From NCBI GenBank assembly GCA_937124585.1, contig CAKZKT010000146.1, forward strand, positions 1 through 64,000: DNA of 64,000 nt. Direction: 5' to 3'. Numbering within the stretch: position 1 is the first letter of the stretch; each line of letters begins with the position of its first letter. The notes beneath the pieces were generated by a model that saw only the letters and a list, made by a program, of their open reading frames with translations, did not search any database and was not told where the DNA came from. This DNA is from an uncultured Anaerolineae bacterium (GTDB taxonomy: Bacteria; Chloroflexota; Anaerolineae; CG2-30-64-16). Below are positions 1 through 64,000 of the stretch, piece after piece. The position numbers and the translations under genes were made by a program.

Positions 1-290
1 CAGAGAGCTCACCGATGGCTGCGAGGTGGGCGCCGCTGCCAGGGTTGAATGGACCAGGGAGCTGCAGGCCGAAAGGTTGTCCGACTAGGCTGCGCCGGAG
101 ACGCCACCGTTATCAAGGCTGAGGGGATCGGAATCGTACGCTGCAATGACGCGGCAATGGCTGGCCAATGAGATGGCGTTCCCGTCCCTGCAACGAGTGA
201 GGCCGACATCGTGTGGCCTAATCGGGGTGGCACCACGGGTGGTTTACTGAACCCTCGTCCCCTTGTCCGGGGCGAGGGTTTGTTATTTCC
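1..290 (+). promoter_or_regulatory. T-box leader, tryptophan-specific, upstream of trpB2
   Basis: The leader shows the hallmarks of a T-box riboswitch, which senses uncharged tRNA. A stem I-like segment lies at about 2-90 and includes the GGCTGCGAGGTGGG region at 17-30. The conserved T-box (GGGTGGCACCACGGG) lies at 225-239. A G+C-rich terminator hairpin at 250-280 (arms AACCCTCG and CGAGGGTT with a CCCC/GGGG core) is followed by a T-rich run. A TGG triplet at 50-52 in the sequence GAATGGACC fits a Trp specifier and agrees with the downstream gene. The 5' end, including the promoter, probably lies before the window. Confidence 0.88.
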
Positions 291-372
291 GGCGGGCGCA
301 GCCCTCTCCCCTCCCAAAACGCCCGCCATCACACGAGCCGACCGGTCTGAAACCAATCTCTGGGAGGGAAAA

Positions 373-1761
373 ATGTCGAACGGTCATCCGTCTACCAACA
401 GCAACGAGGACTTCCGCATCGTCTTGCCGCAGTCACGGCTGCCGACTCACTGGTACAATATCCTGGCCGATCTGCCGACGCCGCTGCCGCCCGTGCTCCA
501 TCCGGCCACACGTCAACCGATCACCCCGGCCGACCTGGCGCCGCTCTTCCCGATGGGGCTCATCGAACAGGAGGTCAGCAGCGAGCGCTACATCCCGATC
601 CCCGAAGCCGTGCGCGACATCTATCGGCTGTGGCGACCGACCCCGCTGATCCGCGCCGTCCGCCTGGAGAAGGCATTGGACACGCCGGCCCACATCTACT
701 ACAAATACGAAGGCTCCAGCCCCAGCGGCAGCCACAAGCTCAACACATCGGTCGCCCAGGCATACTACAACAAGCTGGAGGGCGTCCAGCGCATCTCCAC
801 CGAGACCGGCGCCGGCCAGTGGGGCTCGGCGCTGGCGATCGCCGGCGATTTCTTCAAGATCGCCATCGAGATCTTCATGGTGAAGATCAGTTACGAGCAG
901 AAGCCGTATCGCCGCTCGGTCATGCAGACCTACGGTGCCAATGTCACGCCCAGCCCATCGGACCGCACAAATGCCGGCCGCACGATCCTGGCCCGCAATC
1001 CGAACAGCACCGGCAGCCTGGGCATTGCCATCTCCGAGGCGGTGGAGGTCGCGGCAACCAGCGGCGGAACCACCAAGTACTCCCTCGGCTCGGTGCTCAA
1101 CCATGTCCTGCTCCACCAAACGGTCGTCGGCCAGGAAGCGCTGGAGGGCATGGCCGAGGCGGGCGAATATCCCGACGTGGTGATCGGTTGCGTAGGCGGC
1201 GGATCGAACTTTGCTGGCCTGGCCTACCCGTTCCTGTACAAAAACTTGACCGAGGGCAAGCAAACGCGCTTCATCGCGGTCGAGCCGAGCTCCTGCCCAT
1301 CCTTGACCAAGGGCCTCTACGCCTACGACTTCGGCGACACGGTCGGCCTGACGCCGCTCATCAAGATGTACACTCTGGGCCACGATTTCGAACCGGCGGC
1401 GATCCATGCAGGCGGCCTGCGCTACCACGGCATGGCCCCCACCATCTCGGCGCTGGTCAGATCGGGCCACATCGAGCCGCGCGCCTACACCCAGAACGCG
1501 TGCTTCGAGGCCGGTGTGATGTTCGCGCGCCAGGAAGGCATCATCCCGGCACCGGAGACCACCCACGCCATCCGTGCCGTGATTGACGAAGCACTGGCGG
1601 CCCGCGAGACGGGCGAGAAGAAAGTCATCCTGTTCAACCTGTCCGGCCATGGCCACTTCGACATGGCGGCCTACGACGCCTATCTGGCCGGCAGGCTGGT
1701 AGACAACGGCTTCTCGGACGCGGACCTGGTGAAATCGCTGGCCACCGTGCCACAGGTCTGA
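373..1761 (+). CDS. trpB: Tryptophan synthase beta chain, TrpB2 type
   Basis: This is a PLP-dependent beta-replacement enzyme that condenses indole with serine to make tryptophan. The protein has 462 residues and is of the longer TrpB2 class, not the TrpB1 class that normally sits next to trpA. The PLP lysine is Lys122 in the SGSHKLN motif. A glycine-rich phosphate-binding loop (GGGSNF) lies near residue 275. I chose the ATG at 373 because a GGGAGGG Shine-Dalgarno lies just upstream; the open frame extends further 5' only through the T-box leader. No trpA or other trp gene is nearby, so the enzyme may salvage free indole. The T-box leader implies induction when Trp-tRNA is uncharged. Confidence 0.93.
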
Positions 1762-1812
1762 TGCTCAGTTTGACATTCGCCTCGTTTCGCGGATAATAAC
1801 AATAATGAATAA

Positions 1813-1836
1813 ACTCGGCGCCACATGGCGCCGAGT
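1813..1836 (+). terminator. Perfect hairpin after trpB2 (weak terminator or attenuator)
   Basis: Arms ACTCGGCGCC and GGCGCCGAGT flank a 4-nt loop, followed by GCTTTGCT. The T-tract is poor, so read-through into the small gene at 1859 is plausible. The hairpin may lower downstream expression or stabilise the trpB2 3' end. Confidence 0.5.
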
Positions 1837-1858
1837 GCTTTGCTGAGGAGGTGATCTC

Positions 1859-2056
1859 ATGGCTCAAGCAACCAAGATGGGCGCTGATACCGCAACCCTG
1901 GAAAAACGCCGCAAGACGCTCAGCGGCCACACCTGCACGAAATGCGGCCAGGATGTGACGTTCGGGGACCTGTTGATGGTGAAGGTGACGGAAATCCAGA
2001 ATGGCCGGCCGCGCTCTCACAGCATCGCGTATCACCGCAAATGCTATGCGGTCTGA
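1859..2056 (+). CDS. Small putative zinc-binding protein
   Basis: The 65-residue protein is not recognised as a named family. It has a CxxC pair (Cys26, Cys29) and a late HxxC pair (His59, Cys62). That gives four possible zinc ligands of the treble-clef or zinc-ribbon kind, with a basic stretch between them. A strong GAGGAGGTGAT Shine-Dalgarno sits immediately upstream of the ATG, which supports a real gene despite its size. It follows trpB2 after a weak hairpin and precedes a strong terminator, so it may be the distal gene of the Trp T-box transcript. The function is unknown; RNA or DNA binding would be a guess. Confidence 0.72.
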   Translation: MAQATKMGADTATLEKRRKTLSGHTCTKCGQDVTFGDLLMVKVTEIQNGRPRSHSIAYHRKCYAV

Positions 2057-2082
2057 GTAATTTCCGTCGTCACGCTGCGAGC

Positions 2083-2122
2083 GAAAGGTGCGAGGTCAAA
2101 GAGACCTCGCACCTTTCTTTTT
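2083..2122. terminator. Strong intrinsic terminator between convergent genes
   Basis: Perfect 15-bp arms (2083-2097 and 2103-2117) enclose a 5-nt loop and are followed on the plus strand by TTTTTC. It ends the small zinc-protein transcript. It may also slow transcription from the convergent minus-strand gene that ends at 2130, although the minus-strand T-run is weaker. Confidence 0.9.
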
Positions 2123-2129
2123 CATGACA

Positions 2130-2870
2130 TCAGACCCGCAAACGCACGAGGAGCCACTCGATCAGCCAGAGCAAGACCGCCGCGACCAGATCGAGGGCCA
2201 GGGTAAACACGAAGGCCAGGGTCAGCACTTGAAGCGCGCCCGTGGCATGGACGCTCAGATCAGGCGGCAGCAGCGTCAACCCGCCCAGAAAATAAAAAAC
2301 GCCCAGGGCCAGGGCGAGGTAAATGCCCGCCGTCAGCCAGGGTTGACGATCGGCCGGGCTGGGTGTCATGGCATTGCTGATCGCAAAAACCAGATAGGCC
2401 CACAGCCAGAAATCGGGCACACACCAGATGCCGTCGGCCGCGCGCAATGCCGCCGACCAGCCGCCTGCAGCCCATGCTCGCCCCAGCGCGGCCACATCGA
2501 AAATGCCGTAGCCGATGGCCAGCAACGCCGCACTGCCGCCCAAAAACGGCGCCAGGCCGACCAAGCTCTCGCGCAGCGCGCCGCCCCGGCTCACGATCAC
2601 CGATCCGAGCTCCACCGAACTGCGCCGCTGCTTTGGCCCCAGGCTCAGCCGGCCTACCCGCAGGCCGACGATCAACGCCATCACGATGTGGCTCAACTCA
2701 TGCAATAAGATGCCGGGGAAGAAAAGGAGGTAGTAGCCGATCAGTGCTGTGCCTTCGTTCTGCGTCAGGCGATGTCCCAGCCGCAACACCTGTTGCGTGA
2801 TCCAGCGGCTCAGCAACAGCAAACCGGCCAGGGTGAGGGCAAAGATGAGCAAGGGAGAGAGCAGCGACAT
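2130..2870 (-). CDS. Membrane HEXXH protein, M50-like putative metalloprotease
   Basis: This 246-residue integral membrane protein has several hydrophobic helices. An HEXXH motif (HELSH, residues 57-61) follows the hydrophobic segment YYLLFFPGILL, as in site-2-protease-like or M50-like membrane metallopeptidases. A second conserved-looking NAMTPSPAD segment lies in the C-terminal half, where M50 enzymes carry their third metal ligand; the Asp there could play that role. Substrates cannot be inferred. The start ATG has GGAG five bases upstream. It lies downstream of tpiA on the same strand, separated by a palindromic repeat. It could be an inactive homologue or a related fold rather than a true protease. 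Confidence 0.7.
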   Translation of the reverse strand: MSLLSPLLIFALTLAGLLLLSRWITQQVLRLGHRLTQNEGTALIGYYLLFFPGILLHELSHIVMALIVGLRVGRLSLGPKQRRSSVELGSVIVSRGGALRESLVGLAPFLGGSAALLAIGYGIFDVAALGRAWAAGGWSAALRAADGIWCVPDFWLWAYLVFAISNAMTPSPADRQPWLTAGIYLALALGVFYFLGGLTLLPPDLSVHATGALQVLTLAFVFTLALDLVAAVLLWLIEWLLVRLRV

Positions 2871-2913
2871 GGAGCTCCAGCCGCGCCGTCGCTCTGGAAC
2901 GAGCGGAGATCCT

Positions 2914-2947
2914 GCGCGCCAGGCGCCTGCGCAGGTGCCTGGCGCGC
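2914..2947. repeat. Intergenic palindrome, copy A of the GCCAGGC hairpin family
   Basis: Two 17-nt arms form a near-perfect palindrome with one G-T pair, centred on GCGC, between tpiA and the downstream membrane-protease gene. It shares the core GCCAGGC(G/A)CCT...AGGTGCCTGGC with three further copies at 17994, 38049 and 54171. This copy is the most diverged: its outer arms read GCGC instead of ACGT. Confidence 0.75.
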
Positions 2948-2957
2948 TCCGAACAGA

Positions 2958-3731
2958 TCAATCCTGCGGATAAAGGCCGGCGGTCACGCGCACCATCGTC
3001 GCGAAGACGTCCACCTTCAGGCTGGCACCGCCGATCAAGGCGCCGTCAATATCGGTCATGGCCATTAGCTCGCCGATGTTCTTGTCGTTGGTGCTGCCGC
3101 CGTACTGAATGCGGATCGCATCGGCCACCGCATCGCCGTAGAGCTGGCGGATCGTGCCGCGCACGACATGGCCGCACACGCGGTTGGCCACCTCGGGCGT
3201 GGCATTGCGGCCGGTGCCGATCGCCCAGATCGGCTCATAGGCGATGACGACGCCGACCGCTTGCTCGGCGCTCAGCCCGGCGAACGCGGCGCGCACCTGG
3301 CCGCTGACGAAGGCATCGGTGACGCCGGCCTCATTCTGGGCCAGGTCCTCGCCGACGCACACGATGGGCACCAGGCCATGCGCCAGCGCCGCTTTGAGCT
3401 TTTTGTTGACGCTCTCATCGGTCTCTGCGAAGTACTGACGGCGCTCGGAGTGGCCGATGATGACATACTGCGCCAGGCCCTCAAGCATGGCCGCAGACAC
3501 CTCACCGGTGTAGGCGCCGCTCTCGGCCCAATGGCAATTCTGGGCGCCGACCGCGATGGGGATATCGCGCAGCGCCTCGGCCACGGCGGGCAACGCCACA
3601 AACGGCGGACAGACCACCGTTTCCACCTGCGGATAGCAGGTGACAAGCGGGCTCACCGCCCGCACAAACTCCACGGCTTCGGCCGGCGTCTTGTTCATCT
3701 TCCAGTTGCCGGCCAGGATCGGTTTACGCAT
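2958..3731 (-). CDS. tpiA: Triosephosphate isomerase
   Basis: The enzyme interconverts dihydroxyacetone phosphate and glyceraldehyde 3-phosphate in glycolysis and gluconeogenesis. The 257-residue protein has the usual length and all catalytic residues: Asn9 and Lys11 in GNWKMNK, His94 in IIGHSERR and Glu166 in [11 protein letters not shown]. The phosphate-binding GGS motif lies near the C-terminus. The ATG at 3731 is preferred over the upstream in-frame ATG because the protein then begins with the canonical [11 protein letters not shown], and AAGGAG precedes it. No other glycolytic gene is next to it. Confidence 0.97.
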
Positions 3732-3810
3732 GGTAAAAAAATGCTCCTTGTAAAACATGAACCGTCAAGCGGCGGGCGTCATCCTGCAAACATCATTACG
3801 GCAGGTGGCA

Positions 3811-4176
3811 TCACCCTCTCTCTCGACTCAACACCTCGTACTCCTGTGCCGTCAGCAGCCTACCGCCCACGATTTCGCTCTCGAGGATCATCTGCTTTTT
3901 GCTGTCGAACTTCAGCGTGACTTCAACGACCTGGAAACAGCGGTTGGCACCGGAACCGACCAGACCCTTGCGGACAATCCAGCCTTCGCCTCTCTCGACT
4001 TCGCTGAGCTCGTTCATCAGATTCACGCGCGCCTTGAGCGGCTCGCCGCAGCGCCGGCACTGCGCATAAATCCAGTAGGTGGTGGGGTCGTCGCTGCCGA
4101 AACGGCTGCGGCCACCTCCACTGCCAAGTGCTGCCTGGCCGCCAAATGCCTTGCGCAAACTATCCAGGAAACCCAT
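3811..4176 (-). CDS. Conserved hypothetical protein with a CxxC motif
   Basis: This 121-residue protein is not recognised. Its N-terminus is Gly/Ser-rich (GGQAALGSGGGRSRFG). The middle carries a CRRCGEPL motif, followed by a basic and hydrophobic region with a further lone Cys (NRCFQV). The sequence looks like a small zinc-ribbon-type cytosolic protein. The ATG at 4176 follows GGAGGG with normal spacing; a GTG directly before it is too close to that site. A TATAAT hexamer on the minus strand at 4217-4222 could be its -10 element. It sits between tpiA and pheT but is separated from both by untranslated stretches. Confidence 0.65.
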   Translation of the reverse strand: MGFLDSLRKAFGGQAALGSGGGRSRFGSDDPTTYWIYAQCRRCGEPLKARVNLMNELSEVERGEGWIVRKGLVGSGANRCFQVVEVTLKFDSKKQMILESEIVGGRLLTAQEYEVLSRERG

Positions 4177-4356
4177 CACGCCCTCCTCTCACTCGAAACT
4201 CGTCGCCATTATCGCCATTATATGATATCCGACGGCCCGATACCATGACGCCGCGCATGTTATCGCGGGCCTGATCACAACGGCGCCCTGGGCCGGAAAC
4301 CGATCGCGGCAAATGAGCCTCTGCCCCCAGGCACAGCCTGAGAGGGGCTCCCGCGG

Positions 4357-6888
4357 CTATGCGCGCAGCGTGGCATTGAGCTCGCGCGCCAGCCGGCCGA
4401 CGATCCGGACCCGCAATTTGCCCGTATCCTCATCGGTCAGAGTGCGATCCACGGCCTGGAAAGTGAGGCTGTAGGCCAGCGATTTCTTGCCCGCCGGGAT
4501 CTGGCCGCCGCGGTAGACATCGAACAGGCGCAGGTCTACCAGCAGCTTGCCCCCGGCCTGGCGGATCAGCCCGGCCACCTGAGCGGCCGGGACCGCCTCG
4601 TCCACCACGACCGCCAGGTCCTCGTAGACCGGTGGCTGGTTGGAGATCTCGGTCATCGGCGCGGCCGCGCCCCAATCGGCCAGCAACGCGTCCAGATCCA
4701 GCTCCATGATGGCGACGGGCTGGCTGGGCAGGTCGAACGCGACGCGCACGAGGGGGTGCAGCTCGCCGATATGCCCCACCTCTCGGCCGGCTACCAGCAA
4801 GCGGGCCGTGCGGCCGCTGTGCATCGCCGGATGCTCCCCGCGCTCCCAGATCGCTTCCTTCAACTCCAGCCGCGCCAGGAGCGTCTCGACGACGCCCTTC
4901 AGGTCGAAAAAGCCGAGCGGAGTCGCATCGCGTGGCTGCCAGCCGACCGGCTCGCGCGGGCCAACCAGCAAGGCGCTCACGCGACGCAGTTCGGCCGGCA
5001 GCGTCTCCGCAGGCCGCGGATAGAATACGCGGCCAAGCTCGAAGATCGCCACCCGTTCGGTGAAGCGCAGATTGGCCCTGGCCGTATTGAGCAGGCCAGG
5101 CAACAACGTCCGGCGCAGATGTGCCCGTTCCGAGCTCAGCGGATTCAAAACGGTCACGTATTCCTGCGACGGCACCTCGCGACGCATGAGCCTGGCCTCA
5201 TCGCGGCGATCAATCATCGAGTACGTGATGACCTCGGTCAACCCGCAGCCCACCAGCACATCGCGCACCTTCTCCTCTCCCTCCAACGCGAGGTTGCGAC
5301 GCTGCGGCGGCAACTCATCTTGCAACAGCGTGTGCGGCATCCGGTCATACCCATAGACACGACCGATCTCCTCGACCAGATCGGCCGGAATAGTCACATC
5401 CTGACGGTGGGTTGGAACAGTAACGAAAAGACAAGGAGATAGGGAGTCCCCCTCCTCCCCTTGTCTACTTGTTTCCCCTCCCCCTTGTCTACCCACCTCC
5501 TCCACCCCAAACTCCAGCGCGCGGAGGATACGGACCATCTCCGGCACCGGCACCTCGATGCCGAGCAGGCGATTAACATAATTCGGGGCGAGCGTGATGG
5601 TCTTCTCAGACGCCGGATTGGGATAAACATCGCCGTATACCGGCCGCACCGTGCCGCCGGCCAGTTCGGCCATCAGCTGCCCGGCGCGCGCCAACGCTGC
5701 CACGGTCAGCTCGGGGTCCACCCGTTTGCCGAAGCGCGCACCGGCCTCGCTCGATAGCTTGAGAAGCTGAGTAGTGCGCCGAATGCTCAGAAAATCGAAG
5801 TTGGCGGCTTCGAGCAGCACTGTGCTCGTCCTATCGCTGACCTCGGTGTTGGCGCCGCCCATGACGCCGCCGACAGCGATCGTGCCTGCAGTGTCGGTGA
5901 TCATCAGCATGTCGGGGTCAAGCTCGCGATCTACGCCGTCGAGCGTGACCAGATGCTCGCCCGGATAAGCACGGCGCATGATGATCGTCGGCCGGCCGCC
6001 GGCTCGCTGACACAGCAGGTCGTAATCGAAGGCGTGCAGCGGCTGGCCGATCTCCAACATCACGTAGTTGGTGATGTCCACGATGTTGTTGATGGGCCGC
6101 ATGCCGGCGCGAATGAGCCGCTGCTGCATCCAGTAGGGGGACGGCCCCACCTGCACCCCTTCGATCAATGCCGCCGAGTAACGCAGACACAGATCAGGAT
6201 CGCGAATCACGATCCCGGCGAAGTCCGCGTCGGGCACGCGCGGAGTCGCCAGATAATCCGGCGGAACCGGATGGCGCAGAGTCTGACCGGTGAGCGCGGC
6301 GATTTCGCGCGCGATGCCCACCACGCATTGCAGGTGACCGAATGCGCCCTTGATATCGAATTCCAGGATGATATCGCCCAGGTAATCGGCCAGAGGCATC
6401 CCAACCGGCGCATCGGCAGGCAAGATCAGGATGCCTTCGTGCTCATCGCTCAGGTCGAGCTCTTTCTCGGAGCAGACCATGCCCTGCGAGACAACCCCTC
6501 GGATCTTGCCGGCCTTAAGCGTGACAACCTTGCGCTCGACGCTGTGGCCGTCAATCAGACGCGCGCCGGCGATAGCAAATGCCACCTTCGGCCCGCGGCC
6601 ACCACTGAGGTCCTGGCCGACATACGGGTAGAGGTTCGGCGCGCCGGTGACAACGGTGAGCGGTTCGGCCGCGCCGTACGCTACGCGCGCCAGCACCAGC
6701 CGATCCGCATCGGGATGGCGCGTCACGGCCAGGATCTGGCCGACGAAAATCTTATCGCGATCCCACAGTTCGCCGATGCGCGTGAGCGACTCGACCTCCA
6801 GACCGGCCAATGTCAGCCGCTCGGCGAGTTGTTCCACCGGCAAAGTGATGTCCACATAATCTTTTAGCCAACTAAGCGGTATCTTCAT
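4357..6888 (-). CDS. pheT: Phenylalanyl-tRNA synthetase, beta subunit
   Basis: This is the beta chain of the alpha2beta2 synthetase that charges tRNA-Phe. The 843 residues are close to the bacterial norm. The order of domains is normal: an N-terminal EMAP-like tRNA-binding domain (about 40-150), the B3/4 editing domain, the B5 domain, the catalytic-like core, and a C-terminal anticodon-binding FDX-ACB domain (about 750-843). It lies 19 nt after pheS and is co-transcribed with it. It carries an unusual in-frame insert of about 22 residues (about 466-487, rich in Gly/Arg/Gln) between the B5 start and the conserved VPTHRQDV segment. The insert is encoded by repeat-like DNA. Confidence 0.97.
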   Translation of the reverse strand: MKIPLSWLKDYVDITLPVEQLAERLTLAGLEVESLTRIGELWDRDKIFVGQILAVTRHPDADRLVLARVAYGAAEPLTVVTGAPNLYPYVGQDLSGGRGPKVAFAIAGARLIDGHSVERKVVTLKAGKIRGVVSQGMVCSEKELDLSDEHEGILILPADAPVGMPLADYLGDIILEFDIKGAFGHLQCVVGIAREIAALTGQTLRHPVPPDYLATPRVPDADFAGIVIRDPDLCLRYSAALIEGVQVGPSPYWMQQRLIRAGMRPINNIVDITNYVMLEIGQPLHAFDYDLLCQRAGGRPTIIMRRAYPGEHLVTLDGVDRELDPDMLMITDTAGTIAVGGVMGGANTEVSDRTSTVLLEAANFDFLSIRRTTQLLKLSSEAGARFGKRVDPELTVAALARAGQLMAELAGGTVRPVYGDVYPNPASEKTITLAPNYVNRLLGIEVPVPEMVRILRALEFGVEEVGRQGGGETSRQGEEGDSLSPCLFVTVPTHRQDVTIPADLVEEIGRVYGYDRMPHTLLQDELPPQRRNLALEGEEKVRDVLVGCGLTEVITYSMIDRRDEARLMRREVPSQEYVTVLNPLSSERAHLRRTLLPGLLNTARANLRFTERVAIFELGRVFYPRPAETLPAELRRVSALLVGPREPVGWQPRDATPLGFFDLKGVVETLLARLELKEAIWERGEHPAMHSGRTARLLVAGREVGHIGELHPLVRVAFDLPSQPVAIMELDLDALLADWGAAAPMTEISNQPPVYEDLAVVVDEAVPAAQVAGLIRQAGGKLLVDLRLFDVYRGGQIPAGKKSLAYSLTFQAVDRTLTDEDTGKLRVRIVGRLARELNATLRA
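5427..5492. repeat. Repeat-like insert inside pheT (GACAAGG words)
   Basis: The segment contains CCTTGTCTAC-type words at 5459 and 5483 (24-bp spacing) and the inverted word AGACAAGG at 5429. The strand composition is almost pure purine/pyrimidine, unlike the surrounding coding sequence. Its length keeps the pheT frame open. Confidence 0.7.
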
Positions 6889-6907
6889 GCGGATATGCTC
6901 CTTCGAC

Positions 6908-7963
6908 TCAACCGAACTGCTCCAGGAAGCGCAGGTCGTTGCCGTAGAAATAGCGGATATCGTTGATCTTGTATTTCAGCATGGCCGGCCGCTCGACCCC
7001 CATGCCGAAGGCGAAGCCGCTGTAGATGTCGGGATCGTAGCCGCCATTGCGCAGCACGACCGGGTGCACCATGCCGGCGCCGGCGATCTCCAGCCAGCCC
7101 GTGTATTTACAAACGCCACAGCCTTTGCCGCCGCACAGGATGCAGTCCATATCTGCCTCGATGCTCGGCTCGGTGAAGGGGAAGTAGCTGCCGCGCACCC
7201 GCAGCCGACGCCCGGCGCCATACATGCGCCGGGCAAACTGCTGCAGCGTGCCGATCAGGTCGGTCATGCGGATGTTCTTGCCGACGGCCAACCCCTCCAT
7301 CTGGTAGAACTGATGCTCGGATCGCGCGGTGATCTGCTCGTAGCGGTAACATTTGCCGGGCAGGATCACCCGGATCGGCTCCGGGCAGCGTTCGCGCATG
7401 ACGCGAATCTGGCCCGGACTGGTGTGCGTACGCATCACCAGCGAGCGTTCGGTCGGCTGAGGTGTGGCGCTCTGGCTGACCCAGAACGTATCCCACATGT
7501 CACGCGCCGGGTGGTAGGGCGGGATGTTCAGCAGGCCGAAGTTGTAATCATCTGTTTCCACATCGGGCGCGTCGTAAACTTGAAAGCCCATCTCCGCGAA
7601 AATGGCATAGAGCTGGCGTAGATTCTGCGTGGTCACATGCAGCCGGCCCAGAGATGGCTTCCGACCGGGCAGGGTGACATCTATGGCGCTACCGCTCAGC
7701 TCGGCTTCCAGGGCAGCCGCCTTCAGTTGTTCCTGCCGCTTGGCAAAGGCCGCCTCAATGGCTGCCTTTACCGCGTTGACGGCCTGGCCATAGACCGGCC
7801 GCTCCTCGCGCGGCAGGGCCGCCAGCGCCTTGACGGCTTCGCTGAGCGCGCCGCCCTTCCGACTGAGATATTTGATGCGCCAGGCCTCCAGGGCCTCGGC
7901 GTCAACCGCCGCTGCCAGCTCGCTGAGGGCCGCTTCGCGCAACGCAACTAAATTCTCGTGCAT
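6908..7963 (-). CDS. pheS: Phenylalanyl-tRNA synthetase, alpha subunit
   Basis: This is the catalytic alpha subunit, a class II synthetase that forms Phe-AMP and transfers Phe to its tRNA. The protein has 351 residues. The N-terminal coiled-coil arm (about 1-90) is followed by the class II core with HPARDMWDTF, VMRTHTSPGQ and the motif 2-type CYRYE sequence. Near the C-terminus is the motif 3-like segment GFAFGMGVERPAMLKY. Cys residues in CILCGGKGCGVC suggest a bound zinc. The ATG at 7963 with upstream GGAGG is correct; the longer open frame only crosses the leader. Expression is controlled by the T-box leader directly upstream. Confidence 0.97.
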   Translation of the reverse strand: MHENLVALREAALSELAAAVDAEALEAWRIKYLSRKGGALSEAVKALAALPREERPVYGQAVNAVKAAIEAAFAKRQEQLKAAALEAELSGSAIDVTLPGRKPSLGRLHVTTQNLRQLYAIFAEMGFQVYDAPDVETDDYNFGLLNIPPYHPARDMWDTFWVSQSATPQPTERSLVMRTHTSPGQIRVMRERCPEPIRVILPGKCYRYEQITARSEHQFYQMEGLAVGKNIRMTDLIGTLQQFARRMYGAGRRLRVRGSYFPFTEPSIEADMDCILCGGKGCGVCKYTGWLEIAGAGMVHPVVLRNGGYDPDIYSGFAFGMGVERPAMLKYKINDIRYFYGNDLRFLEQFG

Positions 7964-7980
7964 CTTGCCTCCGTTCTGAC

Positions 7981-8368
7981 GACTCGACGATGCTTTTTCA
8001 GCATAGAAGTCAAAAAAAAACAGTGCGCGCATTCGTCGCAGGGACGAAGCGCGCACTGACCAGCTTCGCGGTACCACCCTGGTTCCTCTGCAATGCAGAA
8101 GCACCTCATGCCGGCGGCCCGATTGCACGGGCTTACCGGCTGCCCCGATAACGGTGGGCTTCCGTGACGAACTACTTGCCCGAATGCACCGTTGCCATTT
8201 ACGAGAAAAACACACGGCGCATTCGAGTTTCACCCGTCAGGCTCAGGAGGGAACTTCGCTCAGGTTCGCGCCGGTCGAGCTCGCAGCCCGGGCCCAACCT
8301 CTCTGCAGGCCATCCCTCTGGCTACTTTCCTCCGTCACCGCCTGTATGGTGTAAACTATTCGATTGTG
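7981..8368 (-). promoter_or_regulatory. T-box leader, phenylalanine-specific, upstream of pheS
   Basis: Read on the minus strand, the leader has a stem I segment (AGAGAGG... GGGCTGCGAG, about 8310-8275), a TTC triplet at 8253-8251 suited as Phe specifier, and the conserved T-box CCAGGGTGGTACCGCG (8082-8067). The intrinsic terminator hairpin spans 8058-8021 and is followed by nine T residues (8020-8012). The transcription start is placed near 8368 from the promoter. Uncharged tRNA-Phe would favour the antiterminator and raise pheST expression. Confidence 0.92.
8021..8058 (-). terminator. Conditional terminator of the pheS T-box
   Basis: Arms CAGTGCGCGC and GCGCGCACTG, with inner TTCGTC/GACGAA pairs, precede a run of nine T on the minus strand. 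It competes with the antiterminator that contains the T-box sequence just upstream. Confidence 0.9.
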
Positions 8369-8374
8369 CGAGAA

Positions 8375-8404
8375 ATCATACACCACGACTCGCCGCTTTG
8401 TCAA
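8375..8404 (-). promoter_or_regulatory. Sigma-70-type promoter for pheST
   Basis: On the minus strand TTGACA (8404-8399) is separated by 18 nt from TATGAT (8380-8375). This places the start near 8368, at the 5' end of the T-box leader. Confidence 0.85.
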
Positions 8405-8422
8405 ACACAACCGGCGGTTCGG

Positions 8423-8662
8423 TCATTCGCCGGCCCACCGCTCCAGGAGCGTGAGGATCAGCCACACCAGGCCGAACAACCCCGCGCCGGCCGCCAGACA
8501 CGTCAGCCCCAGGATCAGGGCGCTGCCGCCGTAGATCAGGGCGATGAGGGCGCCGCCCACGCCGACCAGAAAGATGACCACAGCCAGCGCCAGGTTACGA
8601 TCGTTCCGGCGACGAAAAGCCCGATAGTCGGTGGGCGGCCGCGATGGCGGCGAATCGGACAT
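8423..8662 (-). CDS. Small two-helix membrane protein
   Basis: This 79-residue protein is not recognised. After a polar, Pro/Arg-rich N-terminus (about 1-28) come two hydrophobic helices (about 30-50 and 54-75) joined by a short Gly/Ser turn, ending in ERWAGE. The ATG at 8662 has GGGGAGG upstream at normal distance, which supports translation. It lies between the pheS promoter and the divergent rarA-like gene. Similar short double-helix proteins are common and often uncharacterised; no function is proposed. Confidence 0.6.
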   Translation of the reverse strand: MSDSPPSRPPTDYRAFRRRNDRNLALAVVIFLVGVGGALIALIYGGSALILGLTCLAAGAGLFGLVWLILTLLERWAGE

Positions 8663-8714
8663 GGCAACCTCCCCAGGCATTATAACACAGGTTCGCCTGC
8701 AGCGGGGTCTGTGG

Positions 8715-8727
8715 TAGAATAGAAGCC
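8715..8727 (+). promoter_or_regulatory. -10 element seven bases before the rarA-like start
   Basis: TAGAAT at 8715-8720 ends seven bases before the ATG at 8728, with no Shine-Dalgarno in between. Transcription would begin at or next to the start codon, giving a leaderless mRNA. The -35 region at about 8692 (TTCGCC) is weak. Confidence 0.55.
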
Positions 8728-11028
8728 ATGCAGAAGTCCGACAGCCTCTTCGACATGCGTCGCGCCGAGCTGACCGAGAAAGAAGCGCCCCTGGCCGCCC
8801 GCATGCGGCCGCGCACGCTGGACGAATTCATCGGCCAGGAACACATCGTGGGGCCGGGTCGGCTGTTGCGCCGCGCCATCCAGGCCGATCAGCTCAGCTC
8901 GCTCATCTTCTACGGCCCGCCGGGCACCGGCAAGACGACGCTGGCGCGCATCATCGCCAACACCACCCGCGCGCATTTCATCGCCATCAACGCCGTGCTG
9001 GCCGGCGTCGCCGACATTCGCGCGGCCATCGCCGCGGCCCAGGAGCGCCGCGGCCAGTTCGGCCAGCGCACCATCCTCTTCGTGGACGAAGTCCACCGCT
9101 TCAACAAAGCCCAGCAGGATGCATTGTTGCCGTGGGTCGAAAACGGCACGGTGATCCTGATCGGCGCAACCACCGAAAACCCCTACTTCGAGGTCAATAA
9201 GGCGCTGGTCAGCCGCAGCCGCATCTTCCAGCTCAAGCCGTTGACCAAAGAAGATCTGTACGCGGTGGCGCGCCAGGCGCTGTCCGATCCCGAACGCGGC
9301 TACGGCCGGCTCAACGTGCAGATAGACGATGACGCGCTGGAGCATCTCGTGGACGTCGCCAACGGCGACGCGCGCGGGGTGCTCAACGCTCTGGAACTGG
9401 CCGTTGAGACCACTCCGCCCTCGGCGGACGGCGTCATCCACGTGAACCTGGCCGTGGCCGAGGAATCCATCCAGCGCCGCGCCGTGCTCTACGACAAAGA
9501 AGGGGACGTCCACTACGACACCATCAGCGCCTTCATCAAAAGCCTGCGCGGGTCTGACCCGGATGCGGCGCTTTACTGGATGGCGCGCATGGTCTACGCC
9601 GGCGAAGATCCGCGCTTCATCTTCCGACGCATGATCATCTTTGCCGGAGAGGATGTCGGACTGGCCGATCCGCACGCCATTCCTTTTGTGGTGGCGTGCG
9701 CGCAGGCGTTCGATTATGTCGGCATCCCGGAAGGCCGCTTTCACCTGGCCAATGCTGCGCTCTATCTGGCGACCGCGCCCAAGAGCAACTCGGCGATGGC
9801 CTTTTTCGCAGCGCTGGAGACCGTGGAGCGAGAGCGGGAGGCCGAGGTGCCGACCCATCTGCGCGATGCCAGCCGCGACAAAGAGGGTTTTGGCCACGGC
9901 GAGGGTTATCTTTATCCGCATGCCTACCGCGACCATTGGGTGGCGCAGCAATATCTGCCCGACGCGCTGCAGGGCCGCGTTTTCTATCAGCCAGGTGGGC
10001 TGGGCTATGAGGCGCAGGTGAAAGCCGAGGTAGAGCGCCGCCGCGAGGCGCAGCTGGCAGCCATGCTGGAGGGCAGTGCCGGGTTCGGCATCCCCGAAGC
10101 GCTCACCTACACGGGCGAACTGGCGCGCGGCGACCGCGATCGCTGGCTCCAGCGCGCCATCGGCCATGCCAGCGAACAGCTGACCACACTGCGGGCGCGC
10201 GTGCTGGATGCCGCGAAGCTGCAACGCCATCACCTGGTGCTCGACCTGAACGCGGGCAGCGGCCTGCTGACCTGGGAGGCGCTGCGCCGCGTGCCAGAGG
10301 GCGGCGTCTGGACGTTGGCCGCCACGGCCGCCGAAGCCGAGGCGCTGCGCGAGATCGCCGCTCGACTGCCGGCGCTGGAACGGCCGGTCGTATTGCAGGG
10401 CCGGCCGGCCGAATTGCCCGACCTGCTGGCCCTGCGCGGCGAGTCCGACCTCCGCTTTGATGCGATCATCGGTCGCGGCGCGCTCAATCCGGGACGGCAA
10501 GCCCGCATGGCGGCAGAGGCGACCTCACCCGTCTGGCCGGCCAGAGAGGAGATCGGCCGGCTGGCCCGGCTGCTGGCCGGCCTGCTCCACGATCACGGCA
10601 TCATCAGCCTGGCCGAACCGGTACCGCGATACACGCAACGGCTCTACGCCCTGGTGGAACTGCCCCCCGCTCTGGCCGCGAAGGTGCGCGCGGCCGAAGA
10701 AGCAATCTACGCGGCGGCCGACGACCCGCTGGTGAACTGGACAGAGGACGATCTGGCGGCTGCGTTTCGGGCGGCCGGCCTGACCGAGGTCATCGTAGAG
10801 CCGGTCGAGACCAGCGCCGAGATCCGCATCAGCCCGGCTATGCTGGAACGCTGGTTCACGCCCGCGGCGACAGGCGGTCGGCTGGCCTACGTCCAGCGCC
10901 TCGCCGGTTGGCTCGATCCCGACGAGCTGGCAGACGTGGAGGCGCTCTATCGGCGCAAGCTGACCGGTGCGACGGTCCCCTGGCGCTCGGTCACCGTGTA
11001 TCTGACGGCGCGTCGCGGCCAGGGATGA
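8728..11028 (+). CDS. rarA: RarA/MgsA-type AAA+ ATPase fused to a methyltransferase-like domain
   Basis: The N-terminal half (about 1-440) is a RarA/MgsA recombination-factor ATPase, a clamp-loader-like protein acting at stalled replication forks. It has Walker A GPPGTGKT at 63-70, Walker B ILFVDE at 116-121, a sensor segment GATTENP and the family's C-terminal segment with DVGLADPHA and [12 protein letters not shown]. The remaining 320 residues have a glycine-rich SAM-binding-like motif ([10 protein letters not shown], about 503-512) and a late [11 protein letters not shown] segment typical of Rossmann methyltransferases. The total of 766 residues compares with about 450 for E. coli RarA. 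The base or protein that may be methylated is unknown. The frame is continuous, so this is a true fusion. It is probably leaderless. Confidence 0.9.
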
Positions 11029-11044
11029 ACGAGAGGCGGCGGAG

Positions 11045-12034
11045 ATGGTGAATTGTCTCGTGTTGGGCGCGACAGGCTTCATCGGCGGCCAGATCGTGCG
11101 CGCGGCGCTGGCGCGCGGCTGGCATGTGGTGGGGCTGAGACGCCGACCTGACGCCATCGGCGATCTGGCCGACCTGACCACCGTCGGCCGCGAGGATGGA
11201 ATGCTGACCTGGCGCCAGGGCAACCTGTCCGACGCGGATAGCCTGGCCGCTGCCATGCAGGGGTGCGAGATCGTCTTTCATTGCGCGGGGGCCTATCCGC
11301 ACAATCCGCGCACTATGGACCGAGACATCGGCCGGGCCGTCCGCGAAATGCAGAACGTGCTGGGCGCCGCGCGACGTGCCGGCATCACGCGGCTGATCTA
11401 CACCAGCTCCTACACGACGATCGGCCGACCTGCCGAACCCGGCCGTCTGGCCGATGAGCGCGATTTTTACGTGCCCGGCAGCAGCGGCGACCCCTACTAC
11501 GAGGCGAAATGGGCCATGGAGGTCGAGGCGCTCCGCGTCGCGCAGACCGGCCTGGCGGTCGTCGTGCTCTGTCCGACTGCGGTCTTCGGCCCCGGCGATG
11601 TGCATCTGTCGGTCAGCGGGCCGCTGCTGCTGGCCGCACGGGGTCGGCTGCCGATCTGCCCGGAAGCGACGCTGGGAGTGATAGATGTGCGGGACGTTGC
11701 CGCGGCGCATATCGCCGCGGTCGAGCGCGGCCGGCCAGGCACGCGCACCATCCTGAACGCGCACAACGTGACACTGTACGATGTGCTGGCGCTGGCGGCC
11801 CGCCTGAACGGCGCGCGGCCGCCGCGTTTTCGACTGGGGCCGCGCATGCTGCGCGTGGCCGCGGCCATCGGCCAGCTGGCGCCCGGCGGCCAGGCCAGCT
11901 TCCTCAAGACCGTCCCGCTGTGGCAGCCCGTCCACAACGCGCGGGCCGTGGCCGAGCTCGGCCTGACAACGCGACCGCTGGCCGAAACCCTGACCGATGC
12001 GCTCGCCTGGTTCCGCGGCCGAGGTCTCCTATGA
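11045..12034 (+). CDS. NAD-dependent epimerase/dehydratase (extended SDR)
   Basis: This 329-residue extended short-chain dehydrogenase/reductase begins with the nucleotide-binding GATGFIGG motif at residues 8-15. A Ser/Tyr/Lys catalytic set is visible: TSSYT near 120, and a YxxxK motif with Tyr at about 152 and Lys at about 156. It resembles HpnA-like or dihydroflavonol-reductase-like proteins acting on a nucleotide sugar or a small carbonyl substrate, but the substrate cannot be named. It starts 16 nt after the RarA fusion and shares a 4-nt ATGA overlap with the next gene, so the three genes look co-transcribed. Confidence 0.85.
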   Translation: MVNCLVLGATGFIGGQIVRAALARGWHVVGLRRRPDAIGDLADLTTVGREDGMLTWRQGNLSDADSLAAAMQGCEIVFHCAGAYPHNPRTMDRDIGRAVREMQNVLGAARRAGITRLIYTSSYTTIGRPAEPGRLADERDFYVPGSSGDPYYEAKWAMEVEALRVAQTGLAVVVLCPTAVFGPGDVHLSVSGPLLLAARGRLPICPEATLGVIDVRDVAAAHIAAVERGRPGTRTILNAHNVTLYDVLALAARLNGARPPRFRLGPRMLRVAAAIGQLAPGGQASFLKTVPLWQPVHNARAVAELGLTTRPLAETLTDALAWFRGRGLL

Positions 12035-12414
12035 GTCCGATTCGCCTGTCTCCGGCCCAATTCGAGGAACTGGTGGCCGCAGCGGTAGATGAGCTGCCCG
12101 AGATGTTTCTCGACATGCTCGACAACGTCGAGATCGTCGTCGAGGACTGGCCGGATCGCCACACGCTGACGCTGGCCGGCGTCTCATCGCGCTACGATCT
12201 CCTCGGCTTTTACCATGGCGTCCCGCAGACCGGCCGGCCCCACGACTACGGCAACGTCGCACCGGACAAAATCAGCATCTATCAGCGGCCGATCGAGGCG
12301 CAATGTCAGTCGTTGGCCGAGGTGCGTCGCCTGGTCGGTCGGGTGGTGCGCCACGAGATCGCCCATCACTTCGGCATAGACGACGACCATCTGCGCGAGA
12401 TCGGCGCGTATTGA
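12031..12414 (+). CDS. Zincin-like metallopeptidase family protein
   Basis: This 127-residue protein matches the small zincin family (PF06262 type). It carries an extended HExxHxxGxxD zinc motif near the C-terminus (His108, Glu109, His112, followed by GIDDDH). The N-terminal half has the family's typical acidic segment with EIVVEDWP. Whether members are active proteases is not established. The ATG overlaps the stop codon of the epimerase gene by 4 nt, which implies translational coupling. The next gene is convergent and ends 4 nt away. Confidence 0.85.
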   Translation: MSPIRLSPAQFEELVAAAVDELPEMFLDMLDNVEIVVEDWPDRHTLTLAGVSSRYDLLGFYHGVPQTGRPHDYGNVAPDKISIYQRPIEAQCQSLAEVRRLVGRVVRHEIAHHFGIDDDHLREIGAY

Positions 12415-12417
12415 AGC

Positions 12418-13515
12418 TCACTCTGGCCGCCACAATGTCGCCGCGATATACCCTTCTCCGGCCGGCCGATCGTTGAAGTAGTAGACGGTCACGATCATGC
12501 CGTCTGGCCGCTGCACCGTACGCGGATAGCCCAGGTCAGGGCTGCCGCCGTCATCGCGCAGGATGTATTCCCGATCCCAGGTCAGCCCCTCATCGGCGCT
12601 GATGCGGGCCCGAATGCCGAAAGGCCGCGCCCGATAGCCGTAGGTCAGGCATAGCTGGCCGTCGTGAAGGCGGGTCAGCGTCGGCGGATTGCCGCCCATG
12701 CCGGTGTCGGGCACGGGACGACACAGGTAGCGCCACGTGACGCCATCATCGTCCGACGCATAGAGGTCAATCCAGTAGCCCGCGGTGGCCTCCGCTGACC
12801 GCTCGCAGCACCGGACCGCGCACAGAAGCCGCGTCGGGCTCAGCCGCAGGCTGGCGGGCATGATGGCATAGCCGAAGGGCTCCGGGCCGATCAGCGCGAG
12901 CAGGGTGAAGGTCTTGCCGCCGTCGCGCGTGCGCGCGCAGAACACGCGGCCCTCCTCGCCATCTGCTTTGGCCGCGGTGAGAAAAAGCGTGCATTCGGCT
13001 GGGCCCGAGATCAGATAATCGGTGCGCGCGGCGATCCCGCCGAAGCCGAACATCGGCAGGCTGTAGGGGCCTTCCCATGAGCGACAGCGATCATAGGAGA
13101 TGTAGAACCAGGAGCAGGCGCCGGCTTTCAGCCCGGTGCGGCCGCACATCAGGGCAAAATCGGGATGAGCGAAGTTGATACCGCCGGGACAGGGCGCCGG
13201 GCAGTTCGCCGCCCCCTGCGCAATCGCCGTTGCAGCCCACAGCGCAGGCTGCATGTGCTCGTCGGCAGAGAGGCCGCGGTCGCCGGGTGTGCGGCATGGC
13301 ATGGGCGCCACCTCCCAGTTCAGGCCGCCGTCCAGGCTGCGCGCCTGCATCGGCATGAAGGGCCGGCTACGGTCGCGCGCGTGAAAACCGCCTGTCGGAT
13401 CGTGGTAGCCGAGCGTAAAGCCGACCACGATCTCGTCGCCCCAGGCCCAAATGCCGTAATTTGCCGGCCATCCCGCGTAACGACCAGGCGCCCTGTACAC
13501 GATAGCATGTTGCAT
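12418..13515 (-). CDS. Sialidase-like protein with Asp-box repeats
   Basis: This 365-residue protein contains several Asp-box (S/T-x-D-x-G-x-T-W) motifs: SLDGGLNW, TRDGGKTF, SDDDGVTW and SADEGLTW, plus a degenerate SYDRCRSW. The spacing is as in the six-bladed sialidase/BNR propeller. No signal peptide is visible, so it is probably cytosolic, unlike most secreted sialidases. It may be a glycoside hydrolase or only a propeller of that fold; the arginine triad was not confirmed. It is rich in Cys for its class. It is read towards the convergent zincin gene, and its 5' side faces the palindrome-bearing intergenic region. Confidence 0.75.
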   Translation of the reverse strand: MQHAIVYRAPGRYAGWPANYGIWAWGDEIVVGFTLGYHDPTGGFHARDRSRPFMPMQARSLDGGLNWEVAPMPCRTPGDRGLSADEHMQPALWAATAIAQGAANCPAPCPGGINFAHPDFALMCGRTGLKAGACSWFYISYDRCRSWEGPYSLPMFGFGGIAARTDYLISGPAECTLFLTAAKADGEEGRVFCARTRDGGKTFTLLALIGPEPFGYAIMPASLRLSPTRLLCAVRCCERSAEATAGYWIDLYASDDDGVTWRYLCRPVPDTGMGGNPPTLTRLHDGQLCLTYGYRARPFGIRARISADEGLTWDREYILRDDGGSPDLGYPRTVQRPDGMIVTVYYFNDRPAGEGYIAATLWRPE

Positions 13516-13965
13516 GGTTGATTTCCCCGAACGCACAAAGAAATGCGTAATGTAATCCCCATATGGTAGATCTGAAATGTATCATAATCGTAGGCCTTGT
13601 GGAAATGTGTACAACTCTTGCTGCTGCGACAGGAGCCCCCGTATTTAGGGCGGTGTGCCGACGTAGACGCCAACGCTGGGGCAGCGTGCGGCGGGAGGTC
13701 GGTGTATTGCCTGTGCGCAAACCGCTATGGTGATATATGGTAATACGGGCATCTTTTTTGGTAAATAGACACGCTTCACTATTTGGGTTTTGATCCGCGG
13801 TTCGGTGCTCTATTTAGGGCTTGTCGGCCGGAGTCGCAGCCGGGCGCTGTGCCCTCGTCGCGGCCGGAATGTGGTGGTTGTGGATAAGTGCGCACTTATC
13901 CACAGGGATATACACACGCCGTGTGAGCGCGAGCCGCGCTTTTGGGCCGCGGGTGTCTCCGGTGG
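13516..13965. other. 450-bp divergent intergenic region with DnaA-box palindrome
   Basis: No convincing gene lies here. The region is more AT-rich than its surroundings and divides minus-strand genes on the left from a plus-strand run on the right. It holds the 26-bp DnaA-box palindrome at 13879-13904. Weaker DnaA-box-like 9-mers, each with two mismatches, lie at 13598-13606, 13606-13614 and 13908-13916. The word TATTT(A/G)GG occurs three times, near 13642, 13780 and 13811. A replication-origin function is only a hypothesis. Confidence 0.5.
13879..13904. promoter_or_regulatory. 26-bp perfect palindrome of two consensus DnaA boxes
   Basis: TGTGGATAA (13879-13887) and TTATCCACA (13896-13904) are exact consensus DnaA boxes in opposite orientation. 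The bases between them, GTGCGCAC, are themselves palindromic, so the whole 26 bp is a perfect inverted repeat. It could bind DnaA or serve as an operator for the promoter 38 bp downstream. Confidence 0.7.
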
Positions 13966-13971
13966 TATACT
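13942..13971 (+). promoter_or_regulatory. Promoter candidate for the EEP-recF gene run
   Basis: TTGGGC (13942-13947) and TATACT (13966-13971) are separated by 18 nt. This places a start about 24 nt before the ATG at 14002. Confidence 0.55.
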
Positions 13972-14001
13972 GGACGACGCTGCTCTACGGGGCAGCACTT
14001 G

Positions 14002-14853
14002 ATGTTGCAGGGAAGTTATGTGGTAGCAGATAACGCGGCGAGACAGCCGGCATCGGTGCAGTCTGTCCGCATCATGACCTATAATATCCATCGGTGGGCA
14101 GGCCATGATCGCCGGGTGGCTCTGGATCAGCTGGCAGAGATCATCCGCTCGACGCATGCCGATCTTGTGGGGCTGAACGAGGTGATTCATCCGGTCGTCC
14201 GTCGCGGTCGCACCTGGGACTATCTCGCCGAACTGGCTGCGCGCCTGCGCATGCATTTTGTCTTTGGGCCGAGCGGGTGGACGGATCATGGGCCGGACTG
14301 GTATGGCCCGCAGGGCAATGCCCTGCTCAGCCGATATCCGTTCGAGGCCGTCATTAACAGGCCATTGCCGCGGTTGCCGACGACCAAGCAGCGCGCGCTC
14401 CTCGGCGCGCGCATGGCCGCCGGCCCGGCCGCCGGTCTGACCGCCTTCGTAACCCATCTCGACCACGCATTCGAGGGTACGCGCTTGTGGCAGATCCAGG
14501 GTGTGCTCGCCGAGGCCGCGCGCTGGGGGCCCCATTTCATCGCCGGCGACTTCAACACGCCGGCCTTCGACGGACGTTATAGCCGGCACTTCTTGCCGCC
14601 TGTTCTGCGCTGGATGCGCCGGGCCGGATATGAGGACGCGTTTCACGTCGTGGGCGAGGGGATAGGCCGCACATTTCCGGCGCACGCGCCGGTCTTTCGG
14701 ATAGATTTTCTCTTCTTCCCGCGTGTCTGGGCCCAGGGGATCAGGCGGGCGCACACGTTGGACTCCGCTTCGGTGCTGCACGCGTCGGATCATCGTCCGG
14801 TCGTAGTGGATTGGGCGTGGCCCGAGCCGGCTGGTCGGCTGAGGTATATCTGA
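14002..14853 (+). CDS. Endonuclease/exonuclease/phosphatase (EEP) family protein, copy 1
   Basis: This 283-residue metal-dependent phosphodiesterase-like protein belongs to the EEP fold, which includes ExoIII, APE1 and phospholipases. It has the Asn-bearing TYNIH motif near residue 28, the metal-binding Glu in GLNEV (Glu60), THLDH, the GDFN motif and the terminal SDH catalytic His. The set is therefore complete. The substrate (nucleic acid, lipid or nucleotide) cannot be told from sequence. The ATG at 14002 is a best guess; no strong Shine-Dalgarno is present. It heads a plus-strand run that continues to recF and is about half-identical in motif layout to its neighbour. Confidence 0.85.
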   Translation: MLQGSYVVADNAARQPASVQSVRIMTYNIHRWAGHDRRVALDQLAEIIRSTHADLVGLNEVIHPVVRRGRTWDYLAELAARLRMHFVFGPSGWTDHGPDWYGPQGNALLSRYPFEAVINRPLPRLPTTKQRALLGARMAAGPAAGLTAFVTHLDHAFEGTRLWQIQGVLAEAARWGPHFIAGDFNTPAFDGRYSRHFLPPVLRWMRRAGYEDAFHVVGEGIGRTFPAHAPVFRIDFLFFPRVWAQGIRRAHTLDSASVLHASDHRPVVVDWAWPEPAGRLRYI

Positions 14854-14864
14854 GCGGAGGATGC

Positions 14865-15671
14865 ATGCGGGTTCTGACCTACAATATCCATGGCTGGCGC
14901 GCTCCCGATCCAGATGGCTCATTCAATCTGGCCGCGCTGATCGAGGTGATCGGGGACGCGCAGCCCGATCTCGTGGGGCTGAATGAAGTCTTCCACCCGC
15001 AGCCGAGCGAGGGCGGCGCAGCATTGGCGCTGCTGGCGGCGCGGCTGGGCATGCATTTTGCTTTCGGCCAGGCCGTGTCGGCTGCCGAATTGCCGACGGG
15101 TGTCCCGTACGGCAATGCTGTGCTCAGCCGCTGGCCGATCCAAGCTTTTGCCGCCCACCGCCTGACAGCCGGCGCCAACAGCGAGCCGCGCGGCCTCCTC
15201 GAAACACGCATTTTGCTCCCGACGGGCCGGCCTTTCATGTTCTACGTCACGCATTTGGATCACCGCTCCGAGTCGGTGCGGCTGAGGCAGTGGCGTGCGG
15301 CCAGCACATGGCTGATGCGCGAGCGGGGCCGACCGCATCTGGTGGTAGGGGATTTCAATGCGCTGGCGGCTCAGGATTACCCCGATGCGCCGGCGGTGGC
15401 CGATCTGCGCGATCGCCGTGCCGCCCGCAGTTGGACGGCGCCGGCCTTCGATGTAATCGCCCTGGTCGAGAAGTCCGGTTATCGCGATGCCTTTGCTCAG
15501 GCCGGCGTGGGAGAAGGAGTCACGTTCTCGACCGGTGCGCCGGAAATCCGCATTGATTACATCTTCGTTCCCGCCGATTGGACAGATGGCCTGATGAACT
15601 GCCGGCGCTGGGATCATCCACGCGCGGCGGCTGCTTCGGATCATTTTCCTGTGCTGGCAGAATTTGCATGA
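14865..15671 (+). CDS. Endonuclease/exonuclease/phosphatase (EEP) family protein, copy 2
   Basis: This 268-residue tandem paralogue of the preceding gene has the same motif order: TYNIHGW at the very N-terminus, GLNEVFHPQ, THLDHRS, GDFNA and ASDHFPVL. Both copies keep the full catalytic set, so neither looks like a decaying duplicate. GCGGAGG lies four bases before the ATG at 14865, 11 nt after the previous stop. Its own stop overlaps the next start as ATGA. The overlap and spacing indicate one operon. The duplicated pair may act on two related phosphodiester substrates, but this is inference. Confidence 0.87.
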   Translation: MRVLTYNIHGWRAPDPDGSFNLAALIEVIGDAQPDLVGLNEVFHPQPSEGGAALALLAARLGMHFAFGQAVSAAELPTGVPYGNAVLSRWPIQAFAAHRLTAGANSEPRGLLETRILLPTGRPFMFYVTHLDHRSESVRLRQWRAASTWLMRERGRPHLVVGDFNALAAQDYPDAPAVADLRDRRAARSWTAPAFDVIALVEKSGYRDAFAQAGVGEGVTFSTGAPEIRIDYIFVPADWTDGLMNCRRWDHPRAAAASDHFPVLAEFA

Positions 15672-16273
15672 ACGGCGATGATCTGCCCGTCGGCTCGGCC
15701 GCGTGGTGGGAGGCCCGCTATGCGAGCGGCGATGCCCCCTGGGACACCGGCATCGTGCCGCCAGAGGTGGTGGCCCTGATGCGCAGTGACCGGCTGCGTC
15801 ACGGATGGGCGCTTGATCTGGGCTGCGGCAGCGGCGTCACCAGTCGTTATCTGGCACAGCAGGGATTCCGCGTGGTCGGGGTGGATCTGGCGCTCAACGC
15901 TTTGCGCCGGGCACGAGAGGCCGCTGCCGATCAGGGGCTTCTTGCCTTCTTTTGCCTGGGAGATGTGACCGATCTAGGCTTCTTGCGTCTCTCGGCTGAT
16001 CTGGCCGTGGACATCGGCTGCTTTCATTCTCTCCCCGCCGAGCAGCGGCCGATCTACATTGCTTCGCTGGCCGATCATCTGTTGCCCGGCGCGTGCTATC
16101 TGCTGTACGCGTTCGTGCGGCCGGCCGCCGAGGCGGCCGGCCGCTCTGGGGTGGCTCCGGCCGATCTGGCTCTGTTTGCCCCGGCTTTTTCTCTGTGCCG
16201 GGCACAACACGGTCTGGATCGGGATCGGCCGGCGGCCTGGTATCTGTGGCGACGGGCCGGCGCGAGTGCGTGA
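15668..16273 (+). CDS. SAM-dependent methyltransferase, TPMT/TehB-like
   Basis: The 201-residue class I methyltransferase begins with the WWEARYASGDAPWDTG segment typical of thiopurine-methyltransferase or tellurite-resistance-like enzymes. The SAM-binding motif LDLGCGSG lies near residues 48-56, followed by VVGVDLA and a motif IV-like DIGCFHSL. Such enzymes methylate small thiols, selenium or tellurium compounds, or lipids; the substrate here is unknown. Its ATG overlaps the preceding stop by 4 nt. It is in the same plus-strand run as the EEP genes, the HIT gene and recF. Confidence 0.85.
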   Translation: MNGDDLPVGSAAWWEARYASGDAPWDTGIVPPEVVALMRSDRLRHGWALDLGCGSGVTSRYLAQQGFRVVGVDLALNALRRAREAAADQGLLAFFCLGDVTDLGFLRLSADLAVDIGCFHSLPAEQRPIYIASLADHLLPGACYLLYAFVRPAAEAAGRSGVAPADLALFAPAFSLCRAQHGLDRDRPAAWYLWRRAGASA

Positions 16274-16305
16274 GGCGGCCTTGTGCTTTATCTGCGGAGG
16301 CTCCG

Positions 16306-16728
16306 ATGCGGCATTGCGTCTTCTGCGACATTCTGTCTGGCGAGGCCGAGGGCAGCTTTGTCTATCGCGATGATCTCTGCGCGGCCTTCATGGATATTCA
16401 CCAACCGCTCGCCGGCAAGGTGCTGATCGTGCCTGTCCGTCATGCCGCCGCGCTGGCCGAGCTGCCGCCGGAAACGGCCGGCAGGATGTTCCAGGTGGCG
16501 CAGCGTTTGGTGGCTGCGCTGCGGCGCAGCGGGCTGCCGTGCGACGGCGTGAATCTGTTTCTGGCCGATGGCCGCGCGGCGGGGCAGGATGTGTTTCACG
16601 TGCACCTGCATGTGCTGCCGCGCGTCGCAGGCGATGGGATCGCATTGCGTTTTGGCCCCGGCCACGCGCGTTACCCGTCCCGTGTCGAGCTGGATCGGCT
16701 GGCCGCGCAGATTGCCGGGGCGCTCTGA
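16306..16728 (+). CDS. HIT family nucleotide-binding protein
   Basis: This 140-residue histidine-triad protein is related to HinT/Fhit-type nucleotide hydrolases or transferases. The triad H-x-H-x-H is His98, His100 and His102 in FHVHLHVLPR. The N-terminus has the CxxC pair (CVFCDI) that binds zinc in one HIT branch. GCGGAGG precedes the ATG. Members cleave AMP-amide or dinucleoside polyphosphate bonds. It lies nine bases before recF. Confidence 0.93.
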   Translation: MRHCVFCDILSGEAEGSFVYRDDLCAAFMDIHQPLAGKVLIVPVRHAAALAELPPETAGRMFQVAQRLVAALRRSGLPCDGVNLFLADGRAAGQDVFHVHLHVLPRVAGDGIALRFGPGHARYPSRVELDRLAAQIAGAL

Positions 16729-16737
16729 GCAGCCGAT

Positions 16738-17976
16738 ATGCGTCTTAACCACCTGTCTCTCACCAATTTCCGCAATTATGTGCGCCTGGAGCTGAGCCTG
16801 CCGGATCGTCTGACCGTGATCCAGGGCGCAAACGGCCAGGGGAAGACGAACCTGCTGGAGGCCATTCACCTGCTGGCGACCGGCCGTTCGCCGCGCGCGA
16901 CGGCCGAACGCGAGCTGATCAACTGGCTGGCGTTGGAAGGCCCCCTGCCCTATGCCCGCCTGGCCGGGGACATTGGCGAGGGACGGACTGCTGAGAAGCT
17001 GGAGCTGGTGCTGGAGCTGGCTGCCAACGGCGGCGCGAACGGGCCGACCGTGCGCAAGCAGGTGCGCATCAACGGCGCGCCGCGGCGGGGAATTGACCTG
17101 GTGGGCCATCTGCGTGTGGTGCTTTTCCTGCCGGAGGACATCAGCCTGGTCGCCGGCGCGCCCGCAGAGCGCCGGCGTTATCTCGACATCGCGCTCTGCC
17201 AGATTTCCACGACGTACTGCCGGGCGCTGAGCGAGTACAATCGCGCGCTGGCGCAGCGCAATGCATTGCTGCGCCGCCTGCGCGACGAGGGTGGTGATCC
17301 CGGTCAGCTCAACTTTTGGGATGCTCAGCTGGCCGAACACGGCAGCACGTTGCTGCATCGCCGCAACATGGCCGTCCACGCGCTCGATCGGATCGCGGCC
17401 GAACGTCACCGCGGCCTGACCGCCGGGGCCGAACGGCTGCACCTGGGCTATCTGCCCAACCCCGATCCGGCCGCGCAGGCGCTCCCATCCCCGCGCCAGG
17501 TAGATGCGGCGCGCAGATCGCGTCTCGCCGAGGGCCGGCCCACTTACCAGGCTGCGACGCGTGAGAGCATTCAGGAAGGATTTCTGAACCAGTTGCGCGC
17601 TCTGCGCGCCAGGGAGATCGCGGCCGGGACCTGCCTGTTGGGGCCGCATCGGGATGATATGGCCTTCACCGTGGACGGCTACGATCTGCGCGCGTTCGGT
17701 TCGCGTGGCCAGCAGCGCACGGCCGCCCTGGCCCTCAAGCTGGCCGAGTTGGATCTGATGCGCGAGGAGACGGGAGAGAGTCCATTGTTGCTCCTGGACG
17801 ATGTGATGTCGGAGCTCGATGCCGTGCGGCGGCGCACGGTGCTGGACGCGTTGGCGGCCGCCGATCAGGCGATTGTGACGACCACCGATTGGAGCGACTT
17901 CGGCGAGGCAGTGCTGGCTCAGGCGCGCACGCTGCGCGTCGAGCACGGCAGCTTGAAGGAAGACGGCCGCGGCTGA
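16738..17976 (+). CDS. recF: DNA replication/repair protein RecF
   Basis: RecF is the SMC-like ATPase that helps load RecA at gaps and restart forks. The 412 residues contain the N-terminal LTNFRNY segment, Walker A GANGQGKT (30-37), a signature-like FGSRGQQRTAALALKLAE segment and Walker B LLLDDVMSELD (about residue 350). Length is slightly above the E. coli protein. In many bacteria recF lies beside dnaA and dnaN; here neither is in view, but a DnaA-box palindrome is 2.8 kb upstream. It is the last gene of the plus-strand run. Confidence 0.96.
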   Translation: MRLNHLSLTNFRNYVRLELSLPDRLTVIQGANGQGKTNLLEAIHLLATGRSPRATAERELINWLALEGPLPYARLAGDIGEGRTAEKLELVLELAANGGANGPTVRKQVRINGAPRRGIDLVGHLRVVLFLPEDISLVAGAPAERRRYLDIALCQISTTYCRALSEYNRALAQRNALLRRLRDEGGDPGQLNFWDAQLAEHGSTLLHRRNMAVHALDRIAAERHRGLTAGAERLHLGYLPNPDPAAQALPSPRQVDAARRSRLAEGRPTYQAATRESIQEGFLNQLRALRAREIAAGTCLLGPHRDDMAFTVDGYDLRAFGSRGQQRTAALALKLAELDLMREETGESPLLLLDDVMSELDAVRRRTVLDALAAADQAIVTTTDWSDFGEAVLAQARTLRVEHGSLKEDGRG

Positions 17977-17993
17977 CCAGCCGCGTCAGAAAA

Positions 17994-18030
17994 TCACGTG
18001 CCAGGCACCTCCCAGGTGCCTGGCACGTGA
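17994..18030. repeat. Intergenic palindrome, copy B of the GCCAGGC hairpin family
   Basis: Perfect 17-nt arms (17994-18010 and 18014-18030) carry the core GTGCCAGGCACCT and flank the spacer CCC. The copy lies between the convergent recF and hsp20 genes. It could double as a terminator, but no T-run follows. Confidence 0.85.
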
Positions 18031-18053
18031 AGAAGAAGGATTTTTGGTCGTGA

Positions 18054-18497
18054 TTATTTGGTCACTACGGTGATCGTCTTCGGCTTCACCGCTTCGGCCT
18101 TCGGGATGACCAGCGTCAGCAGGCCATTCTCGAAGCGGGCCTCGGCCTTGTTGGCGTCCACCGGGATGTTGATGTTCAGGGTGCGCTGGAACTTGCCGTA
18201 GGTGCGCTCCTGAAGCACATAGTCTACATTCTCCACCGGGCCGGGCCGCTCGCCCTTGATCGTCAGGGTGTCCCCTTCGATCGTGATCTCCACGCTCTCC
18301 GGCTTCACGCCGGGCATGTTGGCCAGGATCACAATCTCCTCGGGTGTCACATAAGCATCCAGCGGCAGGCGGAATACCTGATCACGAGCTTCGCGGCGCC
18401 GCGCCGGGATAAAGCTCTCCTCGAACAACCGATCCATCGCTTCGCGTAGCGTCACCGCTTCGCGGAACGGATCCCAACGGGTGATGAAGTCTGCCAT
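18054..18497 (-). CDS. Hsp20/alpha-crystallin small heat-shock protein, copy 1
   Basis: The 147-residue small heat-shock chaperone binds unfolding proteins without ATP. The alpha-crystallin domain (about 45-140) includes the PGVKPESVEITIEGDTL segment and a GLLTLVIPKAE strand with the conserved G-x-L motif. The N-terminal stretch FREAVTLREAMDRLFEESF is shared almost word for word with the next gene, showing paralogy. GAGGAG precedes the ATG. It lies about 140 nt downstream of the second copy on the same strand. Confidence 0.95.
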   Translation of the reverse strand: MADFITRWDPFREAVTLREAMDRLFEESFIPARRREARDQVFRLPLDAYVTPEEIVILANMPGVKPESVEITIEGDTLTIKGERPGPVENVDYVLQERTYGKFQRTLNINIPVDANKAEARFENGLLTLVIPKAEAVKPKTITVVTK

Positions 18498-18542
18498 GGT
18501 CTATTCTCCTCTACAGATCAATCGTGTCCTCGCACAAATGCG

Positions 18543-18620
18543 ATGCGTGAGACATGATGAGACTGCGCCCACATGAAATCGCCGACGATGGCCTAACGTT
18601 CTCCATCACATCTCACGCAT
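18543..18620. repeat. Inverted repeat between the two hsp20 genes
   Basis: Arms at 18543-18559 and 18604-18620 (ATGCGTGAGACATGATG and its near complement, 15 of 17 matching) enclose 44 nt. A further word TACGTCTCACGCAC follows at 18621. The words resemble a small intergenic repeat rather than a standard terminator. Confidence 0.6.
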
Positions 18621-18640
18621 TACGTCTCACGCACTCAACC

Positions 18641-19090
18641 TTACTTTACTACAACCTTCACGGTCTTCGTCTTCGCGGTCTCGGTCTTCGGCAGCTCCAG
18701 GCTGAGGACGCCATCCTTGAACGTCGCCTGGACATTGTCGGTCTTGACGCCATCCGGCAGGGCCACCTGGCGGCAGAAGCTGCCATAGCGCCGCTCCTGG
18801 CGCAGATAATTGCCCTTTTCCACCTTCTCTTCGGCCTTCACTTCGCCTTTGATGGTGAGCACGTTGCCGGTGATCGTCACCTCGATGTCCTTCGGCGACA
18901 CGCCGGGCGCCGCGGCCTTCACCACGACATGATCTTCCGTCTCGTAGATATCTAGCGGCAACAGCGCCTCGGCCGAATCGGCGAAGCCGAACCAGCTCGG
19001 CCGCAGGAAGCTCTCTTCGAACAGGCGATCCATCGCCTCGCGCAGGCTCATCATCTCGCGTGCCGGATTCCATCGTACCAGATCAGCCAT
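18641..19090 (-). CDS. Hsp20/alpha-crystallin small heat-shock protein, copy 2
   Basis: The 149-residue paralogue of the preceding entry begins with a nearly identical REAMDRLFEESF segment. Its alpha-crystallin domain has PGVSPKDIEVTITGN and a GVLSLELPKTE strand. CAGGAGGTGGCAT precedes the ATG. It is upstream of copy 1 in transcription order, with a repeat-bearing 143-nt gap. No CIRCE element was seen in its upstream region. Confidence 0.95.
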   Translation of the reverse strand: MADLVRWNPAREMMSLREAMDRLFEESFLRPSWFGFADSAEALLPLDIYETEDHVVVKAAAPGVSPKDIEVTITGNVLTIKGEVKAEEKVEKGNYLRQERRYGSFCRQVALPDGVKTDNVQATFKDGVLSLELPKTETAKTKTVKVVVK

Positions 19091-19270
19091 ATGCCACCTC
19101 CTGGACTTAAGTTTGTTCTTCTTTCAACCCTCTGTGTGAAGCGGCATGTCGCATCGAGCCGCCGCATTGCTATGACGCCCTCATCGTATGCACCACGCGT
19201 TAGAGCAGCGTTGGATGAACATTAGAGAAGTGTTTGTGTGCTTCGTATTGGCGTTTCGGCGGCGGTTTGC

Positions 19271-20761
19271 TTATGGTCGCGGCACATAGACCCACACGTA
19301 TGCCAGTGTCGCCTGCGACGACGACCACCAGCGCGGCTCGTAGTTGGCCCAAATCGCATTGCGTACCGCCGCCGGCCAGCGCGCCACGATCATCGGTTGA
19401 CCGAAGGGCGGTTCGTAGAGCAGAATGGCCGCAAATTCGCGGCGTTGGATGGCGGCGATCAGGCCGCCGGCATCCCAGCGGCCTGTGCGCTGTAACTGCG
19501 CGAACTCGACCGGCTGCAGGTAGAGCGGCCGGCCGGCTGCGGGAAGCAGGCCCATGTATTCGTCTGCCAGCACGGGGCCGGGCGCCGCGCGCACGATCTG
19601 GGCCAGATGGCCGATCTCGGCAGCCAGGCGGACTTTGTGCAACGTGATCTCGGCGTAATCATTGCGCCACCACGTCACCAGCCAGTTGACCTGCAATGCC
19701 AGCAGCAGAATCGCGACGAGGCGCAGCCACGATCTGCGCCCTGGCCAGGCGATAACTGCGCCGCCGGCCAGGCACAGCGCGGCAGCCAGTCCATACACGG
19801 CATTCGGCCCGCCGCTTGACCGATCCAGGAGGAGCGTTGTCAAGCCGGCGCTCAGAATATACGGCGTGACGAATGGCCATGAGCGGGTGGGATACCACCA
19901 GCGTTCCACTACCATGAAGCCGAGCGCGGCCAACGTCAGCAGCCAGGCGTTCAGCAGCAGGCCGGTGAGCTGCGTGATCAAACCGGTGCGTGAGAATTCC
20001 AGTCCGGCCGCGAGCTGCAAGCTGGCGAGGAAATCGCCCCTCGTCACGCCGTTCAGCGCCAGGAGCAACGCCAGGCACGCGCCGCCGAACCAGGCCGCCA
20101 GCGCGATGGCCGAGCGGTAGCAGCGGTTTTGGATCAGCCAGGCGAATGCCGTCGCCGGCCCGACCAGGCCGTAGGGCAGGCGGGTGGCGGCAGCCGCGGC
20201 AAACAGCAAACCGGCCGCGGCCGGGCCGCGGCTACGGTCGGGCCGGCGCACGAGCGCATACAGGCCGGCCCAGCTCAGCGCCAGCGCCGGCGCGTCGGCC
20301 CGGTCGAGGGCCGACCACTGTAAGATGTGGGGAAAGGCCAACAGGGTGAGCCCGGCCGCAGCCGCTGCGGCGCGATCGTCGGTGAGGGCGTACAGCGTCA
20401 GGCCGAGGAAAAGCGCGGCCAGCGCCGCGCCGATCACCGAAATGGCGCGACCGTACCAAAAAGCCGGGCCGAAGGCCCAGGCGAAGGGGACCTGGAGCAG
20501 GCGGAAAAGCGGCGGGTCGCCGGTGACCGTGAACGGCGGCGCGTTTAGCCCCAGCCGGTAGATGTTCTCTCCGCGCGCCAGGCGCATGACCTGATCCAGC
20601 ACTGCGCCCTCGCCGTATTCCACGGGGAACGGGAAGGGCAAGACAGCGGCCGCATGGCGGGCATATTCGTACATCGCCAGGCCAAACTGACTGAACAGAA
20701 CGATCAGCGCAATCGCGGCAACCAAGCCGAAAGTCGTGAAAGTGATCCGCCCGCGCAACAA
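19271..20761 (-). CDS. Multi-spanning membrane protein, GT-C glycosyltransferase-like
   Basis: This 496-residue protein has roughly ten or more hydrophobic helices and a periplasmic C-terminal part. The first loop carries an acidic pair context (FPVEYGEGAVLDQV, about residue 48) like the catalytic loop of GT-C mannosyltransferases. That architecture suggests transfer of a sugar from a polyprenyl carrier, but the family assignment is tentative. The start is TTG, right behind GAGGAGGA, and lies 21 nt after the mltG stop, so the two genes are probably co-transcribed. C-terminal residues are rich in Trp, Tyr and Pro. Confidence 0.7.
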   Translation of the reverse strand: MLRGRITFTTFGLVAAIALIVLFSQFGLAMYEYARHAAAVLPFPFPVEYGEGAVLDQVMRLARGENIYRLGLNAPPFTVTGDPPLFRLLQVPFAWAFGPAFWYGRAISVIGAALAALFLGLTLYALTDDRAAAAAAGLTLLAFPHILQWSALDRADAPALALSWAGLYALVRRPDRSRGPAAAGLLFAAAAATRLPYGLVGPATAFAWLIQNRCYRSAIALAAWFGGACLALLLALNGVTRGDFLASLQLAAGLEFSRTGLITQLTGLLLNAWLLTLAALGFMVVERWWYPTRSWPFVTPYILSAGLTTLLLDRSSGGPNAVYGLAAALCLAGGAVIAWPGRRSWLRLVAILLLALQVNWLVTWWRNDYAEITLHKVRLAAEIGHLAQIVRAAPGPVLADEYMGLLPAAGRPLYLQPVEFAQLQRTGRWDAGGLIAAIQRREFAAILLYEPPFGQPMIVARWPAAVRNAIWANYEPRWWSSSQATLAYVWVYVPRP

Positions 20762-20782
20762 ATCCTCCTCAGATCCCTGTGA

Positions 20783-21895
20783 TCAGCGTCTCTGATACCG
20801 TTCGACGTTCTCCAGATGTTCCGCGAACGTGCGCGCAAAAGCATGTCGGCCACTGCCATCGCCGAGTGCCATCAGATACAGATAATCGTGCTGGGCCGGG
20901 TTGAGCACCGCGGTGATGCTGCGCAGCCCTGGGTTGGCGATCGGACCGGGCGGCAGGCCGGCATGCAGGTAGGTGTTGTAGGGGCTGAGCACGCGGCTGT
21001 ATTCTTCCAGGTAGACGGGCGATTTCCACCACTGGCCGGTCTCGGGCTGATAGCCCATGGCGTATTGCACGGTGGGGTCGGCCTCCAGCTTCATCCCGTG
21101 CGCCAGCCGGTTGAGATAGACGCCGGCGATGATGGGCCGTTCGTCGTCCACCGCGGCCTCGCGCTCGACGATGCTGGCGAGGGTCAGGGTTTCGTGCAGG
21201 CTCAGCGGCCGGGCCTGCCCCGCGGTCATCTGGCGATACAGCGGCACGACCTGCGCGTCAAACGCGTCGAGTTGTCGCCGCAGCAGGGCTTCGGGAGTCG
21301 CCTGATCTGCAAAAAGCTCATAGGTGGCCGGATAGAGGTAGCCTTCCAGCGTAGCCCCTGCCGGTCGTTCCAGCAGGAAGAGATAGCGTTCCGTCGCAAC
21401 GACGTTCAGGCTGCTCAGGTCGCCGGTCTCGGCCAGCCGGCGATAAGCCGCGCCGTCCATCACGCCGCTGGCGGTCAGATCGGCGGCGATCTGCTCCAGC
21501 CGCCAGCCCTCCGGGATGGTGACCTGGATCGTGGCCGGCCGCGCGTGCAGCAGCGCCTCGGCGATTTGCACCGGCGTCATGTGCGGGCTGAGCGTGTACG
21601 TGCCGGCCTGGAGCCTGCCTGCCAGGCCGCTGGTCCGCACGTACGCCTCGAAGAGCCGTGCGTCTTTGATCAGCCCCTGTTCCTGGAGCGCAGTCGCGAT
21701 GCTGCGCGCGGTCGCGCCGGGCGCCACGACGAATTGGACCGGCTGTGGCGTGGCGTTGACCGCCTGATGTAACGCCGTGCTGTTGGCTTGCAGATAGGCA
21801 GATGACAGCGACTCGGAGGAGCAGCCGATCAGCAGCGCGGCCGTCAGGATCAGCGCGACGCAGTTTGCCGGCGCGCGGGCGGTCTTACCCATCAT
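20783..21895 (-). CDS. mltG: Endolytic murein transglycosylase MltG (YceG-like)
   Basis: The enzyme cleaves nascent glycan strands and is thought to set peptidoglycan strand length. The protein has 370 residues. The N-terminus has a lipoprotein signal with lipobox LLIGC (Cys25), so it is probably lipid-anchored rather than held by a helix as in E. coli. A LysM-like domain (about 50-115) precedes the YceG domain, with the catalytic Glu in [11 protein letters not shown] and the [18 protein letters not shown] segment. It lies 21 nt downstream of the tyrosine phenol-lyase gene on the same strand. Confidence 0.93.
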
Positions 21896-21916
21896 GCTTG
21901 TGTTCCTGCCAACTCG

Positions 21917-23389
<1,473 letters not shown>

Positions 23390-23575
23390 TTATCACAGCC
23401 ATTTGGCTTCGCCCAAAGGCTCGCGCGTCGCGTCCGGCGCCACGGGAGCTGCGAGATGATCCGCTATCAGGAGCGCGCTGTCGCGGCCCAATGCCTGCCC
23501 TCCCGGGTGAACCTGCCTCCTGCGCGCCGGTCGCCGACCATGCCCCATCGGAGTGGACGGCTCGCACAGATGTGG

Positions 23576-23587
23576 TATCATAGCGGC
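23576..23587 (+). promoter_or_regulatory. -10 element six bases before the isomerase-like start
   Basis: TATCAT (23576-23581) ends six bases before the ATG at 23588, and there is no Shine-Dalgarno. TGGACG at 23554-23559 is a possible -35 element. The mRNA is probably leaderless. Confidence 0.5.
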
Positions 23588-24442
23588 ATGATCCGACTCA
23601 GCGTTGTCCTTTCCACGCACGCGGCCCAATTCGCGGCCGCGACTTTCAAAGGCGATTTTGCGGCCAACATCGGTCGCATCGCCGCCATGGGCTACGACGG
23701 CGTCGAGCTTGCCATCCGCGATCCCCGGCTGGTGAACGCAGAGGAGCTCCTGCGCGTCCTGGAGGCGCACCGCCTGGTTGTGCCGGCCATCGGCACCGGT
23801 CAGGCGTGGGGCGAAGAGGGGCTGTCGTTCACTGCGGCCGACCCGGCCATCCGCTGCGCGGCCATCGAGCGCATTAAGAGCCACATCCCGCTGGCAGTCC
23901 GCCTGAACGCCGTAGTGATTTTGGGCTTGATCCGCGGCATTACGCCGCGAGGACAGACCCATGCGCAGTCCATGGCCTATCTGGTTGAGGCGCTGCAGGA
24001 ATGCACGGCAGCCGCTGCACCGGCCGGCGTGCGCTATGCCCTGGAGCCGCTCAATCGCTACGAGACCGACCTGATCCACACGGTCGCCGATGGCCTGGCG
24101 CTGATCGAGCAGGTCGGCGCGCCGAATTTCGGGTTGCTGCTCGATACATTTCACATGAACATCGAGGAGCCGTCCATCGAGGCGAGCATCCGCGCGGCCG
24201 GCGATCGCATCTTTCATTTCCACGTGGCCGACTCGAACCGCCGGCATCCCGGCGCCGGCCATCTGGATTTTGCCGCAATCCTCGACGTGCTGCTGGAGAC
24301 CGGCTACACGGGCTTCATCTCCGGCGAGTTCCTGCCACTCCCCGACGCCGAGACCGCGGCCCGGCACAGCATCGCCCATTTGCGCGGCCTCTCGCTGCGC
24401 GCCGTCCGAGCGGCGGCGCCTGGGCCATCCGTGGCCGGGTAG
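23588..24442 (+). CDS. Sugar phosphate isomerase/epimerase-like TIM-barrel protein
   Basis: This 284-residue protein is of the xylose-isomerase-like TIM-barrel superfamily, which includes IolE, hydroxypyruvate isomerase and D-tagatose/psicose 3-epimerases. Metal-ligand acidic and His residues of the fold are visible in YDGVELAIRDP, YALEPLNRYE, LLLDTFHMNIEE and FHFHVADSNR, plus the C-terminal GFISGEFLP. The combination EPLNRYE...DTFHMN...HVADSNR is most like sugar 3-epimerases. The real substrate is uncertain. The ATG at 23588 is chosen because the family N-terminus starts there. It is followed by a threonine-synthase-like gene after 60 nt. Confidence 0.85.
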   Translation: MIRLSVVLSTHAAQFAAATFKGDFAANIGRIAAMGYDGVELAIRDPRLVNAEELLRVLEAHRLVVPAIGTGQAWGEEGLSFTAADPAIRCAAIERIKSHIPLAVRLNAVVILGLIRGITPRGQTHAQSMAYLVEALQECTAAAAPAGVRYALEPLNRYETDLIHTVADGLALIEQVGAPNFGLLLDTFHMNIEEPSIEASIRAAGDRIFHFHVADSNRRHPGAGHLDFAAILDVLLETGYTGFISGEFLPLPDAETAARHSIAHLRGLSLRAVRAAAPGPSVAG

Positions 24443-24502
24443 ATCGCGCCGCACGGCCTCCTCGTACGGCGCGCATCACGACTTCCTCCGGAGGTCCAAG
24501 CC

Positions 24503-25612
24503 ATGCATTATGTTTGTTTTGCCTGTGATCGGCGCTATCCGCTCACGGATCGGCGTTTCCGCTGCGACTGCGGCGGATTTTTGACCCTGCCGGTCGGCGA
24601 TTTCTTCTCCCGGTCGGTGCTCGCCGCGCGCGATTTCACGATCTGGCGCTACCGGGAGACGTTCCGGCTGCCCGCCGACGCCGGGCCGGTTTCCCTCGGC
24701 GAGGGTCGCACGCCGCTCGTGCGATGGCGGCTGGCCGGCCAGGAAGTTGCTTTTAAGCTCGATTATCTGCAGCCCTCCGGTTCGTTTAAGGATCGCGGGG
24801 CCAGCGTTTTGATGACTCTGGTCAAATATCTCGGAATTGAGGCGGTCGTGGAAGATTCGTCGGGGAATGCAGGCGCGGCGATGGCTGCCTATGCGGCCGC
24901 GGCGGGCGTGCGCTGCACGATCTTCTCGCCCGGCTACACTCCTGACGGCAAGTTGACGCAGATCCGGCTCTACGGCGCGCAGGTGGCGAAGGTGCCGGGG
25001 ACGCGGCAGGATGCGAACGAGGCGGCGATCCGGGCGGCCGAGACGAGTTTTTACGCCAGCCATCTGTGGCACCCCCTCTTCTGCCAGGGGTTGGCGACCA
25101 CAGCCTACGAGATCTGGGAGCAGATGGCCGGCCAGCTGCCTCCGGCGGTGATCGTGCCGGTCGGCGGCGGCGGCTATCTGGAAGGGCTGTTCATCGGCTT
25201 TCAGGCGTTGATCCGAGCCGGCTATGCAACGGCCATGCCTCGTCTGATCGGTGTGCAGGCCAATCACTGCGCGCCGTTGCACCTGGCCTGGACGCGCAGC
25301 CTGGCCGATTACGCCGACATCACGCCGCAGCCGACCATTGCAGAGGGGATCGCGGTCCAGCGGCCGCCGCGTGCCGCGGCTGTGCTGGAGGCCATCCGTC
25401 GCAGCGGCGGCTGTACGATCGGCGTGAGCGAGGAGGAGATCCTGGATGCCACGAAGACGCTTCTCTGCCTGGGCCTCTTCGCCGAGCCGACCTCCGCGGC
25501 GACGCTGGCCGGCTGGCGCAAGCTATCCCCGGCCGAGCAGGCCGACGCCGTGCTGATCCTCACCGGCAGCGGCCTGAAACAGACGGCGAGGTTGGGGGAG
25601 ATGTTGGCGTGA
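24503..25612 (+). CDS. Threonine synthase-like PLP-dependent enzyme
   Basis: This 369-residue fold type II PLP enzyme has an N-terminal zinc-finger-like segment (Cys5, Cys8 and a CDCGG pair near 26-28), as in the bacterial-archaeal threonine synthase branch. The PLP lysine is in the PSGSFKDRGAS motif, and the phosphate-binding loop is VGGGGYLEG. Threonine synthase converts O-phosphohomoserine to threonine; related enzymes act as lyases on other amino acids. With no thrB or hom gene near it, threonine synthase-like is the safest call. CCGGAGG lies upstream of the ATG. Confidence 0.85.
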   Translation: MHYVCFACDRRYPLTDRRFRCDCGGFLTLPVGDFFSRSVLAARDFTIWRYRETFRLPADAGPVSLGEGRTPLVRWRLAGQEVAFKLDYLQPSGSFKDRGASVLMTLVKYLGIEAVVEDSSGNAGAAMAAYAAAAGVRCTIFSPGYTPDGKLTQIRLYGAQVAKVPGTRQDANEAAIRAAETSFYASHLWHPLFCQGLATTAYEIWEQMAGQLPPAVIVPVGGGGYLEGLFIGFQALIRAGYATAMPRLIGVQANHCAPLHLAWTRSLADYADITPQPTIAEGIAVQRPPRAAAVLEAIRRSGGCTIGVSEEEILDATKTLLCLGLFAEPTSAATLAGWRKLSPAEQADAVLILTGSGLKQTARLGEMLA

Positions 25613-25717
25613 AGGGGGAAACATCGAACATCGAGAAATGCCGTGGGGATTTTTCCGGGCTTGAAATATGATACGCGGCGCTAGACGTCTGACGCCCGAC
25701 GCACCGCGCTTCACGCC

Positions 25718-26983
25718 TCACGTCGCCACGGCCACGAACGGGATCAGCATCTCTTGCGGCGTCAGGCCGCCGTGGTGGCCGTAGTACTTTTGCTCGAAGC
25801 GGCCCTTTTCGTACCAGAAGACCGATTCATGGCGATGGGGCAGGATCATCAGGTTGCCGGTGCGCGTCAGGAGATCGCTCGACGTTGCCGGCTTGCCGAA
25901 GACGCCGCTTTGAATCAGTTTCTCTGTGCGCACGACGATGGCTTTGCTCGCCAGCGCGCGGCTCAACAGCTCGTAGACTTCGTCCAGATATTCCTCGCGC
26001 ACGTAGAGAAAGAGATCGCGCGGCGATCCGCCGAACAGGAGCGGCCGGCCCTGCCGATCGGTCTTCAGATAGCGCTCGAAGCCCGGGAAGCGCAGGTTGA
26101 GGTAGATCGTCGTTTCCGGATCGGTCTCGGTCAGGCCGTGATCGGCCGTGAACAGGATCAGCGTGCGCGGCCAGCGCCGACGACATTCGTCCAGGAAGCG
26201 CGCCATCAACATGAGCAAGCACTCGATCTCCGCGGCCACCTGGCGTGATTCCGGGCCGTAGGTGTGGCCCTGGCCGTCAATTTCCCCGAAATAGAGGTAG
26301 TAATAGCTGCGTGCCCGCTCCTTTTCGAACGCCAGGGTCAGGTTGGTCAGGGCTTCGGGCCAGGTGCGATAGGGCAGAGGGTGCGCGCCATCTGCCACCA
26401 TGTTCGAGTAGGACGAGCGGGCATATTCGCGATGGCCGAAGACGTGTGACCTGACGCCCACGCGCGCCAGGTCGTGATACAGGGTGTGCCGCGGGAAGAT
26501 GCTCTGAGGTGCAACGTTCGCTTTGGCCAGCGTCTCGCGCTCGTTCTCGCCGGCCAGCGAAAACAGCAGCGGCGCGATGATGGCATCCAGCTTCGGCTCG
26601 TAGTAGAACCATTCCATGACGCCCGTCGCGGCGGCATCCAGCCCGGTGTGGCTGCACGTCACATGGACGACGGTTGTGGAGGGAAACAGCGCAGTGAGCT
26701 GGGAGGCAACTCCATCGTTAATCGCCTCGCGCAGGAATGGCGCCTCGGCATAACGTTCGAAAAAGCGCCAGCCGAACGCATCTATCAGGAAAAAGACCAC
26801 CCGGTCGTAGGCGGTGGCCGGCGGCAGAGTATCGGTGGGCAACGGCTTGCCTGGGGCTGCGCCGAAGAGCTGTCGGATTGTGTCCGCGATGTGGACGAAA
26901 CAATAGGAGCCGTAGGCCGGCCGTATCCAGGCCGGACCAAGCTTCGCCGTCCGCACGGCGGCGATGGAACGTTCGTTGAGCAT
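25718..26983 (-). CDS. Alkaline-phosphatase-superfamily phosphodiesterase/pyrophosphatase
   Basis: This 421-residue protein belongs to the nucleotide pyrophosphatase/phosphodiesterase and PglZ-like branch of the alkaline phosphatase superfamily. Two-metal site motifs appear in order: FFLIDAFGW, the nucleophile Thr in FPSTTVVHVT, YFGEIDGQGHTYG, FTADHGLTETD and the C-terminal GHHGG. No signal peptide is evident. The substrate could be a nucleotide, a lipid phosphoester or a phosphonate. It converges with the threonine-synthase-like gene and diverges from the NUDIX gene, so the two start regions share 99 nt. Confidence 0.85.
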   Translation of the reverse strand: MLNERSIAAVRTAKLGPAWIRPAYGSYCFVHIADTIRQLFGAAPGKPLPTDTLPPATAYDRVVFFLIDAFGWRFFERYAEAPFLREAINDGVASQLTALFPSTTVVHVTCSHTGLDAAATGVMEWFYYEPKLDAIIAPLLFSLAGENERETLAKANVAPQSIFPRHTLYHDLARVGVRSHVFGHREYARSSYSNMVADGAHPLPYRTWPEALTNLTLAFEKERARSYYYLYFGEIDGQGHTYGPESRQVAAEIECLLMLMARFLDECRRRWPRTLILFTADHGLTETDPETTIYLNLRFPGFERYLKTDRQGRPLLFGGSPRDLFLYVREEYLDEVYELLSRALASKAIVVRTEKLIQSGVFGKPATSSDLLTRTGNLMILPHRHESVFWYEKGRFEQKYYGHHGGLTPQEMLIPFVAVAT

Positions 26984-27015
26984 ACCCCTCCAAACGATCA
27001 GACGTCATTGCTTGT

Positions 27016-27021
27016 GGTACA
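27016..27021 (+). promoter_or_regulatory. Possible -10 element for the NUDIX-DUF488-RecQ run
   Basis: TACAAT at 27016-27021 would start a transcript about 60 nt before the NUDIX start at 27083. The -35 region is not clear. Confidence 0.4.
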
Positions 27022-27082
27022 ATGGTACTGGCGCTCCGCAGCGGACGGGCGCAGTATACGCCAGAGAGAAAGGGAAGTCAAT

Positions 27083-27646
27083 ATGTCACAGCCGTTGCAG
27101 CCCGAACCTGCCTTCGCCGCCTGGAAAACGTTGGATCGGCGGACGATCCTCGATTGCGGCAAGTTTCTGAAAGTGGAAATGCACACGGTCGAACTGCCGG
27201 ATGGCCGCGTGATTAATGATTGGACCTGGGTCGTCGCACCTGATTTCGTCAACGTCGTGGCTGAGACGGTTGAGGGGGAATATCTCTGTTTTCGCCAGAC
27301 CAAATACGCGGTCACGGGCACATCGCTGGCAGTAGTGGGCGGCTACATCGAACCCGGCGAGGCGCCGCTGGCTGCCGCACAGCGCGAGCTGCGTGAGGAG
27401 ACCGGCTACGCGGCGACGGAGTGGCTGCCGCTCGGCGTGTACGCAGTGGAGGCAAATCGCGGTGTTCAAACAGCGTACTTTTTCCTGGCGCGCGGCGCCT
27501 ATCGCGTGGCCGACCCGATCGCCGACGATCTGGAGGAACAGCAGCTCCTGTGCCTGAGCCGCGAGGAGATGATGCGCGCGGTGACAGCCGGCGAGTTCAA
27601 AGTGTTGGCCTGGGCGGCCATCGTGGCCCTGGCGCTTCTGAGATGA
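27083..27646 (+). CDS. NUDIX hydrolase
   Basis: This 187-residue protein has a complete Nudix box (GGYIEPGE...RELREETGY, about residues 86-109), which binds Mg and cleaves nucleoside diphosphates linked to a moiety X. The overall layout resembles ADP-ribose pyrophosphatase-type members (VVAETVEGEYLCFRQTKY, then the box). The substrate is not proven. It is the first gene of a compact plus-strand run; the next DUF488 gene starts 16 nt after its stop. A possible -10 element lies about 60 nt upstream. Confidence 0.92.
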   Translation: MSQPLQPEPAFAAWKTLDRRTILDCGKFLKVEMHTVELPDGRVINDWTWVVAPDFVNVVAETVEGEYLCFRQTKYAVTGTSLAVVGGYIEPGEAPLAAAQRELREETGYAATEWLPLGVYAVEANRGVQTAYFFLARGAYRVADPIADDLEEQQLLCLSREEMMRAVTAGEFKVLAWAAIVALALLR

Positions 27647-27662
27647 GGAGGGGCAGGCCCTG

Positions 27663-28226
27663 ATGACAGCAGCGATTTACACCGTCGGCTACGGCAATCG
27701 GGATATCGCGGCGTTCATCGCGGCGTTGAAAGCCCACGAGATCGCCTACCTGGTGGACGTGCGTTCCGCGCCGTATTCGAAGTTCAAGCCGGAATTCGCG
27801 CGCGAAGCGCTCGCCAGAACCCTGCAGGAGCACGGCATCCGTTATCTCTACATGGGGGATCAGCTCGGTGGCCAGCCCCAGGATGGGGACTGTTACGATG
27901 CCGGCGGCAAGGTGCTGTACGAACGGGTGGCCGAGAAGGATTTCTATCAGGCAGGCATCGCCCGGTTGGAGAAAGCCTTCCGCCAGGGCCTGCGCGTCGC
28001 GCTCATGTGCAGCGAGGGCAAGCCGGAACAATGCCATCGCAGCAAGCTGATCGGCGCGACGCTCGACCGCATGGGCATCCCCGTGTTGCACATTGACGAA
28101 GAGGATCAGCTGCAGACGCAGGCCGATGTGGTTTTCGAGCTGACCGACGGCCAGTTGAACCTGTTTGGCGACCCGGAATTCACCTCGCGGCGTCGTCATC
28201 GGCCGGAGGAGCGCCATGCCCCCTGA
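27663..28226 (+). CDS. DUF488 domain protein, copy 1
   Basis: This 187-residue DUF488 protein opens with the family motif YTVGYGNRD, continues with LVDVRSAPYSKF and ends its domain with CSEGKPEQCHR (Cys116, Cys124, His125). The conserved Cys and Cys-His-Arg look like a metal or catalytic site, but the biochemistry of the family is not settled. It lies 16 nt after the NUDIX gene and overlaps the second DUF488 gene by 11 nt, so translation of the two is coupled. The C-terminal tail is basic (SRRRHRPEER). Confidence 0.9.
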   Translation: MTAAIYTVGYGNRDIAAFIAALKAHEIAYLVDVRSAPYSKFKPEFAREALARTLQEHGIRYLYMGDQLGGQPQDGDCYDAGGKVLYERVAEKDFYQAGIARLEKAFRQGLRVALMCSEGKPEQCHRSKLIGATLDRMGIPVLHIDEEDQLQTQADVVFELTDGQLNLFGDPEFTSRRRHRPEERHAP

Positions 28227-28749
28227 GTTCATCACCATCGGCGCCTACGGCTGGCAGGCCGAGCGTTTCTTCGACGCGTTGATCGCGGCGCACGTGGACA
28301 CCTTCTGCGATCTGCGGGCGCGCCGCGGCGTGCGTGGCGCCGAGTACAGCTTCGCCAACAGCATGCGCCTGCAGGCGCACCTGGCCAGGTTGGGCATCCG
28401 CTATGTCCATTGCCCGGAACTGGTGCCCAGTCAGGCAATGCGCGAGCAGCAAGCTGCGGCCGACAAGTCGTCGAAAACCGCCAAACGCCAGCGTGCGACG
28501 CTCAGTGCGGCCTTCATTGCCGCGTATCAGCGGGAGCGCCTGGCCGATTTCGACAGCGCTGCTTTCGTGGCCGGGCTTGGCCCGGAGGCGCGCATCGTCG
28601 CCCTTTTTTGCGTCGAGCGCGAGCCGGCCGCCTGTCATCGTTCTCTCGTGGCCGATCGCCTGGCGCGTGATCTGGCCGCGCCGGTGCGCCACTTGATCCC
28701 CGACCTTGTCGTTGGCCAGCCCGCGGACCGCGGCCTGTTTGCTGCGTGA
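28216..28749 (+). CDS. DUF488 domain protein, copy 2
   Basis: This 177-residue second DUF488 protein is clearly diverged from the first. It has TIGAYGWQAE in place of TVGYGN, CDLRARRGVRGAEYSF in place of VDVRSAPYSKF, and the FCVEREPAACHR motif (Cys132, Cys140, His141). It therefore keeps the Cys/CHR site but probably differs in substrate. It starts inside the end of the first copy (11-nt overlap) and precedes the RecQ gene by about 50 nt. Two unlike copies side by side suggest a heterodimer or two consecutive steps. Confidence 0.9.
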   Translation: MPPEFITIGAYGWQAERFFDALIAAHVDTFCDLRARRGVRGAEYSFANSMRLQAHLARLGIRYVHCPELVPSQAMREQQAAADKSSKTAKRQRATLSAAFIAAYQRERLADFDSAAFVAGLGPEARIVALFCVEREPAACHRSLVADRLARDLAAPVRHLIPDLVVGQPADRGLFAA

Positions 28750-28798
28750 ACGGGAGTCTGGACTTTCTCACCGGACGATGCAGGAGGTGAGCGTGCGC

Positions 28799-31735
28799 GT
28801 GAAAGTCCTCATCGTTGCGAAGACGCGACAAGGAAGCGGCGCCTGCATCGGCGGCATTACCTTCGAGGGGCAGAGCGTGCGGCTGATCGCCGCGGATGCC
28901 GCCACCAACGAGCGCGCCGGGCTGGAATATCAGGTGGGCGGCGTGTGGGAGATCGAGGCCACGCCTCCGCCTCAGGTCACGCCGCCGCACGTCGAAAACG
29001 TGATCGTGCATGCCAAACGGCGACTCGGCAACATGGCGAACCCTATCCCGTTCATCGAGGAACGGATGCCGCCTGGCGTGGGCGGAGTTGAACGGCTGTA
29101 TGAGGGCCTGACGAACGTCGCGCCGGGCGGCTCACTGTTCATCGCCCAACGCACCGGCGTCCCGCCGTACAGCACGACCTTCTGGCGGCCCGATCAGCCT
29201 CTGCAGCGAGATGAAGAAGGCAAGCGGATCCGCTATCGTTATCCGACGCCGGACGGCGGCCGCACACTTGTTTTCGTCGGCTTTCAGGAGCCGCTCGCGG
29301 TGATCCCGGCCGGCGCGCTGGTGCGCGTGTCGCTGGCGCATTGGTGGCGGCCGCGCGACGCCGGGGATGAGGTCGAGCTGCGCTGCTATGTCCAGCTTTC
29401 GGGTTGGTTCCTGCCGAAAGCATCCTCCGCTGTGACCGCTCGCCGGGAGACGCCCGCCGGCCGCAACGCGACAGAGGAAGCTCGCGCCGTCGCCGCGCCA
29501 ACCCCGGCTGCTGCGGCCGCGCCGTCCGAACCGCCTCCTCAGCCGTCGGCCGCCGCCGATCTGACCGCCGCGCGCCGGCTGCTCAAGACGGTTTTCGGCT
29601 ACGACGCGTTTCGGCCATTCCAGGAAGAGATCATCGCCCACATCTTGCGCCGCCAGGACACGCTGGCGGTGATGCCGACAGGATCCGGCAAATCGCTTTG
29701 CTATCAGCTACCGGCACTGCTGTTTGACGGTCTGACCGTGGTCGTCTCGCCGTTGATTTCACTCATGCACGACCAGGTGATGCAGCTGCGCGAGCTCGGC
29801 GTCCCGGCCGCGTATCTCAACAGCATGCTCGCCTATGACGAGTACGTGGCGACAGCCGACCGCGTCAGGCAGGGCCAGGTCAAATTGCTCTACACGTCGC
29901 CCGAAACGCTGCTGCGGCCCGAGACACAGGTGCTGCTGGATCGCTCGCGCGTGGCGTGTCTGGCGATTGATGAGGCGCACTGTATTTCGGCCTGGGGCCA
30001 CGATTTCAGGCCCGAATATCGTCAGCTGCTCCCTGTGCGTCAGCGCTACGGGCACGCGGTTTGCGTCGCTTTCACTGCGACGGCCACCCCACGCGTCCGC
30101 GCGGACATCTGCGCCATCCTCGGCTTTCGCGAGCACAGCGTCTTCGTTGCCAGCTTCAACCGGGAGAACTTGTTCCTGGAGGTGCAGCCGCGGACGAACG
30201 GCCTGGCGCAGACATTGGCTTTCCTGGCGGCGCACCGTGATCAATCGGGCATCATTTACTGCAGCACGCGTGACGGTGTGGACCGGCTGACCGCACAACT
30301 CATCGCGCACGGTTGGCCCGCGCTGCCCTATCATGCCGGGCTGGACGACGACGTGCGGCGTCGCCACCAGGATGCTTTTGCTCGCGACAAAGCGCCCATC
30401 ATCGTTGCCACCATCGCCTTCGGCATGGGGATCAACAAGTCGAACGTGCGCTTCATCCTGCATTACAACCTGCCTGCTAGCCTGGAAAACTACTATCAGG
30501 AGATCGGCCGGGCAGGCCGTGATGGCCTGCGCGCCGACTGTCTGCTCCTCTTCAGCCGGGCCGACATGCAGACGATTTACGGCTTCATCGAGGAAGGTGC
30601 TCCTGGGGAACGGCCCGGTCGCCATGCCCGCCTGCAAGCGATGGTGCGCTACGCTGAGACCGATGTCTGTCGTCGCCTGCCGATCCTGGAATATTTCGGC
30701 GAGACGGCCAGCGCAGCGCATTGTGGTTTTTGCGACAACTGCCTGGCTGCCAGGGGAGAGCGCGAGATGATGGATGCCACTCTGCCGGCGCAGAAATTCC
30801 TCTCGTGCGTGGTGCGCACCGGCGAGATGTTCGGCGCCGGCCACATCATCAACGTCCTGCGTGGTTCGCGCAGCCAGGAGGTGTTGCGCCGGCATCACGA
30901 TAGGCTCTCGACCTATGGAATCGGTGCCGAGTATTCGGCTGCGCAATGGCGTTATTTTGCCGAACAGTTCATCCGCCAGGGGCTGCTGGTGCAGGACATG
31001 GCCCACGGCGGCCTGAGCCTGACCGATCGCGGCCGCGCGGTGCTGCGAGGCGCCACCGTCAGCGTGCCTGCGCCGCCGCGCCAGCCGCTCGCGGCCCCTG
31101 CAGAGATGTCCTACGACGTCGGCCTCTTCGAGAAGTTGCGTGCCCTGCGACGCCGGCTCGCCGAGGCGGCCGACCTGCCGCCATACATGATCTTCTCGGA
31201 CCGCACACTGACCGAACTGGCGACCTATTTGCCGCACTCCATGGCCAGCCTGAGCGTCATTCACGGCATCGGCGAGCGCAAAGCCGCCCAGTATGGCGAG
31301 GCAATCCTGGCCGTCATCCGCGCCCATTGCACCGAACACGGCCTGAGCGAACGACCGCGTCCGGTCGGCGGCTGTGCCCCAGAGGCCGGCAAGCGGCGCT
31401 GGGAGGAGGTGGGCGGGCTGTTTGCCGCCGGCCGCACCGTGGAGGAGATCGCCGCGCTCTTTGCGATCAAACCGGCGACCGTGATCACTCACCTGTGCAG
31501 CTGGCTGGCTTCGGGTCAGCCGGTGGACACCCGGCGGATTCGGCCAATCTCCACCCTTTCGGCCGAGGATCAGGCGCGCGTGTTGGCGGCCATGGCCGAA
31601 CTGGGACCTGAGCGGCTGCGACCGCTCTTCGATGCCTTCGAGGAGCGGATCTCCTACGACGAACTGCACATCATGCGGCTCTGTTACCTGGCCGGCGACC
31701 GGGCTGAGGGGAGCTTTTCCAGCACCAAGAAGTGA
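28799..31735 (+). CDS. recQ: RecQ-family helicase with N-terminal dual-OB-like domain
   Basis: This DNA helicase has about 978 residues, against about 610 for E. coli RecQ. Residues 1-205 form an extra domain (VLIVAKTRQGSGACIGG...VRLIAAD) that resembles the dual OB-fold (DuOB) domain as I remember it. A Pro/Ala-rich linker (about 206-255) follows. The helicase core has motif I PTGSGKS (about 294-300), DEAH near 389 and QEIGRAGRDG near 567. A zinc-binding Cys cluster ends in CGFCDNC (about 645), then come an HRDC domain (about 770-845) and a C-terminal HTH region (about 865-915). GGAGGT precedes GTG codons at 28793 and 28799; an ATG at 28778 is the alternative. Confidence 0.92.
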   Translation: MKVLIVAKTRQGSGACIGGITFEGQSVRLIAADAATNERAGLEYQVGGVWEIEATPPPQVTPPHVENVIVHAKRRLGNMANPIPFIEERMPPGVGGVERLYEGLTNVAPGGSLFIAQRTGVPPYSTTFWRPDQPLQRDEEGKRIRYRYPTPDGGRTLVFVGFQEPLAVIPAGALVRVSLAHWWRPRDAGDEVELRCYVQLSGWFLPKASSAVTARRETPAGRNATEEARAVAAPTPAAAAAPSEPPPQPSAAADLTAARRLLKTVFGYDAFRPFQEEIIAHILRRQDTLAVMPTGSGKSLCYQLPALLFDGLTVVVSPLISLMHDQVMQLRELGVPAAYLNSMLAYDEYVATADRVRQGQVKLLYTSPETLLRPETQVLLDRSRVACLAIDEAHCISAWGHDFRPEYRQLLPVRQRYGHAVCVAFTATATPRVRADICAILGFREHSVFVASFNRENLFLEVQPRTNGLAQTLAFLAAHRDQSGIIYCSTRDGVDRLTAQLIAHGWPALPYHAGLDDDVRRRHQDAFARDKAPIIVATIAFGMGINKSNVRFILHYNLPASLENYYQEIGRAGRDGLRADCLLLFSRADMQTIYGFIEEGAPGERPGRHARLQAMVRYAETDVCRRLPILEYFGETASAAHCGFCDNCLAARGEREMMDATLPAQKFLSCVVRTGEMFGAGHIINVLRGSRSQEVLRRHHDRLSTYGIGAEYSAAQWRYFAEQFIRQGLLVQDMAHGGLSLTDRGRAVLRGATVSVPAPPRQPLAAPAEMSYDVGLFEKLRALRRRLAEAADLPPYMIFSDRTLTELATYLPHSMASLSVIHGIGERKAAQYGEAILAVIRAHCTEHGLSERPRPVGGCAPEAGKRRWEEVGGLFAAGRTVEEIAALFAIKPATVITHLCSWLASGQPVDTRRIRPISTLSAEDQARVLAAMAELGPERLRPLFDAFEERISYDELHIMRLCYLAGDRAEGSFSSTKK

Positions 31736-32454
31736 CTCAGGCCGAAGGCTTGCAGCGGGGTGTGTTCCAGCGCGTAGAGTACCCGGCGCAGCAGCGCGCC
31801 CAGGATGGGCCATCGCGCCACGATGTTGTCGAAGCCGGGATAGATGATGCTGTGATGTACCACGCGTGCCTGGGCCGGATCGAACAGGGCACGCAGCTGC
31901 GAGCCGGTGTAGGCGCGCACGTGAGGCGCCAGGCGATTGCGCAGGGGGTCGGGCAGGTAGTTGATGAGGGGGGTGTTGCCGAAATGATAGCGGCCGCGCC
32001 AGTAGTGGCCGTGCGTTTCGAAGGGATAGAGACGGTTCGGGCAGAAGATCACGATGCGGCCGCCCACTGCGGTTACGCGCAGCATTTCTTGCGCTGTGGC
32101 CCGATCATCGCGCACATGCTCGATTACCTCGTGCGAGAATACCACATCGAAGGCAGCATCGGCGAAGGGGAGCGCCTCGGCCGGCGCGATGACGATGGCC
32201 GGTAGCCGACCGGCCGCCTGCCGGGCAATGGCCGGGTCCACCTCGACGCCCACCACACGCTGGCTGAAGTGGCGAAACTGTGCCGTGTACAGGCCCACCC
32301 CACAGCCGATGTCCAGGATCGTTGCCTCTTCCAGGCGGACCCAGCGGCGCACCAGCGCCAGACGACGCATTTGGCCCGCTCGCCAGAGATAGGAGGGATG
32401 CCCCAGTCGCGCCGCCTCAGCGTCAGAGCGACGGAAGTCATCGGTCTGCGTCAT
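31684..32454 (-). CDS. SAM-dependent methyltransferase
   Basis: The 256-residue class I methyltransferase has motif I ILDIGCGVGLY (about residue 50), an acidic VVGVEVD motif II and the motif IV-like FDVVFSHEVIEHV. That pattern is usual for Methyltransf_11-type enzymes acting on lipids, quinones or sugars. The ATG at 32454 has GAGG upstream; the longer frame is not needed. Its 3' end overlaps the 3' end of the convergent recQ gene by 52 bp. It lies 75 nt downstream of the aminotransferase gene and may be in its operon. Confidence 0.88.
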   Translation of the reverse strand: MTQTDDFRRSDAEAARLGHPSYLWRAGQMRRLALVRRWVRLEEATILDIGCGVGLYTAQFRHFSQRVVGVEVDPAIARQAAGRLPAIVIAPAEALPFADAAFDVVFSHEVIEHVRDDRATAQEMLRVTAVGGRIVIFCPNRLYPFETHGHYWRGRYHFGNTPLINYLPDPLRNRLAPHVRAYTGSQLRALFDPAQARVVHHSIIYPGFDNIVARWPILGALLRRVLYALEHTPLQAFGLSHFLVLEKLPSARSPAR

Positions 32455-32528
32455 GTGCGTTCCTCGTTTTTTCCACAGGTTTGTGCGCTCGCCACGCGCG
32501 GGAATGTGGCGCAAGATGCCATCTTGCG

Positions 32529-33686
32529 CTATGCCGTGGCCGTTTTCAGGACGGCGCCCAGCCGTCGCGCGCCTTCGACCAGCTCCTCAGGTGGCAACAG
32601 GGTGAACGCCAGCCGCATGTGACTGCTGCTTTGGCGGTCTGCATAGAAGCGCGTGCCGGGCACGTAGGAGACGCCGGCGGCTTCGGCGTCAGGCAGCAGG
32701 GCGGCGCTGTCCATCCCGTGCGGCAGCCGCACCCAGACGAAGAAGCCTCCGGCCGGCGTCTGCCAGCGGCAATCCGGCGGCAATTCGCGCGCCAGAGCGG
32801 CACAGAACAGATCACGGCGGCTGCGATAGGCCGCGCGCAGCTTTTCGACATGGGCATCTAATAGCCCCAGCTCCATGAAAGCGGCGACGACATGGCCGGC
32901 GAAATGGCTGATTCCGCCCCCGCTGTCCATCAGGCCGCAGCGCGCACAGCGTTCCACGATCTCCGGCGCCGCGATCAGCCAGCCGACGCGCAGGCCCGGC
33001 GCCAGCAGCTTGCTGAAGGAGCCGAGCCGAATGACGTGGGCCGGCGCCAGATCGGAGAGGGGCGGCGGAGGCGGCGCGTCGTACCACAGGTGGCGGTAGA
33101 CGTCGTCCTCCAGGATCATCAGATCGAACTCCTGGGCCAGCGCGGCCACTGCCTGACGCCGTGACAAGGAGAGGGTGGCGCCGGTAGGATTGCAGAAGTT
33201 CGGTACGAGGTAGAGGAAGCGCGGCACGCGACCTTGACGACGCAATCCGCTCAGCAGATCGGCCAGCGCGTCGGGCAGCAGGCCCTCTTCGTCGCCCGCC
33301 ACGGGCGTCAGGTCCAGCCGGTGATCCCGAAACACGCGCAGCGCCAGGTGATAGGTGGGCGCGTCGACCAGGATCGGGTCGCCTGCCGACGTGTAGAGCG
33401 TGCACAGCAGGTCCAGCCCCTGCGAGAGGCCGCCCGCGATGAACACCTGATCGGGCTGCGGCGCGTGCGCCTCGTGACGTGCCAGCCATGCACAGAGCTG
33501 GGCGATGAGGCTCCCTGGCCCCTGGTCGGCGCCATAACAAAGCGCCGCGCGGTCTGTGCGTGTCAGGGCCAGTGTTGCTGCATGGGCCAGCTCCGCAGTC
33601 GGGAACAGCGCCAGGTCCGGATGGCCCCAGGTCAGCTCGATTATGCCTGGCCGGAGATAATGCTGGGTGTCGCGCAGGGGGATCAT
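32529..33686 (-). CDS. PLP-dependent aminotransferase, class I/II (2-aminoadipate-type)
   Basis: This 385-residue fold type I aminotransferase has GLSQGLDLL, PNFCNPTGA, the EDDVYRHL motif with the PLP-contacting Asp, and the Schiff-base lysine in RLGSFSKLLAPGLRVGW. The late GGFFVWVRLP segment also fits the LysN/2-aminoadipate and valine-pyruvate-type branch. The true donor is unknown. Its ATG at 33686 overlaps the stop of the upstream PNPOx-like gene by 4 nt, showing an operon. This placement links it to a flavin- or pyridoxal-handling protein. Confidence 0.9.
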   Translation of the reverse strand: MIPLRDTQHYLRPGIIELTWGHPDLALFPTAELAHAATLALTRTDRAALCYGADQGPGSLIAQLCAWLARHEAHAPQPDQVFIAGGLSQGLDLLCTLYTSAGDPILVDAPTYHLALRVFRDHRLDLTPVAGDEEGLLPDALADLLSGLRRQGRVPRFLYLVPNFCNPTGATLSLSRRQAVAALAQEFDLMILEDDVYRHLWYDAPPPPPLSDLAPAHVIRLGSFSKLLAPGLRVGWLIAAPEIVERCARCGLMDSGGGISHFAGHVVAAFMELGLLDAHVEKLRAAYRSRRDLFCAALARELPPDCRWQTPAGGFFVWVRLPHGMDSAALLPDAEAAGVSYVPGTRFYADRQSSSHMRLAFTLLPPEELVEGARRLGAVLKTATA

Positions 33687-34156
33687 TGTGGCTGCCACTC
33701 CTCTTTGAAGCCGAAACGTACCGTGTTGTCTATCAGACGGATCCATGTGGGCCGGAGAACCCAGAAGCGGGCCTGGGACAGCGGGCCGATGAGGGCGCCT
33801 GGCCCGCCGGAACCGGCCAGCAGCGCAGCGACGAAAGCGAATTTGCGGCCATAGACTCCGGCCGCGTGTGGCAGGTCGGCGGCTGTCACCGGCGCGGCGC
33901 GACCGCGCAATTGAAGGCCGCGAATGGCCCGCCAGTCCTGGCCATCGGCCTGGATCGTGCCGGCGACCCGTGGATCGGCCAGGAGATTGCGGCCGTGCAA
34001 TGTGCGCTCTTCCGAAAGGAAATAGAGATTGAGGGCGTCGTCGTGCGCGTAGAACACGGCCGCAGCCGCAGGCGTGCCGTCTGTGTCGGTCGTCGCCAGC
34101 GTCAGCGTGGTATGGGCGGCCAGGAAGGCCGCAATGCGCTCGCGCAGATCATTCAT
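33683..34156 (-). CDS. Pyridoxamine 5'-phosphate oxidase-like (split-barrel) protein
   Basis: This 157-residue split-barrel flavin- or heme-binding family protein has the LTLATTDTDGTPAAAAVFYA opening and a LYFLSEERTLHGRNLLADPRV stretch typical of PNPOx-like proteins. It is shorter than the true PdxH enzyme and lacks its long N-terminal part, so the role is likely redox, F420 or FMN binding rather than vitamin B6 synthesis. It overlaps the aminotransferase start by 4 nt. It starts at the ATG at 34156. Confidence 0.82.
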   Translation of the reverse strand: MNDLRERIAAFLAAHTTLTLATTDTDGTPAAAAVFYAHDDALNLYFLSEERTLHGRNLLADPRVAGTIQADGQDWRAIRGLQLRGRAAPVTAADLPHAAGVYGRKFAFVAALLAGSGGPGALIGPLSQARFWVLRPTWIRLIDNTVRFGFKEEWQPQ

Positions 34157-34220
34157 ATCTCTATCGCACCGGCCGGACACGGAGATCCGCCCGTACGGGC
34201 AATTCTTCTGTGGTTGCCCT

Positions 34221-35138
34221 CTATTCGGGGGCGCGACGCAGGCACAGATAGATGCCGCTCAGCTCCAGCGCGCCCCCCAGCACCTGACGACCGGTCAGCT
34301 GTTCGTTCAGCAGCGGGATCGAGAGCAGGCCGGTGATGATCGGCTGGGCCAGCAGCACGATCACCGCCATAGATGCCGGGACGTGGCCCAACGCATAATT
34401 GATCAATAGCCAGCCGCCGACCTGAGAAAGCAAGCCGACGCCCAGCATTGCCAGGTAGGCGTGCGGCTCGTAGGCGGTCAACGGCAAACGCAGGATCAGA
34501 CAGATGGCCCACAACACGATGGAAGAAGTAAAGGCCACCAGCCATAGGTAGGAGAGGGTGTCGAGTTGCGTGCGGCCGCGCTGTGTCACCAAGAGATAGG
34601 AGGCATAGAACAGCGCGCCGACGAAGGCCAGCGCGTCGCCGGGATTGAGATTCAGCCCACCAAGTGGATTGACGCCGGTCACCACGGCCGCGCCGACGAG
34701 CGCCAGGCCGAGCCCGGCCCAATAGCGCCAGCGCAACCGTTCTCGGAAGAACACCATGGCGCCCAGGCCGACCCAAATGGGCGCCGTGTTGTCGAGCAGG
34801 GTGGCGGTGGTGGCTGAAGTGAGGAGCAGGGCCGAATTGAGCAGGGCCAGATTCAGCGCAAAGGCCAGGCCGCCCAGCGCGCCCCAGGTTGCGCCTGGCG
34901 GAAAAAGCCGGCCCTGCCGACGCGCCCGATACAACAGTGGCATGGTCAGGGCCAGCGCGGCGATGGTCATGCGGTAGGCCGCCGAAAGCGGGCCGGGCAT
35001 GGCTGCCCATTTGGTGAAAATCGCCGTAAAGCTGATGCAGAAGACCCCGATCAGCAGCGCCAGATAGGCGCCGAGCGAGGACGTCAACAGGTGCGGGCGC
35101 GTGCGCGCGAATGGTCGGGCAACGGTCAAGAGGTGCAC
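34221..35138 (-). CDS. EamA/DMT-family transporter
   Basis: This 305-residue protein has ten predicted helices arranged as two EamA repeats, the second starting near residue 160. Typical motifs are the LLNSALLLTSATTATLLDNTAPIWVGL segment and RLRWRYWAGLGLALVGA. It probably exports a metabolite or amino acid. The start is GTG with no in-frame ATG near it. It is separated from the PNPOx-like gene by 64 nt on the same strand. Confidence 0.92.
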   Translation of the reverse strand: MHLLTVARPFARTRPHLLTSSLGAYLALLIGVFCISFTAIFTKWAAMPGPLSAAYRMTIAALALTMPLLYRARRQGRLFPPGATWGALGGLAFALNLALLNSALLLTSATTATLLDNTAPIWVGLGAMVFFRERLRWRYWAGLGLALVGAAVVTGVNPLGGLNLNPGDALAFVGALFYASYLLVTQRGRTQLDTLSYLWLVAFTSSIVLWAICLILRLPLTAYEPHAYLAMLGVGLLSQVGGWLLINYALGHVPASMAVIVLLAQPIITGLLSIPLLNEQLTGRQVLGGALELSGIYLCLRRAPE

Positions 35139-35219
35139 TCCGCGATCTACAAGATGGCCAGAGTGTACCCCACCTGACGCGATCCGTCCAATCTGTGCCG
35201 GGTCATTTGCCGGGCTCGT

Positions 35220-35852
35220 TCACCAGCCGAAGCGCTCTTCGCGCCACGGATCGCCTTCCATGTGGTAGCCGTTGCGTTCCCAGAAGCCGGGCCGGTCGCC
35301 GGCCATGAATTCGATGCCGCGCAGCCACTTGGCGCTCTTCCAGAAGTACTTTTTGGGCACGAGCAGGCGCAGCGGATAGCCATGGTCCGGCTCCAGGGGC
35401 TTGCCGTCGTAGGCGAATGCCAGCATCGTGTCATCGTCATCCAGCACATCCAGGGCGATGTTGGTGGTGAAGCCATACTCGCAATGTGCCATCACGTGGG
35501 TGGCTTCGGGCTTCACTTTGATCCTCTTGATGAATTCGCGCCAGGGGATGCCGGTCCACGTCGTATCCAATTTGCTCCAGCGGGTGACGCAGTGGATGTC
35601 CACAGTTTGAGTCTTCTGCGGCAGCTGCATCAGTTCGGCCCAGGTGAACCGCAGCGGTTCTTCGACCAGACCAAAGACGCGCAGGTCCCAGTCGTCGAGA
35701 CTCTTGTAGATCGGTGTCGAGCCGTAGTGCAGGACGGGGAACTTTTCCGTCACGAATTGGCCAGGCGGCACCCGCTCGCTGCGGCCAGCTCCCGGCACGT
35801 TTCTGACACGCTTCAGGCGTTCGACCCGTTTCAGAGGGTTCTCGAAATGCAT
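35220..35852 (-). CDS. Molybdopterin-dependent oxidoreductase, sulfite-oxidase-fold (YedY/MsrP-like)
   Basis: This 210-residue protein is of the sulfite oxidase/MsrP catalytic family. The Mo-binding Cys is in the DIHCVTRWS motif. Other family segments are [34 protein letters not shown] and a short C-terminus. Like other short relatives it has no Tat signal visible, so it may be cytosolic. The ATG at 35852 starts [11 protein letters not shown] consensus DnaA-box 9-mer (TGTGGATAA) occurs 59 nt upstream at 35911-35919, possibly by chance. No membrane partner gene is adjacent. Confidence 0.85.
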
Positions 35853-35999
35853 ACCTGTCTCCCGCAAAAGATTTTCATGCTGACCGTTTTGATTGTACGC
35901 GCAGCTTCCATGTGGATAAGTAATCCGGGTGACGGTTAATCTCAATTGCTCGCGTGCCGATCGGCGCGCAATGTATCGGCCATGCGCCTGGAGCGGCGA

Positions 36000-37145
36000 T
36001 CAGAATGGCGGAGGCGGCACATCTACCGGCACGCCGCCGTTGCGCAGCGAGTGCGCCGCGCAGACGCCGGCCGCCACGCTCATCCGCCCGGCCAGCGGTG
36101 GCGCCAGCGGTTCTTTCCCGTCCAGACACACCTCTACGAAATCGCGGCAGATCACCGGATCGGCGCCGCCGTGACCGCCGGCCGCGGGCTTGACCTCGTA
36201 AACACGGTCGGCCAGCGCGCGCCAGCCGGGCGCGGCACGCGTCTTCACCCACACCTTCATCTCTGGCTCCGAATTCTCGATTCGTCCCTCGGTGCCGATG
36301 ATGGTGTAGTTGCGATGGTAATCGGGCGTGAAGTGACATTGGAGATATGACGCCTTGATGCCCCCTTCCAGCTCCATGATCATCACCTGGTTGTCCTCCA
36401 CGTCCACTTCCTGGCGGAAACAACACTGGATGCGCCGGGAGCGTGAGACCTCGGTGCAGGTATCGCGTTCGCTGCAGGCAGGGCAGGTCAGATCGTTCGG
36501 CTTGTCGCCACCGAAAAAGTCCAGGCCCCCGAACGCGGCCGTGCGCCGCGTGTAACGTCCGGTGAGCCAATGGATCATATCCAGGTCATGTGAGCCTTTT
36601 TGGAGCAGCAGCGAGGTGGTGTTTTTGCGTAGCGCGTGCCAGTCGTGATAGTAGAAATCGCTGCCGAAGCCGACAAAATGGCGCACCCACGCGGCCTTGA
36701 TCTCCCCGATCGCGCCAGAATCAATGATTTCCTTCATCACGCGGAAGATGTTCATGTAGCGCATGTTGAAACCGACCATCAGCCGCACGCCGGCTCGTCG
36801 CCAGGCCTGCAGAATGCGATCGCAGCCTTCGATCGTGATCGCCAGCGGTTTCTCGCAGAAGACGTGTTTGCCGGCTTCCAGCGCTGCAACCGTCTGCTCT
36901 TCATGACAGTAGTCGGGCGAGGTGACGGCGATTGCATCCACATCGTCGCGAGCGATCAGCTCGCGGTAGTCCAGCGTGGTGAAGGGATTGCGGCCATGCT
37001 CTTGTCGGAAAGCCTCCAGATGCTCCGGCACAACGTCGGCCGCGGCGACGACCACGGAACGGCCCTGGGGATCGTGCCAATGGCGCCACAGGCTGCCGCG
37101 GCCGCTGATGCCGATTACGCCGATGCGGAGTTGGGTGATGGACAT
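36000..37145 (-). CDS. Gfo/Idh/MocA-family oxidoreductase
   Basis: This 381-residue NAD(P)-dependent sugar or inositol dehydrogenase-like protein has the N-terminal Rossmann IGVIGISGRGS, the catalytic-region motif EKPLA, GFNMRY and a DxxxH-type HDLDMIHWL segment. A Cys-rich insert (CPACSERDTC...CCF, about residues 225-247) occurs in part of this family and may bind a metal. AAGGAG precedes the ATG. It lies about 80 nt downstream of the DUF1638 gene on the same strand. Confidence 0.9.
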   Translation of the reverse strand: MSITQLRIGVIGISGRGSLWRHWHDPQGRSVVVAAADVVPEHLEAFRQEHGRNPFTTLDYRELIARDDVDAIAVTSPDYCHEEQTVAALEAGKHVFCEKPLAITIEGCDRILQAWRRAGVRLMVGFNMRYMNIFRVMKEIIDSGAIGEIKAAWVRHFVGFGSDFYYHDWHALRKNTTSLLLQKGSHDLDMIHWLTGRYTRRTAAFGGLDFFGGDKPNDLTCPACSERDTCTEVSRSRRIQCCFRQEVDVEDNQVMIMELEGGIKASYLQCHFTPDYHRNYTIIGTEGRIENSEPEMKVWVKTRAAPGWRALADRVYEVKPAAGGHGGADPVICRDFVEVCLDGKEPLAPPLAGRMSVAAGVCAAHSLRNGGVPVDVPPPPF

Positions 37146-37227
37146 GAGTACTCCTTGCGGTTATCGTGGGAACAAAGCAATTTGGGCCGCTGCACGAACA
37201 CGGCGGCCGTATCGTGATCCGACGACG

Positions 37228-37974
37228 CTATCCGGCCGCGGGCCGAGCGCACCCGATCACGTCGGCGTCATAGGTCATGGTCACATGTTCGCCCGGCCGG
37301 AGGATGAGGAAGTCGTGCTGCCAATCGCCATACACCAGGCGCCTGATAAGCACCAGGTCGCCGGCCAATCGGTCGAAGATCCAGCCGCGCCGCGTGGCTT
37401 CTTCCCGAGCCTGGGCCTCGACCGCCGATCCGTCGGCGACGCCCATGTCAATGTAGGCGGCGCGTTTGTAATGCTGTTTCCAGGCGCCCAGCACCTCCAT
37501 CAGATAGTCGGCGTTATCGCGGCCGTATTTGGCGACGAACTCCTCGTAAGTCTTGTCCAGGCCGGTGTTGCTGTCGGCGCCCAGTGCGAGTGCGCCGCCT
37601 GTGCTGTCGCTGCGCTCGATATAATCCTGAACGTACCAATAGGTGCCGGGATAGTTTTCGAATTGTTCCTGATAGCGCGCCCGGCTGCCCAGGAACAGGG
37701 TGATGCAATCGTGGGCGCGCGGCACGACGAGCGGAATGTTGACCGCGGTCAGGCCGGCGGTGGCCTGTCCGCACAGCCCATACCCCATGACGACGTAGTC
37801 GTATTTTTGCGCCGAGGCCATGGTCACGTGATCCTGCAGGCGTGCGCGCAGGTCGGCAGGCTCATTGTGCAGCCCCTTCTCAAACAGCACGATGTCCACG
37901 ATATGGGGTGAGCGCGCTGCACACAGGTAGAGCGGTCGGGCCAGGACTTCGCATGAGAGACACAGCAAGCGCAT
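37228..37974 (-). CDS. DUF1638 domain protein
   Basis: The 248-residue protein fits the DUF1638 family. Family-like segments include the Cys-bearing LLCLSCEVLARP near the N-terminus, YGLCGQATAGL (about residue 65), PRAHDCITLFLGSR and the W/Y-rich PGTYWYVQDY. The family has no known function that I can state with confidence; the conserved Cys/His residues suggest a metal or methyl-transfer site. CAGGAG precedes the ATG. It precedes the Gfo/Idh gene in the same direction, and a promoter lies about 200 nt upstream. Confidence 0.8.
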   Translation of the reverse strand: MRLLCLSCEVLARPLYLCAARSPHIVDIVLFEKGLHNEPADLRARLQDHVTMASAQKYDYVVMGYGLCGQATAGLTAVNIPLVVPRAHDCITLFLGSRARYQEQFENYPGTYWYVQDYIERSDSTGGALALGADSNTGLDKTYEEFVAKYGRDNADYLMEVLGAWKQHYKRAAYIDMGVADGSAVEAQAREEATRRGWIFDRLAGDLVLIRRLVYGDWQHDFLILRPGEHVTMTYDADVIGCARPAAG

Positions 37975-38048
37975 GGAAATCTCCTGATCGCAGAACGGCG
38001 TTTATGCCCCGGCAAGGGCACAAAAAGCCATGAAAACAAGCCGTGTCC

Positions 38049-38082
38049 ACGTGCCAGGCACTCTGCAAGATGCCTGGCACGT
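38049..38082. repeat. Intergenic palindrome, copy C of the GCCAGGC hairpin family
   Basis: 12-nt perfect arms ACGTGCCAGGCA (38049-38060) and TGCCTGGCACGT (38071-38082) enclose CTCTGCAAGA. This is nearly identical to copy D at 54171, which differs by one base in the spacer. Confidence 0.85.
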
Positions 38083-38170
38083 CCACCGGCGGTTTTCGGG
38101 TTAGTGTCGCGCGCGCAGCTGCCTGATGAGCCATCCGGCACACCGCGCGGCGCGGGCTGGCCGGAAGGCC

Positions 38171-38200
38171 ATTGTAGCATAAAGCGTTCGGCATCGACAA
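38171..38200 (-). promoter_or_regulatory. Promoter candidate for the DUF1638 gene
   Basis: On the minus strand TTGTCG (38200-38195) and TACAAT (38176-38171) are 18 nt apart. The transcript would begin near 38164 and carry repeat copy C in its leader. Confidence 0.5.
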
Positions 38201-38271
38201 AGCGCCCGACCATGTCGCCATGCCATCCGACCAGGCAACGTGACGCACCAGGCCGACCGCACTCGTCCCTT

Positions 38272-38299
38272 TTGACATTCCCGCGTCAGGGGCTATAAT
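38272..38299 (+). promoter_or_regulatory. Sigma-70-type promoter of the amino-acid transporter operon
   Basis: TTGACA (38272-38277) and a perfect TATAAT (38294-38299) are 16 nt apart, giving a start near 38306 and a leader of about 45 nt. Confidence 0.85.
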
Positions 38300-38350
38300 A
38301 GTTTTCATTCATTGTTTGCCTGTTTGCACCCAATTTCAGGAGGAATCCCC

Positions 38351-39121
38351 ATGAAGCAATGGAAGTTGGTCTGCGCCCTAATGGCCATCGTCATGGTGGT
38401 CACGCTGCTGGCAGGCTGCGCGCAAGCGGCCCCTAGCGCCAAGAAGTTCGTGATCGCCAGCGACGCGTCCTTCCCGCCCATGGAGTTCGTGGACGAGGCG
38501 AAGAAGATCGTCGGCTTCGACATTGACCTGATCAATGCAATCGCCAAAGATCAGAAGTTCGAAGTTGAGATCAAGAACACGGCGTGGGATGGCATCTTTG
38601 CCGGCCTGGAAGCCGGACAATATGACGCCATTCTGTCGTCTGTGACCATCACGGACGAGCGCAAGGAGAAGTACGATTTCTCTGATCCCTATTTCAACGC
38701 CAATCAGGGAATCGTCGTGCGCGCGGACGACAACACCATCAAGACCGAGAAAGATCTGGCCGGCAAGACGGTCGGTGTCCAGATCGAGACCACCGGCGCG
38801 ATTGCCGTGCGCAAGATCGAGGGTGCCAGGATCAAGCAGTTCGACACCCCCGACTTGGCCATGCTCGACCTGGTGAACAAGAACGTGGATGCGGTCGTCG
38901 TGGACACGCCCGTGGCGGCCGGCTATGCGCTGCAATCCGAGCAGTTCAAGGGCAAGCTCAAGATTGCCAGCGAGATCGTCACCGATGAGACGTATGGCCT
39001 GACCGTGCAGAAGGGCGACCCCAAGAAGCTGTTGCCGCTGTTCAACGCCGGCCTGAAGAATATCAAGGCGAGTGGCGAATACAACAAGATCTACGAAAAG
39101 TGGATCGGCAAAGCGCCCTGA
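38351..39121 (+). CDS. Polar amino-acid ABC transporter, substrate-binding lipoprotein
   Basis: The 256-residue binding protein of the family 3 type (PAAT) has a lipoprotein signal with lipobox LLAGC (Cys22). The mature protein begins with KFVIASDASFPPMEFV and shows the usual VGFDIDLINAIAK and DAILSSVTITDERK segments. The ligand is probably a polar amino acid; its identity is not visible. AGGAGG precedes the ATG and a strong promoter lies 50 nt upstream. It is the first gene of a binding-protein, permease, ATPase operon. Confidence 0.93.
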   Translation: MKQWKLVCALMAIVMVVTLLAGCAQAAPSAKKFVIASDASFPPMEFVDEAKKIVGFDIDLINAIAKDQKFEVEIKNTAWDGIFAGLEAGQYDAILSSVTITDERKEKYDFSDPYFNANQGIVVRADDNTIKTEKDLAGKTVGVQIETTGAIAVRKIEGARIKQFDTPDLAMLDLVNKNVDAVVVDTPVAAGYALQSEQFKGKLKIASEIVTDETYGLTVQKGDPKKLLPLFNAGLKNIKASGEYNKIYEKWIGKAP

Positions 39122-39163
39122 GCTTGCGGGGAATAGTCATTTGCCCTGAAAATCGTTCCTGAT

Positions 39164-39280
39164 CAACAGGGGGCGAGGCATTCCCCGGTGGCCCTGCCGG
39201 CACGTTGGGCCGCCATTCGGGTGAGCGCAGCGAGTTGACGGCGGACTCGCACAGGAATGCCTCGCCCCTGTTGTTTTTTC
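39164..39280 (+). terminator. Long hairpin with T-run between binding-protein and permease genes
   Basis: A 21-nt arm (39164-39184, CAACAGGGGGCGAGGCATTCC) pairs with 39254-39273 around a 69-nt loop, with one bulged G, and is followed by TTTTTTC. It looks like a conditional or partial terminator. It would let the binding protein be made in excess over the membrane subunits. The loop holds further pairing potential, so an attached RNA sensor cannot be excluded. Confidence 0.7.
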
Positions 39281-39309
39281 GCACCGGAGACGCATCCAGG
39301 AGGTCTCGT

Positions 39310-40137
39310 ATGACAGTCCGGCCGGATTCGGCCCGCTCTCCCAGTTTCAGCGGCATGGGCGTCGGCGGCTTTCAGCCGAAAGCCCTCAGCCGCTGGCGAC
39401 GGCTCGATCACATGTGGCTGCTCCTGATCGGCGCTATCGCCCTCGTTGCCCTCCTCTATTTCGGCCTGCCCCAACGCTTCGGCCCGATCTTTCGCTTCAT
39501 CTGGGGCACTTTCACCGAGGGAGATGGGGTCTTCATGACCCTCAAACTGACGGTGATCTCTTTCATCTTCATCCTGCTCGTCGGCATGGTGATGGGTGTC
39601 TTTCGCGTGACGAGCAATCCGGTCCTTCAGTGGATCTCATCGCTGTACGTGGAGATCGTGCGCGGGGTGCCGGTCCTGGTCTGGCTGCTATGGATCTACT
39701 TCGGCTTGCCCGGCCTGTTGCAGCTTAAAATCCCGGACTTCACGGCCGCGGTGATCGCCTTCACCTTTGCCTACGGCGCCTACATGACCGAGATCTTCCG
39801 CGCCGGCATCCAATCCATCGCCAAAGGCCAGATGGAGGCGGCGCGCTCGCTCGGGATGAGCTACATCCAGGCCATGCGCTACATTATCCTGCCGCAGGCG
39901 GTGCGCGTCATCCTGCCGCCGGTCAGCAACGAGTTCGTTACCCTGCTCAAAGACAGTTCGCTGGTTTCGATCCTCGGCCTGGCCGACCTGACCCGCCGTG
40001 GTCGGGAATGGGTGGGCCGCACCTTCACCAGCTTCGACACCTATGCCGCGGTCGCCATCACCTATCTGATTTTGACGTTGTTCTTCACTCGCCTCAGCAC
40101 GGCCGTCGAGCGCAGGCTGGCCGTGGAGAAGCGATGA
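39310..40137 (+). CDS. Polar amino-acid ABC transporter, permease
   Basis: This 275-residue inner-membrane permease of the HisM/GlnP family has an N-terminal polar leader and about five helices. The EAA motif reads [29 protein letters not shown], which contacts the ATPase. GGAGG precedes the ATG at 39310. Its stop overlaps the first possible start of the ATPase gene. The long hairpin lies just before it. Confidence 0.95.
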
Positions 40138-40157
40138 TGGCCGGCGCAGGAGAGCCT

Positions 40158-40898
<741 letters not shown>

Positions 40899-41007
40899 GC
40901 GGTCTTTTGTGCCTGCTGCTTTGACAAAACCGTGCGGCTGTGATAAGGTCTTCGTGCGATTCGGCACACACTCACGTCATCCCAATTTGCAACGCAGAGG
41001 TGCTCCG

Positions 41008-41511
41008 ATGAAAGAAATGACCAAAGCCAACCTGGAAGCAGTGTTTGCCGGTGAGAGTCAGGCGCACATGAAGTATCTGGCCTTTGCCGAAATGGCCGAG
41101 CGCGAGAAGCTTTCCAACGTCGCCCGCGTGTTCCGCGCCGCAGCCTATGCCGAAGAGAAGCACGCCACCAATCACCTGCGCGCATTGAACGGCATCGGCA
41201 AGACTCTCGCCAATCTGGAAGTGGCCCTAGCCGGCGAGGCTTTCGAGATCACTGAAATGTATCCGGCCTACATCGAGGTGGCAAAGGCCCAGGAAGAGAA
41301 GCGCGCCCTGGGCAGCATGGAAGACGCCATGGCCGCCGAGAAAGTGCACGCCGACCTGTACGCCCGGGCCAAAGAGGCTGTGGCCGCGGGCAAAGACGCG
41401 GACGTAGGCGTCTTGTGGGTGTGTGATGTATGTGGTTTCACCGGCGAGGGCGAGCCGCCGGAGAAGTGCCCCATCTGCGGCGCGCCCCATGCTCGCCTGC
41501 ACCGATTCTAG
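41008..41511 (+). CDS. Rubrerythrin
   Basis: This 167-residue peroxide-reducing diiron protein has an N-terminal ferritin-like bundle with EAVFAGESQAHMKYLAFAE and EEKHA iron-binding glutamates. Its C-terminal rubredoxin-like domain contains WVCDVCGF...CPICGAP. It protects anaerobes from peroxide, which fits an anaerobic or microaerophilic host. GAGGTG lies upstream of the ATG. A promoter-like TTGACA at 40921 with TAAGGT 17 nt further may start its transcript. Confidence 0.95.
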   Translation: MKEMTKANLEAVFAGESQAHMKYLAFAEMAEREKLSNVARVFRAAAYAEEKHATNHLRALNGIGKTLANLEVALAGEAFEITEMYPAYIEVAKAQEEKRALGSMEDAMAAEKVHADLYARAKEAVAAGKDADVGVLWVCDVCGFTGEGEPPEKCPICGAPHARLHRF

Positions 41512-41544
41512 CCATGTTGCTCTGCAACAGGTTCAAAGCCGCCG

Positions 41545-42006
41545 GTGAAAACTCTCGTTCTTGGCCTGGGCAATCCCATCCTCAGCGATGACGGCGTCGG
41601 CATCTACGTCGTGCGCGCGGTGGCTGCCCAGGCCCCGGTCGCCGACGTTGACTTTCAGGAGGCCAACATCGGCGGCTTGCGGCTGTTGGAGGTGATCGCT
41701 GGCTATGACAGGCTGATCCTGGTGGATGCCATTCAGACCCCGGCAGGCGCGCCGGGGCAGGTCTATTGTCTTTCGCCGCATGACTTGCGCACATCCCTTC
41801 ACGCCGGGTCCACGCATGACCTTTCGTTCCAGGGCGCGTTGGCCTGGGGCCGACAGATGGGCCTGGCTTTGCCATCTGATGACGCGATCACCATCATCGC
41901 CATCGAGGCGGCGGATGTGTTGACCTTCGGCGAGTCCCTCACTCCGGCAGTGGCCGCGGCCGTGCCGAACGCGGTCGCGGCGGTCTGGGAGAAGCTTATG
42001 GCATAG
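41545..42006 (+). CDS. Hydrogenase maturation protease (HycI/HyaD family)
   Basis: This 153-residue peptidase cleaves the C-terminal tail of a [NiFe]-hydrogenase large subunit. The N-terminal GLGNPILSDDGVG, LILVDAIQT and the His in LHAGSTHDLS are the expected nickel-sensing residues. The start is GTG. No hydrogenase subunit is in the window, so its partner must be elsewhere, or it serves another peptide target. It is followed after about 50 nt by a DRTGG gene and a CBS-ATPase gene, and it follows rubrerythrin. Confidence 0.88.
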   Translation: MKTLVLGLGNPILSDDGVGIYVVRAVAAQAPVADVDFQEANIGGLRLLEVIAGYDRLILVDAIQTPAGAPGQVYCLSPHDLRTSLHAGSTHDLSFQGALAWGRQMGLALPSDDAITIIAIEAADVLTFGESLTPAVAAAVPNAVAAVWEKLMA

Positions 42007-42056
42007 CCGGCGCGATTCCCAGGCTGCGACTGCCGTGCTCAGGACGGAGAGAACCA

Positions 42057-42452
42057 ATGAAGCTTCGACAGGTCCTTCAGATCATCGAGGGGAAGGTTAT
42101 TTCTCGTCACGTAGATCTCGACAGCGAGGTGACCTCGGGCGGCGGCGCAGATTTGATGAGCGATGTCCTTGCGTTCGCCCAGGACGGCATGCTTCTGATG
42201 ACCGGCCTCACCAATCCCCAGGTCGTACGCACCGCTGAGATGGCCGGGACGGCGGCCATTGTCTTCGTGCGCGGCAAAATCCCCCCGCCCGAGACCATCG
42301 CCCTCGCCGAACAGAAAGGGATTCCTCTGCTGGCCTCCAAATATACCATGTTCGAGACCTGCGGTCGCCTCTATCAGGCCGGACTGCCCGCGCATGGCCT
42401 GTTCGAGCTGACCATCCGCCACTGGCACGAGGCCTTCGAGGGAAGGGAGTGA
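42057..42452 (+). CDS. DRTGG-domain protein
   Basis: This 131-residue single DRTGG-type domain protein begins MKLRQVLQIIEGKV and includes VTSGGGADLMSDVLAF and the LFELTIRHWHEAFEG end. Such stand-alone domains often lie beside hydrogenase or CBS-ATPase genes in anaerobes and may bind a nucleotide or serve as a regulatory partner. It follows the hydrogenase protease and ends 9 nt before the CBS-ATPase gene, so the three are likely co-expressed. Confidence 0.82.
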   Translation: MKLRQVLQIIEGKVISRHVDLDSEVTSGGGADLMSDVLAFAQDGMLLMTGLTNPQVVRTAEMAGTAAIVFVRGKIPPPETIALAEQKGIPLLASKYTMFETCGRLYQAGLPAHGLFELTIRHWHEAFEGRE

Positions 42453-42461
42453 CATCATCCG

Positions 42462-43412
42462 ATGGACTCGCCGACGGATCGCAAGGAGATCACCAAACTT
42501 CAAGAGCTGACCTACGAGCTGAAGGTCGGCGACGCCATGACGCGCAATGTGCTCACGGTGTCGCCCGACGCCACCATGGCCGATTTTCGCGAGATCTTGC
42601 GCGCCAATCGCATCTCCGGCACGCCCGTGGTGGAAGATGGCAAGATGATCGGCATCGTCACGATCGAGGATCTCATCAAGGCGCTGGCCGCCGGCGAGTT
42701 GCAGGCCACCGTGCGCGAGCGGATGCATCCCAAGCCGGTCACGCTCTACGCGGATGAGCCGTTGGTCCATGCCGTCTCGCGCTTCAGCGAGCTCAAATAC
42801 GGCCGCTTCCCGGTGATTGATCGCAATGGCAGCCTCGTCGGGATCATCACGCAGGGCGACATTGTGCGCGCCATGCTCAAGCGTCTTGAGATCAGCTATC
42901 GGGAAGAGGAGATCCATCGCTATCGCGCCAGCCACATCTTCGAGGACATCATCGCGGACGAGATGGCGCTGGTGTTGGGCTATCGCGTCAAACCGCGCGA
43001 TTTCAGCCACGCCGGCGAAGCCTCGAGCGGCCTGAAACGCACCCTCAGCCGCCTGGGCATCCACCCGGCGATCATCCGGCGGGTGGCCGTAGCCACTTAC
43101 GAAGCCGAGATCAATATCGTGGTGTACAGCAACGACGGCGGGGAAATCGTCGCCGAGGTGCGCCGTGACCGCATCAAGATCGAGGCGATGGATCGAGGTC
43201 CCGGCATCCCCGACATCGAGCTGGCAATGCAGCCCGGTTGGTCAACAGCGCCCGATTGGGTGCGCGAGCTGGGCTTCGGCGCCGGCATGGGTCTGCCGAA
43301 CATCAAATCATGCGCCGACATGATGAAGCTGGAATCCACGGTCGGCGTGGGCACCCATCTCACCATCATCATCTATCTGTCGAGAAACGATCGCGAGCGT
43401 TCGGCGAAATGA
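42462..43412 (+). CDS. CBS-domain pair fused to a GHKL (anti-sigma-type) ATPase
   Basis: This 316-residue protein has two CBS domains (about 20-145) that probably sense adenylates, with GTPVVEDGKMIGIVT and GRFPVIDRNGSLVGIIT. A GHKL ATP-binding domain (about 190-305) follows. Its N-box is in the YEAEINIVVY segment, G1 is DRGPGIPD and G2 is GFGAGMGLPNIK. This is the layout of regulators found beside hydrogenases in anaerobes. It could act as a protein kinase or anti-sigma factor; the target is unknown. It follows the DRTGG gene after 9 nt. Confidence 0.88.
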   Translation: MDSPTDRKEITKLQELTYELKVGDAMTRNVLTVSPDATMADFREILRANRISGTPVVEDGKMIGIVTIEDLIKALAAGELQATVRERMHPKPVTLYADEPLVHAVSRFSELKYGRFPVIDRNGSLVGIITQGDIVRAMLKRLEISYREEEIHRYRASHIFEDIIADEMALVLGYRVKPRDFSHAGEASSGLKRTLSRLGIHPAIIRRVAVATYEAEINIVVYSNDGGEIVAEVRRDRIKIEAMDRGPGIPDIELAMQPGWSTAPDWVRELGFGAGMGLPNIKSCADMMKLESTVGVGTHLTIIIYLSRNDRERSAK

Positions 43413-43421
43413 GGACGGTGA

Positions 43422-44360
43422 TCAGCGGTCGGCCAGCTCGCTCCGTGGATCGGGCCAGAGCGAAGAGCCGGGCAGAAAGGGCGGTGGCCGTTTGCTGCGA
43501 ATACGAGCCGCAAATGTCTTCAGATCATCGCTGTAGGGCACCGTGATCCGATGCAGGAGGAATAAATCGTCGCGCGTTTGCTCGACGCCGGCCATGATGC
43601 CCACGGCCGCCTCATAGCCTGCTTTGGCCGTCAGCGACACCGCCAGCGCGTTGTGCCCACCGCCGGGATAGGCGAACACCACCACCGGCTTGCCCGTATG
43701 TTGTTCCAGCGCCGCTTTTGAGTCGACCAGCTGCGCCATGATCTGCTTTTCGGTCTGGCCGGTGAGCAGGTGATGGTTGAGCGTGTGGCTGCCGAATTCC
43801 ATCCCTCCCCGGCTCATCTCCTCGATCATCTCCCACGAGATCACCTGCTTGCCGTTGCCGTTTTCCACCCAGTTGACCGGCGGGAAGAAAGTGCCCACCA
43901 TGCAGTATTTTTGCAGGAGCGGATAGACGACCGTGTAGTGATCAATCCAGCCATCATCGAATGTCAGGATGATCGGCTTTTCGGGCAGTGAGGCGCCCGC
44001 GTTGAAGTAGGCGATCAGCTCGGAGAAATAGATCGTGTGATAGCCCTGCTCGGCCAGATAACGGAGTTGCGCCTCGAACGCCTGCGGGCTGACCGTCAGA
44101 TTGCGCCAGGTGGCGCTGGCCTTGGGAGGAAGCTGCTTGATGTGGTGATACATCAAAATGGGCAGCGTGACGCTGTCTTGCGGCGGAATGAGACGTGGGG
44201 TCGTCGTGCGATCGGCGCAGGCAGATGGTGACCCGACCGCGTCGCGCAAATCTATCCCGCCGGACCGGTCGTCCGTGGCGCCGATGGCGGCCGGCGCCAT
44301 CACGCGGCTCAGAATCAGCGCCGAGAGCAGCAGGAGCAGCAGGAGGGCGCGATGAAACAT
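43422..44360 (-). CDS. Polysaccharide deacetylase
   Basis: This 312-residue extracytoplasmic deacetylase of the NodB/CE4 type removes acetyl groups from peptidoglycan or an exopolysaccharide. An N-terminal hydrophobic segment (about 4-24) is a signal peptide or anchor. The metal site is visible in TFDDGWIDHY and SHTLNHH, with a following FAYPGGGHN strand. The low-complexity linker DRTTTPRLIPP precedes the domain. It converges with the CBS-ATPase gene and lies 28 nt downstream of the double-ACT gene. Confidence 0.9.
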   Translation of the reverse strand: MFHRALLLLLLLSALILSRVMAPAAIGATDDRSGGIDLRDAVGSPSACADRTTTPRLIPPQDSVTLPILMYHHIKQLPPKASATWRNLTVSPQAFEAQLRYLAEQGYHTIYFSELIAYFNAGASLPEKPIILTFDDGWIDHYTVVYPLLQKYCMVGTFFPPVNWVENGNGKQVISWEMIEEMSRGGMEFGSHTLNHHLLTGQTEKQIMAQLVDSKAALEQHTGKPVVVFAYPGGGHNALAVSLTAKAGYEAAVGIMAGVEQTRDDLFLLHRITVPYSDDLKTFAARIRSKRPPPFLPGSSLWPDPRSELADR

Positions 44361-44388
44361 GGCGGCGCTACAAGCGTTGGTCGAGAGA

Positions 44389-44865
44389 TCACGGCAGATC
44401 GAATTGTTGACTGATCGCCCTCAGCGCATCAGAGAGCCGGGACAATTCGATGATGCAGTTGATGGTGGAAATCGAGGTGCTGATGGCCAGAATGTTCACC
44501 CCTTGTCCGGCCAGGGAGCGAAACATCTGTCCGGCGATGCCGGGCCGTTCCCGAAAATCCGGCCCGAAAATCGCCACCGAAGCGACGTCGGCCCGGGCCG
44601 TCACCGCGGCCGGTTGGAGCTCCGGCCGGATCGCCTCGATCGCCTCCAGGCTAGCCTTCAGGTCCACCCGATCCACGCAGAGCACCATCTGCGCCTGGTC
44701 CAGCTGATCAATCATCTGGACGACAAACTGCACGTTGATGTTGCGCTGGCCCAGGGCATCGAGCACGGCCGCCGCGATCCCCGGCCGATCCTTGACAGCC
44801 AATACGCTGATGCTGGCGAGTTGATCGTTCTGAATAATGCCGCCGATCTTGGTTTTTTGAGTCAC
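44389..44865 (-). CDS. Double ACT-domain protein (aspartokinase regulatory-like)
   Basis: This 158-residue protein consists of two ACT domains with the typical SISVLAVKDRPGIAAAVLDALGQRNINV and IFGPDFRERPGIAGQMFRSLAGQGVNI segments. No kinase domain is attached. The arrangement matches the C-terminal regulatory part of aspartokinase, so it could be a free amino-acid sensor. GTG is the start, behind GGAGG. Its partner, if any, is not next to it. Confidence 0.82.
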   Translation of the reverse strand: MTQKTKIGGIIQNDQLASISVLAVKDRPGIAAAVLDALGQRNINVQFVVQMIDQLDQAQMVLCVDRVDLKASLEAIEAIRPELQPAAVTARADVASVAIFGPDFRERPGIAGQMFRSLAGQGVNILAISTSISTINCIIELSRLSDALRAISQQFDLP

Positions 44866-44994
44866 GAAAGCCTCCGTTGCCGCGTTGCGACCTCGGGATG
44901 CGTGCTATCTGTCTCGCGGGCTCGCTGACATCGGAGAGAGTTTAGCACAAAGCCGGGCGATTGCCAAACCACAAGCGGAGCGAGCGGCATCGCA

Positions 44995-47022
44995 TCAGCG
45001 TGCCGGGCGCGGCCGGCCGACCGCTGCGAATGCCAGCTCCGTGCCCAAATAGACCGCATCAAGCCCGCCCCCGCGCGTGGGCGCCCATCGGTCATGTCGC
45101 GTCATCTGCACTTCGACCTGCTCGGCACCGGCCGCGCGTGCCTGCTCAGCCAGCCGCTCCGACACGACCTCGCGCGCATAAGCGACGGCCTCCTCCAGGC
45201 GGGCGAAATCGCATGGCGCATCGGGCAGATGCACGCGCAGCACCTCCTCTTCGGGCAACGGGTTGATCAACACGCGTTGGCGCATCACGACGCTGCCCGA
45301 AACTGCGCCCACCGCGTTCGCCACCTCCGCATGAGGCGGGATCACCAGCTCGGTGTGCAGCCGGTGGGCGGCTTCGGGCATGTAGGCGGCCACCGGCGCG
45401 CCGATGGCCACCAACGGCCGGCGCAGCGTGATCGCGCAGCCGATTTCGTTGTCGTCGGCTGCCTGCAGGTCGCCGTCCAACGCCAGGCGCAGGAATGTCG
45501 CGGCGGCCGTCTCCTCATGCCAGGCCGCGCGGCCCAGCTCGTCGGCGAGCGCCTTGCGCACCACTTCGACGGCCGCCCGCTGCGCGACGCCGCTCACGAC
45601 GCGCGCGCAGAACTCGGCGACCGGGATGCCCAGCTGTTGTGCCAGCAGGCCGGCGCCCAGGCGGGCCGCCTCGACGCACCACGGCGTATGCCGGCCCAGC
45701 ACGTGCAGCGCGTCGGTCGGCGTGAAGGCCGCGCGACGCACCAGGCCGCGCGCCTCCAGCGCCGCGATCTGACGTCGTGCCAGCGCGCCGGCTCGCCGCT
45801 GGCCGGCCAGCGCGGCCAATGCCAGAGGCCGCTCGGCCAGGCCGCGCAGGATCTCCTCTTCCGCCGGGGACAGCCGCGCGCCGGCCGGCCGACCCATCAC
45901 AACGAACTCGCCTGCCTCGGCCGGCCGTTTGCCCGGCGGCAACGTCAGCTGCCGATCCAGTTCTTCGACCACTTCGTCCCATTCGTCGGCCAACAGGCAG
46001 AGTGGCACCACCCGACGCGGGCCGATGCTTAGACGGCCTGCATCATCCAGCCGGACATGGCTGTCGCCGCCCAGACCGGTGGTGTGCACGTCCACCGCCT
46101 CGACCATGGTCTGCCAGCCGCCGACATGAGCGCCATCGGGGTTGAGAATCGGCGCACCGTCGCGCAGCCGCGCGATGTCGGTCGTCGTGCCGCCGATATC
46201 TATGGCCCACACGTCACGACGGCCGGCCAGGTGCCAGGCGCCGACTGCACTGGCAGCCGGCCCCGACAGGATGGTCTCGATGGGTCGTTGCATGGCCCAC
46301 TCCGCGCGCACCAGCGAGCCGTCTCCCTTCACCACCATCAGCGGCGCGGTGATGGCGCACGCGTCGAGCGTGCGCTGCACCGAAGAGATCAGCTCGCGCA
46401 GCGGCAGGATGAGGTGGGCGTTCAACGCGACGGTGGTGGCGCGGCGCACCGCGTTGAGCCTGCTGGTCAGCTCGTGGCCGCAGGTGACGGGCAGACCGGT
46501 CAGTTCTTCGACCAGGTGGCGTACGCGCAGTTCGTGATCCGGATTGCGGACGCCGAAATAGCCGGAAATGGCGAATGCTTCGACCGTCCCGCGGCGGGCC
46601 AGGATCGCCGTGCGCGCCGCGTTCTCGTCCAGCGGTGCCACCTCGCGGCCATGTTCATCGTGCCCGCCGGCTACGTAGACCACATCGGCCGTGGCGAACT
46701 GGCGGTCGAAGCCCCAGCGGGCCATCTGCTCGCGATCATAGCCGATGAGCAGCAGGCACACTGCGCCGCGGTGCCCTTCGGCCAGGGCGTTGGTGGCCAG
46801 GGTGGTGGAGAGAGCGGCCAGCACGATGTCGGATGTCGGGATGGGGCCGCCGGTCTTGTTCGGCGCTGCCAACACCGCGCGAATGGCCGCAGCGATGCCG
46901 ATCGCCAGATCGTGCCGGGTGGTCAGCGCTTTGGCGCTTGCCAGCACCTCGCCCGTGGCGTGGTTCACCAGCACAGCATCGGTGTAGGTGCCGCCCGTGT
47001 CAATGCCCAAAGAAATGTTCAT
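44995..47022 (-). CDS. Hydantoinase/oxoprolinase family protein, HyuA-like
   Basis: This 675-residue protein is of the hydantoinase A/5-oxoprolinase family, ATP-dependent ring-opening enzymes related to the ASKHA fold. The N-terminal phosphate motif is GIDTGGTYTDAV, and a central WAIDIGGTTTDIA matches the second ATP motif. A HyuB partner normally encoded next to HyuA is not present in this window, so the reaction is uncertain. It directly follows the MATE transporter (1 nt apart), suggesting coupled transport and metabolism of one compound. Confidence 0.88.
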   Translation of the reverse strand: MNISLGIDTGGTYTDAVLVNHATGEVLASAKALTTRHDLAIGIAAAIRAVLAAPNKTGGPIPTSDIVLAALSTTLATNALAEGHRGAVCLLLIGYDREQMARWGFDRQFATADVVYVAGGHDEHGREVAPLDENAARTAILARRGTVEAFAISGYFGVRNPDHELRVRHLVEELTGLPVTCGHELTSRLNAVRRATTVALNAHLILPLRELISSVQRTLDACAITAPLMVVKGDGSLVRAEWAMQRPIETILSGPAASAVGAWHLAGRRDVWAIDIGGTTTDIARLRDGAPILNPDGAHVGGWQTMVEAVDVHTTGLGGDSHVRLDDAGRLSIGPRRVVPLCLLADEWDEVVEELDRQLTLPPGKRPAEAGEFVVMGRPAGARLSPAEEEILRGLAERPLALAALAGQRRAGALARRQIAALEARGLVRRAAFTPTDALHVLGRHTPWCVEAARLGAGLLAQQLGIPVAEFCARVVSGVAQRAAVEVVRKALADELGRAAWHEETAAATFLRLALDGDLQAADDNEIGCAITLRRPLVAIGAPVAAYMPEAAHRLHTELVIPPHAEVANAVGAVSGSVVMRQRVLINPLPEEEVLRVHLPDAPCDFARLEEAVAYAREVVSERLAEQARAAGAEQVEVQMTRHDRWAPTRGGGLDAVYLGTELAFAAVGRPRPAR

Positions 47023-47023
47023 G

Positions 47024-48388
47024 TCAAATCTTCAGCCGGGTCCAGTGATTGCCTCGAAAACGCAGCCAGGCCAGCGTGCCACGCACGTGCAGATCGGCGA
47101 TCATGGCGATCCACGCGCCGACGAGACCGAAGCGGGGGGTGAGCAGCCAGGCCAGGGGCAGGCGCACCAGCCACAGCCCGCCGCCCGTGATGAACAGGGT
47201 CGTGCGCGTGTCGCCTGCGCCGCGCAGTGCACCGCCGAGCACCATCGAGGTGGCCAGCACGGGCTGCGAAAACGCCACCAGCCGCAGCGGCCAGACGCCC
47301 AACCGGATTACCTGGGGATCGGTGATGAAAATGCCGATGATCTGCGCCGGGAAGAGAAAGAAGATCACGCCCATGCCCGCCATGATGCCGACCGCCAGCC
47401 ACTGCGCCAGCCGGCCATCGGCGCGCGCGCGGGCAGGCTCGCGCGCGCCCAATCCCTGGCCGACGAGCGTGGTTGCAGCCATGGCGAAGCCGAATCCGGG
47501 CATGTATGACAGCGATTCGGCCTGCAACGCGATCTGATGCGCGGCAAAAGCGGTCGCGCCGAGGGTGGCCACGGTCGCGGCGAAGGTGGTCTGCGCGCCG
47601 CGCATCAGCAGCTGCTCGGCGCCGGCCGGCAGGCCGATGTTGGCGATACGCCTGATCTGGCGCAGATCGGGCAGCAAGCGGCGGATGTAGAGGCGCAGAC
47701 CGCTGTGGCCGTGGAGCAGGAGCGCCGTGACGAGCAGGCCGCCCATGCCCCGGCCCACCGCCGCGCCGATCGCCGAGCCGGCCACACCGAGCGCCGGCAA
47801 CGGCCCACTGCCGTAAATGGCCGCGTAGGCCACAACGATGTTCACGACGTTCACGACCAGCATGACCAGCATCGGCGTGCGGGTGTCGCCCGATCCGCGC
47901 AATGCTGCGTTGCCGATGAACAGCCAGGCGGCGAGGGGAAACGACAAGGCCACGATGCTCAGATAGCTGGCACCATCTTCGATCACTTCCGCAGGCGCCT
48001 GGAGCGCGCTCATGGTCGGCCGGCTCAGGCTCAGGCCGAACGCCAGGGCCAGCACGCCGAACAGAATGCCCAGAAGATAGCCCTGATGGGTGACGATGTT
48101 CGCCTGTTCGGGCTCGCGCGCGCCGACGTGCCGGGCGACCAGGGCAGTCACGCCGGTCGCTGTGGCGGCGAAAAACGTGGTGACCAGCATGACCGCCTGG
48201 TTGGAGAGCCCGACCGCGGTCACTGCCGCCGCGCCGAGATGGCCGACCATGAAGGTATCGGCCAGGCCAACCGCCATGTTGAGCGTTTGTTCGCCGACTG
48301 CCGGCAACGCCAGGGAGAGAACCCGGTGGGTGCTGGCGCCACTGAAGCTCGCCCGTAGACGTTGGGGAATAGTTAACGCAGTAGACAT
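47024..48388 (-). CDS. MATE-family multidrug/metabolite exporter
   Basis: This 454-residue transporter has about twelve helices in two repeats. The first repeat has LALPAVGEQTLNMAVGLADTFMVG, the family's classical start, and the second begins near residue 240. It exchanges cations for organic substrates. The ATG at 48388 is chosen because the first helix starts soon after. It is upstream of the HyuA-like gene, with which it is almost contiguous. Confidence 0.93.
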   Translation of the reverse strand: MSTALTIPQRLRASFSGASTHRVLSLALPAVGEQTLNMAVGLADTFMVGHLGAAAVTAVGLSNQAVMLVTTFFAATATGVTALVARHVGAREPEQANIVTHQGYLLGILFGVLALAFGLSLSRPTMSALQAPAEVIEDGASYLSIVALSFPLAAWLFIGNAALRGSGDTRTPMLVMLVVNVVNIVVAYAAIYGSGPLPALGVAGSAIGAAVGRGMGGLLVTALLLHGHSGLRLYIRRLLPDLRQIRRIANIGLPAGAEQLLMRGAQTTFAATVATLGATAFAAHQIALQAESLSYMPGFGFAMAATTLVGQGLGAREPARARADGRLAQWLAVGIMAGMGVIFFLFPAQIIGIFITDPQVIRLGVWPLRLVAFSQPVLATSMVLGGALRGAGDTRTTLFITGGGLWLVRLPLAWLLTPRFGLVGAWIAMIADLHVRGTLAWLRFRGNHWTRLKI

Positions 48389-48473
48389 CAGAGAGTTATG
48401 AACCTCATTATGTTGGGCCACAACAGCGCCGCAGCGCATTATACGTCACTCAGAGAGAATGACCAAAAACGTC

Positions 48474-48502
48474 TTGACAGGCTGCCCCGTTCGTGTTATA
48501 CC
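48474..48502 (+). promoter_or_regulatory. Promoter of the PfkB kinase gene
   Basis: TTGACA (48474-48479), a 17-nt spacer and TATACC (48497-48502) form a good sigma-70-type promoter with a leader of about 70 nt. Confidence 0.75.
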
Positions 48503-48582
48503 CTGGCCGACGCCGCGGCACGACGGCGCTCATGTGGATTTCCGGCATATCCGAAGACCTTGCGAGAGGAGCGAAGATCACC

Positions 48583-49533
48583 ATGTTCGATGTGGTTGCC
48601 TGCGGCGAGTTGCTGATTGATTTCGTCTCGACCGAAGCGGGCGTCACGCTGGCGCAGGCGCCGGCGTTCGTGAAGGCGGCCGGTGGCGCGCCGGCCAACG
48701 TGGCCGTGGGCGTGGCGCGGCTGGGCTATCGCGCCGGCTTTATGGGCCAGGTCGGCGAGGATGATTTCGGCCATTTCCTGGCCGATACGCTGGCCGCGGC
48801 CGGCGTGGACATCGGCGGCCTGCGTTTTTCGACCGCCGCGCGCACCGCGTTGGCCTTCGTCTCGTTGCGCCCCGACGGCGAGCGCAGCTTCATGTTCTAT
48901 CGTCACCCCAGCGCGGACATGCTCTGGCGGCCCGAGGATGTAGACGCTGCCTATGCCGCCAGCACGCGCATTTTCCATTACGGCTCGATCACTCTGATCG
49001 GCGAGCCGAGCCGCAGCGCCACCCTGACCGCACTCGCACATGCCCGCAGCGGCGGCGCGCTGATCTCCTATGACCCGAATCTGCGCATCCATCTGTGGCC
49101 CTCGCCAGAGGCCGCGCGTGCCGGGATGCTCGCCGGCCTGCAACACGCCGATCTGGTCAAGGTGAGCGAAGAGGAGCTTTTCTTTTTGACCGGCGCCGCA
49201 GATCTGACACAGGGGGTCAGACAGCTCTGGCATGATCGCCTGCGCCTGCTGGTGGTGACGCAGGGGCCGGCCGGCTGTGCCTATTTCACCGCGCAGGGAG
49301 GTGGCCATCTGCCCGGTTTCGCGGTGGCTGCGGTGGACACAACCGGCGCAGGCGATGGGTTCGTGGCCGGTCTGCTGGCCGGTCTGCTCGATCACGGTCT
49401 GAGCTGGGAACGGGAAGCAATCGAGGTGGCGCTGCGGCTGGCCAACGCCGTGGGCGCGCTGACGACCACGCAGCGCGGTGCGATCCCGGCGCTGCCCACG
49501 CGGCGTCAGGTCGAGCAGTTCATGGCGCGTTGA
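48583..49533 (+). CDS. PfkB-family carbohydrate kinase (fructokinase-like)
   Basis: This 316-residue sugar kinase of the ribokinase/PfkB family has an N-terminal signature GGAPANVAVGVARLG and a C-terminal signature DTTGAGDGFVAGLL with the catalytic Asp. The MFDVVACGELLIDF start resembles fructokinases. The exact sugar is not certain. It stands alone, divergent from the MATE gene. A strong promoter is upstream. Confidence 0.92.
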   Translation: MFDVVACGELLIDFVSTEAGVTLAQAPAFVKAAGGAPANVAVGVARLGYRAGFMGQVGEDDFGHFLADTLAAAGVDIGGLRFSTAARTALAFVSLRPDGERSFMFYRHPSADMLWRPEDVDAAYAASTRIFHYGSITLIGEPSRSATLTALAHARSGGALISYDPNLRIHLWPSPEAARAGMLAGLQHADLVKVSEEELFFLTGAADLTQGVRQLWHDRLRLLVVTQGPAGCAYFTAQGGGHLPGFAVAAVDTTGAGDGFVAGLLAGLLDHGLSWEREAIEVALRLANAVGALTTTQRGAIPALPTRRQVEQFMAR

Positions 49534-49669
49534 ATCGCGCAGCGGCCGCGCTGATCACGATTACCAGCGGCAATCAGATCTGTCGCCGGGCCACGTGGTC
49601 GGGCAGACAGCCCCTCAGGTGCGCGTGGGCGCCGATCCTTGCCCCTGCGCGTGGAGAGAAGTGGTCAGA

Positions 49670-51538
49670 TCAAACGCCTGTGGATACGATTTCGCTGACA
49701 GCGCCCGTCCGGCCCCAATAATCCACTGCGCGCACGCGGTAGAAGCCCGCCGGCGCATCGGCCGGCCGGACGTCGAGGAGCGCCGTGCAGATCAGATCCG
49801 GCTCGTTCACGCGGACGAACGGGCCGGTCGGATCGTCGGCCCGCAGCACTTCGTAGGTGCGAATCATCGGCGTGGCCGCGTCATCCCAGATTACCAGGGT
49901 TTGGGCTTCCCCGTGCAGGCCGCGATAGCTTTCCAGTCGCACGCCGGCAACCTGGGAAGGCGGAGCAGCCGGCCGCGCGCTGAGCAGGAGCAGGCTGACG
50001 CCCGGCAACGGCAGATCGAGGCGCAGGGTCAGCGTTCCGCCGGTGGCGTTCACCTCGGTCGGTGGTTCGGCGAGAGCCAGCTCCTGCTCTCGCCGCATGG
50101 CCGCAAAGAGCTCCGGCGTGGGTGTGGGCGGGCCGCCGGCGGCGTCCCACAGGACGTAGGGATCGCCGCTTCCTTCGGCGATCCGATAGTGCACCAGCAT
50201 GGCCCTCGTGAACGGCAGGCCGGTCAGATGCAGCGCGATCGACGCGCTGCCCGAGGCGGTGATTTTATCGCAGCTGTGATACAGGAGGACGGCGATCTGC
50301 TCGTCGGCTCGCCTCGTGGCGATCACGCCGATGTCCGAGCGAAGCGGATCGGCGACCGGCGGCTCGCCGATGAGCGCGCAGCGCCGTTCGCCCAACAGGG
50401 CGAGCAGGGCCATCACGTTGAGCGCGGGCTTCTTGATCATCTCGAACGGCAGATCGGGCGGAGGCTGGCCGGGCAGCAGTGCCGGCCTGTGATGGGATTG
50501 GCCGTCGTCGAATGCGTGCGGCGGGCCGAAACGGGCCAGCAGCGTCCGATTGCCCCATCGGCCGATAAAACCGTTGTCGCTGCTGAGGAGCTCGTAGGGG
50601 CAGCCCAGGCCATCTATCAGGCCCCGGAGATGCTGGTTGATGAGCTTGCAGATGATGGCCGCGTAGTATGGCCGCGCGTGCCAGGTGTGAAAATCGCCCC
50701 AGCCGACCTGGGGATCGCATTCGTTGTTCATGAAGGGGACGCCGGCTAGGCGAGGGTGATGGCGTCGGATGTGCTCGATGGCCTGGATTTCGCGCGCCAG
50801 CAGCCCTGCGGTGTCCGGGGTCAGATCCTCTTTCGAGGCGCGCGCCCCTTTTTCGTGCACCGAGATGAAGTCGAGGCGGGTGCCCGTTTCGCCGGTGAAG
50901 TAGTTCGTTCCGGTGTCGCAATGCGCCAGGAATGCCCGGAAGAGCGGCGAGAGCGTGCGGCAGGTACCCGGGCCGCCCAGCCGCAGGGCCGGATGTGCCT
51001 GGCGCAGTCCCTCCGCACAGGCGTCGTAGTACCAACAGAACGACTCGATGTCTGCGGGCCACTGTCGCCACCAGCCGCCGCCATCCGGCTCGTTCCACGA
51101 TTCGAAGTACCAGCTCGCCGTCTCTTCCGGGCCATAGCGGCCGATGAGATGCTGCGCCAGCGCGGTCACCAGGCCGCGCCAGAGATGCAGCTGGCGGTCA
51201 TCGCGGAAGTCGCTGAAGAGGCCGCTGGGGTTGCCCATCAGCTCGAAGATGAGCTTGCCGTGATTGGCGACAACCACGTCTAGCGCGGCGTCGAGGCGGC
51301 TCCAGTCGCAGGCCAGGCTGTCACCGCTGCTATCGGTGGCCTGCACCAGTTCCAGCAGAAAATGTGGCCGGACATATGTCAGGCCGCGCTGAGGGATGGC
51401 GCCGAGATAGGCCATTTGCTGGCGCATTTCGCGCGTCAGCAACAGCTCGCCGGGCGAAAAGCCGGTGCTGCGCCAGAAATGGGGCAATGGCCCGCCATCT
51501 TGATCGCAGTCAATTCGGATCTGCAATTTCGGCCTCAT
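49670..51538 (-). CDS. Glycoside hydrolase, GH39-like (beta-xylosidase/iduronidase type)
   Basis: This 622-residue protein has a GH39-like TIM barrel with the acid/base Glu150 in SWNEPDGG and the nucleophile Glu273 in FMNNECDPQ, then a beta-sandwich and a fibronectin-III-like tail (DLICTALLDVRPADAPAGFY). The protein starts without a signal peptide, although its operon neighbour is an exported protease. It may cleave xylo-oligosaccharides or uronides inside the cell. Its ATG overlaps the protease stop by 4 nt. Confidence 0.8.
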   Translation of the reverse strand: MRPKLQIRIDCDQDGGPLPHFWRSTGFSPGELLLTREMRQQMAYLGAIPQRGLTYVRPHFLLELVQATDSSGDSLACDWSRLDAALDVVVANHGKLIFELMGNPSGLFSDFRDDRQLHLWRGLVTALAQHLIGRYGPEETASWYFESWNEPDGGGWWRQWPADIESFCWYYDACAEGLRQAHPALRLGGPGTCRTLSPLFRAFLAHCDTGTNYFTGETGTRLDFISVHEKGARASKEDLTPDTAGLLAREIQAIEHIRRHHPRLAGVPFMNNECDPQVGWGDFHTWHARPYYAAIICKLINQHLRGLIDGLGCPYELLSSDNGFIGRWGNRTLLARFGPPHAFDDGQSHHRPALLPGQPPPDLPFEMIKKPALNVMALLALLGERRCALIGEPPVADPLRSDIGVIATRRADEQIAVLLYHSCDKITASGSASIALHLTGLPFTRAMLVHYRIAEGSGDPYVLWDAAGGPPTPTPELFAAMRREQELALAEPPTEVNATGGTLTLRLDLPLPGVSLLLLSARPAAPPSQVAGVRLESYRGLHGEAQTLVIWDDAATPMIRTYEVLRADDPTGPFVRVNEPDLICTALLDVRPADAPAGFYRVRAVDYWGRTGAVSEIVSTGV

Positions 51539-52725
51539 CCCGGGCGCAACGATTCCGGGGTATCTTGCAAAGTCGCTGTCAGCGTCATGGTGTTGCCGTC
51601 GCGGACGATCGTCAGGGTGATGGTCTGACCGACCTCGCATTCCTCGTCGAGATAGGCGCTGAGTTTTTCCCAGGTGGTGACCGGCCGGCCATCTACCTCG
51701 GTGATGATATCGCCGCCGATGAGATAGCGGCGATTGCCGATGATCACCTCGCGTTGGGCCGCGCGCAGGCCAGCCTGATCGGCCGGGCTGTTGCGATAGA
51801 GGCGCGCCACCAGCAGGCCGCGCTCCACGGGCAGCCGCAGCGCGCGCGCCAGAGTGGGCGTCAATTCGTAGCCCAGCTCCTCGACCCCCAGCCAGGGATG
51901 GGGGAACCGTCCCTCGCGGATCAAGACGGGGACGACCCGACGTACTTTGTCGGCCGGGATCGCCAGTCCCACGCCGGCCGAGGTGCCGGTGGGCGAGTAG
52001 ATGGCGCTGTTGACGCCGATGACCCGGCCCTGCAGGTCGAGCAGCGGCCCGCCGGAATTGCCGCGGTTGATCGCGGCATCTGTCTGAATCACCCCGCGTA
52101 GCACGGTGTTTTCGGTCTGGATCGTGCGATTCAGCGCGCTGATGACACCCACGGTCATGGTGCGGTCGAAGCGGCCGAATGGGTTGCCGAGAACGATGGC
52201 CGTCTGCCCCACTTTGAGCCGCGCCGATTCGCCGATTTCCAGGGGCGTGATGTCTGGCGGCATGGATTCGACGCGCAGCACGGCCAGATCGTTCACCGGA
52301 TCGCTGCCAACCACGGTGGCGGCCACGGTGAAGTCGTCGCTGAAGCTGACTTCTACCTTCTGCGCGCCTGAGATCACATGATAGTTGGTGACGATGTGGC
52401 CCTGGCTATCCCACACGAAGCCGGAGCCGCTGCCCTCTTCCGGGATCACGCCGTAGAAGAAGCTGGTGCGCAGGACCTGCGTGGTGATGTTGACGACCGC
52501 CGGCGCTGTACGCTCATAGACGGCGATGCGTTGCGCTTCGAGAGTCATGGCCGATTCTATGACCGGGCCCGGGGTGGGGGTCGCGATCACGATGATGACC
52601 TGGGGTTCAGGCGTAGGGGCGGGCATTTGCGGGGCGCTCGGCGTCAGGTTCAACGGGGTGCATCCTGCCGCGCTGCTCATGAAAAGCAAAAAAATCGTCG
52701 AAACGAGGAATAATTTATTGCGCAT
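51535..52725 (-). CDS. HtrA/DegP-like serine protease, lipoprotein, copy 1
   Basis: This 396-residue exported trypsin-like protease has a lipoprotein signal (lipobox SAAGC, Cys22). The mature protein starts with a Thr/Pro/Ala linker (TPSAPQMPAPTPEP). The catalytic triad is His116 in TNYHV, Asp146 in VNDLAVL and Ser224 in RGNSGGPLLD. A C-terminal PDZ domain begins near residue 280. It probably degrades damaged envelope proteins. Its stop overlaps the start of the GH39-like gene. A second, diverged HtrA gene lies directly upstream. Confidence 0.93.
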   Translation of the reverse strand: MRNKLFLVSTIFLLFMSSAAGCTPLNLTPSAPQMPAPTPEPQVIIVIATPTPGPVIESAMTLEAQRIAVYERTAPAVVNITTQVLRTSFFYGVIPEEGSGSGFVWDSQGHIVTNYHVISGAQKVEVSFSDDFTVAATVVGSDPVNDLAVLRVESMPPDITPLEIGESARLKVGQTAIVLGNPFGRFDRTMTVGVISALNRTIQTENTVLRGVIQTDAAINRGNSGGPLLDLQGRVIGVNSAIYSPTGTSAGVGLAIPADKVRRVVPVLIREGRFPHPWLGVEELGYELTPTLARALRLPVERGLLVARLYRNSPADQAGLRAAQREVIIGNRRYLIGGDIITEVDGRPVTTWEKLSAYLDEECEVGQTITLTIVRDGNTMTLTATLQDTPESLRPG

Positions 52726-52804
52726 GTCGTCCGCCTTGATTGTCTATGCGAACAGGCGCCAGATGGCGTTCCGACCATGTCCGAATAATCGGTTCGGATA
52801 GTCG

Positions 52805-52846
52805 TTGAAAAGACGGCCGGATAGCGACTATCCGCTATCCGGCCGT
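52805..52846 (-). terminator. Terminator after the second HtrA gene
   Basis: Arms at 52813-52826 and 52833-52846 (ACGGCCGGATAGCG and complement) are followed on the minus strand by CTTTTCAA. The T-run is short, so termination may be partial. Confidence 0.65.
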
Positions 52847-52863
52847 AAATCATGCGCCACAGT

Positions 52864-54132
52864 CTATTGGATGCGCCGGGGCCGTTCACCCAGCCGGACA
52901 GTGAAGACCTTTTGGCCTTCGCCGGCACGCAGCACGGTCAGCTTGACTTCATCCCCAGGGGATCGCATGGTCTCCAGGTAGATGAGGATGTCGTCGAAGG
53001 TTGTGATTTTCCGATCATCAATGGCGATGATCAGGTCGCCGCCGGCCTGCAAGTAGACAGGCCCGCTCGTCCCGATGCCGAGGATCACCTTCGTGTCGCG
53101 CGAGGCGGCGCGCAGCCCTGACTTTTCGGATGGGCCACCCGGGATCAGATCCATGACATATGCGCCCCGGTCCTCTTTGCTGAAGCCGAGCGCCTCGGCC
53201 CAGGCCGGGCTGTAGGTGCGGCCGCTGATGCCCAGATAGGCGTGTTTGTACTGGCCGGTGGCGATCAGCGACGGCACGACGCGCTGCACGATGTTGATCG
53301 GGATCGCGAAGCCGATGCCTGAATTGACCGGTTCGGCGCTGGCCGAGCGGATCTGCGCGTTCACGCCGATCACCTGACCGCGGTCATTCAGCAGGGGCCC
53401 ACCCGAATTGCCCGGATTGATGGACGCGTCGGTCTGGATGGCCATGGGGATGCTGAAGCCGGTGATAGCCGGAATGCTGCGCCCCACCGCGCTGACGATC
53501 CCCTCGGTCATCGTGCCCACCAGGCCGAATGGATTGCCGATGGCGATAGCTCGCTGGCCGACTTTGACCTCGTTGATATCGCCCTGTTCCACCGGCACCA
53601 GGTTGACCAGCTGCGGATCTACCTTGATAACCGCCAGGTCGCTGTCGGGGTCGCTGCCGATCAGCTCGGCGGGCAACACGACGCCGTCCCAAAACGTCAC
53701 TTGCAGCTCGTCGGCCCCGCGCACCACATGGTCATTGGTGACGATGTGTCCCTCGGTATCCCAGACGAAACCGGAACCCTGGCTCTCCGGCACCGTCTCG
53801 CCCGTAATTGTGCTGCGGAACATGACGGTCAGATTTTCAATGTAGACGACCGAGGGGTTGACTTTCTCGTAGACCATGCGCAGGCGCACGCTCTCGATGT
53901 CCTCATCTGCGAGCACTGCCGGAGCGACCGGCGATGGCGACAGCAGGGGCGGGGGCTGGGGTGTGGGCGTTGCCACGACGATCCGTTCGATCACGCGCAG
54001 CTGTGGAGTGGCAGTCGGGTTGCTGAACAGGCTGGCGGGCAGGCGAGCCACTCCGCAGCCCAGCATGGCCAGACTGAGGACGCTGATCGCGATCAAAAGG
54101 GACAAAGAGCGGGTATGGCGCATATTTTTCAT
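52864..54132 (-). CDS. HtrA/DegP-like serine protease, lipoprotein, copy 2
   Basis: This exported protease of about 422 residues has lipobox LAMLGC. A Thr/Pro-rich tether (ATPTPQPPPLLSPSPVAPA) precedes the protease domain. The triad is His135 in TNDHV, Asp165 in DSDLAVI and Ser243 in PGNSGGPLL, followed by a PDZ domain. It is related to but clearly diverged from the downstream copy. The start may be the ATG at 54132 or 54123. The two proteases may differ in stress range or client. Confidence 0.93.
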   Translation of the reverse strand: MKNMRHTRSLSLLIAISVLSLAMLGCGVARLPASLFSNPTATPQLRVIERIVVATPTPQPPPLLSPSPVAPAVLADEDIESVRLRMVYEKVNPSVVYIENLTVMFRSTITGETVPESQGSGFVWDTEGHIVTNDHVVRGADELQVTFWDGVVLPAELIGSDPDSDLAVIKVDPQLVNLVPVEQGDINEVKVGQRAIAIGNPFGLVGTMTEGIVSAVGRSIPAITGFSIPMAIQTDASINPGNSGGPLLNDRGQVIGVNAQIRSASAEPVNSGIGFAIPINIVQRVVPSLIATGQYKHAYLGISGRTYSPAWAEALGFSKEDRGAYVMDLIPGGPSEKSGLRAASRDTKVILGIGTSGPVYLQAGGDLIIAIDDRKITTFDDILIYLETMRSPGDEVKLTVLRAGEGQKVFTVRLGERPRRIQ

Positions 54133-54170
54133 ATCCTTTCCCACGGCGGTTATCTAAAAATCGCCCCCCG

Positions 54171-54204
54171 ACGTGCCAGGCACTCTGCAAGCTGCCTGGC
54201 ACGT
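54171..54204. repeat. Intergenic palindrome, copy D of the GCCAGGC hairpin family
   Basis: Arms ACGTGCCAGGCA (54171-54182) and TGCCTGGCACGT (54193-54204) enclose CTCTGCAAGC. It lies between dnaK and the HtrA gene, both on the minus strand. It differs from copy C by a single base. Confidence 0.85.
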
Positions 54205-54332
54205 GAATACGAATATTATACCACAGTTCGGCGCGCGCGTGGTGTTACAACGCCGACAATTGGCGCGATCCGTCCCCGTCCCCTCCCCCGGCTGTCACGG
54301 AAGAGGGGGCGGGCGAACCGCAGCACGGAGGG

Positions 54333-56234
54333 CTACACCCGGCGGAACTCGCCGTCCACCACGTCTTCGCGCGCGGTCGAGCCGCTGCCGTCGTGACCGT
54401 TGCCGTGACGCGGGCCCTGGTACGTCGTCTGCCCGTAAGCGGCTTCAGACGTGCGATAGAGCGCCTGCTGCAGGCGATTGATGGCCTCGCGCATCGCCGT
54501 CACGTCTTCGCCCTGGGCGGCGCGGCGCACCTCGGCAATGAGTTGCTCCAGGCCGCGGCGATCATCGGCCGACAGCTTGTCGGCCGGCAGCTCGCGCAGG
54601 GTCTTCTCGGCCGTATATGCCGCGCTGTCGGCGTTGTTGCGCGCCTCGACCAGCTCTTTGCGGCGCTGATCGGCCGCCCGGTTGATCTCGGCCTGACGCA
54701 CCAGACGATCCACTTCTTCTTTGGTCAGGTTTGTCGAAGCCGTGATTTTGATTGCCTGCGCTTTGCCGGTCGCCTGATCCCTGGCTGTGACGTTCAGGAT
54801 GCCGTTGGCGTCAATGTCGAAGGTGACCTCGATCTGCGGCACCCCACGCGGCGCGGGCGGCAGGCCCTCCAGGTTGAAGTGGCCCAGTGAGATGTTGTCG
54901 GCCGCCATCGGCCGCTCGCCCTGCAGCACATGGATCGTCACTGCCGTCTGATTGTCCTCGGCCGTGCTGAAGATCTGGCTCTTCTTGATCGGGATCGTCG
55001 TGTTGCGCTCGATGATCGGCGTCATCACGCCGCCCAGCGTCTCGACGCCGAGCGTGAGCGGTGTGACATCCAGCAGCAACACGTCCCGTACCGTGCCCGA
55101 GAGCACGCCGGCCTGCAGCGCCGCGCCCACGGCGACCACCTCGTCCGGGTTCACGCCGCGGCACGGCTCTTTGCCGCCGGTCAACTTGCGCACCAGGTCA
55201 ATGACCATCGGCATGCGCGTCGAGCCGCCCACCAGCACGACTTCGTCAATGTCGCTCGGGCGCAATTTGGCATCGGCCAGCGCCCGCTCGAACGGCCCGC
55301 GACAGCGGTTCAGCAGATCTTCGGTCAGCTGCTCGAATTTGGCCCGCGTCAGCTTCGTTTGCAGGTGTTTCGGCCCGCTCGCATCCGCCGTGATGAACGG
55401 CAAGTTGATCTCCGTCTCCATGACGCTGGAGAGCTCGATCTTGGCCTTCTCGGCCGCCTCTTTCAGGCGCTGCAGCGCCTGGCGATCGGTGCGCAGATCA
55501 ATGCCATGCTCTCGCTTGAACTCATCGGCCACGTAGTCCACGATGCGCTGATCCCAGTCATCGCCGCCCAGGTGCGTATCGCCGTTCGTCGCCTTCACCT
55601 CGACCACGCCATCCCCCACCTCCAGGATGGAGACATCGAACGTGCCGCCGCCCAGGTCGAAGACCAGGATCGTCTCGCTGGCTTTCTTGTCGAGGCCGTA
55701 GGCCAGCGCGGCCGCGGTCGGCTCGTTGATGATGCGCAGCACTTCAAGCCCGGCAATGCGCCCCGCATCTTTGGTCGCCTGGCGCTGGCTGTCGTTGAAG
55801 TAAGCCGGCACCGTGATGACGGCCTGCGTGACCGGCTCGCCCAGGTATGCTTCGGCATCGGCCTTGAGCTTGGCCAGGATCATGGCCGAGATCTCCTGCG
55901 GCGTGTATTCTTTGCCGGTGATCGGGATGCGCACGCGCACGTCGCCGGCCTTGCCCTCCACGACTTTATATGGCACCATCGTGCGTTCGGCGGCCGTTTC
56001 CGCGAAATGTCGCCCCATGAACCGCTTGATCGAAAAGATCGTGTTCTCCGGGTTCACCACGGCCTGCCGTTTTGCGGTCTGGCCCACCAGCCGTTCGCCG
56101 TTCTTGGTGAATGCCACGACCGATGGACAGAGCCGGCTGCCCTCGGCCGTCGGGATGACGACCGGGTCGCCGCCTTCCACCACGGCCACGACGCTGTTCG
56201 TAGTACCCAAATCAATCCCAACTACTTTACTCAT
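54333..56234 (-). CDS. dnaK: Molecular chaperone DnaK (Hsp70)
   Basis: This 633-residue Hsp70 has the N-terminal ATPase domain with [27 protein letters not shown] and GGSTRMP motifs, a peptide-binding domain and a helical lid. The C-terminal tail is [11 protein letters not shown] rather than the EEVD found in eukaryotic cytosolic proteins. GrpE and DnaJ are not adjacent. An 8-bp inverted repeat 18 nt upstream of the start may be an operator. GGGAGGGTGAGCGATG supplies the ribosome site. Confidence 0.98.
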
Positions 56235-56251
56235 CGCTCACCCTCCCATCT

Positions 56252-56277
56252 CGCATTGGACATTAACGACCAATGCG
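56252..56277. promoter_or_regulatory. Inverted repeat upstream of dnaK (possible operator)
   Basis: CGCATTGG (56252-56259) and CCAATGCG (56270-56277) are exact complements separated by 10 nt. It is not the CIRCE element (TTAGCACTC-N9-GAGTGCTAA). It lies close to the dnaK start and also near the divergent pilin-like promoter. Confidence 0.5.
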
Positions 56278-56296
56278 TCTATACTCATCATGTAAT

Positions 56297-56324
56297 TTGA
56301 CACGTAACACAGGCACATTAGAAT
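56297..56324 (+). promoter_or_regulatory. Promoter of the pilin-like gene
   Basis: TTGACA (56297-56302) and TAGAAT (56319-56324) are 16 nt apart, giving a leader of about 40 nt to the start at 56372. Confidence 0.7.
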
Positions 56325-56371
56325 CATGTATGGTTGATATTAACAGATTGTTAGATTCTCAGGAGATGCCG

Positions 56372-56944
56372 ATGATGTTGCGCAGGAACGGCATGGCTGG
56401 GCAAGCTGCAGCCGAATACGCCTTGATTCTGGGGGGCGTTGCGGTTTTGTTGATCGTGGCCTTTGTGGCTTTGAGGACAAATCTGGCGGCGACATTGAAT
56501 CTGGCAGCGTCGCCGACGACCGTTGAAGCGTCTTCGCCTACGACACCGCTCGGCTCTACGTTCTCCGAGATCAGCAACGCCATGATTGATCGGATCCTGG
56601 ACTATTACCGCAAGCATAACCGCTGGCCGCGCAGTTGGGGCGATTTTGCGTTTACCGACCTGGGGCTCGACCCGAAATACTGGCAGAACGGTTTCAACGG
56701 AATCATCTATAAGCCGGTGGGCAACCGGTTGGCGATCACACCGGATAAAGGCTATACGTTCATCGTGCAGGACATCAACGGCAACCAGATCACGCTGCCA
56801 TCCTCGCGCAACTGGTCGCTTTTGTACAACATGCAGACCGGCACGTGGCATTATCACAACCTTAATGGGCCACAGCTTAATATTTCGACGTTGCAGGTGG
56901 TTCCGCCAAGTCCCCGAAACCAGGGCTATCATCTCGAACTATAG
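56372..56944 (+). CDS. Flp/TadE-like protein with class III pilin-type N-terminus
   Basis: This 190-residue protein starts with a short basic leader (MMLRRNGMAG) followed by QAAAEYALILGGVAVLLIVAFVAL, a hydrophobic helix with a Glu at position +5 relative to the Gly, as in Flp pilins and TadE-like pseudopilins. The rest is a soluble domain of about 140 residues (RILDYYRKHNRWPRSWGDF) not recognised by me. It is probably exported and assembled by a pilus system, yet no tad genes are nearby. AGGAG lies six bases before the ATG at 56372. Confidence 0.7.
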   Translation: MMLRRNGMAGQAAAEYALILGGVAVLLIVAFVALRTNLAATLNLAASPTTVEASSPTTPLGSTFSEISNAMIDRILDYYRKHNRWPRSWGDFAFTDLGLDPKYWQNGFNGIIYKPVGNRLAITPDKGYTFIVQDINGNQITLPSSRNWSLLYNMQTGTWHYHNLNGPQLNISTLQVVPPSPRNQGYHLEL

Positions 56945-57072
56945 CTTCGGAGGAGGTTCGCGTCGGTAACCATTTTCAAGGATCGCGCGAGTTCTTGGTG
57001 CATCAAGGCTCTATTGCAATTGCTCATTAGCGATTAATGCGCGGGCACAGATCGTGCTGTGCGGCACCGTCC

Positions 57073-57116
57073 CCCGGAAGATCGGTCGCGCTGCTGCAGC
57101 AGCGCGGCTTTCCGGG
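57073..57116 (+). other. Structured leader upstream of the DUF4332 gene
   Basis: An 18-bp perfect palindrome (57088-57105) is nested in an outer stem CCCGGAA/TTCCGGG (57073-57079 and 57110-57116), about 40 nt before the start. It may be an RNA regulatory element or a repeat. Confidence 0.45.
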
Positions 57117-57155
57117 TAGTGCTCCGGCAACCATATCAACCACAAGGAGGGCATA

Positions 57156-57554
57156 ATGCGCGTTCAAGAGATCCGTGGAATGGAAGCGTCGGTAGCGGAG
57201 AAGCTGGTCGCCAGCGGCATCAAAACATCAGAGGCGTTGCTGGAGGCCGGCAAAACCCCGGCTGGCCGCAAAGAACTGGCGACCAGGATCGGGGTGGATC
57301 AGAAGGCCTTGTTGGAGCTGGTGAATCGTGCCGATCTTGCTCGCGTAAAGGGCATCGGCGAAGTCTACAGCAACCTGCTGGAAACTGCCGGAGTGGACAC
57401 CGTGGCAGAGTTGGCAAAACGCGTCCCGGCCAATTTGCACGCCAAACTGGTGGAAGCGGTCCAGAGCGGCGGCGCCCGACGTGCGCCCACCCTGGCCCAG
57501 GTCGAGGATTGGGTCAAGCAGGCCAAAGAATTGGGACGCGGCATCGAATACTAA
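57156..57554 (+). CDS. DUF4332 protein with helix-hairpin-helix motifs
   Basis: This 132-residue protein has repeated helix-hairpin-helix-like segments: ADLARVKGIGEVYSNLLETAGVDTVAEL, and IRGMEASVAEKLVASGIKTSEALLEAG, which resemble the DNA-contacting motif of many repair proteins. It fits the DUF4332 family. Function is unknown; nonspecific DNA or RNA binding is plausible. AAGGAGGG precedes the ATG. A good terminator ends the gene, and a structured leader precedes it, so it is a stand-alone unit. Confidence 0.85.
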   Translation: MRVQEIRGMEASVAEKLVASGIKTSEALLEAGKTPAGRKELATRIGVDQKALLELVNRADLARVKGIGEVYSNLLETAGVDTVAELAKRVPANLHAKLVEAVQSGGARRAPTLAQVEDWVKQAKELGRGIEY

Positions 57555-57576
57555 CCCGTCGTTTTATCATCCACCC

Positions 57577-57620
57577 GCCGGGCGTCAATCCCAGACCTGG
57601 ATTGACGCCCGGCATTTTCA
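57577..57620. terminator. Terminator between convergent DUF4332 and phosphomutase genes
   Basis: Perfect 15-bp arms (57577-57591 and 57599-57613) with a 7-nt loop are followed by ATTTTCA on the plus strand. It serves the DUF4332 gene and may act on both strands. Confidence 0.85.
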
Positions 57621-57627
57621 AAACACC

Positions 57628-59064
57628 TCACACCCCGGCGCGATCGGCCAGCGTGCGTCCCTCGGCCAGGAGCTGTTGCACCGTTTCGGCGCTGTGCGCC
57701 TCGGCATAGATGCGCAATTTTGCCTCGGTGCCCGACGGCCGGATCAGCAGCCAGCTATCGTCGGCCAGCAAATACTTCACTCCGTCGCTGGCATTGACGG
57801 CCACCACCGGAATCTCGGCCAGTTGGCCGGGCGCGGCGGCCACCAGCTGGGCGACCAGCTCCTTTTTGTTGTACGCGCCCACCGTATAATCGTTGCGGGC
57901 ATAGTCGAAGTGGCCGATCTCGACCATGAGCTCGGCGAGCAATGTCTCCGGCGACTTGCGGTGCCAGGCGACGATTTCGGCCAAAAGCAGGCCCATCAGC
58001 ACACCGTCCCCTTCGGGAATGTGGCCCTTGATGCTGATGCCGCCCGATTCCTCTCCGCCCAGCAACACGTCGTTGGTGAGCATCAGGTCGGCGATGTGGT
58101 TGAAACCGACCGGTGTCTCGTGCACCCTCAGACCATAGTTGTTGGCCAGCCGATTCAACATCTGGGTGGTGGATACTGTTTTCACCACATCCCCGCGCTG
58201 CCGGCGCACGTTCACCAGATAGCGCAGCGCCAGCGTCATGATGCAGTGTGGATCAATGAAACGACCGCTTGGCCCGACCGCACCGGTGCGATCGGCGTCG
58301 CCGTCCATCGCCAGCCCGATGTCGAAGCCTCCCTGTGGCACCAGCTCCATCAGCGGTTTCAAATGCTGGGCGATCGGTTCCGGATGGATGCCGTTGAAGC
58401 CGGGATTCATGTCGCCGCGGATTTCCACCACCTCGGCGCCGGCCTCGCGCAGGAGATCGCGCAGATAGCCGCGGCCCGAACCGTGCATGGCGTCTACTGC
58501 CACGCGCAGGTTGGCCCGGCCGATCACTTCTTTGTTGATCAGGCCCCAGATATGCTGGCGATAGGCCGGGAACGGATCGAACCGCTCGATGAGGCCCTGT
58601 GCCAACGCATCGGCGTACTCCATGCGCTGGGGTGGTCGGCCGGTGGCCAGATTGACCGCGATCTTCTCCTCGACGCGGCGGGTCTCAGCGTTGCTGGCGC
58701 CGCCCCCGAATGCGGCTTTAAGCTTGATGCCGTTGTAGCGCGGCGGGTTGTGGCTGGCGGTGATCATCACCCCGCCGGCCGCTGCCAGATGCGGGATCGC
58801 GTAGGAGATGACCGGTGTGGGCGCGTCGGCTTTGGCCAGGGCCACGCGCAGGCCATTCGCCGCCAGCACCTCGCTGACGAGGATCGCGTAGTGGTCCGAG
58901 AGGAAGCGGGTGTCGAACCCGACCACAACGAGCGGCTGCGTTGTGGGTCCGATGTTTTCCCGGATCGTCTCCGCGATTGCCTGCGCCACCAGGCGCACGT
59001 TGGCGAAAGTGAACTCGTCGCTGATGACGGCTCGCCAGCCGTCTGTGCCGAAAGTGATAGCCAT
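57628..59064 (-). CDS. Phosphoglucomutase/phosphomannomutase
   Basis: This 478-residue alpha-D-phosphohexomutase moves the phosphate between C1 and C6 of glucose or mannose phosphate. The catalytic Ser is in the MITASHNPPRYNG loop, the metal-binding loop is MDGDADR, the sugar loop is GGEESGG and the phosphate-binding loop is RPSGTEAKLR. All four are intact. AAGGAG precedes the ATG at 59064. It lies 116 nt downstream of the nucleotidyltransferase-mutase fusion, and both together make activated sugar for glycan or osmolyte synthesis. Confidence 0.95.
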   Translation of the reverse strand: MAITFGTDGWRAVISDEFTFANVRLVAQAIAETIRENIGPTTQPLVVVGFDTRFLSDHYAILVSEVLAANGLRVALAKADAPTPVISYAIPHLAAAGGVMITASHNPPRYNGIKLKAAFGGGASNAETRRVEEKIAVNLATGRPPQRMEYADALAQGLIERFDPFPAYRQHIWGLINKEVIGRANLRVAVDAMHGSGRGYLRDLLREAGAEVVEIRGDMNPGFNGIHPEPIAQHLKPLMELVPQGGFDIGLAMDGDADRTGAVGPSGRFIDPHCIMTLALRYLVNVRRQRGDVVKTVSTTQMLNRLANNYGLRVHETPVGFNHIADLMLTNDVLLGGEESGGISIKGHIPEGDGVLMGLLLAEIVAWHRKSPETLLAELMVEIGHFDYARNDYTVGAYNKKELVAQLVAAAPGQLAEIPVVAVNASDGVKYLLADDSWLLIRPSGTEAKLRIYAEAHSAETVQQLLAEGRTLADRAGV

Positions 59065-59180
59065 AAACACTCCTTGCCAGATCGGGGTCGGCGCCGTGTT
59101 TGAGCATGGCGCCGTATCGGAAAACAACCGTCACGCGTCGGCTCCGATGATCATCACACCCACAATCGTCGGAAGCCATG

Positions 59181-61754
59181 TCATGCCGAGACACTATGGT
59201 TCAGGCGAAATTGCGACCGGTCGGTGGAATTCGACGCCGCAAGCATCGCTGTGTGTACCAGGTTGCGCACCAGGCCACCGTAATCGGCCACCAGGGCCTG
59301 TGCCGCGCTCGGCGAATTCGCCTCGGCCGTGATGTGAAAGACAGGGTGGTCAGCGTCGGGGCGGATGAGCACCCATGACTCTGCAGACAGGTTGATCTTA
59401 ATGCCGTCCATTGTCTCGATGGGGAACTTCGCAAACTGCTCGATCAACCAGCGCATCACGCGGCCCTTCGCTTCCCATGTGACCGGCACTTCGCCCGAGG
59501 CCATGTAGAACGACGGCAGCGCGGCCACGACCTGCGACAGTGACACGCCCTGTTTGGCTAGCAGTTCGAGCAATTTGCCGACCGCGAACAGCCCGTCAAC
59601 GGCCGGATGGAGGGCCGGGAAGATGAAGTGCCCGCGGCCGTCGCCGCCCATCACCACGTCATCGGCGCTGGCGGCCTCCATGAGCGCCTGTACCTCCACC
59701 GGGCAGCGACGCACAACGCCGCCGTAACGCTCTGCTAGCTTCTCGAAGACACGCGATTGATCCACCGGAACGACCACAGTTGCCCCTGGATGGCTCTGGA
59801 AGACCAGCGCGGCCAGGGCGGCGCACGCCGTTGCATCCGGCAGCATGGTGCCGTGTTCGTCCACGATGAACATCTTCTCGCCGCCCACATCGAGCCGGAT
59901 TCCCACGCCCACATCGGCCAGCGCGCCGGTGATGGTGGCCAGTTGTGCGCGTTCGGCGCGTAACTCCTGCGGAGTGATGGACACCTTGTTGGGATCGGTG
60001 CGCGCATTCAGCGGCACCGCCTCGACGTTGAGCAGGTCCAGCAGCTGCGGCAACACCTCGGCCGCCGGCGCATGGGCGTAGTCCACGACAACCTTTGTCT
60101 TGGCTTTCTGGATCGTCCGGCCATCCAGCGCGGCGAGATAGCCCGCGCTGTAGACCTCTACGACATCGGTCGCGTACTCGATGTTGCCGATGTCTTCCAT
60201 GTACACCCGGCGGTAGTCTTCTCGAAAGAAGACACGCTCCACCGCGCGCTCCTGTTCGCGACGCAGATTCAGGCCCGTGCGGTCGAAAAAGCGAATGTCC
60301 ACGACACGCGGATCATATGGCGAGAGGCGCACGTGGACGCCGCCCGCCGCGTTGCATTTCCGCGTGTAGTAGCGCGCCACCGGGATGGGCACGGTGCGCA
60401 GGTCGAGGACGTGATTGCCGGCCGACGGCAGGCCCGAAACGACCGCTCGTTTGATCATGCGGGAGCTGCGATGCGGATCGCGGTTGATGGTGACGACGCT
60501 GCCCTTCGGCAGGATCGAGCCAAAAGCCGCGCCCAACCGGGCGATCATGTCGGGCGTGAAATCCACGTTGACCACCCCGGTGACGCCGTAGCGGCCGAAG
60601 AGCACCCGGCGCCCCTGCGAACCCCAGATGATGCTGTGCGAAACGGTGGCGCCGGCATCTACCTCTTTGTTCGGCCACAGCTTGACCCCGGACTGGATCA
60701 CGGCATCTTCGCCCACCACAGAGCGGTCGGCGATCACGGCGCTTTCGAAGATGCTGGCCCGCGCCTTCACGCTGCACTGGCGGCCGATCACCGCGCCGCG
60801 CACCTCGGCGCCCTCGCCGATGTAACAGTTGCGCCAGATGACGCTGCGATGCACGCGCGCGCGATTGTCCAGCACGGTGAAATCACGGATCACGGCCGGG
60901 CCGTGGAGCTCCACGCCCGATTTGATCTGCACCTCTTCGCCCAAATAGACCGGCCCGATGATCTGTGCGTCCGGCGCGATCTCGACCGGGCCGCCGGCCC
61001 AGATGCCGCCGCCGATGTGCTCGCCCAGCTCGCCGAGGTGCAGCACGCCGTTGAGCAGGTCGAAGCAGGCGCGCTGATATTCGCTCAGCGTGCCGATGTC
61101 GCACCAGTAGCCGTCCGCGATGTGGCCGTACAGGGTGGCGCCCTGCGCCAGCATCTGCGGGAAGATGTGCTGGCTCCAGTCCACCGGCCGATCCGTGGGA
61201 ATCAGGCGCAGCACCTCCGGCTCTACCACGTAGATGCCCGTGTTCACCGTGTCCGAGGTGACCGCGCCCCATTTGGGCTTCTCCAGGAACTGCGTGACCC
61301 GGCCATCCTCCTGGATATTGATGATGCCGTATTCCAGGGGATCTGGCACATGATACACGGCCATCGTCAGCAGCGCGCCGTGGCGCCGGTGACAGGCGAT
61401 CAGACGGGTGAGGTCGAAATCGGTCAATGCATCGCCGCTGATCACGAGAAATGGCCTGTTTTTGTCCAGCAGCGGCTGCGCGTTTTTCACACAGCCTGCA
61501 GTGCCCAACGGCGACTCTTCGACGATATACTGGATGTTGACTCCGAGGGCTTTGCCGTCCCCGAAGAAATCTTGAATTTGGGCCGGCTGATACTGAAGCG
61601 CGAGGATGACATCCACGATGCCATGTTGCTTCAGGAGATGAAGGATATGGCCTAACACCGGACGATTCACGACCGGCAGCATCGGTTTCGGACGTTCCAG
61701 CGTGAGGGGGCGGAGGCGAGAGCCTTCACCGCCTGCCATGACGACCGCTTTCAT
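59181..61754 (-). CDS. Nucleotidyltransferase fused to a degenerate phosphomutase domain
   Basis: This 857-residue fusion begins with a sugar nucleotidyltransferase domain ([13 protein letters not shown], about 1-235) and a left-handed beta-helix (about 250-370). A phosphohexomutase-like domain (about 380-857) follows. The transferase resembles mannose-1-phosphate guanylyltransferase and would make an NDP-sugar. In the mutase half the usual TASHNP serine loop is replaced by [11 protein letters not shown], although the LIRPDADHP phosphate loop persists, so that half is probably not a working mutase. The intact mutase gene downstream can supply that step. Confidence 0.9.
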
Positions 61755-61876
61755 GGGCGGCTCTCCAGAGATGATGCGCAAGGTATTCGTAAAAGACGAA
61801 AAGTGACTCGCTGGACAGTAGCGATTGCCATCTTACCACAGGGGCCGCGCCCGGCGCAACCATCACCCTTCGTCCT

Positions 61877-62656
61877 TCAGCGGCGACCCCACAGGGTGCT
61901 CATCAGCCAGGCCTGGAAACGCTCGCCATAGCGCCAGATGCCCGCTGCAGCGAGCAAGCTCAGGCCGGCCAGCGCCATCCAGCCCGGCCAGCCGATCTGC
62001 CCGGCCGACGCGCCGACCCAAATGGCTGCCGCCATGCCCGGAATGCGGCCGAGGGCTGCTGCCAGCAGGAGCGCGGCCAGCGGCAGGCGAGTGAGGCCGG
62101 CCAGAAAGCAGGCAACGTCATCCGGCAGGCCGGGGATCAGAAAGATCAGGAAGAAAAAGCCCAGCCCGCGACTGGCCGCCAGCCGATCCAGCTGTTCCAG
62201 CAGGGTGGGATTGACCAGGCGCATGATCAGAGGCCGGCCCGCCAGCCGCGCCAGTCCCATTGCCGCGGCCGAGCCCAGCATTGCTCCCAGCCAGCTGTAG
62301 CCCAGGCCGGCCCAAAAGCCGAAGAGGTAGCCCGCCACGAAGTTGATCGCCTGACCTGGGATCGGCGCGGCGATCACCTGCGCCACGTAGAGGCCGATCA
62401 ATGCGACCGGCGCCCACGCGCCCGCACCGCGCAGCGCAGCGATTATGCGCTGGCGTTCGCCGAACCATTCGGCGATCTCTGCCCGCCAGAAGAACAGCGG
62501 CGCGGCCAGGATGCCGACGAGACCCGCGCCGATGATCAGGCGCAGCCACAGAGGCCAGGGCGCGGCGGCCGTCGTTGTCTTCCCGCCCGGTGGCCGAGCG
62601 CGCTGGGGCCTGGCCGCGGCCACGCCGTCCTCGTTTGCCATCATGTGATCCGCCAT
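61877..62656 (-). CDS. TVP38/TMEM64 (DedA-type) membrane protein
   Basis: The protein has about 259 residues and roughly six helices, with the family's APIPGQAINFVAGYLFGFWAG and FFFLIFLIPGLPDDVACFLAGL segments. Related proteins flip or transport lipid carriers, though its own role is open. The N-terminus is polar and Gly/Pro-rich. A downstream spermidine-synthase-like gene is divergent. Confidence 0.9.
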   Translation of the reverse strand: MADHMMANEDGVAAARPQRARPPGGKTTTAAAPWPLWLRLIIGAGLVGILAAPLFFWRAEIAEWFGERQRIIAALRGAGAWAPVALIGLYVAQVIAAPIPGQAINFVAGYLFGFWAGLGYSWLGAMLGSAAAMGLARLAGRPLIMRLVNPTLLEQLDRLAASRGLGFFFLIFLIPGLPDDVACFLAGLTRLPLAALLLAAALGRIPGMAAAIWVGASAGQIGWPGWMALAGLSLLAAAGIWRYGERFQAWLMSTLWGRR

Positions 62657-62677
62657 CAAACTCCCCTGCCCCGTAGC

Positions 62678-62712
62678 TTGTGCGACACCCTCATGCTCGC
62701 TATAATCGCATT
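62678..62712 (+). promoter_or_regulatory. Leaderless-type promoter of the spermidine-synthase-like gene
   Basis: TTGTGC (62678-62683), a 17-nt spacer and a perfect TATAAT (62701-62706) place the start within a base or so of the ATG at 62713. No Shine-Dalgarno precedes the ATG. Confidence 0.7.
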
Positions 62713-64000
62713 ATGCCACAGAACGTTCATCGCGGCTATCTGTTCGTGCTCGTCTTCAGCGCGGGCTTCACCACTCTCGGCGTCGAGCTGAGCGCGGCGC
62801 GGCTGCTCGATCCATGGTTCGGCAATTCCCTGATCGTATGGGCCAGTCTGATCGGGCTGATCCTGCTCTATCTGGCGCTGGGTTATGCGCTGGGCGGCGC
62901 CATTGCCGACCGCTCGCCTCGCCTCATCACGCTGCTGCGCCTGGCCGGCGTCGGCGCGCTCGGCGTCGGCCTGATCCCGACTGTCAGTCGGCCCGTGTTG
63001 CCGCTCGCCAGCCAGGGGATCGCCGACCTGAACGCCGGGCTGCTAGCGGGCAGTATGGCCGCCATGCTGATCCTCTTCGCCGCGCCGGTGACGCTGCTCG
63101 GCTGCATCAGTCCGTTCGCGGTGCGGCTGGCGCTCCAGGACGTAGCCGGCAGCGGCAAGGTGGCCGGTCGCCTCTATGCCGTCTCGACGGCCGGCAGCAT
63201 TCTGGGCGCGTTCCTGCCTGTGCTGCTGCTCATTCCGAATCTCGGCACGCGGCGCACCTTCGCGGTGCTGGCCGGCAGCCTGTTGCTGGTCGTGCTGGCC
63301 GGTCTGCTGCGTCTGGGCCGGCGTCGCGAGGCGTTGTTTGCTGTGCTGGCGCTTGCACTGATCATTTTTTTCGGCTGGCGACCGCTCGGCCCGCTCAAAC
63401 CGGTCGCCGGGCTGGTCTACGAGGTCGAGTCGGCGCATAATTATATTCAGGTGCTCGATTTCGGCACAGAACGACAGCTGCGGCTGAACGAAGGGGAGGG
63501 GATCCATTCGGTCTATCGGCCAGGAGGCGGCTTGGCCGATGGGATCTGGGACTATTTTTTGATCGCGCCGGCGTTCAACCCGGCGCCATACGGCCCGGAG
63601 CGCGTGCGCCGCGTCTACATCGGCGGCCTGGCGGCCGGCACGGTTGCCAAATTGCTCACCGCAGCCTATGGCTCCATTGCCATTGACGGTGTGGAGCTTG
63701 ACCCGACCATCATCACGGTGGGGCGAGCGTGGTTCGCGATGACGGAACCGAACGTGAACGCGGTGGCCGGAGATGCGCGCCGGTGGCTGCAAATGGGCCA
63801 ATCAGCAAACGGGCCGAGCGGAGGCAGGGGCAGTGCGCCTTATGACCTCATCGTGGTAGATGCCTACCGGGCGCCGTATATTCCGTTTCATCTGACCACG
63901 GTGGAGTTTTTTGCCCTGGCGCACGCGCGGCTGGCCGAGGATGGGGTGGTGGCGGTGAATGTGGGACGGACGCACAGCGACTATAGCCTGGTGCACGCCA
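62713..64000 (+). CDS. Membrane-anchored spermidine-synthase-like protein (cut by window end)
   Basis: About 429 codons are visible and the frame runs off the right edge. The first 220 residues are a multi-helix membrane domain resembling the MFS-like N-terminus fused to polyamine-synthase-like domains. The soluble part begins near NYIQVLDFG and includes IGGLAAGTVAKLL (SAM-binding-like GGG motif degenerate), GVELDPTIITVGRAWF and YDLIVVDAY, as in spermidine synthases. The fusion type is known as fused MFS/spermidine synthase. Activity on putrescine is not assured. It is divergent from the TVP38 gene and probably leaderless. Confidence 0.85.
   Translation, partial: MPQNVHRGYLFVLVFSAGFTTLGVELSAARLLDPWFGNSLIVWASLIGLILLYLALGYALGGAIADRSPRLITLLRLAGVGALGVGLIPTVSRPVLPLASQGIADLNAGLLAGSMAAMLILFAAPVTLLGCISPFAVRLALQDVAGSGKVAGRLYAVSTAGSILGAFLPVLLLIPNLGTRRTFAVLAGSLLLVVLAGLLRLGRRREALFAVLALALIIFFGWRPLGPLKPVAGLVYEVESAHNYIQVLDFGTERQLRLNEGEGIHSVYRPGGGLADGIWDYFLIAPAFNPAPYGPERVRRVYIGGLAAGTVAKLLTAAYGSIAIDGVELDPTIITVGRAWFAMTEPNVNAVAGDARRWLQMGQSANGPSGGRGSAPYDLIVVDAYRAPYIPFHLTTVEFFALAHARLAEDGVVAVNVGRTHSDYSLVHA

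Follow-up and report, generated by a model that had tools for sequence, protein, structure and literature searches.

A predicted chromosomal replication origin separated from dnaA in an uncultured Anaerolineae bacterium

We identified the intergenic gap at positions 13516–14001 of the window (the whole 64-kb stretch of DNA analysed here) as very probably the chromosomal replication origin (oriC) of this bacterium, separated from dnaA; the assignment is a prediction from sequence. The initial annotation had left an origin, a DnaA titration site and an operator side by side, and the origin proved clearly the best supported of the three. The support came from an unwinding module at 13534–13614, the conservation of this module, its near-uniqueness per genome, and GC skew; the palindromic pair of DnaA boxes in the same gap would have been insufficient alone. 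Features expected of an oriC and found at the gap were a cluster of DnaA boxes, an adjacent easily melted element, and a single match in its genome (E ≤ 0.01) to R1, a sequence profile of the 14 aligned modules. Bacterial oriC is usually next to dnaA. The site in the window is not, this feature being usual rather than defining.

The window belongs to a 4.83-Mb draft genome (164 contigs, 99.8% complete) of the class Anaerolineae (Chloroflexota), and its named relatives are Anaerolineae/Chloroflexi metagenome-assembled genomes. The genes flanking the gap were as previously described: a leftward BNR-repeat gene on one side and, on the other, a series of rightward genes (EEP, EEP, methyltransferase, HIT and RecF/SMC-type). 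The features of the gap, from left to right, were as follows.

13534–13593, no strand: predicted DNA unwinding element, trinucleotides included; least stable stretch
13569–13616, + strand: R1 match, the highest-ranking of the genome and its sole match at E ≤ 0.01
13579–13593, no strand: degenerate DnaA-trio stretch; + strand read 3'→5' from 13593 as GAT GCT AAT ACT ATG
13594–13597, no strand: GC-rich spacer GCCT from trios to boxes; the 4-nt length is the same throughout the 14-genome ungapped alignment
13598–13606, − strand: DnaA box of the unwinding module, ATTTCCACA, two mismatches
13606–13614, − strand: second DnaA box, TTGTACACA, two mismatches, overlapping the first by one base
13642–13820, no strand: middle of the region, with TATTTAGG twice and TATTTGGG once; relatives have CTAGATGT here
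13879–13887, − strand: DnaA box I of the palindrome, exact TTATCCACA
13896–13904, + strand: DnaA box II of the palindrome, exact TTATCCACA
13908–13916, + strand: third box of the distal cluster, ATATACACA, two mismatches, 3 nt past box II
13966–13971, + strand: −10 element TATACT (GTGNTATACT) of the predicted EEP promoter, conserved across the 10 aligned genomes of the family
14002–14853, + strand: EEP gene (endonuclease/exonuclease/phosphatase fold), directly right of the predicted origin

Unwinding module and distal box pair

The 60-mer at 13534–13593 was the least stable of the region (−71.7 versus a mean of −94.2) and ranked second among the least stable loci of the window; AT content over 13525–13590 was 59%. 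The module lies about 290 bp to the left of the palindrome and was conserved more strongly than the palindrome. It could be aligned over 52 columns, ungapped, in 14 genomes from two families, in each case upstream of the same gene (EEP). AT content was higher over the 60 bp of the trio side than over the 60 bp of the box side in every one of the 14 genomes.

This arrangement is that of the basal unwinding system (BUS) of bacterial origins, which has been described for Bacillus subtilis; of 2070 origins, 85% are predicted to have one (PMC8287927). The rule given there combines a DnaA box with at most two mismatches, a second with at most four, a spacer of at most 16 nt and at least three NAN trios, and the distance from box to trios peaks at 10–13 nt (PMC8287927). 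The window has two boxes with two mismatches each, at distances of 4 and 12 nt from the trios (12 nt for the outer box). Its trios are degenerate in the conserved register (GAT, then GCT), and the trios that the rule calls for were found only off register (TAA TAC TAT). Three or more NAN trios in register were present in seven of the 14 aligned genomes, and relatives carried GAT five times (G009) or four times (G001) at the trio position. The order of the predicted elements, with boxes, a 4-nt GC spacer, 3'-GAT-5' trios and the melting side, fits the published polarity of the BUS.

The two exact consensus boxes of the distal cluster were confirmed to form a perfect 26-bp inverted repeat, TGTGGATAA-GTGCGCAC-TTATCCACA, at 13879–13904; chance alone would give about 0.003 palindromes of this kind per 64 kb. 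The motif TTWTNCACA occurred five times in the window versus 0.72 expected. Genome-wide, exact TTATCCACA was found 12 times and a reversed control word 10 times, and single exact boxes are thus at background level. Clustering of exact boxes was seen at two sites of the genome, with four near dnaA (C68:19450–19595) and two at the palindrome. A divergent pair of exact boxes with a gap of 0–20 nt was found once in the draft genome and in none of the nine other family genomes. A relaxed divergent pair (up to two mismatches per box, gap of 7–10 nt) was present in eight of the 10 family genomes; in 200 shuffles, the mean was 0.02 and the maximum one genome in 10. The gaps found in these eight measured 8–9 nt. 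The palindrome is therefore a conserved element, and its copy in this genome happens to be perfect. A third box with up to two mismatches followed at the same spacing in five of the eight family genomes having the pair.

The gap as a whole was relatively AT-rich (44% versus 36% for the window), as had been noted. Three further boxes with two mismatches had been reported besides the palindrome; we counted four (13553, 13598, 13606 and 13908), two of which (13598 and 13606) are part of the unwinding module. The gap region held six boxes with up to two mismatches versus 1.55 expected, and was the only place in the window with at least five such boxes per 500 bp. The 650 bp upstream of EEP contained 4–8 such boxes in every family genome (n = 10; 356 bp rather than 650 for G002, due to a contig end), compared to 0.46–1.55 expected from shuffles. 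The corresponding counts were 3–6 in five f21 genomes and 0–3 in eight other genomes with EEP homologues.

The recurring word in the middle of the gap was found three times, as first described, with TATTTAGG at 13642 and 13811 and TATTTGGG at 13780. CTAGATGT occurred within the origin region of six of 15 genomes versus 0.02 expected, and a CTATATGTGG-like word lies beside the module in several other families, the window having TATTTAGG. This recurring word may be a site for another origin-binding protein.

The sequence elements, their conservation, their near-uniqueness per genome and the skew support were observed; that the gap is active as an origin, and that DnaA binds, melts and loops it with a coupling to the promoter, is inferred. 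DnaA would bind the two overlapping boxes at 13598–13614, and the short GC spacer would guide it onto the + strand trinucleotides. It would then melt the unstable stretch to the left of the boxes (13534–13593), where the helicase would be loaded. The palindrome and the third box (13879–13916), about 290 bp away, would act as the high-affinity end that keeps DnaA at the origin, and this distal end probably loops to the unwinding end. As the distal boxes lie just upstream of the EEP promoter, whose activity is predicted from the conserved −10 element, origin firing and EEP transcription may be coupled.

Distribution of the module and GC skew

R1 matches at E ≤ 0.01 were detected in 229 of 396 Anaerolineae genomes, of which 215 were out of sample, the remaining 14 being the training genomes. 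Exactly one match was found in 206 of the 229 (hand count of the table). The window site is itself one of the 14 training sequences, so that its match is by construction, which does not apply to its being the single passing site. A weak second match in the window genome (contig C127, E 0.02) lies at an insertion sequence. The search at the level of the order repeated that of the family, as the order contains this family only.

The BUS layout was visible in 20 of 22 inspected R1 loci; the locus of G019, which is doubtful, and that of G289, which is off centre, were not counted among the 20. These 20 loci held 7–23 boxes with up to two mismatches each, over a length of about 1.2 kb. One of them, L090 (G220:C57), contained 19 exact consensus boxes in about 1.2 kb, far above the other inspected loci. 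EEP lies directly right of the origin in the family of the window genome and in five f21 genomes, and the module sits 3' of dnaA in families f16 and f45. In family f28 (L139 from G212, L205 from G350), the module was observed just upstream of a small gene read by eye as spoVS, with a gene for a long secreted repeat protein after it or nearby. Second BUS-like matches were seen in two genomes with the EEP-linked origin, at about 1880–1920 of L244 (G091:C40) and at 20–60 of L245 (G003:C192); each has only one box within one mismatch, and no obvious transposase was seen in the G003 stretch.

Weak secondary R1 matches were also observed at the ends of insertion sequences in the window genome and in G039. 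The former (L025 2048–2117, G000:C127:56047–56116) accompanies an rve/HTH_21 transposase, IS3-like by our own reading. G039 carries an IstB (IS21) element with a secondary match (L166 1480–1575) and a repeated unit with a transposase-like ORF (L126 at about 4574, L132 at about 10614), inspected at two of the 11 places that R1 scores equally. In all, three different insertion sequences had inverted tandem DnaA boxes beside the transposase gene and adjoining TAG- or GAC-type trinucleotides, which resemble those of the host origin. Such ends are possibly a way to recruit DnaA. A broader idea, which we regard as speculative and unlikely, is that the origin module of Anaerolineae is mobile: it would have left dnaA in most lineages with the box cluster staying behind, and insertion sequences carrying module copies at their ends may recruit host DnaA for replication-coupled transposition and may have seeded relocated origins.

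GC skew was assessed on the contig of the window, at the EEP-linked sites and in closed genomes. On its own contig, the 13.6-kb bin to the left of the site had a skew of −0.041, and all seven bins to the right were between +0.001 and +0.046. A cumulative minimum at about 13.9 kb had been proposed as a sign of an origin; a skew change was indeed seen near this contig end, and the minimum was at 9,645 of 104,000, about 4 kb left of the module. Skew of the whole window was discarded as proof of an origin, being too weak alone. Across the EEP-linked sites, right-minus-left skew was positive in 11 of 14 genomes, with a mean of +0.043, whereas random positions on these contigs averaged 0.020 (P = 0.0007); by the number of positive genomes alone, the difference from random positions was not significant (P = 0.30).

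The most informative closed genome was G212, which is outside the R1 training set. Its R1 site is at 0.556 Mb. The sign of its GC skew switches between 0.53 and 0.546 Mb: most values are below zero on the arc that runs from 3.0 Mb past the zero coordinate to 0.53 Mb, and most are above zero between 0.546 and 2.62 Mb. Of the 20 samples, the one at 0.35 Mb (slightly positive) and those at 0.95 and 1.476 Mb (negative) deviate from this pattern. At fourfold sites the switch was somewhat further left (0.47–0.51 Mb). An origin at the R1 site gave R2 values of 0.51 (GC) and 0.71 (fourfold sites), compared to 0.23 and 0.23 for an origin at dnaA, which lies at 1.486 Mb, 0.93 Mb from the R1 site. Skew was mixed or weaker in the other closed relatives (G350, G019, G039 and G074). 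The best origin of G350 by GC was at 3.91–3.96 Mb, near its site at 3.906 Mb, and by fourfold sites at 3.02–3.26 Mb. That of G019 was at 2.52–2.61 Mb versus the doubtful R1 match at 2.728 Mb (0.12–0.21 Mb off), and G039 gave no skew signal; G019, G039 and G074 were set aside as skew tests.

The dnaA locus and alternative readings

The dnaA gene of the window genome is on a different contig, C68 (44,356 bp). Four exact co-oriented boxes with spacings of 22, 20 and 95 nt lie 3' of it, at 19.5 kb (G000:C68:19450–19595, L001 2588–2733), and boxes within one mismatch were found there in eight of the 10 family genomes, mostly at nearly fixed spacing. This cluster, with its four exact boxes, was the first candidate for the origin and was rejected. 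R1 gave no match at E ≤ 10 at the dnaA loci of all 10 family genomes, the least stable 60-mer was milder than that of the window (−76.6 versus −71.7), and no skew change was seen at dnaA in the four contigs tested (average +0.007). An oriC elsewhere beside dnaA had been named as evidence that would speak against the window site; a box cluster does exist there, but without an unwinding module and, in the four contigs tested, without a skew change. It may serve in titration or autoregulation, or be a former origin. Families f16 and f45 have the module right beside dnaA, so that the boxes on the dnaA side may be a relic. Among the 73 genomes with both positions among the matches listed, module and dnaA were within 5 kb in 12, on one contig and at least 112 kb apart along it in nine, and on different contigs in 52, where contig breaks may hide some linkage.

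A module of trios and melting DNA is not known to be part of the DARS and datA loci of Escherichia coli, for which IHF/Fis sites and an effect on the nucleotide state of DnaA are expected. The window site resembles these loci in being a small non-coding cluster of DnaA boxes, and its box pair is divergent, whereas the DARS2 primer shown in PMC4585315 suggests, by our own reading, a convergent one. That the window locus is such a titration or nucleotide-exchange site, with the true origin beside dnaA, seems very improbable: the 3–4 co-oriented boxes kept 3' of dnaA would suit it, but that side has the deficits described above, and a titration role fits the dnaA-side cluster better than the window locus. 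It is less probable still that the two clusters form a split origin on separate chromosomal segments, both being needed for initiation. Both are conserved in the family, but they are at least about 33 kb apart, judging from the distances to the contig ends, and the dnaA-side boxes may have been left behind, as argued from f16 and f45.

The box pair might instead be a DnaA-controlled operator that regulates the EEP operon and has no part in initiation. Clear EEP orthologues were present in all 10 family genomes, and the pair lies upstream of EEP in eight of them, about 60 bp upstream of the conserved −10 element, next to a left-hand gene that is not conserved. This reading explains neither the skew nor the elements at a distance of 290 bp (unstable stretch, trios and tandem boxes), and the same module occurs at other genes elsewhere (in f28 upstream of the spoVS-like gene, in f16 and f45 on the 3' side of dnaA). 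Conservation of the palindrome solely as an EEP operator, suggested at the outset as a counterargument to an origin, is thus at odds with the position of the module in other families, and we consider an operator without a role in initiation highly unlikely; a dual role as operator and origin is possible. The palindrome was also considered as a unique operator and this was discarded, as inverted TGTGGA/TCCACA pairs with gaps of 6–20 were near the control level genome-wide (26 versus 23; 10 genomes, hand sum of forward columns), so that only the position-conserved pair matters. The left-hand gene and recF were not conserved neighbours of EEP in the flanks examined. A link through recF, in which the origin would have stayed with the recF of a dnaA-dnaN-recF operon, was likewise dropped, recF being near EEP in none of nine relatives in these flanks.

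Relation to known origins and significance

Origins of the BUS type are already known, as are origins located apart from dnaA. With the B. subtilis-type BUS (PMC8287927), the predicted origin in the window shares tandem boxes, a short spacer rich in GC, 3'-GAT-5' trios whose strand is the expected one, unstable DNA past the trios, and a spacing within the published range. It differs in the one-base overlap of its boxes, its degenerate trios (GAT GCT AAT ACT), its location away from dnaA and the palindromic box pair about 290 bp off. The oriC of E. coli is likewise separated from dnaA (PMC8287927), and that of Synechococcus elongatus is near dnaN and away from dnaA (PMC7198777); unlike in either, the neighbours of the predicted origin are the EEP gene and the BNR gene.

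No characterised origin from Chloroflexota was found in the literature searched. The present prediction locates an origin with single-base precision in a lineage where looking beside dnaA, as is usual, would give the wrong contig. R1 provides candidate origins in more than 200 Anaerolineae genomes, mostly draft assemblies. These candidates could allow growth rates of Anaerolineae genomes to be estimated from peak-to-trough coverage, and they make the relocation of the origin across one class testable.
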